From positions 1-34,206 of the forward strand of contig JAISAW010000007.1 in NCBI GenBank assembly GCA_031266515.1: a stretch of 34,206 nucleotides of DNA. The letters run 5' to 3'. Under the pieces are notes generated by a model, which was not told the origin of the DNA, did not search any database, and saw only the letters and a list, made by a program, of their open reading frames with translations. This DNA is from Eubacteriales Family XIII. Incertae Sedis bacterium. Lineage in GTDB: Bacteria; Bacillota; Clostridia; Peptostreptococcales; Anaerovoracaceae. Within the stretch, counting starts at the first letter, position 1. Every line of letters begins with the position of its first letter. Of this stretch, positions 1 through 34,206 are shown in pieces. The translations under genes were made by a program, and so were the position numbers.

Positions 1-1230
1 TGGATCGCGTCACTCAGCGACAACTCAAAAAACCCGAAAGGAAGGCGCATCCCGTTCATGCGCATGGCGGCTGTACCGGCGGGGCTGTTCTGTGTGCTGG
101 TTTTCTTTGCCCCTGTGAACGGGCAAAGCGCGATCAACATCGTGTGGGTCGTAGTGGCACTGTTCCTGTATTGCATGAGCCGTTCTTTCTTTGATGTGAA
201 CTTAAAAGCATTGATACCTGAAATCATCCCGGATACCTTTCGCCGTGTGCGTTACTTTACGGCAGTCGCGATCTTCACCACAGTCGGCGGCCTGCTCGTT
301 TCCTTCGTACCTACAATCATCATGATGATTGAAGGGAATATGGACGTCCTTGCGGCATGGCGGGTCAGCATCATGATTTTCCCGATACTTGGGATCATCT
401 GCATGTTGGCATGCTCTTTTTCCATCCGTGAAGCCGACTACGTGGAGCCTGCCCGGATAGATGAAGAGAGGATAGGGATCTTCAGGAGCTTAAAAGGCAC
501 CTTCCAAAACAGGGACTTTGTCATCTTCATGTTTGGCGCGATGGCTTTTGACTTTGCGATCGGAGTTTTCAATGCATCGCTGTTGTTTACCATCGATTTG
601 CTGCTTGGCCTGCAGGCCTCAATGACCACGGTGGTGTTTCTGGTATTGACCGTCGTCACGCTGCTTCTTTACCCGCCGATCCTCCGTCTGGTAAAACGCG
701 TCGGGAAACGAAGGATGATGCTGGCTTCCATCTCAACCTGCGCAGTCATCTTTCTGCTGGTGTTCTTCCACGGGCCGATCAGCAATTTGCTGGGTTCGGG
801 GACAGTCGCGGCAGGAAGTATGTGGGCAGGGATGGCAGGCGAAGGCGCGAAGGTCGGCAGCATCGCGCTGCTTATGATCATGGGTGTGCTGTTCGCTTAT
901 CCTCAGGCTGTCGGCGGTGCCGTCGGTGCCTCCATATTCGCCGACATCGCCCAGTATGACCATATCACTTCCGGCAAAAACCGCACCGGCATGTTCATGG
1001 CGGTCGCAAGCATCATCGGTACGCTGCCGAGCACGCTCGTCCCCGCCGTGGTAGGGCTTGTGATCTATGTCGGAAGCACGAACAGCATGCCGACGGCACA
1101 AGGGGTGAGAATCACCGCGCTTGTGTCCATCGCTTTTGCCGCCGCCGCTTTCTTCTTCTATTGGAAGTACAACGAGAAAAAGATCTTCGGCATCATCGTG
1201 CCTCAGGGCGACGCTAAAGAAAGCGTTTGA
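1..1230 (+). CDS. GPH-family (MFS) sugar:cation symporter, 5' end outside window
   Basis: This is an integral membrane transporter of the glycoside-pentoside-hexuronide:cation symporter type. The frame is open from base 1. The residues before the first in-window ATG (58) read SDNSKNPKGRRIPFMR, which fits the conserved cytoplasmic loop of GPH proteins (a D..S...GRRRP pattern), so the true start lies upstream and 409 residues are visible. About ten hydrophobic segments follow, and the late loop DIAQYDHITSGKNRTG matches the D..DY....G.R motif of the family. The C-terminus is charged and cytoplasmic. The substrate cannot be read from sequence; a glycoside or uronide is the family expectation. A short hairpin terminator follows the stop. 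A second GPH transporter lies at 20207. Confidence 0.85.
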   Translation, partial: WIASLSDNSKNPKGRRIPFMRMAAVPAGLFCVLVFFAPVNGQSAINIVWVVVALFLYCMSRSFFDVNLKALIPEIIPDTFRRVRYFTAVAIFTTVGGLLVSFVPTIIMMIEGNMDVLAAWRVSIMIFPILGIICMLACSFSIREADYVEPARIDEERIGIFRSLKGTFQNRDFVIFMFGAMAFDFAIGVFNASLLFTIDLLLGLQASMTTVVFLVLTVVTLLLYPPILRLVKRVGKRRMMLASISTCAVIFLLVFFHGPISNLLGSGTVAAGSMWAGMAGEGAKVGSIALLMIMGVLFAYPQAVGGAVGASIFADIAQYDHITSGKNRTGMFMAVASIIGTLPSTLVPAVVGLVIYVGSTNSMPTAQGVRITALVSIAFAAAAFFFYWKYNEKKIFGIIVPQGDAKESV

Positions 1231-1241
1231 AGATTATTGCT

Positions 1242-1261
1242 CAGGCATGGCCTGCTTTTTC
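1242..1261 (+). terminator. Short rho-independent terminator after the GPH transporter
   Basis: CAGGC, loop ATG and GCCTG are followed by CTTTTTCT, beginning 12 bases after the transporter stop. The stem is only 5 bp, so it may be weak. The preceding bases TTATTGCTCAGGC (1234-1246) recur exactly at 15965-15977, again just after a stop codon. Confidence 0.5.
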
Positions 1262-1283
1262 TGAAGGGTGCGTGAGCGAGACC

Positions 1284-1373
1284 AGGCTGTCCGCTCACGC
1301 GTAGCCCGCGTAACCCATGCGGAACATCACAGGGTACATGGTCAAGGCTGTCCGCTCACGCGTAGCCCGCGTA
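1284..1373. repeat. Pair of 29-bp direct repeats
   Basis: An identical 29-bp unit, starting AGGCTGTCCGCTCACGCG, occurs at 1284-1312 and 1345-1373, 61 bp apart. Each unit contains a small hairpin, ACGCG-TAGCC-CGCGT. The second copy runs into GTCTGAATAATAAC (1375-1388), which is the inverted complement of the GTTACTATTCAGAC end of the repeat family at 9700 and 29890. The pair therefore probably belongs to a degenerate member of that family. Confidence 0.7.
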
Positions 1374-1389
1374 CGTCTGAATAATAACG

Positions 1390-2817
1390 CTAAGGGAGGC
1401 GCTCAAACACGACAGGCTCGGTCAGGTCTTTGTCGAGATGAACAAGCAGCCGGACGGCACGTTCGCCCGCCTTCTCAAACCTGAGAGGCAGAGCCATCGC
1501 CATCTCCGGCAGGTCTGCGGCCCATCCGAAGAGCTTCGAAGGGACGATGGACATTGGCTTTACGTTGCTTACGTGCAGCCGCAGCCTGCCGCCGCGTTCC
1601 CTGACAGTGAATACGCCGTAGGCCTTGTTTTCATACCGCCCGGGCAAACCGCTGAGCGAGGGGGTTTGCTCGGGCGGTTCGATGATGGTCTGGTACTGCG
1701 AAAAGGCGTTTTCCCGCGCCTCTGAGATCACCTCTGCAAAACGCTTGTCCCAATCTACATCCGTGTATCCAAGGCGTATATCACAGAGCTTCCTGCCGAT
1801 GGCCTCGGCGGAGATTGACACGTTAGCGTTCGTAAGCGCAGCAAAAGCAAAATCCTTTTCAGGCAAAAACCCCGCAAAACTCTTGTATCCCCGGAGAGTC
1901 CCGCCGTGCTGTACAAAGCGTTCTCCACGGAAACGCTCGACGAACCATCCCGTGCCATAGAAAGTATTCGTAATCTCATCAAATTGAAAAGGCGTCATTT
2001 CGCCCGGCCTGATGGGCGTATGTCCCCATTGCATCATGTGCGCCGTCAGCGTGGAAAACAGTTTGTCGCCGTTTGGTGACTTCCCCTGTCGCAGATTCAA
2101 TTTCACCCATTGAAGGAGATCCCTGACGCTCGCACTGATGGATCCGGCGCAGCCGCAATTGGAGGGGTCTTCCGACTTGATCGGATAATTCCTGCCGTTT
2201 TTCTGCACCCTCGGCCTTGCGTAGTTGTCGTCTACGTCCTGGTATGCGAGAGGTTTCGTGTAGCTGCGATCCATCCCGAGGGGATCGAAGATACGCTTTT
2301 TTACAAAATCTCCCCATGGCATTCCGGATACCCGCTCCACCAACAAGGTGAGTGCCGCAAACATGTGGTTCTGGTAACAAAACTTCGTATGTATTGGCCA
2401 CGCAGGCTGAAGGTAACGTATGATGTGCACCATTTCCTCCAATGTGAAATCCTCACGGGTAAACAGCGTGATATCGTGCCGGGGCAGGCCGCAGCAATGG
2501 CACATTGTATCGCGCACTGTCAGCCTCTGCGTCATTTCCTCCGTGTACATGGAAAAATCTGGGAGGTAGCGCGTCACAGGAGCGGATATATCTATCTTCT
2601 CTTTCTCCGCCAGCATCCATGCGGCGGCGGCAATGAAAGATTTGGACACAGAAGCAATCGGAAACACAGTGTCCGCATCGGCCTCGGCCGTGCGCGGGGA
2701 TACCCTCCCAAAGGTATAGTAATGTTCCTCTCCGCCATGCCACACCCCCACAGCGAAAGTCTGTGGACGGAAAGCTTCGCGCGTTGTGCGCACCGCAGCC
2801 TCGAAATCTTTATTCAT
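1390..2817 (-). CDS. Serine hydrolase of the beta-lactamase / class C penicillin-binding fold
   Basis: The 475-residue protein has the three signature elements of this fold: the nucleophile motif S56-V-S-K59, the second motif Y148-Q-N150, and a late H-G-G (in VQHGGTLRGYKSF) matching the H/K-x-G box. Family members include esterases, D-aminopeptidases and beta-lactamase-like proteins; the substrate is unknown here. No signal peptide is visible, so it is probably cytoplasmic. A C-terminal beta-rich extension of about 110 residues follows the catalytic domain, as in many family members. The start is supported by GAGGTGA four bases upstream of ATG. The stop codon lies two bases from the inverted-repeat sequence at 1375-1388. 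Confidence 0.85.
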   Translation of the reverse strand: MNKDFEAAVRTTREAFRPQTFAVGVWHGGEEHYYTFGRVSPRTAEADADTVFPIASVSKSFIAAAAWMLAEKEKIDISAPVTRYLPDFSMYTEEMTQRLTVRDTMCHCCGLPRHDITLFTREDFTLEEMVHIIRYLQPAWPIHTKFCYQNHMFAALTLLVERVSGMPWGDFVKKRIFDPLGMDRSYTKPLAYQDVDDNYARPRVQKNGRNYPIKSEDPSNCGCAGSISASVRDLLQWVKLNLRQGKSPNGDKLFSTLTAHMMQWGHTPIRPGEMTPFQFDEITNTFYGTGWFVERFRGERFVQHGGTLRGYKSFAGFLPEKDFAFAALTNANVSISAEAIGRKLCDIRLGYTDVDWDKRFAEVISEARENAFSQYQTIIEPPEQTPSLSGLPGRYENKAYGVFTVRERGGRLRLHVSNVKPMSIVPSKLFGWAADLPEMAMALPLRFEKAGERAVRLLVHLDKDLTEPVVFERLP

Positions 2818-2856
2818 AACGTCACCTCATTCAAAGCGTGAAATTTACCATTTAAT

Positions 2857-2862
2857 ATTATA
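2857..2862 (-). promoter_or_regulatory. Candidate -10 box for the serine hydrolase
   Basis: A perfect TATAAT on the minus strand lies 40 bases upstream of the serine hydrolase ATG. No convincing -35 box sits at the right distance, so this rests on the -10 alone. Confidence 0.4.
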
Positions 2863-2891
2863 CCGTGTATATCGATAAAGCGCATTTTAAC

Positions 2892-2921
2892 TTGCCACTC
2901 CGCGCCCCGCAGTGATATCCT
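2892..2921 (+). promoter_or_regulatory. Candidate sigma-A promoter for the alcohol dehydrogenase
   Basis: TTGCCA (2892-2897) and TATCCT (2916-2921) are separated by 18 bp, about 60 bases upstream of the dehydrogenase start. A loose dyad, TTAGTTCTCATACTAA (2925-2940), overlaps the predicted transcription start and could be an operator. Confidence 0.4.
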
Positions 2922-2979
2922 TAGTTAGTTCTCATACTAAATTTGAAGCAAAGCGGCTGCGGCTCAGGAGGAAAATAAA

Positions 2980-4161
2980 GTGAAACAATGGAATGCGGAA
3001 AGTCTCGCGCGGACATTCTCTTTTGTACTGCCCACAAAAATAATCTTTGGCACAGGCTGTATCGCGCAGATAGACGATGTGCTGAAAGACTACGGCTGTA
3101 ACCACCCTCTTCTCATCACGGACAAAGGGGTGCTGTCGGCAGGTGTCGCCGATAAGGTAATAGCGGCTTTGGGCAAGGACATCTCATATGAGATCTTCGA
3201 CGGGGTCGAGGCAAACCCCAAAGACAAAAATGTCGCGGACGCTGCTGAAGCTTACGCGAAGGCAGGTGCCGACTGCATGATAGCCATAGGCGGCGGAAGC
3301 CCCATAGACTGCGCGAAGGCTGCAGGCGTGTTGATAGCCCACGGGTCGAGGGACGTGAAGGAATTCGAGGGCAAGTCCGGGGCGGCAAAACCGATCCCGA
3401 CCCTCATCTGCGTCCCCACCACAGCGGGCACGGGAAGCGAACTCACCTTTTCGGCGGTCATCACGGACACCGCAAACAAATACAAGATGACCATCAAGAC
3501 GCCCTACACTGCCGCAAAAGTGGCGGTCTGTGACCCCGCGCTGACGCTCACCGTCCCTCCGGCGGTCACCGCGTCGACGGGAATGGACGCGCTTACACAC
3601 GCGATTGAAGCGTTTACCGCCACAGTTTCCGAACCCATAGCAGACGCGCTCGCGCTATATTCGATGGAACTCATCTTTTCCAATCTGGAAAAAGCCGTCG
3701 CCGATGGCGGCGACCTGGACGCCAGAAGCGCAATGCTGATGGGGAGCATGCTCGGAGGGATGGCTTTCAGCCACAGCGACGTAGCATCGGTCCACTGCAT
3801 AGCTGAAGCCCTCGGAGGCATGTACGACCTGCCGCACGGAGTCTGTAATGCGGTCATCCTGCCGCACATGATGAGGTATTGCATGGGCTACTGCACTGAG
3901 AAATATGGCAGGGCAGCTGTCGCTTTCGGCCTTCCGGACGACAACTATAGCGACGAGGCAAAAGCGACAGCCGCTGTGTACGGCGTGAGGGAACTCGCCA
4001 AAAGCGTAAACCTGCCGGCTTTCTCATCGCTTGGCGTATCGGCCGAAGACTTTCCCGTAATCGCTGCAAAGTCGGCAAAAAACATCTCGAACCTCAGCAA
4101 CCCGAGGCCGATGACGGAAGCGGACTACATGGCGGTACTAAACATCATGGCGGAGCAATAG
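2980..4161 (+). CDS. Iron-containing (group III) alcohol dehydrogenase
   Basis: This 393-residue cytoplasmic NAD(P)-dependent dehydrogenase interconverts an alcohol and an aldehyde or ketone. The N-terminal domain shows the nucleotide-binding GGGSPID and PTTAGTGSE motifs. The C-terminal helical domain carries the metal ligands expected of the family: D and H in MDALTHAIEAF, the next His in SVHCIAEALGG, and the last His in DLPHGVCNAV. Length is normal for the Fe-ADH family. The start is GTG at 2980, preceded by AGGAGG with a seven-base spacer. It stands alone, divergent from the serine hydrolase and convergent with metH. Substrate (butanol, 1,3-propanediol, lactaldehyde or other) cannot be inferred. 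Confidence 0.9.
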   Translation: MKQWNAESLARTFSFVLPTKIIFGTGCIAQIDDVLKDYGCNHPLLITDKGVLSAGVADKVIAALGKDISYEIFDGVEANPKDKNVADAAEAYAKAGADCMIAIGGGSPIDCAKAAGVLIAHGSRDVKEFEGKSGAAKPIPTLICVPTTAGTGSELTFSAVITDTANKYKMTIKTPYTAAKVAVCDPALTLTVPPAVTASTGMDALTHAIEAFTATVSEPIADALALYSMELIFSNLEKAVADGGDLDARSAMLMGSMLGGMAFSHSDVASVHCIAEALGGMYDLPHGVCNAVILPHMMRYCMGYCTEKYGRAAVAFGLPDDNYSDEAKATAAVYGVRELAKSVNLPAFSSLGVSAEDFPVIAAKSAKNISNLSNPRPMTEADYMAVLNIMAEQ

Positions 4162-4216
4162 GGCGGATACGCTGCAACCGGTACGGATACCTGATACGGA
4201 GAATATTGGCTGGGCA

Positions 4217-6586
4217 TCATGCCCCAAAGACAGAGCGGGCGTACTGGGCGGAACTGCTCGCGTCCTTCCCGTAGAAATCGGCACCGATCGAGTCCGCGTA
4301 TTCCTGCGTCACCACTGCGCCGCCGACCATCACTTTGCAGTCAAGCCCGGCTTCTTTCGCCGCGGCTATGGTTTCCGCCATGGCGGGCAGCGTCGTAGTC
4401 ATGAGGGCTGACAGGCCTATAAGCCGGGCACCGCTGTCACGCGCAGCTTCGACGACTTTTTCCGGCGGCACGTCGCGCCCGAGGTCTATCACCGAAAAAC
4501 CGTAGTTCTGCAGCAGGACTTTCACTATGTTCTTGCCTATATCGTGGACGTCGCCTTTGACCGTAGCTATGACGACCGGTTCCCCGCCGCCTTCTTCGCC
4601 CCTCGCCGCAAGCACTTCCTTTACCACGTCAAAGGCAGCTTGCGCCGCGCCCGCCGACGAGAGCAGCTGCGGCAGGTAGATAGTCCCCTTCTCGTAGCCT
4701 TCACCCACCCTGTCAAGGGCGGGCATCAGGTGGCTGTCTATCACATCGAGCGGCTCAGTCTCCGCGAGCAGGCCCCTGGCGGCTTCCACCGCTGCGTCCT
4801 TCAGGCCTTTGAGTATGGCGCTTTCAAGAGGCTCGCCTTCCCCTGCGGATAAGCCGCCCGGTTCCCGTGCTTCCGCCACATCCTCGGCCCCTGCATATTT
4901 TTCGATATACGCCTCCATCTCCCCGTCCGTGCCGGACAGCAGGCGGAAAGATCTGATCGCTTCCATCAATCCGGGTTCCGACGGGTTGACTATCGCCAGG
5001 TCAAGGCCCGCGCCGAGAGCCAACGTCAGGAACTGCCTGTTCAGCAAAGCCCTGTTCGGGAGCCCGAAGCTGATATTGCTCACTCCGAGGACTGTCCTGA
5101 CGCCGAGCCTTTCCTTGACGAGCCGCAGGGCTTCAAGAGTGGCCGTGGCGGCACCCTGCACGGCTCCGGCTGCAAGCGTGAGGCAATCTATATATATGTC
5201 TTCTTTTGGTATCCCGTGCATAGCGGCCGCGTCGCAGATTTTTTCCGCGACGGCAAAACGCCCCTCGGCTGTTTCAGGTATGCCGCCCTCGTCCAGGGTG
5301 AGGCCGACTACCGCCGCGCCGTATTTGGCGCAGAGAGGGAGTATCTGTCCAAGTTTGTCTTTTTCTCCCGTCGTCGAGTTGACTATGGGCTTGCCGTTCA
5401 CGGCCCTCAGGGCCGCCTCTATCGCTTCAGGGTCTGCGCTGTCTATCTGGACGGGCAGGTCGCTCACAGCCTGGACAGCTTTGACCGCTGAGACGAGGAG
5501 CTTTTTCTCATCCGCACCGGGGACGCCCGCATTGATATCGAGGATGTCCGCGCCGCACGAAGCCTGTTCTACAGCAAGTGCCTGCACTTTTCCCAGATCC
5601 CCTTTTCCCATGGAGTTTTTCAGTGCAAGGTTCCCTGTCGGGTTGATCCTTTCCCCTGTCACATCCGCGCCTCCGGCTGTAAACACCCTTGTGGAGGAAG
5701 CGAGCCTGCTGCCTTCGGTCTTTGCGATGGGCTTTGGCACTTCCCCTCTGAATCCCGCCGTCAAGAGGGCTATATGCGCGGGTGAAGTGCCGCAGCATCC
5801 GCCGACCATGCACAGCCCGGCTTCCTTCGCACCTTCCATCTCCGCCGCAAACCCTTCGGGGCCAAGCACATGCTCGCCGGTGATGGGGTCAGGCAGCCCC
5901 GCATTCGGCTTCATAAACACCGGCACATCGACGACCGCCGCCAGCCTCTTCGCAAGAGGGATCATCCCCACAGGGCCGGCTGAGCAATTCAGCCCTATGG
6001 CATCGGGCCTCATCGCGCCGATAGTGATGCCAAACGCCTCGACGGGCACGCCGGCGAAAGTCCGCCCGTTTTCCTCAAAGGTCATCGAGATCACGACCGG
6101 GAGGTCCGTGTGCTCCCTGGCAGCGAGGAAGGCTGTCTTTGCTTCGAGCAAATCCGCCATAGTCTCGATCAGCACCAGGTCGCAGATATCTGCACCGAGC
6201 CTCATCACGTGCGCGAACCTCTCGTAAGCTTCGTCCACAGTCATCACCCCGCCCGGTTCCAGAAGTTCGCCGGTAGGCCCCACGTTCAGTGCTACGAGCG
6301 CGCCTTTTTCGTCGGCGACCTCTCTGGCGCATTTGAAGCCGGCCACTGTCGCCGCGTCCATGTCAAACCCTTCCGGCACTGTCTTCGCCGAACCGAAAGT
6401 ATTCGTTATGATGATGTCCGCGCCCGCGTCTATGTAATCGCTGTGTATCCCCTTCACGATTTCCGGATGGTCGACGTTCATGCTTTCGGAAATCACCCCG
6501 GCTTTCATCCCGCGGGCAAGCAACTGTGTACCCATCGCGCCGTCGAGAAATGTGTATTTGCCATAATCGAGTCTCAGTTTATTCAC
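4217..6586 (-). CDS. metH: Cobalamin-dependent methionine synthase lacking the reactivation domain
   Basis: The enzyme transfers the methyl group of 5-methyltetrahydrofolate to homocysteine through methylcobalamin. Domains in order are homocysteine methyltransferase (about 1-300) with zinc ligands C201, C264 and C265, a pterin-binding domain (about 310-570), a helical cap, and a B12-binding domain with DVHDIG, whose His (about 681) is the lower cobalt ligand. It ends at 789 residues, just after the B12 domain, whereas E. coli MetH continues with about 330 residues of S-adenosylmethionine-binding activation domain. A stand-alone activation protein is encoded immediately upstream. I chose GTG at 6586 because AAGGAG precedes it by seven bases; an ATG at 6604 has its Shine-Dalgarno directly against it. 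Confidence 0.93.
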   Translation of the reverse strand: MNKLRLDYGKYTFLDGAMGTQLLARGMKAGVISESMNVDHPEIVKGIHSDYIDAGADIIITNTFGSAKTVPEGFDMDAATVAGFKCAREVADEKGALVALNVGPTGELLEPGGVMTVDEAYERFAHVMRLGADICDLVLIETMADLLEAKTAFLAAREHTDLPVVISMTFEENGRTFAGVPVEAFGITIGAMRPDAIGLNCSAGPVGMIPLAKRLAAVVDVPVFMKPNAGLPDPITGEHVLGPEGFAAEMEGAKEAGLCMVGGCCGTSPAHIALLTAGFRGEVPKPIAKTEGSRLASSTRVFTAGGADVTGERINPTGNLALKNSMGKGDLGKVQALAVEQASCGADILDINAGVPGADEKKLLVSAVKAVQAVSDLPVQIDSADPEAIEAALRAVNGKPIVNSTTGEKDKLGQILPLCAKYGAAVVGLTLDEGGIPETAEGRFAVAEKICDAAAMHGIPKEDIYIDCLTLAAGAVQGAATATLEALRLVKERLGVRTVLGVSNISFGLPNRALLNRQFLTLALGAGLDLAIVNPSEPGLMEAIRSFRLLSGTDGEMEAYIEKYAGAEDVAEAREPGGLSAGEGEPLESAILKGLKDAAVEAARGLLAETEPLDVIDSHLMPALDRVGEGYEKGTIYLPQLLSSAGAAQAAFDVVKEVLAARGEEGGGEPVVIATVKGDVHDIGKNIVKVLLQNYGFSVIDLGRDVPPEKVVEAARDSGARLIGLSALMTTTLPAMAETIAAAKEAGLDCKVMVGGAVVTQEYADSIGADFYGKDASSSAQYARSVFGA

Positions 6587-6740
6587 GGGTTTCTCCTTCT
6601 GCATCTCCTCGCAAATCTCTCATCTTGTATGCCTGCGCCTGCTATCAAACCTCTTTCGCCGATACCGTCGCTCTGTTCATGAATCTCTTCCATTCGATAC
6701 CGGCACCTGCTCGCAAGCCGCCGCTCCGATACGCTTCCGC

Positions 6741-7448
6741 TCACTCACAGGCCTCTCCTGTTTTCCTTTTTTCGCATTTCTCCCACAGCGCGCAGCTTTC
6801 GCAGCCCGCGCGAGCACCGGTCACAGGATGATCGCTCACGCCGATTATTGCGGTGATGCTCTTCCTCGGCAGCATGATATGGGAATCGGTCACGGTCAGC
6901 CCTATCGCCCTCGCCCCGTCAAGTGCCCTCACCAATTTGTTTTGGACAGACAGATCGAGATCGCCGTATCCAGGCGAATACCTTCCCGTCAGATACACGC
7001 CGGAGCCACCTGGCCCCTCACCGGCAAGCCTTTCCTTTATGAGCCTCTCGGCCTCGTCTGCGTAGCATTCGGCAAGCTCCGACGCGGCGGTGTCAGCCAC
7101 CACGGCGTCAAACGGGTCTGCAGCAGACAGACGCCTCAAATGCGCATCCATCCCCGCTCCGAGCGTCAGCGCAAATACCGCCGCGCCCGTGCAGCCCTCC
7201 AGGTGCCTTTCGATATCGCGCCCTGCGAGGCCTGGCCCACCCGGCTCCAGCGAGACAGCATGACCGCGAGCGTGGCTGCGGACGACCTCAAACACCTTGT
7301 ATACCCACCTCGGAGAGGCGGCTCTTTCAACCTCGGCAAGCGCTCCTGCGATCCTCTTCGCTGCGGCCTCGTCAGGCAAAGCGTCCCCATACCCCAACCG
7401 ATGTATGAATACGTCTTCGTCTATTCCAGGTTTGTTTTCAAATATCAT
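6741..7448 (-). CDS. Stand-alone methionine synthase activation (reactivation) domain protein
   Basis: The 235-residue protein resembles the C-terminal activation domain of MetH, with the characteristic RYSPGYGDLDLSVQ and MLPRKSITAIIG segments that form the S-adenosylmethionine-binding surface. In Thermotoga maritima the equivalent split protein (TM0269) is needed to reactivate the truncated MetH TM0268. Here it sits between metF and the truncated metH, which strongly suggests the same job: reductive remethylation of oxidised cob(II)alamin. The C-terminus has a Cys cluster (CESCALWEKC, with a further Cys near the end) that is absent from E. coli MetH and could bind a metal or Fe-S cluster. 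Its ribosome site is weak, and the gap to metF is 27 bases, so translation may be coupled. Confidence 0.87.
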   Translation of the reverse strand: MIFENKPGIDEDVFIHRLGYGDALPDEAAAKRIAGALAEVERAASPRWVYKVFEVVRSHARGHAVSLEPGGPGLAGRDIERHLEGCTGAAVFALTLGAGMDAHLRRLSAADPFDAVVADTAASELAECYADEAERLIKERLAGEGPGGSGVYLTGRYSPGYGDLDLSVQNKLVRALDGARAIGLTVTDSHIMLPRKSITAIIGVSDHPVTGARAGCESCALWEKCEKRKTGEACE

Positions 7449-7475
7449 AAATACGTTTTGTCATCCCGCCAGGCC

Positions 7476-8348
7476 TCACAGCAAATCGGCTATCCCTTCG
7501 CATATCTCCGCCGCCACATCCGCCCTGTTCATCACATACAGGTGCACACCAGGCGCGCCCTGTTCTATCAGCTCTCTTATCTGCCTGACCGAATAGTCGA
7601 GGCCTGCGCTGTAGAAGCTCTCCGCATCGTCAGCATAGCGCTCGATCAATCTCTGGAATTCCCCTGGGATGCTTGCCCCCGAAAGCGGCAATATACGATC
7701 CACCTGATCCGGCCTGACTATCGGCATGGTGCCGGCTTCTATTAGGCAGTCTATGCCCTTTTGCCTCACTTTGTCGAGGAACGCATAGTATTTCCCATTG
7801 TCAAAAAAGAGCTGGGTCACGAGGTGTCCGACCCCTGCGTCAACCTTGGTCTTTAACGCTTCGATATCGTCCTCAAGGCTTTTGCTCTCCTGATGCTTTT
7901 CGGGGTAGCAGCCGCCTACGATATATATGTCGCTCTGGCTCCTGATATCACGCACGAGGTCGCTCGCGTACGTGTAATCGACGCTGCGGAGCACATCGGG
8001 GTTTGCATCGCCCCTGAGAGCCATCACATTCTCCGCGCCGATCTCAGTAAACGCAGCCAGCTCGCTTGCGATGTCTTCCCTGTTCGAGCTGTAGCAGGTC
8101 AGGTGCGGCAACGGCTCCACCAAAAGATCGTGCTTCAGATGCCGGGCCATCTCGCCGGTGTATGCCGTGTTGCCCGTCCCTCCGGCGCTGTATGTGACGC
8201 TTATGTAGTCTACGGGAAGCTCCGCCAGTTTTGCAAGCGAGCCGTAGACGCTTTCCACCGCCGCATTTTTTTTCGGAGGGAAAACCTCAAAAGCGATCAC
8301 GGGTTTCTTTATTTTTGCCTTTGTTTCAAACAGTGTGTCAAGTCTCAT
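7476..8348 (-). CDS. metF: 5,10-methylenetetrahydrofolate reductase
   Basis: This 290-residue flavoprotein reduces methylene-THF to 5-methyl-THF, the methyl donor for MetH. It has the family's N-terminal FEVFPPK block carrying the catalytic Glu, then YISVTYSAGGTGNT, HLTCYSSNR and ALRGDANPD, all typical of the MetF TIM barrel and FAD site. Length agrees with bacterial MetF. The start is supported by GAGGG five bases upstream of ATG. It is the second gene in the methionine block. In anaerobes MetF may also serve one-carbon metabolism, but no Wood-Ljungdahl genes are adjacent here. Confidence 0.95.
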   Translation of the reverse strand: MRLDTLFETKAKIKKPVIAFEVFPPKKNAAVESVYGSLAKLAELPVDYISVTYSAGGTGNTAYTGEMARHLKHDLLVEPLPHLTCYSSNREDIASELAAFTEIGAENVMALRGDANPDVLRSVDYTYASDLVRDIRSQSDIYIVGGCYPEKHQESKSLEDDIEALKTKVDAGVGHLVTQLFFDNGKYYAFLDKVRQKGIDCLIEAGTMPIVRPDQVDRILPLSGASIPGEFQRLIERYADDAESFYSAGLDYSVRQIRELIEQGAPGVHLYVMNRADVAAEICEGIADLL

Positions 8349-8411
8349 ACGCCCTCTACAGTCAATCTATTCAATAAACTTCTTCTGGCAGCCCCTATTT
8401 TAGCAATTAAG

Positions 8412-8456
8412 GGACTGTTTGAAAATAACCTGTACAGGCTATTTTCAAACAGTTCC
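8412..8456. repeat. Near-perfect 38-bp palindrome between aminotransferase and metF
   Basis: CTGTTTGAAAATA, CCTGTACAGG and TATTTTCAAACAG form one continuous dyad (8415-8452) with a single mismatched pair, extended by GG/CC flanks. It has no loop and no T-run on either strand, so it is not a standard terminator. It could be an operator for a multimeric regulator, an RNA processing site or a small repeat element. Confidence 0.75.
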
Positions 8457-8481
8457 TGACTTCTGGCCCGGCAATTTGCCT

Positions 8482-9666
8482 CTACAGCCTCCACGGGGAA
8501 TTTTTCACGTCGTGCATCTTCTTTATATTTTCAAGTTTGTCCAACGCATCGTACAGCGTCTCATCTGTCTTCGCAAAATGAAGGCGCACGAGATGGTTCA
8601 CAGGCTCCTTGAAAAAACTGGAGCCCGGTACCGCCGCCACCCCGACGTGCTCCGCGAGTTTGTAGCAAAACTCCACATCGTCCTCGTAGCCGTATTCGGA
8701 GATATCGAGCATCACATAGTATGCCGCGTGTGGATCCGTATGGGCGATCCCGAGCCTGTCGAGCCCGTTCAGAAAAAGCTCCTTCTTTCCGGTGTAGGTG
8801 GCGAGCAGCTCCTCGTAGTACGAATCGGGGAACTCAAGCCCTGGGATGACGGCTTCCATCAAAGGCGCCGCGGCGCCGACCGTGAGGAAATCGTGGACTT
8901 TCCTGGCGACATCGATCACCTCCGGGGAGGATGTGACGTACCCGAGCCGCCAGCCTGTGATTGAATATGTCTTTGACAGAGAATTGCATGCGAGGGTGCG
9001 CTCCCACATACCCGGGATGTTTGCGATGTAATTGTGCCTGTAAGGTTTGTACACGATGTGTTCGTAGACTTCATCGGTGAGAACGAAAGTATCGTACTTG
9101 ACCGCCAGATCGGCGATGATCTTCAGCTCTTCTTCGGTAAATACTTTCCCTGCGGGGTTTGAGGGGTTGCAGAGGACGAGCGCTGCGGGGTTTTGTTTGA
9201 ACGCCGCCTCAAGCACGTCCGGGTCGAAGTGGAAGTCCGGGGGTATGAGAGGGACATATATCGGGTCAGCACCGCACAGTATGGTATCCGCTCCGTAGTT
9301 TTCGTAGAAAGGCGAAAATATTATGACTTTGTCCCCGGGGTTCGTGACTGTCATCATAGCGGTCATCATGGCTTCGGTGCTTCCGCACACAGTGACGATC
9401 TCGGTTTCGGGATCGACCGCGTGACCTGTAAAATGTTCGAACTTCTTCGCCAGAGCTGCCCTGAAATTCGGCGCTCCCCACGTGATGGCGTATTGGTGGG
9501 GCCCTGTGTGGGCGACTTCCGACAGACGGTCTAAGATGGCTTTCGGTGGGTTAAAGTCGGGGAAACCCTGCGAAAGGTTGACGGCGCCATGCTCGATCGC
9601 AATCCTCGTCATCCTCCTGATGATGGAATCTGTGAAAGTTTCGGTTTTCTTTGATAGTTTTCGCAT
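8482..9666 (-). CDS. PLP-dependent class I/II aminotransferase
   Basis: This 394-residue fold-type I aminotransferase has the PLP Schiff-base Lys in NSLSKTYSITGWRLGY (K232), D198 in TDEVYEH contacting the pyridinium nitrogen, the NPSNPAG motif, and a C-terminal Arg (HLVRLHF) for the substrate carboxylate. It resembles the group containing E. coli YbdL (methionine aminotransferase) and kynurenine aminotransferases. Its position ahead of metF and metH suggests methionine or its 2-oxo acid as substrate; this is inference. I start it at ATG 9666 because GAGG precedes it by six bases. An in-frame GTG at 9717 would place 17 extra residues inside the repeat element 9700-9805 and has no ribosome site. 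Confidence 0.9.
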   Translation of the reverse strand: MRKLSKKTETFTDSIIRRMTRIAIEHGAVNLSQGFPDFNPPKAILDRLSEVAHTGPHQYAITWGAPNFRAALAKKFEHFTGHAVDPETEIVTVCGSTEAMMTAMMTVTNPGDKVIIFSPFYENYGADTILCGADPIYVPLIPPDFHFDPDVLEAAFKQNPAALVLCNPSNPAGKVFTEEELKIIADLAVKYDTFVLTDEVYEHIVYKPYRHNYIANIPGMWERTLACNSLSKTYSITGWRLGYVTSSPEVIDVARKVHDFLTVGAAAPLMEAVIPGLEFPDSYYEELLATYTGKKELFLNGLDRLGIAHTDPHAAYYVMLDISEYGYEDDVEFCYKLAEHVGVAAVPGSSFFKEPVNHLVRLHFAKTDETLYDALDKLENIKKMHDVKNSPWRL

Positions 9667-9699
9667 TTTTGCCTCATTTCTGTTGAACAATATCCCTGC

Positions 9700-9805
9700 G
9701 TTACAGTTCAGACGCACACCGGAGATTTGCAGCTAAACAATTTCTGGATAAATCCGAGTCAATCCTAAAAGTTCCGAAGAATTCTGTCTACGTGTGAACA
9801 GTAAC
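9700..9805. mobile_element. MITE-like element, copy A
   Basis: This 106-bp element has inverted ends GTTACAGTTCAGACGCACA (left) and GTTACTGTTCACACGTAGA (right, complement), matching at 15 of 19 positions. It is flanked directly by ATCCCTGC (9692-9699) and ATCTCTGC (9806-9813), an 8-bp target-site duplication with one mismatch. It encodes no protein. Its ends align with the element at 29890-29976: the last 44 bases agree at 36 positions. It ends 34 bases before the aminotransferase ATG, so it lies in that gene's leader or promoter. Confidence 0.75.
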
Positions 9806-9826
9806 ATCTCTGCCCGCCCCCTTTCA

Positions 9827-9856
9827 ATAAAAAAGACACAGCCTTTTGACTGTGCC
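9827..9856 (-). terminator. Rho-independent terminator of the feo operon
   Basis: On the minus strand GGCACAGTC, loop AAAA, GGCTGTGTC forms a 9-bp stem (two G-U pairs) followed by TTTTTTATT. It lies 215 bases beyond the stop of the Cys-rich membrane peptide gene, which leaves a long transcribed tail. Confidence 0.8.
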
Positions 9857-9883
9857 CTTCCGCTTCTGCTTTTTCCGTCACGT

Positions 9884-10045
9884 TTACATCGGAGTCCGCT
9901 TGCAGGCACAGCCGGGTTTGCACATCATCATGCACATGGCAAATGAAGCGCGCATCGTCATATTCCCGCTGAAGCCAAACTTTCCGTCCACTCTTTTCGT
10001 CTCTCCGATTTGTAGCTGTATCTCTCGCCTGTTTCGACAATCCAT
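9884..10045 (-). CDS. Candidate 53-residue Cys-rich peptide in the feo operon tail
   Basis: Between the FeoB-associated peptide and the operon terminator there is an ORF of 53 residues whose C-terminus is rich in Met and Cys (MCMMMCKPGCACKR). The CxxxCxxxCxC spacing could bind a metal. Arguments for it are its place in an iron operon and the otherwise unexplained 200-base transcribed tail. Arguments against are that there is no Shine-Dalgarno before the ATG and the N-terminal part looks like a random frame. I do not recognise a family. Treat it as a weak candidate. Confidence 0.22.
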   Translation of the reverse strand: MDCRNRREIQLQIGETKRVDGKFGFSGNMTMRASFAMCMMMCKPGCACKRTPM

Positions 10046-10070
10046 ATATAAACACAATCCGCCCGCCCCG

Positions 10071-10244
10071 TCAAGGACGAGGGGCTTTAGGGCACTCGCC
10101 GTCCTTGCTGCAGCCGCAGTCGCAACCGGGGCACTTGCCCGCTGCGCGGTCGCGCACAAGCTTCACCACTATAGAGCAGATGACCGCAGCGACGACCAGC
10201 CCGACCAGGATAGTCCCCCAATTTTCCCTGAAAAAACCAATCAT
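10071..10244 (-). CDS. FeoB-associated Cys-rich membrane protein
   Basis: This 57-residue protein follows feoB with a 35-base gap. It has one N-terminal membrane helix (about residues 10-30: TILVGLVVAAVICSIVVKLV), a short basic stretch, then a cytoplasmic Cys cluster, CPGCDCGCSKDGEC, with five cysteines. This layout is that of the FeoB-associated Cys-rich membrane proteins common in Bacillota feo operons. Its exact role is not established; passing ferrous iron from the FeoB pore, or stabilising FeoB, are the usual proposals. The ribosome site is weak (GGAAG ten bases upstream), which suggests coupling to feoB translation. Confidence 0.85.
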   Translation of the reverse strand: MIGFFRENWGTILVGLVVAAVICSIVVKLVRDRAAGKCPGCDCGCSKDGECPKAPRP

Positions 10245-10279
10245 GGACAAAATCTTCCAAGCGTACCTTTACACCGCTT

Positions 10280-12448
10280 CTACACAGCCTCTTTTTGGGG
10301 CTGCAGTTTCGAGTAGTCCTTCTGAGGGCGAATAAGCAGATAGAGGAAGCCGATCAGCAGTATGAAGGCAACCGCCGTGCCAATGCCGAAGCCTCCACCG
10401 CCAAGCAGTGCCCCGAACTGGTAAATGCAAAGCGCCACTATATACGCGAATACGCACTGATAGCCGATCGCCGTGAAGAACCACCTGGCATTGTTCATCT
10501 CTCGCCTTATGGCACCCATCGCAGCGAAGCAAGGCGCACACAGCAGGTTGAAAACCAGGAACGAATAGGCTGACAAGGCGGTAAACGAAGCGGACAATTG
10601 CGACCAGACTTCCTGCCCGTCCTCCGACACTTCGGAGAAATTGAAGAGTATCCCAAAAGTGCCTACCACATTTTCCTTCGCTATGAGCCCGGTGATGGCC
10701 GCCACAGCGGATTTCCAGTCGCCCCATCCGAGAGGGGCGAAGATCGGAGCGATGGCCGAGCCTATCTTTGCGAGGATGCTATCGGACATATCGACCATGG
10801 TGAAGCGCCCTCCGCTCCATCCGAAGCTGGACGTGAACCACACGAAAACGGTCGCGAGCAGGATGATAGTCCCCGCTTTTTTGATGAACGACCATCCGCG
10901 CTCCCACATGCTGCGCAGGACGTTGCCGGCGGTCGGCCGGTGATAGGCCGGAAGCTCCATGACAAAAGGCGCTACGTCGCCAGCGAAGAGCCTCGTCTTT
11001 TTCAGTATGATGCCCGAGCAGATGATGGCTGCGATCCCTATGAAATAAGCGCTCGGAGCCACCCACCACGCGCCGTGGAAGAGGGCTCCCGCGATGAGTG
11101 CGATGATTGGAAGCTTCGCTGAGCAGGGTATGAAAGTCGTAGTCATTATCGTCATTTTCCTGTCGCGGTCGCTTTCGATCGTCCTTGACGCCATGATGCC
11201 GGGGACTCCGCAGCCCGTCCCGATCAGTAGAGGGATGAAGGATTTGCCCGACAGCCCGAAGCGGCGGAATATCCTGTCCATAATGAAGGCGACGCGGGCC
11301 ATATAGCCGCAGCCTTCAAGGATAGCGAGGAAGAAAAAGAGGATGAACATCTGCGGCACGAAGCCGAGGACGGCACCGACGCCGGCTATGATGCCGTCAA
11401 GGATAAGCGCCTGCAGCCACGCGGCGCAGCCGATAGCATTAAGCGCGCCCTCCACCACATCGGGCACGCCGGGGACATGAAGCCCCAACAGGTTCCAGCC
11501 GTCTCCGAACACCCCTTCGTTCGCCCAGTCGGTCGCTATAGCGCCGACGGTGGTGACGGACACGAAATACACGATGAACATCACAAGCGCGAATATGGGC
11601 AGCGCAAGGAAGCGGTTTGTCACTACACGGTCGATCTTGTCGGATACGCTGAGCTCCCCCTTGTTTTTGATCTTTACCGAATCGTTTATGATCGAGTCTA
11701 TATAGCCATAGCGCTCCGAGGTGACGATGCTCTCGCTGTCGTCGTCGAGCCTTTCTTCACATCTGAGTATATCCTCTTCAATATGGGCCAGCCGGTCTTT
11801 CGCGATTCCGAGCTTCTCAGCAATCTTTTCGTCGCGCTCAAACAGCTTGATAGCAAAAAATCGCTGCTGCCCCTCCGGCATATCGTGAAGGACGGCCTCC
11901 TCGATATGCGCAAGCGTATGCTCCACGGTAGCCGAAAAGCTGTGCTGAGGGACGGTTTCTTCGTCCGCCGCGCTGACCGCCAGTGCAGCCGCCTCCGCGA
12001 CGCCGTCGCCCCTGAGCGCGGAAATCTCCGTCACCCGGCAGCCGAGCTCTTCAGCGAGCTGGCCGGTATTGATCTCGTCTCCGCTCTTGTTCACCACATC
12101 CATCATATTGATGGCGACCACGACAGGGATCCCCATCTCCGTAAGCTGCGTCGTCAGAAACAGGTTCCGTTCGAGGTTCGTCCCGTCGACGATGTTCAAA
12201 ATCACGTCCGGCCGTTCATCTATGAGGTAATTCCTCGCGACCACTTCTTCAAGCGTGTAAGGGGAAAGGGAGTAGATCCCGGGGAGGTCAGTCACCACGA
12301 CATCCTTGTGCCCTTTCAGTTTTCCCTCTTTCTTTTCAACCGTGACCCCCGGCCAGTTCCCCACGAACTGGTTCGATCCTGTAAGCGCGTTGAACAGGGT
12401 CGTCTTGCCGCTGTTCGGGTTTCCGGCCAGCGCGATTTTTATTGTCAT
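10280..12448 (-). CDS. feoB: Ferrous iron transport protein B
   Basis: This 722-residue inner-membrane Fe(II) transporter has an N-terminal G domain with P-loop GNPNSGKTT (residues 9-17), the switch I region PGVTVEKKEG, DLPGIYSL (G3) and NMMD (G4), then a helical spacer and a C-terminal membrane part. Two Gate motifs are visible, GCGVPGIMASRT and PCSAKLPI, whose cysteines line the iron path. It starts at ATG 12448, preceded by AGGAGG; upstream in-frame codons lack a ribosome site and would precede the invariant N-terminal strand. A terminator-like hairpin and a candidate iron-repressor dyad lie between the second feoA and this gene, so feoB may have separate control. Confidence 0.96.
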   Translation of the reverse strand: MTIKIALAGNPNSGKTTLFNALTGSNQFVGNWPGVTVEKKEGKLKGHKDVVVTDLPGIYSLSPYTLEEVVARNYLIDERPDVILNIVDGTNLERNLFLTTQLTEMGIPVVVAINMMDVVNKSGDEINTGQLAEELGCRVTEISALRGDGVAEAAALAVSAADEETVPQHSFSATVEHTLAHIEEAVLHDMPEGQQRFFAIKLFERDEKIAEKLGIAKDRLAHIEEDILRCEERLDDDSESIVTSERYGYIDSIINDSVKIKNKGELSVSDKIDRVVTNRFLALPIFALVMFIVYFVSVTTVGAIATDWANEGVFGDGWNLLGLHVPGVPDVVEGALNAIGCAAWLQALILDGIIAGVGAVLGFVPQMFILFFFLAILEGCGYMARVAFIMDRIFRRFGLSGKSFIPLLIGTGCGVPGIMASRTIESDRDRKMTIMTTTFIPCSAKLPIIALIAGALFHGAWWVAPSAYFIGIAAIICSGIILKKTRLFAGDVAPFVMELPAYHRPTAGNVLRSMWERGWSFIKKAGTIILLATVFVWFTSSFGWSGGRFTMVDMSDSILAKIGSAIAPIFAPLGWGDWKSAVAAITGLIAKENVVGTFGILFNFSEVSEDGQEVWSQLSASFTALSAYSFLVFNLLCAPCFAAMGAIRREMNNARWFFTAIGYQCVFAYIVALCIYQFGALLGGGGFGIGTAVAFILLIGFLYLLIRPQKDYSKLQPQKEAV

Positions 12449-12496
12449 ATATTTCCCTCCTGAAGCTCCCCATAATTGCTTTTGTATCAATTTCCA

Positions 12497-12512
12497 ATTA
12501 GCCCGAGCTAAC
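12497..12512. promoter_or_regulatory. Candidate iron-repressor operator upstream of feoB
   Basis: ATTAGCCCGAGCTAAC contains the dyad TTAG-6-CTAA also found twice ahead of the first feoA. It lies 49 bases upstream of the feoB start, so feoB may have its own iron-controlled promoter. Confidence 0.5.
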
Positions 12513-12530
12513 TTATGGTTTCGCAAAACG

Positions 12531-12550
12531 CGGAGGGATACCCCTCCGCA
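12531..12550 (-). terminator. Hairpin between feoA and feoB
   Basis: GCGGAGGG, loop GTAT (minus strand) and CCCTCCGC form an 8-bp GC-rich stem, followed on the minus strand by GTTTTG. The T-run is short, so it may be a partial terminator lowering feoB expression or an mRNA-stabilising hairpin. Confidence 0.45.
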
Positions 12551-12585
12551 CCTGCTGTATATTCATAAAACTTTTTATATACCCG

Positions 12586-12807
12586 TCACTCTATTTCGAT
12601 AAGTTCGGCATCCGCCTTTCTCAATGAAAGCTCGTAACCCCTTACGGTGATTTCGACCGGGTCGCCGAGCGGCGCCACTTTCCTGACAAAGACTTCTACC
12701 CCTTTTGTGATCCCCATTTCCATGACGCGGCGCTTGATCGGGCCTTTGCCTGTGACGCCTGCCACCTTTACTGTCTCGCCGGGCCTGACGGCCCTGAGTG
12801 TTCGCAT
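12586..12807 (-). CDS. feoA: FeoA domain protein (second copy)
   Basis: This 73-residue SH3-like FeoA protein is a small cytoplasmic partner of FeoB. It shows the family pattern GETVKVAGVTGKGPIKRRVM, then a hydrophobic core leading to a C-terminal LRKADAELIEIE, which is the typical final strand. The start has an excellent AAAGGAGGA eight bases upstream. It lies 101 bases downstream of another feoA and 137 bases before feoB. It resembles the classic FeoA (L..M.G...G..V) more closely than the first copy does. Confidence 0.93.
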   Translation of the reverse strand: MRTLRAVRPGETVKVAGVTGKGPIKRRVMEMGITKGVEVFVRKVAPLGDPVEITVRGYELSLRKADAELIEIE

Positions 12808-12908
12808 TGACTGTCCTCCTTTTCTCCGTATTGCCCGGCAGCCACCCCCCCTGTGCGGGGCGCAGGCACCCGGCCGGCGGGGCTATACGGCCGCCCGCCA
12901 GAGGCTGT

Positions 12909-13118
12909 TCATACCATGATCTTTACCGCCATCTCCCGACTGATCGCAACACGCGACTCTTTGATACAGACTATCACGTTGCCGTTGATCTCATTTACGA
13001 TGGTGATGAAAGCACCCGGCACGAAGCCGAGGTTTTTCAGGAACTGCTTCGTATCGGGGCGCCCCCCTATCCTTTTGATGGTGTTTTCCTCACCTATTTT
13101 CGCAAGTGTCAAAGGCAT
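12909..13118 (-). CDS. feoA: FeoA domain protein (first copy)
   Basis: This 69-residue protein is the promoter-proximal gene of the feo operon. It contains the FeoA core: KRIGGRPDTKQFLKNLGFVPG, followed by ITIVNEINGNVIVCIKESRVAIS and a terminal AVKIMV strand. It differs clearly in sequence from the next feoA, so the pair is an old duplication or a heterodimer rather than a recent copy. The start is supported by AAGGTGA six bases upstream. Twin feoA genes before feoB are frequent in Clostridia; the functional split between the two is unknown. Confidence 0.92.
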   Translation of the reverse strand: MPLTLAKIGEENTIKRIGGRPDTKQFLKNLGFVPGAFITIVNEINGNVIVCIKESRVAISREMAVKIMV

Positions 13119-13142
13119 AACGCTTCACCTTTCGCCTCCAGA

Positions 13143-13158
13143 GTAAGCTTGAACTAAC
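13143..13158. promoter_or_regulatory. Candidate iron-repressor operator 2
   Basis: GTAAGCTTGAACTAAC differs at two positions from the core of operator 1 (GTTAGCTCGAACTAAC, 13178-13193). It sits 25 bases upstream of the first feoA start, downstream of the predicted transcription start. Confidence 0.5.
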
Positions 13159-13174
13159 CCTTAAACCAACAATA

Positions 13175-13196
13175 TTGGTTAGCTCGAACTAACCAA
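13175..13196. promoter_or_regulatory. Candidate iron-repressor operator 1
   Basis: This is a perfect dyad, TTGGTTAG-CTCGAA-CTAACCAA, with only a 6-base centre. It begins 6 bases downstream of the predicted feo -10 box and so covers the transcription start. TTAG/CTAA half-sites are the hallmark of DtxR/IdeR/MntR-type metal repressor sites (TTAGGTTAG..CTAA), although the centre here differs. Confidence 0.6.
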
Positions 13197-13201
13197 TTGT
13201 T

Positions 13202-13230
13202 ATTTTTACAAAATTCCAGAGGCTTGTCAA
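13202..13230 (-). promoter_or_regulatory. feo operon promoter
   Basis: On the minus strand a perfect TTGACA (13230-13225) is followed after 16-17 bases by TAAAAAT (13208-13202). The -10 is a modest match. Its position just upstream of two operator-like dyads fits repression of the feo operon when iron is replete. Confidence 0.6.
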
Positions 13231-13344
13231 TGCCGTTTTACGCGAAAACCGGAATCTGAAAAATCGGAATCTTATAAAACCGTCGCATTTTACACCCTGA
13301 TATGCCTAAATTCCATTTTTGGGGCAAAACCCGCATTTTCCGCG

Positions 13345-13374
13345 TTGACACACCTGAAAACACTGACCTATACT
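13345..13374 (+). promoter_or_regulatory. Promoter of the LuxR/MalT-like regulator
   Basis: A perfect TTGACA (13345-13350) and TATACT (13369-13374) are separated by 18 bp, with the start codon 31 bases beyond the -10. It diverges from the feo promoter about 115 bp away. Confidence 0.65.
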
Positions 13375-13404
13375 TCAGGGCAGGGATTGGTGTGAGGGGA
13401 TATC

Positions 13405-15957
13405 ATGCACAATGCGAAGATCGGCACAAACGGAAGTATGCCTGCAAAAAATTTCATCATGACAAGGCCTCGTGTCGAGACCATTCTGTCGAATGCTCTC
13501 GAAAAGCCTGTGACCCTCGTCTATGCAGGGGCAGGCTGCGGCAAGTCATACGCAGTGTATTCATACCTTTTGGACTCCGACATCCGCACAACTTGGATGC
13601 AATTGTCAACGTCAGATAACAACCCTTCAAGATTTTGGGAGACCATGTGCAACATGGTTTCCCAAGTCAATAGCGAACTTGCGGTGATGCTTGCCGGCGT
13701 CGGTTTTCCCGGGACAGGCGAACGCTACAAGATCTACTACGACTGCATATCTGACGTCATGAAGCCGACTGAGCACTACGCCTTCGTATTTGACGACGTG
13801 CATCTGATCACCGACCCTGAAGTGATGTCCTTTCTGCTGGCGCTCACAGAGACGCCTCTGCCGGGCGCGGCGCACGTATTCATATCGAGGGAAGAGACGA
13901 TCGCCCCTTACGATGTGGGTACGTCAGATGAGGACTTCGTGATCATTGACGAAAAAGATCTGCTTTTTACGAAAGTGGAAGTGGCCGACTACATGGCGAT
14001 GCTTGAAGTCGACGCTTCGCCCGCCCTCGTTGATGAGGTTTTCACAGCAAGCGAAGGGCTTGCGCACCTTGTCAACCTCGCGGGGAAGCTCGTAAAGAAA
14101 CGTCCCGGGGAGATACGCTACATCCGCGATGCGATAAAGCGCAATATCACAAAGCAGATCTACGACCAATTTTTCGAAGAGGCTTCAGAAGATCTGAAAA
14201 AATACTATGTCAGGCTTTCGCTGCTTGACCACCTCTCCGACAGTCTCGTCCATCAGCTGCCAGGGGGAGAGCAGCTGATAGGCGAGGCTGTGAAAAGGAC
14301 CTCGCTCATCAGGTACGACACATATATGGGCACCTACCATATACACCATATGTTTCTCGAATTCCTGCATACCAAAGAAGGGCTGCTCAGCGAAGAGGAA
14401 AAGGCCGAGACCTACGCTATAGCCGCGGCGTGGTGTGCAGACAACAATTACAAGCTCGAAGCGATGGGCTACTACGAAAAGACCAGCGACTACATATCCA
14501 TAATAGGCCTGTGCGACCACACGAAGCTGGACATGGGCATCCACGACGCGCTATACCTGTTCGACATCCTCGACCGCGCGCCGGAAAGCGTGTTTGACGA
14601 GATCCCCATAGCGCGCGTCCTCTACACGAAAGTATTGCTTTCACTGGGCAGGCTCGACGAAGTGATCGAGAACCTGAACGGGCACATAAGCGTGATGGAG
14701 TCAAAAGGCGAAGCCGGGGCTGACACAGCCACACTGGTGTGGCTGTACTGCAACCTGGGCTTCGCGAAAATACTCCAGTCGACAGATACAGGCGAATATG
14801 ACTTCGCATGGCTGTTCGAAAAAGCCGACGAGTATATGAAGAAATCCGGTATGGCACCACCCGATGAGCCGGTAAACTCCCCTATACTCTCATATGCATG
14901 CACAGTCGGGAACAGCCGAAAAGGCGACCCGGAAAAATACATAGAGGAAGTCGCCAGATCCATCCATTTCACAAACCATGTCCTGAACGGCTGTCTGTAT
15001 GGTTCAGACGACCTTGCGGTATCGGAAGTCGCCTACTACCGGGGAGACATGGCAGCCTGCGAGAGGTACGCCGTGCAGAGCTGCCTCAAAGCACGCGAAA
15101 GGGGTCAGTCATATATCGAAGGGCGCGCACTGTTCCTGCTCCTGCGCATGAACCTCGCCCGCGGCAGGTACCACAAGATCGTCGAAGTGTTGTCGCATTT
15201 TGACGAACTGGCGAAAAGGCATGGTATATATATGGAAAGGATCCAGCACGAAATCGTTCTCAGCTGGTACTACGCATCCATCGACGAGACGGATGATATC
15301 GCGCCGTGGGTCAAAAGTGCATTCCTTTCCTCAGATGAGGAGGCTTTCATAACAGGGCTTGAGGATATAGCAAAGCAGAAATACTACCTTTCTGAAAAGA
15401 AATACCACACGCTGCTCGCTTTCATGGACAGGCGGCCGATGTCGCACGGCATCCGGAAATTCATCATCGGCCGGATAGGGATACTCGTCAGCGAAGCCGT
15501 ATGCCATTACAATCTCAAAAACAAGGCGGAAGCGATGGAAGCGCTGAAACAGGCCTACGACCTGGCTGCCCCAAACGCCTTTGACATGCCGTTCATCGAG
15601 ATGGGAAACCATATGCGTTCTCTCGCAGGCGCCATGCTTCGAGAGAAAAAGTGCGATATCCCGCCGGAATGGCTTGAATTGATCCGCAGCAAGTCCGCGA
15701 CTTACGCCAAGCGCGTCGCCCACGTGAGGTCGTCGTACAGGCAGAACGCTGGCAAGAACGGCGACATACAGCTGACCCTCCGTGAAAAAGAAGTGCTTCA
15801 GGATATGGCGCAGGGGCTCTCGCGTGCAGAGATCGCAGTCTACAGAAACATCTCGGTCAACACTGTCAAGGCGATGCTTCAGATCATCTACGAGAAACTC
15901 GGTGCCGACAACAGCATGGACGCCCTGCGCATAGCAATATCGGAAAACCTTATCTAG
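13405..15957 (+). CDS. Large MalT-like LuxR-family transcriptional regulator
   Basis: This 850-residue cytoplasmic regulator has an N-terminal STAND-type ATPase with Walker A GAGCGKS (residues 42-48) and a Walker B-like YAFVFDDVHLI near 130. A long helical TPR-like middle and a C-terminal LuxR helix-turn-helix (about 785-845: LTLREKEVLQDMAQGLSRAEIA, then NTVKAMLQIIYEKLGA) follow. This is the architecture of MalT, in which ligand and ATP drive oligomerisation and promoter activation. The ligand is not inferable. The start is supported by GAGGGG five bases upstream. It lies upstream of, and co-oriented with, the ATPase and oxidoreductase genes and may regulate them. A short hairpin with a T-run follows the stop. 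Confidence 0.9.
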   Translation: MHNAKIGTNGSMPAKNFIMTRPRVETILSNALEKPVTLVYAGAGCGKSYAVYSYLLDSDIRTTWMQLSTSDNNPSRFWETMCNMVSQVNSELAVMLAGVGFPGTGERYKIYYDCISDVMKPTEHYAFVFDDVHLITDPEVMSFLLALTETPLPGAAHVFISREETIAPYDVGTSDEDFVIIDEKDLLFTKVEVADYMAMLEVDASPALVDEVFTASEGLAHLVNLAGKLVKKRPGEIRYIRDAIKRNITKQIYDQFFEEASEDLKKYYVRLSLLDHLSDSLVHQLPGGEQLIGEAVKRTSLIRYDTYMGTYHIHHMFLEFLHTKEGLLSEEEKAETYAIAAAWCADNNYKLEAMGYYEKTSDYISIIGLCDHTKLDMGIHDALYLFDILDRAPESVFDEIPIARVLYTKVLLSLGRLDEVIENLNGHISVMESKGEAGADTATLVWLYCNLGFAKILQSTDTGEYDFAWLFEKADEYMKKSGMAPPDEPVNSPILSYACTVGNSRKGDPEKYIEEVARSIHFTNHVLNGCLYGSDDLAVSEVAYYRGDMAACERYAVQSCLKARERGQSYIEGRALFLLLRMNLARGRYHKIVEVLSHFDELAKRHGIYMERIQHEIVLSWYYASIDETDDIAPWVKSAFLSSDEEAFITGLEDIAKQKYYLSEKKYHTLLAFMDRRPMSHGIRKFIIGRIGILVSEAVCHYNLKNKAEAMEALKQAYDLAAPNAFDMPFIEMGNHMRSLAGAMLREKKCDIPPEWLELIRSKSATYAKRVAHVRSSYRQNAGKNGDIQLTLREKEVLQDMAQGLSRAEIAVYRNISVNTVKAMLQIIYEKLGADNSMDALRIAISENLI

Positions 15958-15972
15958 GGATTCGTTATTGCT

Positions 15973-15991
15973 CAGGCCTGCCTGTCTTTTT
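15973..15991 (+). terminator. Weak terminator after the LuxR regulator
   Basis: CAGG, loop CCTG and CCTG are followed by TCTTTTT. The preceding TTATTGCTCAGGC is identical to the sequence before the terminator at 1242. The stem is short, so readthrough is likely. Confidence 0.4.
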
Positions 15992-16065
15992 GCCACTAAG
16001 CTGCGCTGGAGTGGGACAGACAAAACCCTTAAATAATTCTCCTACCCACCCGAAAACGTTTAGTG

Positions 16066-16071
16066 TATAAT
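16066..16071 (+). promoter_or_regulatory. TATAAT -10 box directly before the P-loop ATPase
   Basis: A perfect TATAAT is preceded directly by TG and lies ten bases before the ATG at 16082. Transcription would start about three bases before the start codon, which makes a nearly leaderless mRNA. There is no clear -35 box. Confidence 0.5.
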
Positions 16072-16081
16072 TCACAGCGAT

Positions 16082-16762
16082 ATGAGCCTCTATGACACTG
16101 AAAAGAAAAACTATGTATTCATCGGCGAAGCCGGCTGCGGCAAGACAGAGCTGTCGGTAAACCTCGCGCGGGAAATAGCGAAAGCAAATACAGGGGCAAA
16201 GACTGTCCTCATCGACATGGACCAGACCAAAGGCGACTACCGCAGCCGCGACTTCGGGGATGCGCTGAGCAAATACGGTGTGCGGACGGTATCCGGGCCT
16301 TCCACCTCAGATGCGCCCGTCGTGCCGCCGAACGTGCTCGTGGATCTCGCGGACAAGGATTCCTTCTGCGTGATGGACGTCGGGGGAAACAAAGCGGGCG
16401 CCGTGATGGTGGGGCAGTTTTCAGACAGGATCAACGAGGGAGACTGCGCTGTGTTCTTTCCTGTAAACCCTTACAGGAGCTTTTCAAACAGCAGGGAGAA
16501 TATCCTCCGCACCCTCGGCCAGCTTAAGACCGTTGGAAATATCCATACCGCCAGGCTGATCTGCAACCCAAACTTCGGCAGGGAGACAACAAAAGAGGAC
16601 GTCCTTGAAGGATACAGGAAAACCGTCGATATGCTTGAGGGCGCAGGACAATCGATAGACATCCTCGTAGTGCCCGGCTGGATCGAAATCACAGAAAATG
16701 AAGCCGCCAGGCACGGGCTGCCGGAGATACATATCATTGACCCCGTTATCGAATATATTTAA
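16082..16762 (+). CDS. SIMIBI-type P-loop ATPase (MinD/CooC/ArsA-like), unassigned role
   Basis: This 226-residue cytoplasmic protein has Walker A GEAGCGKT (15-22), a conserved LIDMDQTKGDYRSRD segment resembling the switch I Asp region of MinD/CooC proteins, a Walker B-like FCVMDVGGNKAG, and LICNPNFGRET, possibly the base-recognition Asn. The P-loop lacks the first Lys of the KGGxGKT deviant motif, which sets it apart from typical ParA/MinD. There is no Shine-Dalgarno; a TATAAT ten bases upstream suggests a near-leaderless transcript. It precedes a four-gene ferredoxin-linked oxidoreductase by 85 bases. A role as a maturation or assembly ATPase for that enzyme, as CooC serves CO dehydrogenase, is speculation. 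Confidence 0.8.
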   Translation: MSLYDTEKKNYVFIGEAGCGKTELSVNLAREIAKANTGAKTVLIDMDQTKGDYRSRDFGDALSKYGVRTVSGPSTSDAPVVPPNVLVDLADKDSFCVMDVGGNKAGAVMVGQFSDRINEGDCAVFFPVNPYRSFSNSRENILRTLGQLKTVGNIHTARLICNPNFGRETTKEDVLEGYRKTVDMLEGAGQSIDILVVPGWIEITENEAARHGLPEIHIIDPVIEYI

Positions 16763-16847
16763 TATATTTAACAAGGAAGCGCAAACAAAAAAGAAATCCT
16801 GACCTGACAGCGTTTCCGCAAAGAGGAGAAAGTGGAAGGAGTGTGAA

Positions 16848-17051
16848 ATGGCAAAAGTCGAAATAACCGCAGCCTACTGCAAGGGCTGCCTTCTCTGTGA
16901 GGCGCTGTGCCCAAAAGGCGTTCTATCCCTCGGGAACGAAGTGAACGCTTTAGGGTACAACATCATCAAGGCTGATGATACGAAGGAGTGCATTGCCTGC
17001 CAGCAGTGCGCCGTCATCTGCCCCGAAGGCGCCATTGAAGTCTATAAGTAG
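16848..17051 (+). CDS. 2-oxoacid:ferredoxin oxidoreductase, ferredoxin-like delta subunit
   Basis: This 67-residue 2[4Fe-4S] ferredoxin subunit has two clusters of the CxxCxxCxxxCP type: C11, C14, C17, C21 and C48, C51, C54, C58. It passes electrons from the TPP site to soluble ferredoxin. It is the first gene of the four-subunit enzyme, as in vorD/korD-type operons of Bacteria and Archaea. AAGGAG lies seven bases before the ATG. It is followed by the alpha subunit after 17 bases. No strong promoter was seen in the 85 bases after the ATPase gene, so the two are probably co-transcribed. Confidence 0.93.
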   Translation: MAKVEITAAYCKGCLLCEALCPKGVLSLGNEVNALGYNIIKADDTKECIACQQCAVICPEGAIEVYK

Positions 17052-17068
17052 GAGGAGGTGCAAGGTAA

Positions 17069-18127
17069 ATGGAAAAAGTTTTTATGAAAGGGAATGAAGC
17101 GATTGCGGAAGCCGGGATAAGGGCAGGCTGCAGATTTTTCGCAGGTTACCCTATAACCCCACAAAATGATATCCCTGAATACATGTCGAGAAGGATGCCT
17201 GAAGCGGGCGGCGTGTTCGTACAGGGCGAAAGCGAAGTCGCCTCTATCAGTATGCTGATGGGCTCGGCGTTCAACGGCGTGAAGTCCATGACTTCATCGT
17301 CCGGCCCGGGGCTCAGCCTGAAGTCCGAAGGCATTTCAACCATGGCGGGGATGCAGCTTCCGGCAGTCATCGTCAATGTCATGAGGGGCGGCCCCGGCAC
17401 GGGTGCCATCCAGGGGGCACAGATGGATTACCTGATGGCGACGAAAGCCTCAGGCCACGGCGGATTTCGGATGATAGTGTACGCACCATCCACAGTGCAG
17501 GAAGCGGTAGACTACACGATACGCGCTTTCGACAAAGCCGAGCAGTACCAGCAGCCGATGCTCATAGCGGCGGACGGCCATATCGGCGCCATAATGGAAA
17601 GCGTGGAGCTTCCCGAGATGCGCCCCGTGGCGAACATGAAGAAAAACTATGAGTTCTTCCCGCACCCGGGATTTGGCAAGACCAGGCAGCAGGTATACTC
17701 AGTGGACTTGAACCTCAAGGCACAAGAGGATTTCAACAGATACCTCGCAGACCTTTACGACATATGGAACAGGGATGAAGTCCTCGTGGAAGAATATCTC
17801 GTCGAAGACGCCGAGTACGTCATCGTCACGTATGGTACGAGCAGCAGGATTGCCAGGGCGGCAATCAAAGCACTGCGGGAAGAAGGCGTTAAGATAGGAA
17901 TGGTCAGGCCCATTTCCCTGTACCCTTTCCCCTACGACTCGATCAGAAAGCTCGACCCGAACAAGGTCAAAAAGATACTCTGCCTTGAGCTGTCAATACC
18001 TGTCCAGGTCGTAGAAGACGTGGAGCTTGCCGTTCAGGGAAAGATTCCCATCGAATCGTACGGAAGGGCGGCTTCCCTCGTATTCACGCCGGAAGAAGTG
18101 ATCGGTTACTTCAATAGCATTAAATAG
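17069..18127 (+). CDS. 2-oxoacid:ferredoxin oxidoreductase, alpha subunit
   Basis: This 352-residue subunit carries the pyrimidine-binding half of the TPP site, with the diagnostic AGYPITPQNDIPEYM motif, QGESEVASISMLMG (including the catalytic Glu) and TSSSGPGLSLKSEG. The C-terminal domain II (from about 245) is the transketolase C-like fold. With the beta and gamma subunits it oxidatively decarboxylates a 2-oxo acid to acyl-CoA, CO2 and reduced ferredoxin. Gene order delta-alpha-beta-gamma and lengths fit the VOR (branched-chain) or KOR (2-oxoglutarate) classes rather than the single-chain pyruvate enzyme; substrate specificity is not readable. A strong GGAGGAGG precedes the start. Confidence 0.92.
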   Translation: MEKVFMKGNEAIAEAGIRAGCRFFAGYPITPQNDIPEYMSRRMPEAGGVFVQGESEVASISMLMGSAFNGVKSMTSSSGPGLSLKSEGISTMAGMQLPAVIVNVMRGGPGTGAIQGAQMDYLMATKASGHGGFRMIVYAPSTVQEAVDYTIRAFDKAEQYQQPMLIAADGHIGAIMESVELPEMRPVANMKKNYEFFPHPGFGKTRQQVYSVDLNLKAQEDFNRYLADLYDIWNRDEVLVEEYLVEDAEYVIVTYGTSSRIARAAIKALREEGVKIGMVRPISLYPFPYDSIRKLDPNKVKKILCLELSIPVQVVEDVELAVQGKIPIESYGRAASLVFTPEEVIGYFNSIK

Positions 18128-18133
18128 CAAGAG

Positions 18134-18892
18134 GTGAAAAGGATGGAAAAAATTTACAGCAGACCTGTTTCCCTGAATCCCGTGGCATTCAACTACTGCC
18201 CCGGCTGTCTGCATGGAACATCGCAAAAACTCCTTTGCGATGTGATAGACGAACTTGGAAAACAGGAAGACACCATAGCCGTAATGCCTATAGGCTGCAG
18301 CACTATGGGGATGTTCGCATTTGACTTTGAATCGCTTGGCGCCTGCCACGGCCGCGCGCCCGCAGTTGCGACCGGGGTGAAGAGGACAGCTCCTGAAAAG
18401 CTGGTCTTTACCTATCAAGGGGACGGCGACATCGGATATATCGGTTTTTCGGAAATAATGCATGCGGCGAACCGCGGTGAGAATTTCACGGTGATTTTCG
18501 CGAACAACGGCACTTTCGGAATGACCGGAGGGCAGATGGCGCCTACCACGCTGATCGGGCAGAGGGCCACCACCGCCCCGCTGGGCAGAGACCCCTCATA
18601 CGGACAGGGCATGCCTATCCATATGAGCGAGCTCGTAGCTTCCCTTCCCCTCCCCGTATATGTGGAGAGGTGCTCGGTCGATACGCCGGCCCACGCCAAT
18701 GCGACAAGAAAAGCCATCAAAAAGGCGTTTGATATCCAGCTTGCCGGAAAAGGTTTTTCCTTTGTTGAGATCCTGACAAACTGCCCGACGAACTGGGGGG
18801 TCTCTCCCGTTCAGAGCATCGCCTGGATCAAAGAAAAGACGTACACGGAGTATCCTCTCGGCGTCTACAAAGATATAACACAGGAGGGATAG
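18134..18892 (+). CDS. 2-oxoacid:ferredoxin oxidoreductase, TPP-binding beta subunit
   Basis: This 252-residue subunit binds the TPP diphosphate through GDGDIGYIGFSEIMHAANR...NN, the classic GDG-x26-NN Mg-TPP signature. It has the N-terminal YCPGCLHGT Cys pair typical of this subunit, which helps ligate the proximal Fe-S cluster. It starts six bases after the alpha stop behind AGAGGTG, so the genes are translationally linked. No insertion or truncation was seen. Confidence 0.93.
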   Translation: MKRMEKIYSRPVSLNPVAFNYCPGCLHGTSQKLLCDVIDELGKQEDTIAVMPIGCSTMGMFAFDFESLGACHGRAPAVATGVKRTAPEKLVFTYQGDGDIGYIGFSEIMHAANRGENFTVIFANNGTFGMTGGQMAPTTLIGQRATTAPLGRDPSYGQGMPIHMSELVASLPLPVYVERCSVDTPAHANATRKAIKKAFDIQLAGKGFSFVEILTNCPTNWGVSPVQSIAWIKEKTYTEYPLGVYKDITQEG

Positions 18893-18896
18893 GACA

Positions 18897-19433
18897 ATGG
18901 AAGAAAGAATTTTTATATCGGGAGTCGGCGGCCAGGGTGCCATCCTCACCGGAAAACTCGCCTGCTACTCTGCCCTGCGCCGCGATCACTACGCATCGTT
19001 TCTTCCGACATATGGCGCGGCCCAAAGAGGAGGCGCGGCGTCATGCACGGTGGTGCTCTCAGACGAAGAGATACTGTCCCCCGTGGTGGAAAAACTGGAC
19101 ACGCTAATAGCTTTCAGCCAGAGCGGATACAATGAGGGCCTCCCCCGGCTGAAAGAAGGCGGCAAGCTCTTCGTCAACAGTTCGCAGGTGAAGGTTGACG
19201 AGGAAGCTGTGAACGGGAAATACAGGGTTTTCAGCCTGCCCGCAGACAAAATCGCAGACGAGCTCGGGGTGCGCAAGGTATCGAACATCGTGATGCTCGG
19301 GGCTTACGCCAAAAACGGAGGGGTGATAGCCCTGGAGGACGCCCAGTACGCCCTCGAAAAAAACCTCTCAAACAAGCCTGAGCTTCTCGAGCTGAACAAA
19401 AAAGCCCTCGTGGACGGCTACGAATACGTATAG
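18897..19433 (+). CDS. 2-oxoacid:ferredoxin oxidoreductase, gamma subunit
   Basis: This 178-residue subunit binds coenzyme A. It shows the family's N-terminal GVGGQGAILTGKLA and the conserved PTYGAAQRGGAASCTVVLSD segment. It starts four bases after the beta stop with AGGAGG in front. It ends the operon; a 13-bp GC-rich terminator lies 72 bases downstream. Together the four subunits make a complete soluble enzyme used by anaerobes for amino-acid fermentation or reductive carboxylation. Confidence 0.93.
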   Translation: MEERIFISGVGGQGAILTGKLACYSALRRDHYASFLPTYGAAQRGGAASCTVVLSDEEILSPVVEKLDTLIAFSQSGYNEGLPRLKEGGKLFVNSSQVKVDEEAVNGKYRVFSLPADKIADELGVRKVSNIVMLGAYAKNGGVIALEDAQYALEKNLSNKPELLELNKKALVDGYEYV

Positions 19434-19504
19434 CGGTTCGTGTGAAGACTGAAGACGGCGGGGTTGGCCGAAGCAAACCGCGTCAATGAAAGACAAGACC
19501 TGGC

Positions 19505-19542
19505 AAGAGGCGGCTCCCAAACCGATGGAGCCGCCTCTTTGA
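19505..19542 (+). terminator. Strong terminator of the oxidoreductase operon
   Basis: A perfect 13-bp inverted repeat, AAGAGGCGGCTCC and GGAGCCGCCTCTT, with a 9-base loop, is followed by T and GATTATATTT. It can also function on the opposite strand for the tautomerase gene. Confidence 0.9.
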
Positions 19543-19678
19543 TTATATTTCAGACATACGCAGGAAGGGGGCAGATCGGGTATCGCTTGCTGCGACTCCG
19601 CTTCGTGCTACTGTGTGCGCACTCACTCCGCGCAGACGGCGCGATACCCGATCTGCCCCCTTCCTACACAATTGTAAC
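19541..19678. mobile_element. Probable diverged MITE with long internal hairpin
   Basis: The left end, TTTCAGACATACGCAGG, matches the left end of the element at 29890 (TTCAGACATACGCGGG), and the right end finishes in GTAAC (19674-19678) as in the other copies. Inside, 24 bases at 19563-19586 are perfectly inverted at 19641-19664 around a 54-base loop. The loop contains a 28-mer (19610-19637) that recurs in inverted orientation at 21687-21714. No target duplication was found. This element and the preceding terminator fill most of the 306-base gap between the gamma subunit and the tautomerase. Confidence 0.55.
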
Positions 19679-19739
19679 GAAGCCAAGCCAATTATCCTGA
19701 ATGGCTGTGGGAAATCACATGCTATTGTTCGACAAGCCC

Positions 19740-19973
19740 TTATTCTGCGACGAGTTCGCCGCTCTTTATGACGATCTTGTCCTCTCTCGGCGCGACTTCA
19801 ACGTCGGCTACCTTTTCCTGCCATTCCTCTTTCGGGAAATCCTCATAGATGACGGTGAAGGCCGTCTCAGGTACGCCCATGGCTTCCGCAGCTGCCGCCA
19901 TGACTGCCTTCGACGCCTTGATCTGTGTTTCTCTGTCTCTGCCTGTGTAGGCTTTGATTTGTATCAATGGCAT
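19740..19973 (-). CDS. 4-oxalocrotonate tautomerase family protein
   Basis: This 77-residue protein begins MPLIQIKAYTGR, giving the N-terminal Pro (after Met removal) that is the catalytic base of the tautomerase superfamily. The following alpha helix and the VIYEDFPKEEW segment fit the beta-alpha-beta fold. It is slightly longer than the classical 62-residue 4-OT, which is normal for many bacterial homologues. Its natural substrate is unknown. I start it at 19973 because GGGAGG precedes that ATG; the upstream frame to 20117 has no ribosome site and reads as non-coding. It is divergent from the GPH transporter, so they may share regulation. Confidence 0.88.
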   Translation of the reverse strand: MPLIQIKAYTGRDRETQIKASKAVMAAAAEAMGVPETAFTVIYEDFPKEEWQEKVADVEVAPREDKIVIKSGELVAE

Positions 19974-20007
19974 TTTCCTTACCTCCCTTGCTCTCGATCT
20001 CAGACTG

Positions 20008-20021
20008 CCGTGCATGCACGG
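20008..20021. promoter_or_regulatory. 14-bp perfect palindrome in the tautomerase leader
   Basis: CCGTGCATGCACGG is perfectly self-complementary and lies 34 bases upstream of the tautomerase ATG, between the divergent tautomerase and transporter genes. A second ACATGC follows directly. It is a candidate operator; the regulator is unknown. Confidence 0.35.
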
Positions 20022-20102
20022 ACATGCAAACACGCATATGATAGCACGGTTTGGCGCGCAGGTACGATAAATCTGCACAGCAACAGATATCGCATGTAAA
20101 TT

Positions 20103-20130
20103 TTGACAGCAATCCAAATATTTTTATATC
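20103..20130 (+). promoter_or_regulatory. Promoter of the second GPH transporter
   Basis: A perfect TTGACA (20103-20108) and TATATC (20125-20130) are separated by 16 bp. The mRNA would have a leader of about 70 bases. Confidence 0.55.
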
Positions 20131-20206
20131 ATAGCCTTCCCGTGCCAAAATAGGATAGGGGCAATATTTCGGAGTAATTTTTCAACGATCATATTTGCGG
20201 GGTGGC

Positions 20207-21637
20207 ATGATGAAATCAAAAACAGCTGTCTTAAAGGACTCATCGAGGCGCGACAGGACGTCTGTCCCGGAAAAAATCACCTATGGGCTGGGAGGAGTCG
20301 GATACCAGATGACGCTGGCTCTGGTCAACGCGTTCCTGACCCTCTACTATACGGACTCGGTGCTGATATCCGCATCTTTTGTAGGTACCATGATGCTGGC
20401 TGCAAGGGTCATGGACGGGGTGAGCGATATCATCATGGGGTTCGTCATCGAGAAGACAAAGACAAGGTTTGGCAAGGCGCGCCCATGGGTCATCCTCGGC
20501 GCTATCCCTTTGGCCCTGAGCATCGTCCTGCTGTTCAATGTACCAGCGTCATTTTCGCCTATTTCAAAAAATGTCTATGTATTTCTGACCTATGTCTTCA
20601 TGTCGGTCATTTGCTACACCATCGTAGCGCTGGCCCACACCGCCATGCTTCCGCGCATATCGCTGAGGTCCTCAGACCGGAATATAGTCCTCGTCGTAAT
20701 CGCTCTCATGCAGGGTATCATGACGGCGGCAATGGTTGGAGTCTTTGCACCACTGCTGCAGGCTTTGGGCGGAGAGCGCAGCCAACACGCATGGACGGTC
20801 ATTTCGGCGCTTGTCGCCGTGACGTCCCTGCTGTTGCTTGCGCTGTGCTTTTTCGTGACAAGGGAAAAAATATCTGCCCTTGAACAGACGCCTGAAGAAA
20901 AAAATGGAACAGCGGCGGACCCGAAAGAGAAAGGCAACATAAAGAAAGCTTTGATGTTCCTGCTGAAAGGGCGCTATTTCTATATCATACTGATCCTCAG
21001 TTTCACAGGCGCCATCACAAACGGGACGGCGGGTATAGGCATATACTACATGAGGGATGTGCTTGGTGACGCCAACCTCATGGGGATTTTCAGCATTGTG
21101 AGCGTCGTGCCTATGATCATCATGATGCCTCTTGTCCCAAAATTGTTCGCGAAATTCGGCAAGAAAAAGACAGTTTCCATGTCCCTCGGGGCAGTCATTT
21201 TGGTGAGGATAGTCATGTACCTCTTCCCCACGAACCTTCCTCTGCAGCTTGTCTGCGCATTCCTGGGCATACTGATCGTCGTACCTCTTTGGCTCGGGAT
21301 TCCCGCCATGGTGTGCGACCTCGTGGACTATAGCGATTACAGGTGCGGCATCCGCACAGAAGGGCTGACCACGAGCGTATCCAGTTTCGGGACGAAGCTC
21401 GGCTCAGGGCTCGGGGCGGTCATACTCGGAAGCGCGCTGGCAATCGGGGGCTATGACCCGCTCGCGTCGGCACAGTCTGCATCAGCCCTTAGCGCTATCA
21501 TTTTCGTCATGTTCGGAGTACCTCTTATCATGTTCGTGATCTGTTTCGTCCTCGTGCGCCTGTGGGATCTGGAAAAGTATGAGGCAGCGGTGACGCAATA
21601 CATGGAGGGACAGCGAAGCGAAGGCATGGATGCATAA
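20207..21637 (+). CDS. GPH-family (MFS) sugar:cation symporter
   Basis: This 476-residue integral membrane protein has about twelve hydrophobic segments. Family marks are KITYGLGGVGYQM at the N-terminus, the first-repeat loop MDGVSDIIMGFVIEKTKTRFGKARPW (the D..D...G...D/EKT....GKARP signature of GPH symporters), and the late DLVDYSDYRCGIRTEGL, which matches D..DY.E...G.R.EG. It is predicted to import a glycoside or uronide with H+ or Na+. GGGGTGG stands just before two adjacent ATGs (20207 and 20210); either could be used, and a TTG at 20195 is less likely. A sugar substrate would fit the neighbouring esterase. Confidence 0.9.
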   Translation: MMKSKTAVLKDSSRRDRTSVPEKITYGLGGVGYQMTLALVNAFLTLYYTDSVLISASFVGTMMLAARVMDGVSDIIMGFVIEKTKTRFGKARPWVILGAIPLALSIVLLFNVPASFSPISKNVYVFLTYVFMSVICYTIVALAHTAMLPRISLRSSDRNIVLVVIALMQGIMTAAMVGVFAPLLQALGGERSQHAWTVISALVAVTSLLLLALCFFVTREKISALEQTPEEKNGTAADPKEKGNIKKALMFLLKGRYFYIILILSFTGAITNGTAGIGIYYMRDVLGDANLMGIFSIVSVVPMIIMMPLVPKLFAKFGKKKTVSMSLGAVILVRIVMYLFPTNLPLQLVCAFLGILIVVPLWLGIPAMVCDLVDYSDYRCGIRTEGLTTSVSSFGTKLGSGLGAVILGSALAIGGYDPLASAQSASALSAIIFVMFGVPLIMFVICFVLVRLWDLEKYEAAVTQYMEGQRSEGMDA

Positions 21638-21686
21638 GCATGCGGTTTTTGAAGAACGCGTGAGTGGGACAGTAGCGCCTCGCGCT

Positions 21687-21714
21687 GTCTGCGCGGAGTG
21701 AGTGCGCACACAGT
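21687..21714. repeat. 28-bp inverted copy of 19610-19637
   Basis: GTCTGCGCGGAGTGAGTGCG and the following eight bases are the exact reverse complement of 19610-19637; similarity extends a few bases further (GCGCGA on one side). It occupies the 97-base gap between the convergent transporter and esterase genes, beside a GACAG...CTGTC hairpin (21669-21690). Confidence 0.75.
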
Positions 21715-21734
21715 CGCTTTGGATGAGACTCAGC

Positions 21735-23270
21735 TTAAACGACCTGCATGCGGAAAGGTTTTGCACAGAGGCCTGCACTGTTGTAGAGGTTTGCGTCCAC
21801 ATACCCTGTCCACCCGTAGCGGATCTCCGCTACGGGTCCGTCTGTGTAAACGCGGACGGACGCCCCTTCCGCCTTCGCTGTCCATCGTTTGACCTCCCGC
21901 CCCGAGCCGTCAAAGAGGGCAAGCCCTCGCAGGGGATCGCCTTTTAAAAACAGCCCTTCTCCGGCGTTCGCAAATTTTATCTCTATGTGGGTGGGATCCG
22001 CCCGCCGCTCCGCACTTATGGCTTCGGGAGGCTCGCAAAGGATGTCACGCCCGTAGACCTTTCCGAGAGCCAGCAGGGCGAGCCTTTCGCCGGGTGTGCG
22101 CTTGTCCTTCGGGTGGATATCTTTTTTCATGCCTGCATCCATGATGCTGGCCATGTACGCGCCGGGAACATTTTTGCTCACCCATTCCTGCTGCTCCCTG
22201 ATATCGGGAAACCTGTCGCCGCCGGTTTCAAACAACATATTGCCGAAGGGCGCGATCTGGACAAAGAGGAACGGCAGGCTGTCTTCCCATGCGCCCCGCC
22301 AGCATGAGATCACGGCGGAAAACAGCTTGCCGTAAAGCGACGCCAGGTTTTCGTCGGACTCGCCCTGGTACCAAATGACGCCACGGCACGTATATCCTGC
22401 GATTTTCTCCACCATATTGTGGTAGAGGCCCGCCGGCCTGTTGGGGCTCTCCGGCCCTGACGCCGCCATATATAACGCATGTTTTCCGATAAAAGGTACA
22501 GCCATCACTATATCACCAAAGGTAGGATGTCCCTGCCAGATGTGTTCAGACAGTCGCTCTCCCGCAGGCGACGAAAGCAAACGCCGCACTCCCGCGCTCT
22601 GTTTACGGTATTTTATGAGATCCAGCCCGTCGGCATTTTCCCTGTATGTGTCGAGATATATGCGGAGGCCGGGATCCTCTTCCAGGAATGATTCGTCGAG
22701 CCATGCGGAGGCAGTAGTCCCGCCCCAGTTGCAGCCGACAATGGCAAAAGGCACATCAAGCTCCTCGCGCAGGCGTTTCGCAAAATACAGGCCCACTGCG
22801 GAAAAGAATCGGGCTGAATCCGGCTCGAAACACAGCCATCCGTCCCAATTTTTACTGTTCTTGAAGCCTTCCTCCTCTTCGCCATCAAAAGCGTACTCGC
22901 CCACATCGTAAAAGCGCAGATGCCGGTCATTTGCCCCCGCAATCTGCGCGGCGGCGTCCGAGTCGAACTCAAGGGGAAACTCCATATTGCTCTGTCCGCC
23001 CGCGATCCAGACTTCCCCGAAGTCCACTTCTTTGAACTCCAGCTCGTCTTCCTCCGTGCTGCCCCGCAGAGACAAAACAGCGTCCGTCATGGCGGCCTGC
23101 GGCGGCAGTATAAGCGAGAAATGGCCGTCCACTTCCGCCCCTTCAATAAGCGGCACTCCGTTGAGCAGCACAGAGAGCTTCTGGGCAGAGCCGCTTTCAC
23201 CCCATATACGGGTGGGTTTCTCCCGCTGCAGTACCATACGGTCCTGAAATATGCGCGCAAGCTTTATCAT
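21735..23270 (-). CDS. Sialate O-acetylesterase-like SGNH hydrolase
   Basis: This 511-residue protein begins with a beta-rich domain containing the QDRMVLQREKPTRIWGES motif typical of sialate 9-O-acetylesterases. The SGNH catalytic part follows: block I GEVWIAGGQSNMEFPL with nucleophile S94, the IVGCNWGGTTASAW Gly block, VIWYQGESDE, and a late D..H (MKKDIHPKDK) giving the catalytic Asp and His. It removes O-acetyl groups from sialic acid or plant xylan-type sugars; specificity is uncertain. There is no signal peptide, so it acts on imported sugars, in line with the GPH transporter next to it. ATG 23270 is chosen over 23282 because GAGG is then six bases upstream. Confidence 0.88.
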   Translation of the reverse strand: MIKLARIFQDRMVLQREKPTRIWGESGSAQKLSVLLNGVPLIEGAEVDGHFSLILPPQAAMTDAVLSLRGSTEEDELEFKEVDFGEVWIAGGQSNMEFPLEFDSDAAAQIAGANDRHLRFYDVGEYAFDGEEEEGFKNSKNWDGWLCFEPDSARFFSAVGLYFAKRLREELDVPFAIVGCNWGGTTASAWLDESFLEEDPGLRIYLDTYRENADGLDLIKYRKQSAGVRRLLSSPAGERLSEHIWQGHPTFGDIVMAVPFIGKHALYMAASGPESPNRPAGLYHNMVEKIAGYTCRGVIWYQGESDENLASLYGKLFSAVISCWRGAWEDSLPFLFVQIAPFGNMLFETGGDRFPDIREQQEWVSKNVPGAYMASIMDAGMKKDIHPKDKRTPGERLALLALGKVYGRDILCEPPEAISAERRADPTHIEIKFANAGEGLFLKGDPLRGLALFDGSGREVKRWTAKAEGASVRVYTDGPVAEIRYGWTGYVDANLYNSAGLCAKPFRMQVV

Positions 23271-23348
23271 GTTTTGCCTCATTTCTGCTTAGCGCGGCGA
23301 GTGAATCGCCGCTTGCGGTAAAGTACCGTAGGCGCAGTACAGCGGCTG

Positions 23349-23423
23349 TTCTACGCTCACCTCTGCTATCGCACGGTATGTACACCTGCTTATGGCGCAG
23401 TATTCTACGCTCACCTGCGCTAT
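23349..23423. repeat. Pair of 21-bp direct repeats
   Basis: TTCTACGCTCACCT plus CTGCTAT (23349-23369) recurs as TTCTACGCTCACCT plus GCGCTAT (23403-23423), matching at 19 of 21 positions with a 54-bp period. Each is preceded at a short distance by GGCGCAGTA. They lie in the 446-base gap between the esterase and permease genes, in the region upstream of the esterase. The rest of that gap holds AT-rich sequence (23460-23530), a terminator and a possible micro-ORF. Confidence 0.6.
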
Positions 23424-23583
23424 AGTAAGCTATACGCGCCTGGCAAGCGATGTTGCTTCCCAAACAGGTTGTATATGATTATACGAAATTGGCGTGGAGA
23501 GTTGTATAAAATATTTTAGATAATTGTCGGTTTTCACGTCATATCCACCAATCGTAAGAAAACAACACATTCAGAGCATACAC

Positions 23584-23615
23584 AAAAAGGGATCCCATGG
23601 CAGGGTATCCCTTTT
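23584..23615 (-). terminator. Terminator of the ABC efflux operon
   Basis: On the minus strand AAAAGGGATACCC, loop TGCCAT and GGGATCCCTTTTT form a 12-bp stem with one bulge, followed by a T-run. It lies about 100 bases after the permease stop. The A-run on the other side may let it work for both strands. Confidence 0.85.
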
Positions 23616-23640
23616 CTGCGAAGCACTTCATCCAGGCTTG

Positions 23641-23712
23641 TTATCCCATCGTTTTCAACAAACCCATCACCGCTCCGACAGCGGATTTATTGGCCTGAAA
23701 GACGAGTCCCAT
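23641..23712 (-). CDS. Candidate 23-residue peptide ORF after the permease
   Basis: Four bases after the permease stop, ATG opens a 23-codon ORF (begins MGLVFQANK, ends GLLKTMG) that closes before the operon terminator. The peptide is glycine-containing, mildly hydrophobic and carries two lysines, so it could form an amphipathic helix. An AGTAGG in the permease stop region is a weak ribosome site. It may be a chance ORF, a peptide that modulates the transporter, or an exported peptide; I recognise no family. Confidence 0.3.
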   Translation of the reverse strand: MGLVFQANKSAVGAVMGLLKTMG

Positions 23713-23716
23713 TTGC

Positions 23717-25027
23717 CTACTCATACCTGAGCGCGTCTATGGGGTCAAGGCGGGCGGCCTTTTCGGCCGGATACCACCCGAAGAACAGGCCGATGGCCGC
23801 TGAGAAACTGACGGCGACTACGATGGCTGACGCGGATGGCCGCACAGGGTAGCTAATGATATGGGAGCCTGCGATCCCAAGGCCTATGCCTGCCAATACA
23901 CCGATGAATCCGCCGATAAGGCAAATGACGATAGCCTCCACGACGAACTGGAACCGGATGAGGCCCCCTTTTGCCCCAAGGGCCATGCGGACACCGATCT
24001 CCCGCGTACGTTCGGTCACAGATACCATCATTATGTTCATCACGCCGATGCCGCCCACCAGCAGGCTGATGGCCGCGATAGCGCTGATAGCGAGCTTGAG
24101 CTGGTTCATAGTCTTGTTCATGCTCTTGATATAGCTCTCGTTGCTCGTGGCTGCGGCTGTGATATGCCTGTTTTGCGTGTAGTAGCTGGAGAAAAAGGCG
24201 TCAGTGTTTACCTGCAGTGCCACATCGTCGGCTTCAGTGGCCGGCATGATGGTGATACTGTTAAAACCTTCCGGCTTTCCGGCAAGCTTCTTTCCCAGGG
24301 ATATGGGCAGCAGGAGTTTTGTGGTATCTTCGCTGCCCCAGCTGTATCCGCCATTTAACGATGTGCGGTATACCCCTGCCACATACACCTTCGCCATCCG
24401 GCCCGAAAGCTCGATATTCAATTCCTTCCCTATGGCATTTTTCGGGACCTCGCGAGGGCCCCAATACTTTGTGACAAATTTTTCGTCCACCCACGCCAGG
24501 CTTCGGCTTTCTTCCATGTCCGTTTGTGTGGGCATCCGCCCTTCGACCAGTTCAAGCTTTTCCGCTTTGGGATAGTCGGCGTTGACCCCATATATCAGCA
24601 CTGAAGCCTTTTCTTTCCCATTGGACAGTTCGAGGCTGCCCAGGTTTTCGCTCGTGGATATCGCCTTTATCTGACTGGCAAATACACTGTGGTATTCACC
24701 TACCATCGCAGGCGTGATGAGGTCAGCTTCCCCGGGTTCGACCGGATCGTCTGAGTCGGCATTCGCTGCGTCCGCGCCAGCTGCGCTGCTTCCCTTGCCG
24801 TCCGAGGGTGCGGCAGGCTGCTTTTTCTGCTGTAGCCCTACGGTGATATTGTTCCCGCCAAAAGCCTGAAGCTCCTGGTTGACGCTTCCTGTCATGGCAT
24901 CACCCACAGTGACGATCGCAACCACGGCGCTGATGCCGATGATGATGCCCAGCATGGTGAGAAGGGCCCTGAGTTTGTTTGCCACCAGGCTACTGAGGGC
25001 CAGGCGGATATTTTCAAGAAATATCAT
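23717..25027 (-). CDS. MacB-like ABC transporter permease
   Basis: This 436-residue membrane protein of the MacB/FtsX type has an N-terminal helix (LLTMLGIIIGISAVVAIVTVG), a large extracytoplasmic domain (about 45-300) and three C-terminal helices with ERTREIGVRMALGAKGG, the coupling motif of this class. A Ser/Ala/Asp-rich low-complexity insert (about 65-95) lies early in the external domain. It works with the ATPase and the MacA-like adaptor to export or sense a substrate at the cell envelope. I start it at ATG 25027, nine bases after AGGAG, in a 14-base overlap with the ATPase gene. An upstream start at 25066 would read through the ATPase C-terminus. Confidence 0.9.
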   Translation of the reverse strand: MIFLENIRLALSSLVANKLRALLTMLGIIIGISAVVAIVTVGDAMTGSVNQELQAFGGNNITVGLQQKKQPAAPSDGKGSSAAGADAANADSDDPVEPGEADLITPAMVGEYHSVFASQIKAISTSENLGSLELSNGKEKASVLIYGVNADYPKAEKLELVEGRMPTQTDMEESRSLAWVDEKFVTKYWGPREVPKNAIGKELNIELSGRMAKVYVAGVYRTSLNGGYSWGSEDTTKLLLPISLGKKLAGKPEGFNSITIMPATEADDVALQVNTDAFFSSYYTQNRHITAAATSNESYIKSMNKTMNQLKLAISAIAAISLLVGGIGVMNIMMVSVTERTREIGVRMALGAKGGLIRFQFVVEAIVICLIGGFIGVLAGIGLGIAGSHIISYPVRPSASAIVVAVSFSAAIGLFFGWYPAEKAARLDPIDALRYE

Positions 25028-25757
25028 TGTACTCTGCTCCTTTTGTGTCACACACATTGTATCCATCGCGGATCGTCACGATGCGCGGGCACTCGGCGGC
25101 CAGTTCTTTGCTGTGGGTGATGAGGATAACAGTCTTGTGCTGCTCCCTGTTCAGCTTATGGAAAAGATCCATTATGATGCGGCTCGTAGCGCTGTCCAGT
25201 GCTCCTGTCGGCTCGTCCGCCAGCAGGATAGAAGGATCGTTCGCCAAAGCACGGGCAATGGCCACCCTCTGCTTCTGTCCGCCTGAAAGCTCGTTGGGCT
25301 GGTGGCGGATACGGTCCCCCATTCCTACCGATTCGAGCAGGTCCTTTGCTTTGCGTATCCGCCGGGAGTAAGGCTCTCCGGCATACAGCATCGGCAGCTC
25401 CACGTTTTGCAGAGCGCTGGTGCGCCCTATCAGGTTAAAGTTTTGGAATATAAACCCGATCTTCCTGTTTCTGATCTCGCTCATGGCGTCGCGGGAAGCA
25501 AGGCCCATATCCAGCCCGTCCAGGCAGTACAGGCCTTTAGTAGGCTTGTCAAGAACGCCTATGATATTCATCAGGGTGGACTTGCCGGAACCGGACTCCC
25601 CCACTATGGCAAGAAACTCTCCCTCTTGCACTGTCAGGTCAATGCCGTGCAGTATTTCAAGCTCTTCCGGCTGCCCCTCGTAATAGGTTTTCACGATGCC
25701 CTCCATGCTGATGAGAGGAGCAGCCTCATTAATATTTGCCAGTTTGTCAAATCGCAT
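25014..25757 (-). CDS. MacB/LolD-type ABC transporter ATPase
   Basis: This 247-residue cytoplasmic nucleotide-binding subunit has Walker A GESGSGKST, Q-loop FQNFNLIGR, signature LSGGQKQR, Walker B ILLADEPTGALD and the switch His in ILITHSKE. This set, and the EFLAIVGESGSGKSTLMNI context, place it with MacB/LolD/FtsE-type ATPases. The start codon lies one base after the adaptor stop, and its 3' end overlaps the permease by 14 bases, so the three genes are tightly coupled. The N-terminus has an unusual extra 17 residues before MEGIVKTYY; a later start is possible. Confidence 0.93.
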   Translation of the reverse strand: MRFDKLANINEAAPLISMEGIVKTYYEGQPEELEILHGIDLTVQEGEFLAIVGESGSGKSTLMNIIGVLDKPTKGLYCLDGLDMGLASRDAMSEIRNRKIGFIFQNFNLIGRTSALQNVELPMLYAGEPYSRRIRKAKDLLESVGMGDRIRHQPNELSGGQKQRVAIARALANDPSILLADEPTGALDSATSRIIMDLFHKLNREQHKTVILITHSKELAAECPRIVTIRDGYNVCDTKGAEYNDIS

Positions 25758-25758
25758 G

Positions 25759-27357
25759 TCAGTGCACCATCATATCTTCGTCGGCTTTTACTTTGTCTTT
25801 TGCTGTCTTGACGAGGCCGCCCCAGTTGGCGTTTGCCAGTACTTCCATGCCTTCTGAAATCCCGTCCCCGGAGACCTCTATCAGGTAGTCGTTTTTATCG
25901 CCTGTAGTGACCTTTATCTTTTTTGGGACCCCTTTTTCCATCTTCATCAGCCAGGCTTCCCCCTGGGCATTGGTCCCTACAGCATCTATAGGCGCAAGCA
26001 GGACATTTTCCTTGCTCGAAATGATGATTTCCGCGCGCCCTTTGCTCCCTATACGCAGTCCGCCACCGTCTTTGATGGTGATATCGGCGGAAAAACCTGT
26101 GCCTCCGCCTTCAGGCTTTTCGGCGGTGGGGCTTATGCGCGAGAGGACGCCTTTGATCTGGGCCGATGTGGACTCCGACGTGATGATGGCCGGGAGGCCG
26201 ATCTTCACGGTGTTGATATCGTGCTCAGCTATGTGGATGGCAAGCGTAAGCTGCCCTGTGGACTGGATCGTGGCGATGGTGTCTTTTGGCAGGCTGCCTA
26301 CGACCGCCTTCAATTCTGTGACTTCACCGTCTGTCTCCGCGCGGAGTACGGCGTTTTCCTTTCTTTTCAGAAGATCATTCAGCTCCGTCGAAGCCACGCC
26401 TTTGCCCTTTGTCCGCCCTGCCGCATTAAGCTGGTCAGTCAGGTCGCCTATCGCCCTGTCCTGCTCGCTCAGTACGTTTTGCCTGGTATGGACGGCCGAG
26501 GTATATGCGGACTCTGCGGTTTCCAGAGCGGCGGCCTTGCCCTCCTTGTCCGTCTTTGCAGCCTCATAGGCCGCTGCGACATGGTCAAGGCTGTAAATCG
26601 CCTTTGCCTGCTCCAGACCGTTTTTCTTTTCGCTGGCGGCAGATTCGGCCGATTTGTAGGCGATTTTTTGCGGGTTGGCGTCGGCGGCGGGGCTGCCTGC
26701 GGCTATCCACGCTTCGTAAGCCCGCTGCAAGTCGGTCTGCGCGGCGTCATATTTCGATTGTGCGGAGGATACGGAGGCCACTGCGCTCTTATAGGCGCTC
26801 TGGGCGCTTGCGAAAGTCGCCTGGGCTGCATCCGATTCCCCTTTTGCCCTGCTTTTCGCAGCGGCGGCTGCATTCACATACGCATCCTGCTCCTTTGCAG
26901 ACCGGTCTCTATCGGCTCTGGCATTTCCGATTTGGGCCACAGGCTTTTGATGGCTCGCGTTCAGCTCATGCTGCTCTTCTGCCATAGCGGCGCGCCTGGC
27001 GGCGATCTCCTTATCGATATCCCCGGTGTCCTGCACAGCGATGACAGTGCCCTTTTTCACCTTGTCTCCCACTTTTACATTCACTTTTACGATCTTTGAC
27101 TCCAGTGTGGGGGCGACACTTGAAACGCTGCCGCTTTGCACAGTGCCCTTGGCGCTCACCACATTGGAAAGGACGCCGCGCTCCAGCTTCACTGTGCGCG
27201 CGTAGGCGAGAGAGTCATCAGACTGCTTCGACTTTTTGGCTCCTGAATAGTAGTATCCGGCCGCCCCGGCCACCAATGCCAGGACGACCACGACGGCGGT
27301 GATCCGAACGCCACGTTTGTGTGTGCTGAAAAAAGTTTTTATTTTTGATGTTTTCAT
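25759..27357 (-). CDS. MacA/HlyD-like efflux adaptor with long coiled coil
   Basis: This 532-residue protein has a basic cytoplasmic N-terminus, one membrane helix (about 18-38: ITAVVVVLALVAGAAGYYYSG), a first lipoyl half-motif with KVNVKVGDKVKKGTVIAVQD, a long Ala/Gln/Lys/Ser-rich coiled coil (about 115-310), the second lipoyl half (AETDGEVTELKAVVGS), then beta-barrel domains. This is the MacA/HlyD membrane-fusion layout. In a Gram-positive-type cell such adaptors connect the permease with the wall. The hairpin is longer than in E. coli MacA (371 residues in total). ATG 27357 is chosen because GGGGAGG precedes it by six bases. Confidence 0.9.
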   Translation of the reverse strand: MKTSKIKTFFSTHKRGVRITAVVVVLALVAGAAGYYYSGAKKSKQSDDSLAYARTVKLERGVLSNVVSAKGTVQSGSVSSVAPTLESKIVKVNVKVGDKVKKGTVIAVQDTGDIDKEIAARRAAMAEEQHELNASHQKPVAQIGNARADRDRSAKEQDAYVNAAAAAKSRAKGESDAAQATFASAQSAYKSAVASVSSAQSKYDAAQTDLQRAYEAWIAAGSPAADANPQKIAYKSAESAASEKKNGLEQAKAIYSLDHVAAAYEAAKTDKEGKAAALETAESAYTSAVHTRQNVLSEQDRAIGDLTDQLNAAGRTKGKGVASTELNDLLKRKENAVLRAETDGEVTELKAVVGSLPKDTIATIQSTGQLTLAIHIAEHDINTVKIGLPAIITSESTSAQIKGVLSRISPTAEKPEGGGTGFSADITIKDGGGLRIGSKGRAEIIISSKENVLLAPIDAVGTNAQGEAWLMKMEKGVPKKIKVTTGDKNDYLIEVSGDGISEGMEVLANANWGGLVKTAKDKVKADEDMMVH

Positions 27358-27434
27358 TGCAAACCTCCCCAGGGAACTATTTTCCTTGTGCAATCAGTCT
27401 ATGCCCCGCGTCTTAACGGAGCCTTTACGGTTTC

Positions 27435-29108
27435 TTAAGAAAGATTAAGGGATGGGTTGGATTTGGGAATAAGCCCGTTTTGGCTGGCGACATTGGGCAC
27501 GAGCGGCAGGAGGATGGCAAAGTGGGTGGCCCACCCTCCACCGGGCGGCTCAAGACTGATACTCCCGCCGTGGGCTTCCACGATCTTTTTCGCAATCGCA
27601 AGGCCCATGCCGCTGCCCTGCTTTGCGCGGGAAACGTCGCCCACGGCAAAGGGTTCGAACAGGCTCTCCTTCAACGCTTCGGGTATCCCTGCGCCGTCAT
27701 CCGCGATATCAATGCGTGCCATGCCTTCTCCTTCGGCAGCCCTCACAGAAAACCACAGACGGGTCCCCGGCGGATTATGCTTGCAGGTATTCGTCAGGAT
27801 GTTTTCAAACACCCGTCGCATTTGCATGTCGTCCAGCATGCAGTACAGGGGCCGTTCCTGTATATCCACATCCAGCGAAAACCCGCTGAGGCCCAATTCG
27901 GAATATTTGGCGGCGAGGTATTCCCGGGCGGCCTCGCACAGGTTTTGATACCTTTTGGCCAGGGCGAACCCGGGGTTTGACAGCATACTGTATTCATAAA
28001 AGGTATCGACCAGCGTAGCGAGCGTCGTGGCTTTTTCAAAGATGGCCTGCTGGTATCTGGAGATATCCCCGGGGGTGACGATCCCGTCACAGAGGCCCCG
28101 TGCATAGCCCTGGATGACGGTGATCGGGGTCCTCAGGTCGTGCGAGATATCCGCCAACATTTGCCTCTTTTCGCGCTCGGCATCTTTCCGGCGCAGCTCA
28201 ACCTGACGCAGGTGTGCACTCATCCGGTTGAAGCTGCCACACATTGCTTCGAACTCAGCAGGCCCTCTGTAAAAGAGCTGCTCGCCGTGGCTGCCGTCCG
28301 CCATGTGATGCATCCCTTCAGACAGAAGCCTGATAGGTTTTTTCACCTTCCTGTACAGCACTACTATGAAGAAGAGCACGATGACGATATAGCCTGCGAT
28401 GAGGATGGGCGCGTATATCCGATCAAGCATTTCCAGCGCACGGTTTTCGCCTGCGGTGGTGGCGGGGAAAAAGAAAAGGGCTGTGAGGGGCTGGCCGTCT
28501 GCCCCTGTGAATGCGCTTTTTTCGACCCTGTCCTTACCGGCATTGCCCTGCAAAAGAGCGTATTCCCGCAGGGTGGCCCTGCCCTCACGGGGGAACTCCT
28601 TCAAGTTTGAATAGACGATGTTGCGGTCTCCGTCCAACACGACCAGGAACTGCTGTTCACTCTGCCCGGACTTGTCGTTATAGCTGAAAAAAGAGAATAC
28701 AGAAAAAAACCTGCCACTTGCCTCGTCTGGAACAGTGCGGTATTCGGAATAGCCATCCCTTCCATAGACGGGGATGCAGGCGAGTTCGGCCGCCGTATAC
28801 CCGGTCTCCGGCAAAGGCCTGGAGGAGTAGGCCACCGCGCCCTCGCTGTCCACCACTTCGACCTGTGCCCCTTTACCCAGGTACCTGTCGGACCTTAGAT
28901 CTTCATAGCTGCCGTCGGCAAGCTTCTGCATCAGCTGGCCGGACCGGTCCCAAAACGGTATGTGCAGTATGTTGTCTGCAGCCATGCTGTACAGGCGGGC
29001 CATACCGAAAAACAGGAGCAGGACGATGAATGTGAAAAGGGCATATTGTACCGCCAGCACCCGGAACAGGCTGCCGCTTCCCCGTTTTTTCTCACCCTTT
29101 GTCTTCAA
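27435..29108 (-). CDS. Sensor histidine kinase (HAMP-HisKA-HATPase)
   Basis: This 557-residue membrane kinase has one helix near residues 18-42, an external sensor region of about 185 residues, a second helix (about 232-252), a HAMP linker, a HisKA domain with phospho-acceptor H323 in LADISHDLRTPIT, and an ATPase domain with N-box NILTNTCKHN, DDGAGIP and GSGMGLAIAKKIVEAHGG. It starts at TTG within the regulator gene (17-base overlap), with GGGG about seven bases upstream; no better start fits. It is the partner of the adjacent response regulator, and the downstream efflux genes are its likely target. Confidence 0.92.
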   Translation of the reverse strand: MKTKGEKKRGSGSLFRVLAVQYALFTFIVLLLFFGMARLYSMAADNILHIPFWDRSGQLMQKLADGSYEDLRSDRYLGKGAQVEVVDSEGAVAYSSRPLPETGYTAAELACIPVYGRDGYSEYRTVPDEASGRFFSVFSFFSYNDKSGQSEQQFLVVLDGDRNIVYSNLKEFPREGRATLREYALLQGNAGKDRVEKSAFTGADGQPLTALFFFPATTAGENRALEMLDRIYAPILIAGYIVIVLFFIVVLYRKVKKPIRLLSEGMHHMADGSHGEQLFYRGPAEFEAMCGSFNRMSAHLRQVELRRKDAEREKRQMLADISHDLRTPITVIQGYARGLCDGIVTPGDISRYQQAIFEKATTLATLVDTFYEYSMLSNPGFALAKRYQNLCEAAREYLAAKYSELGLSGFSLDVDIQERPLYCMLDDMQMRRVFENILTNTCKHNPPGTRLWFSVRAAEGEGMARIDIADDGAGIPEALKESLFEPFAVGDVSRAKQGSGMGLAIAKKIVEAHGGSISLEPPGGGWATHFAILLPLVPNVASQNGLIPKSNPSLNLS

Positions 29109-29790
29109 CTTTGTACCCCAATCCTCTCACTGTATGGATATACCGTGGGTTGCGTGGATCCTTCTCGATCTTCTCGCGCATCTTGGAGATGTGGACCATC
29201 ATGGTGTTGTCGTCGCTTTCAAACCATTTGCCGTTGACATTTTCGTAGAGCTGCACTTTGGTGAAGACCCTTCCGGGCTGCGACATCAACTGGGACAGTA
29301 TCTTGAACTCCGTGGGGGTCATGACGACGTCTGCGCCGTCACAGGAGACGGACATGGCCTGCAAATTGAGAGTGAGCCCGCCCACCGCCAGTATCCCGTT
29401 GTCTGTGCTGACAACTCCGCCCAGTTTGTAATATCGCCGCAGGTTTGCCCGTACTCGCGCAACGATCTCAAGAGGGTTGAATGGCTTGGCCATGTAATCG
29501 TCGGCGCCCATATCAAGCCCAAGTATCCTGTCGCTTTCGCGGCCCTTGGCGCTCAAGATCAGGATCGGCATATTGCTTGCCGCGCGCAGCTTCCGCGTCA
29601 ACTCGTACCCGTTCAGCCCGGGCATCATGATATCCAAAATGGCAAGGTCAATATGGCCGTCCTGCGCCAGCGCCAGAGCATCGGTGCCGTTGCATGCGGA
29701 AATGACCGTCCACCCTTCATTTTCGAGGTAGAGGGTAAGCAAATTTACAATGTCTTCATCGTCTTCTGCAACAAGTATCCGGTACCCCAT
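29092..29790 (-). CDS. OmpR/PhoB-family response regulator
   Basis: This 232-residue cytoplasmic transcription factor has a receiver domain with acidic pocket EDDED, phospho-acceptor D53 (LAILDIMMPGLNG) and K102 (DDYMAKPFNP). The C-terminal winged helix has TPTEFKILSQLMSQPGRVFTK and ends GLGYKVE, typical of OmpR/PhoB proteins. A GGGGG ribosome site precedes ATG by about six bases. It is the first gene of the unit continuing through kinase, adaptor, ATPase and permease, which resembles BceRS- or VanRS-controlled envelope-stress efflux operons; autoregulation is likely. Confidence 0.94.
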   Translation of the reverse strand: MGYRILVAEDDEDIVNLLTLYLENEGWTVISACNGTDALALAQDGHIDLAILDIMMPGLNGYELTRKLRAASNMPILILSAKGRESDRILGLDMGADDYMAKPFNPLEIVARVRANLRRYYKLGGVVSTDNGILAVGGLTLNLQAMSVSCDGADVVMTPTEFKILSQLMSQPGRVFTKVQLYENVNGKWFESDDNTMMVHISKMREKIEKDPRNPRYIHTVRGLGYKVEDKG

Positions 29791-29822
29791 GATATGCCCC
29801 CTTCAATTCACTGCATATGGAT

Positions 29823-29850
29823 ATTATACAGGGAAATGCAGGTTTGTGAA
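29823..29850 (-). promoter_or_regulatory. Promoter of the two-component / efflux operon
   Basis: On the minus strand TTCACA (29850-29845), a 16-bp spacer and a perfect TATAAT (29828-29823) lie about 33 bases before the regulator ATG. The MITE copy B begins 40 bases further upstream. Confidence 0.6.
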
Positions 29851-29889
29851 GGATTGTGGTGATTTGGTGTATAAAATAGTGTAATATAT

Positions 29890-29976
29890 GTTACTATTCA
29901 GACATACGCGGGAGATTTTCAACCCGTGCCAGATCCTGAAAGTCCCAAGGAGTTCTGCCTACGTGTTGACAGTAAC
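29890..29976. mobile_element. MITE-like element, copy B
   Basis: This 87-bp element runs from GTTACTATTCAGACATACG to the inverted end GTTACTGTCAACACGTAGG (complement). It aligns with copy A at both ends (36 of 44 at the right end, most of 33 at the left) but lacks about 19 central bases. GCGGG-AGATTTTCAA-CCCGT makes an internal hairpin. No convincing target duplication was found, so this copy may be older. It lies between the glycosyltransferase stop and the response regulator promoter. Confidence 0.72.
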
Positions 29977-29992
29977 TACCTTCGCTTATTGC

Positions 29993-31012
29993 TCAATTGA
30001 AGCCGACGACTTTTCGGGTGACTTTATAGACCGAAGAGGAGATGCCTCTGCCTGCAGTGCCCGGCAGGTTGACAAGTTGCCCCATCACCCTGTACCGGAG
30101 CTTGTAGTACAGAGACCTGTTGTGGGAACGGATGAAACCCCACAGTTCGCGCTTTTTACGGATATTCTCTTCCGTTCCCGAACGCTGGAGAAGCACAGAT
30201 GAGATCGTAGTGACGATTTCAAGGTAGCTGAACAGGTATTCCCGGAGGTGCTTGTTCTCGATTTCACGCAGATCCAATTTGGTGCACATCAGCCGGTTTA
30301 CGTGCAGTTGCTGGTCGATCCTCTCTATCATCGTAGCTTCCTGGACGGACTGCCCTTCCCTGCCGATGAAGTATCTGTAAAAATCCACATCCAGATAGTA
30401 CATGGTGCGGACATCCCGGAGAGGCAGGAAAGCGTACAGATTGTCCACGTAGAACGTATGCCTCGGCAATTCAAGCCCGCAGTTTTTGATCAGCTCCGTT
30501 TGGTATATGATGGAATGCATCAGCAAATACTGCCCTTTGCGGAACCGGCCCACTTCATCCCAGGTAAAAATACGTTCGACCGGGAGAGCATTCACATACC
30601 GGACCGTTTTTTTGTATTTTTTCCCGGCCTTCTCATAGACAAAATTGCTGATGACCATATCCGGCAGCCCTTCGGGCGGAAATGAGCGCAGCGCGTCCAG
30701 TATTTTTTCGTACGCGCAAGGCTCCACCCAATCGTCGCTGTCCACAACTTTTGTGAAACAGCCACTCGCATGCTTGATACCTGTCATCACAGCAGCGCCG
30801 TGCCCGCCATTATCCTGATGGTACACTTTCACTATGCCGGGATACGATTCTTCGTATTGCCTTGCCAAGGCGGCAGTGCTATCCGTCGAGCCATCGTCAA
30901 TGATGAGGATTTCCACATCCATCCCTCCGGGAAGCAACGATTCGACGCACTGCCGTATATAATCCTGCGAGTTATAGCAGGGGACTATTACCGATAATAT
31001 TTTCCTGTTGAT
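29993..31012 (-). CDS. Family 2 glycosyltransferase without a canonical start codon
   Basis: The GT-A fold is clear: ILSVIVPCYNSQDYIRQCVE at the N-terminus, ILIIDDGSTDST (nucleotide-sugar binding), GHGAAVMTGIKHA, and VDSDDWVEP (the DxD-type metal site). From residue 1 the protein would be 339 residues. Between the in-frame stop at 31034-31036 and the conserved first strand there is no ATG, GTG or TTG. ATC at 31012, nine bases after a GAGGG ribosome site, gives an N-terminus (INRKILSVIV) typical of the family, so I use it. A TTG at 30937 would delete the first beta strand. Alternatives are a one-base frameshift in the AAAA run at 31001-31004 or a broken gene. Acceptor unknown. Confidence 0.75.
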   Translation of the reverse strand: MNRKILSVIVPCYNSQDYIRQCVESLLPGGMDVEILIIDDGSTDSTAALARQYEESYPGIVKVYHQDNGGHGAAVMTGIKHASGCFTKVVDSDDWVEPCAYEKILDALRSFPPEGLPDMVISNFVYEKAGKKYKKTVRYVNALPVERIFTWDEVGRFRKGQYLLMHSIIYQTELIKNCGLELPRHTFYVDNLYAFLPLRDVRTMYYLDVDFYRYFIGREGQSVQEATMIERIDQQLHVNRLMCTKLDLREIENKHLREYLFSYLEIVTTISSVLLQRSGTEENIRKKRELWGFIRSHNRSLYYKLRYRVMGQLVNLPGTAGRGISSSVYKVTRKVVGFN

Positions 31013-31061
31013 ATTGCTTATCCCTCATTTACGCTTCGGCTTTCGCTTTTCATCGCGGTTT

Positions 31062-31691
31062 TTACCTGTCAATGATATCACTCTTTGCCCAAGCTTGCGA
31101 CTTTTCTTCTTTTTTGTCGCGGAATATGAGTTTGAAAATCGGGAAAAATACCCAGAAGGAGACGGCGCTGTTGATGACCATTGTGACGACATCCGCAAGG
31201 GTCTGCCCGAAACTGCCCGCCGAGCCCATGAGCCAGGCGTAGATCGGTGCCTTGTACAGCCCCTGGAGCGCCCCTGCGACCAGCGTGATGGCGATATAGG
31301 CGACAATGTACCAGAAAGCCGCTTTTGCCACAGAATTTTTTGCCTTGAATGTGATATTCCGCTGCGCGAAGAAGTTGATGACCTGCGCGATCGCAAGGGT
31401 GATTTCGACGGCAAGGAAATATGCCAGGCCGCCTCCTGTGCCATCCTGCCTGACAGCACCTGCGGCATAGTTGAATATATAGTATACGGAACCATCAGTA
31501 TTGTGCCCGACGGGCAATACCTGCCAGGCGATATTGACCAGGCCGGTTCCGCCAAACAGCGATTTCAATACCGGCATCATTACGACCTGCAATACCGTGA
31601 CGCCGTTGGATAGGAGGAAAAACACAAGAAACTGGGCCAGCCCTGGATGTACTGACTTGAATCGTTCCCATATGGTTTTGAATTTTTTCAT
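31062..31691 (-). CDS. GtrA-like membrane protein
   Basis: This 209-residue protein has four hydrophobic segments (about 18-45, 90-112, 128-150 and 163-190) arranged as in the GtrA/DPMS family, which is implicated in moving lipid-linked sugars across the membrane or in wall polysaccharide glycosylation. It carries a central insert between helices 1 and 2, and a charged C-terminus (RDKKEEKSQAWAK). Its ATG directly follows the stop of the GH3 gene with no spacer, and a GT2 enzyme follows, which makes a glycan-modifying trio. No strong ribosome site, so translation is probably coupled to GH3. Confidence 0.8.
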   Translation of the reverse strand: MKKFKTIWERFKSVHPGLAQFLVFFLLSNGVTVLQVVMMPVLKSLFGGTGLVNIAWQVLPVGHNTDGSVYYIFNYAAGAVRQDGTGGGLAYFLAVEITLAIAQVINFFAQRNITFKAKNSVAKAAFWYIVAYIAITLVAGALQGLYKAPIYAWLMGSAGSFGQTLADVVTMVINSAVSFWVFFPIFKLIFRDKKEEKSQAWAKSDIIDR

Positions 31692-34127
31692 TTATTTCCC
31701 GGCCGCCGACAGGCGTTCTTTCATATGCTTGTTCTCTCTCGAATTCCGGAAGTATCCGCTGACGACCACACCCAGCCCTCTGAAAAAATGGCCGTTCACG
31801 ATTTGCACAAGGCCTTCGACCATTTCGGAACTTACAAGCCCATTGGTCATTTTCGCGATCCCCCTGAACGGCATGTTGAAGATAAACAGCAGATTCATAT
31901 CCGGCTTTCCTGTTTGCTCGCTATTTCGGATGCGTTTTTTGATATGTCTGTACACAAGCCTTGCCAGAGGGTTTTTTGCCTCTTTCATGCAGCTGATCGG
32001 GTCGCCTGCACCGATATACGGCGAAGGGCTGACCGGTCCGTCATGGCTGCGGCCGCCGAGCAATGCCTGAAATTCCTCATCGCTTACCTGCTGTACCAGA
32101 CCCGAAGCATAGCTCGGCAACCCCTCCCCAGCGTAGGGGCCGGGGGCTTCACTGCGAGCCAGCGTGAGTGCCTTCTGCAAGCGGATATCCTGAATGGACG
32201 CACCCGCCATGATGTGGTAATCGCCCGGCTCTTCCTCCCACTTGCCTGTTTCCACATTCCAGTAGCGAAACGCCTTATCGTCCAGCAAGACGGTGATTTT
32301 TTTGCTTTCCCCCGCTTTCAGGAATACCTTTTGGAACCCTTTCAGCTCCTTCTTCGCCCGAAAAACAGAGGGGTTTTCTTTTCCTATGTATATTTGGACG
32401 GTTTCAGCGCCGTCCCGGCTCCCTGTATTCGTGACGACGAGCTGCACCTTATCTTCGTCCACAGCCAGATCTGAATATTGAAAGCTCGTGTATGACAGCC
32501 CGTAACCGAACGGGAAGCATACGGGAATACCGGCTGTATCGTAGTAACGGTAGCCAACATAGATGCTTTCCCTGTACTCCGCATCTCTGTCTGCGGAAGG
32601 GAACCAACGGTATGCCGGGGTATCTTCGAGGCGAAGTGGCAAGGTCTCCGCCAATTTTCCGGAGGGGTTCACCTTTCCGGAAAGGACATCGAGCAAGCCT
32701 CCCGCCCCCGCCTGGCCGCCCAGGTATCCGTGCACCAGGGCTTTCGCTTCTTCAAGCCATGGCATCTCTATCGGGCTGCCGGCACTCAGGCAGATGACGG
32801 CCTGAGGATTGACGGCTCGGATTGCCCTCAGAAGTTCCTGTTGGTTTTCCGCCAACTTCATGTGGACGCGGTCTTTCCCTTCGCATTCGCTTAGTTCATC
32901 AAGCCCTAAAAATAAAAGTGCTATATCCGCACGGGCAGCCAGTTCCACAGCCCTTTTTTTCAACTCTTCATCCCTGGCGCCATCACGCCGGAAACCAGGC
33001 TCGATGCCCTCCAGGGTTAACGTGCTGGACTGTATCGCTTCCGCGAAAGTTTCAAGCCTTTCGGGGTTGACCATGCTGGACCCCGCGCCCTGATACCTTG
33101 GAGTGATAGCGAAATCCCCGATGACGGCTATGCTTTTGCCTTCTTCCAACGGCAGGGTTTCGTCCTCGTTTTTCAGCAGTACGGCGCTTTCGGCTGCGGC
33201 CTTTCTCGCGAGGGCATGGTGAGCGTCCCGGCATGAACCAAAGGACGCTCCATCCATTGCCCCGGTTGTATGGAGGATGAGCTTAAGAAGTTCTTGCACA
33301 CGCCTGTCTATGGCCTCTTCCGAAATCAAGCCATCTGCAAGCGCCTGCAAGAGTTGTCTGGCAGAGTCCAAGCCGGGTGACGGCATTTCCAGTGTTGACC
33401 CGTGTTTGACTCCATTCACATGGTCGTTTGAGCCGCCCCAGTCTGTGATCACCGCCCCTTCAAATCCCCAGCCGTCTCTCAGGACTTCCTCAAGAAGGTG
33501 GGGGTTTTCATTGGCATACTCGCCATTTACCTCATTGTAGGAGGACATGATGGAAAGCGGTTTTGATTCTTTCACGACGATCTCGAAGGCTGTCAGGTAG
33601 ATTTCCCGCAGCGTCCGTTCGTCCAAAACGCTGTTTGAGGCCATCCTCCGCAACTCCTGGCTATTTACGGCGAAGTGTTTGGGACAGGCCGATACGCCTG
33701 TCTTCTGAATCCCTGAGACATACGCAGCCGCCATCTTCCCTGACAGATACGGATCCTCGGAAAAGTATTCAAAGTTGCGCCCGCCCAGGGGGCTGCGCTT
33801 GATATTCAGGCCTGGCCCCAGGATGACATTTACCTTCTGGAGGACAGCCTCTTCGCCCAGCGCCTCGCCCAGCGCCGTTGCCAACGCCGGGTCCCAACTG
33901 TTTGCGACGGTAGCTGCAACGGGAAAGCAGGTCGCAGGTTCGGATGCATTCAGCCCCAGGTGGTCGGCAGAACCCGTTTGCCTGCGCAGCCCGTGCGGGC
34001 CGTCGGCAAACCATGCTGGCGGTATACCGTGCTGCGGGAAATCCCAAGTCTCCCATACGCTTTTCCCGGAAAGGAACGCGCACTTTTCTTCCAGGGCCAT
34101 GTTTTTAATAATCGACATTATATCCAT
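31692..34127 (-). CDS. Glycoside hydrolase family 3 (beta-glucosidase-like)
   Basis: This 811-residue enzyme has the GH3 (alpha/beta)8 domain with the substrate-binding GPHGLRRQ, KHFAVNSQE (Lys-His) and nucleophile Asp in AVITDWGGSND. The alpha/beta sandwich domain follows, then a fibronectin-III-like domain (VQLVVTNTGSRDGAETVQIYIG). About 130 further residues (from YIGAGDPISCM) end in NGHFFRGLGVVVSGYFRNS, a C-terminal tail seen in Clostridial GH3 proteins. There is no signal peptide, so it cleaves imported oligosaccharides. The ribosome site is poor, and a 12-bp palindrome CATTTCGAAATG (34125-34136) overlaps the start. Specificity (glucosidase, xylosidase) is not readable. Confidence 0.92.
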   Translation of the reverse strand: MDIMSIIKNMALEEKCAFLSGKSVWETWDFPQHGIPPAWFADGPHGLRRQTGSADHLGLNASEPATCFPVAATVANSWDPALATALGEALGEEAVLQKVNVILGPGLNIKRSPLGGRNFEYFSEDPYLSGKMAAAYVSGIQKTGVSACPKHFAVNSQELRRMASNSVLDERTLREIYLTAFEIVVKESKPLSIMSSYNEVNGEYANENPHLLEEVLRDGWGFEGAVITDWGGSNDHVNGVKHGSTLEMPSPGLDSARQLLQALADGLISEEAIDRRVQELLKLILHTTGAMDGASFGSCRDAHHALARKAAAESAVLLKNEDETLPLEEGKSIAVIGDFAITPRYQGAGSSMVNPERLETFAEAIQSSTLTLEGIEPGFRRDGARDEELKKRAVELAARADIALLFLGLDELSECEGKDRVHMKLAENQQELLRAIRAVNPQAVICLSAGSPIEMPWLEEAKALVHGYLGGQAGAGGLLDVLSGKVNPSGKLAETLPLRLEDTPAYRWFPSADRDAEYRESIYVGYRYYDTAGIPVCFPFGYGLSYTSFQYSDLAVDEDKVQLVVTNTGSRDGAETVQIYIGKENPSVFRAKKELKGFQKVFLKAGESKKITVLLDDKAFRYWNVETGKWEEEPGDYHIMAGASIQDIRLQKALTLARSEAPGPYAGEGLPSYASGLVQQVSDEEFQALLGGRSHDGPVSPSPYIGAGDPISCMKEAKNPLARLVYRHIKKRIRNSEQTGKPDMNLLFIFNMPFRGIAKMTNGLVSSEMVEGLVQIVNGHFFRGLGVVVSGYFRNSRENKHMKERLSAAGK

Positions 34128-34173
34128 TTCGAAATGAATTCTTGCATAAGTACTATGCGATTAGTGGCGAATT

Positions 34174-34204
34174 GCGTGAACTGTACGTTTTATGGCGCGA
34201 ACTG
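34174..34204. promoter_or_regulatory. Direct repeat of 10 bp spaced two helical turns upstream of GH3
   Basis: GCGTGAACTG (34174-34183) and GCGCGAACTG (34195-34204) match at 9 of 10 positions and are 21 bp apart, about two DNA turns. They lie 47-77 bases upstream of the GH3 start and could be half-sites for an activator. The window ends here. Confidence 0.25.
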
Positions 34205-34206
34205 CA

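Follow-up and report, generated by a model that had tools for sequence, protein, structure and literature searches.

Why should a small P-loop ATPase be encoded directly in front of a 2-oxoacid:ferredoxin oxidoreductase (KOR)? The question is raised by a 34,206 nt stretch of contig JAISAW010000007.1 (hereafter the window), from an Eubacteriales Family XIII. Incertae Sedis bacterium, in which such a gene is separated by 85 bases from four KOR genes on the same strand (Table 1). The first-pass annotation had placed it between a MalT-like regulator and an oxidoreductase, and this arrangement is correct: the enzyme is a genuine four-subunit KOR of the VorB type, with an alpha subunit scoring above the NF005507 cut-off and the beta, gamma and ferredoxin genes adjacent. 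The regulator is local to the window; elsewhere, the recurrent gene before the ATPase is a butyrate-kinase homologue. The ATPase open reading frame is also real, but the extent originally given (16052-16762) includes upstream DNA, as the ATG at 16082 is the sole standard start and is preceded by an in-frame stop 21 bases upstream.

Table 1. Features of the ATPase-KOR locus; A3 is an alignment of 60 relatives of the ATPase.
Feature	Position	Strand	Evidence
LuxR/MalT-type regulator, 850 aa, upstream of ATPase	13405..15957	+	GerE 1.2e-11
TATAAT ten bases before ATG, possible promoter	16066..16071	+	Chance-level count; no -35
ATPase gene, 226 aa, predicted SIMIBI fold, partner of downstream KOR	16082..16762	+	ORF call, AlphaFold2 model, Foldseek/VIA matches
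P-loop GEAGCGKTE, residues 15-23, no signature lysine; family consensus GHYGSGKTE	16124..16150	+	60-relative alignment
Walker A' and Arg motif DMDQTKGDYRSR; consensus DLDIVNPYFRSR	16214..16249	+	D45, D47, R54 invariant in A3 (60 rows)
DVGG, Walker B position	16376..16387	+	D99, G101, G102 invariant in A3
NPNFGRETT, likely base-recognition loop; consensus NNTHLLRETT	16565..16591	+	N162, T169 at least 90% conserved in A3; role suggested by SIMIBI fold
KOR delta subunit, 2x[4Fe-4S] ferredoxin, 67 aa	16848..17051	+	Fer4_7 3.2e-12
KOR alpha subunit, VorB type, 352 aa	17069..18127	+	NCBIfam NF005507 422.7 bits, cut-off 399
KOR beta subunit, TPP and [4Fe-4S]	18134..18892	+	PF02775 2.4e-21
KOR gamma subunit	18897..19433	+	PF01558 2.6e-37

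Three of the four motifs of the window ATPase have the family form (GEAGCGKTE, DxD...RSR and DVGG), whilst the fourth diverges, reading NPNFGRETT against NNTHLLRETT. The P-loop had been described as non-deviant, and this is true of all 60 aligned relatives, none of which has a lysine at position 2 of the motif. The histidine of GHYG is present in 56 of these relatives and that of NNTH in 50, the window ATPase having neither. No cysteine is conserved, as no column of A3 has this residue in more than 14 of the 60 rows. A C-terminal M[RP]..W motif was found in 21/60 relatives, an undercount caused by tblastn segments ending early.

The view that the protein has no known annotation is upheld by profile searches, in which its Pfam and NCBIfam matches are generic and below threshold; the Pfam family CbiA (PF01656; MinD/ParA), with a cut-off of 25.4 bits, gives 20.8 bits for the window ATPase and 30.8 for one relative, L039. 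For the Clostridioides difficile member and the type-2 members, neither NCBIfam (E<=1e-5) nor Pfam (1e-3) gave a match, and a PDB sequence search with the window ATPase returned weak P-loop matches only. Neither a name for the family, in Pfam, NCBIfam or the literature searched, nor a paper describing the ATPase together with KOR, in that same literature, was found, most subscription papers lying outside the search. The gene is a member of an unnamed family of ATPases with a predicted SIMIBI fold.

This assignment draws on an AlphaFold2 model of the window ATPase, made with the 60 aligned relatives (pLDDT 89.2, pTM 0.88), which Foldseek places among SIMIBI NTPases, with HypB, BchL and NifH among the fold matches. 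The invariant G-K, D45, D47 and D99 of A3 likewise agree with a SIMIBI-class P-loop NTPase. VIA-align Z scores were 14.5 for Get3, 14.2 for FlhF, 14.1 for FtsY, 12.7 for BchL and 12.6 for both MinD and Cfd1; several SIMIBI subclasses therefore tie in the comparison, and the model does not choose among them. Membership of the deviant Walker A subgroup (MinD/Mrp/CooC/Get3) can be rejected, the signature lysine of (G)KGGxGK[ST] being found in 0/60 sequences. CooC itself is rejected on the absence of the conserved cysteine pair for Ni/Zn at the dimer interface, and on a neighbour that is KOR in 75 of the 80 loci surveyed below, not CO dehydrogenase; NifH and BchL on the lack of conserved cysteine ligands for a bridging [4Fe-4S] cluster; and Mrp/ApbC on the NCBIfam models NF041136 and NF008669, against which L039 scores 23.4 bits where 450 are needed and 17.2 where 348 are needed.

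Gene neighbourhoods across the GTDB genome collection were surveyed using an alignment of 23 ATPase members (A1), all from KOR clusters. An alignment was needed as the query, since a single-protein scan of the genome contigs with the window ATPase gave 11 pattern matches and no relative. An ATPase relative is encoded by 470 of at least 593 candidate stretches, and the best 80 of the 470 were analysed; because the query was KOR-linked and only the closest 80 were taken, this sample leans to close relatives, a leaning addressed by the tests of co-occurrence, co-duplication and distant members described below. Within these 80 loci, a six-frame HMM search found KorA on the same strand and within 4 kb of the ATPase in 75, and, by the same criterion, in 71 of the 72 whose 3' DNA extends beyond 1.5 kb. 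The ATPase precedes the ferredoxin and Kor genes in 72 loci and follows KorC in three. Conservation of the ATPase alongside vor/kor operons, which the first-pass annotation had proposed to check, is thus observed in this sample, and the contrary possibility that homologues occur mostly away from such oxidoreductases clearly fails. As for the five loci without KorA, three (L090, L118 and L130) meet a contig end within 65 bases, L136 has around 900 bases of sequence left, with no ferredoxin seen, and L145 is a fusion of FolC and the ATPase.

Many of the ATPase-KOR sets carry homologues of phosphate butyryltransferase (Ptb) and butyrate kinase (Buk), and CdaA, CdaR and GlmM occur at a greater distance; all five names are readings of the sequences made with no profile search. 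The sets are found in contigs named as Clostridioides difficile, Peptostreptococcus, Alkaliphilus, Soehngenia, Fusibacter and Oscillibacter, and also in contigs labelled Spirochaetaceae/Spirochaetales, Leptolinea and Actinomycetota. On one contig (C68 of genome G044; L065 and L198), an ATPase is detached from a KOR of the ATPase-linked clade yet remains near it, around 13 kb away.

The distribution of the two systems across genomes follows the same pattern. Among 61 related genomes, 36 have a VorB-type KOR (threshold E<=1e-80), and 35 of these also encode the ATPase, as against one of the 25 without such a KOR; in three of the 35 (G022, G033 and G053), the ATPase is truncated by a contig end and was detected in a separate search. 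Within the window's own family, leaving out the window genome, the corresponding figures are 11/12 and 1/24 (Fisher 2.3e-7, uncorrected for relatedness). The exceptions are G034, in which a KOR but no ATPase was found, and G017, a MAG 83% complete, in which the reverse holds. All ten ATPases in seven named genomes lie beside KorA (two in Fusibacter, three in Sinanaerobacter and one in each of the other five), and the same genomes have four more VorB-type KorA without the ATPase, two of them in C. difficile.

A tree was built from 52 KorA sequences of the loci retrieved, a subset of the KorA in these genomes; all 35 ATPase-linked proteins fall into a single clade of 43 members (support 98), the other eight members of which all come from genomes with an ATPase elsewhere; the nine KorA outside the clade are all unlinked, the midpoint root being for drawing only. 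Distances in the ATPase and KorA trees are correlated (r 0.86, n=31 clusters, 0/2000 permutations). When 113 clusters of 135 ATPases were used, the ATPase correlated with each KOR subunit at r 0.88-0.91, the subunits correlating among themselves at 0.87-0.95, and partial correlations for the contact subunit were unstable between subsets of these data. It is well supported that the ATPase is dedicated to KOR, sitting beside it, duplicating with it and evolving with it. The link to the oxidoreductase originally suggested has hence gained strong support from neighbourhood, co-occurrence, co-duplication and mirrored trees, whereas the Fe-S loading suggested along with it is weakened by the absence of a conserved cysteine.

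Nor is the gene an orphan, as it had been called. The window genome (a 1.79 Mb assembly, 82% complete) encodes three paralogues, at 44, 38 and 29% identity, each followed by a Fd-KorA-KorB-KorC set, such that all four ATPases have a KOR of their own. The neighbours of the paralogues include CoA-transferases, an amino-acid permease, an IlvD-type dehydratase and related genes, which fit 2-oxoacid metabolism. The window ATPase lies in a divergent branch with two of the paralogues and one relative, in which D.DQTK replaces D.DIVNPYF and GEAG replaces GHYG, and the window KorA lies in the matching branch of the KorA tree. In all, the genome has 13 VorB-type alpha genes (from 14 matches, one of them weak), nine of which have no neighbouring ATPase. 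Spread over contigs C6, C45, C65, C91, C93, C100, C122, C132, C134 and C146, these represent an unusually large KOR expansion; one KorA of this genome (L190:1859-2866) is in two overlapping pieces in different frames, and so is broken or mis-assembled.

More distant members were sought throughout the phylum. Matches at 1e-3 were found in 369/398 genomes, a figure not taken as a family count because many of the matches, at around 1e-4 to 1e-6, probably represent P-loop proteins of other kinds. From this search, 12 genomes with a best match of only around 95-134 bits provided 13 places, at 11 of which the ATPase is directly beside a KorA from another subfamily (31-35% identity to the VorB query); the gene order there is ATPase-KorA-KorB-KorC, with the ferredoxin last where seen. 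These members represent a second, remote ATPase subfamily ahead of a different KorABC-Fd operon. Of the two other places, one has a PFOR-sized gene in between, and one lies around 4 kb from KorA. A PFOR-sized gene (around 1170 aa) adjoins the type-2 ATPase-KorABC set in L216 and L217.

In some Bacillota lineages, the ATPase is fused in frame to a Mur-ligase-domain protein, here labelled FolC (L145, L162, L165, L168, L169, L173, L174 and L176). All five of the fusion genomes tested have a KOR elsewhere. G236 has the order folC-ATPase-Fd-KorABC, and the Mur-ligase domains of the fusions recur there in the gene that precedes the ATPase; given that folC and the ATPase are separate neighbours here, the fusions seem to have arisen through later merging of the two.

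In strict anaerobes, both CO2-fixing reactions and the oxidative Stickland fermentation of branched-chain and aromatic amino acids draw on KORs, enzymes that are difficult to obtain in an active state. To our knowledge, they are generally regarded as being assembled by the housekeeping Fe-S machinery alone. On balance, we think it probable that the ATPase would act as an ATP-driven assembly or maturation factor dedicated to four-subunit 2-oxoacid:ferredoxin oxidoreductases (KOR/VOR). It would bind a KOR subunit or sub-complex, and the binding or hydrolysis of ATP would shift the bound part into a conformation that allows completion or restoration, whether of the [4Fe-4S]/TPP sites or of the alpha-beta-gamma-delta assembly. 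Such a mechanism would be of the chaperone type proposed for CooC with CO dehydrogenase, with the ATPase itself carrying no metal. The broader proposition, that Bacillota KORs, along with those of some contigs labelled Spirochaetes, Chloroflexi or Actinomycetota, have a maturation or activation ATPase of their own, is advanced more tentatively, as something quite possible.

A number of SIMIBI NTPases serve as maturases of the metalloenzyme they are encoded with, an example being CooC, a proposed conformational chaperone driven by ATP (PMC6006190), which appears to be the best analogy for the mechanism of the KOR ATPase. Both are SIMIBI-class ATPases, comparable in size, whose genes accompany those of an Fe-S oxidoreductase, and both are present for some, not all, members of the enzyme family. 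However, CooC has the deviant Walker A GKGGVGKTT together with Cys112 and Cys114, whereas the KOR ATPase has a P-loop of the GHYGSGKTE type and no conserved cysteine, and it differs in partner enzyme and in cofactor, that of KOR being without nickel.

The enzyme side is illustrated by HpdDEFG, a VOR-like KOR from the partner enzyme family, likewise with Ptb and Buk neighbours. When made in E. coli, its Fe-S beta subunit is weakly held, and the enzyme was assayed after chemical Fe-S reconstitution, with a kcat of 37 per s and no further proteins added, according to the main text of PMC13285125, which makes no mention of an ATPase, P-loop or chaperone. These properties fit an assembly role for the ATPase and argue against its being a catalytic subunit; yet the reported activity without a protein of this type also counts against maturation. 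So do the KORs with no ATPase nearby (9/13 in the window genome, and G034), the Fe-S cysteines that linked and unlinked KORs have in common, the genome G017 and the FolC fusions away from KOR. PMC13285125 also links a VOR of C. difficile to a kinase acting on propionate, isobutyrate and isovalerate, and the ATPase-containing cluster L085 is probably this locus. A special Fe-S site served by the ATPase can be ruled out, as linked and unlinked KorB and ferredoxins share the same cluster cysteines: the Fe-S cysteines are identical in KORs with and without a neighbouring ATPase, and four cysteine columns are invariant in linked KorB.

The genomic linkage (75/80 loci) and mirrored trees would equally accommodate an ATPase that reactivates or regulates the finished KOR, as a MeaB-like gatekeeper or an energy-charge sensor tuning oxidative against reductive flux. 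The non-deviant P-loop, and the frequent position of the gene between an acyl kinase and KOR, where ATP yield meets KOR flux, speak for such a role; but the ATPase is without a sensor domain and the genomic data fit assembly just as well, and we regard it as unlikely. HypB and MeaB are, like the KOR ATPase seems to be, partner-specific accessory NTPases with a non-deviant P-loop, HypB also being in the Foldseek list. However, most NTPases of this type are GTPases that serve other enzymes and recognise the base through an NKxD-type motif, whereas the KOR ATPase has an N-N/S-T/P motif.

Because no cysteine is conserved, neither a CooC-like metal carrier nor a NifH-like electron donor is likely. 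A carrier delivering metal or Fe-S clusters to KOR, in the sense of Mrp/ApbC/NUBPL or CooC, would be consistent with the fold, including the match to Cfd1, with weak MrpORP profile similarity, and with the NUBPL family PF10609, which matches 16 of the 23 ATPase members at E<=0.01 (L039 passes its cut-off). It is nevertheless improbable, as the ATPase falls far below the NCBIfam MrpORP and ApbC cut-offs and has neither the signature lysine nor, among 60 relatives, any conserved cysteine, the deviant Walker A and paired cysteines of CooC being absent. An ATP-driven electron-transfer component of KOR would suit the very low potential of the electrons required for reductive carboxylation by the enzyme, as well as the fold matches to BchL and NifH. 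This reading is very improbable, in view of the missing cysteine ligands for a bridging [4Fe-4S] cluster and of the VOR-like KOR reported in the main text of PMC13285125 to be active without added ATPase.

The existence of copies apart from KOR (L059, L061, L064, L065 and the FolC fusions) could suggest a passenger, kept by operon structure and unrelated to KOR in function; we find this hard to credit, given linkage in two diverged KOR subfamilies and under several phylum labels, along with co-loss and co-duplication, and several of the unlinked copies sit in genomes still holding a VorB KOR. Least probable of all is a ParA/McdA-like protein positioning KOR complexes in the cell, for although the MinD/ParA profile matches distantly and some ParA-like positioners also lack the signature lysine, no recurrent partner adaptor gene occurs in the neighbourhoods inspected and nothing suggests spatial clustering of KOR.

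If the broader proposition of a maturation or activation ATPase is true, such a protein would help to explain the difficulty of making active KORs in E. coli, and would have been overlooked because only generic ATPase profiles match it. The protein offers a testable missing component for KOR assembly or control, and the work suggests what a gene present in C. difficile, Peptostreptococcus, Oscillibacter and numerous gut MAGs may do.

The start of the window ATPase had been thought nearly leaderless, with no Shine-Dalgarno (SD) sequence and a TATAAT ten bases before the ATG. Both sequence observations are accurate, the duplex energy being -0.3 kcal/mol. However, TATAAT occurs seven times in the window against an expected 7.26, which is chance frequency, and a consensus scan found no -35/-10 pair at the site. 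Seven of the 19 starts examined are without a clear SD (duplex weaker than -2.5), so its absence here is nothing special. An SD-like site with a duplex energy of -2.8 or lower precedes each of the 40 homologue starts examined, which come from 40 of the 80 loci, ruling out a conserved leaderless start; one at the window ATPase is possible, and would be a local feature.

Elsewhere in the window, on the reverse strand at 6741-7448, a small separate ORF between MetH- and MTHFR-like genes resembles what we take to be a split-off MetH activation domain.
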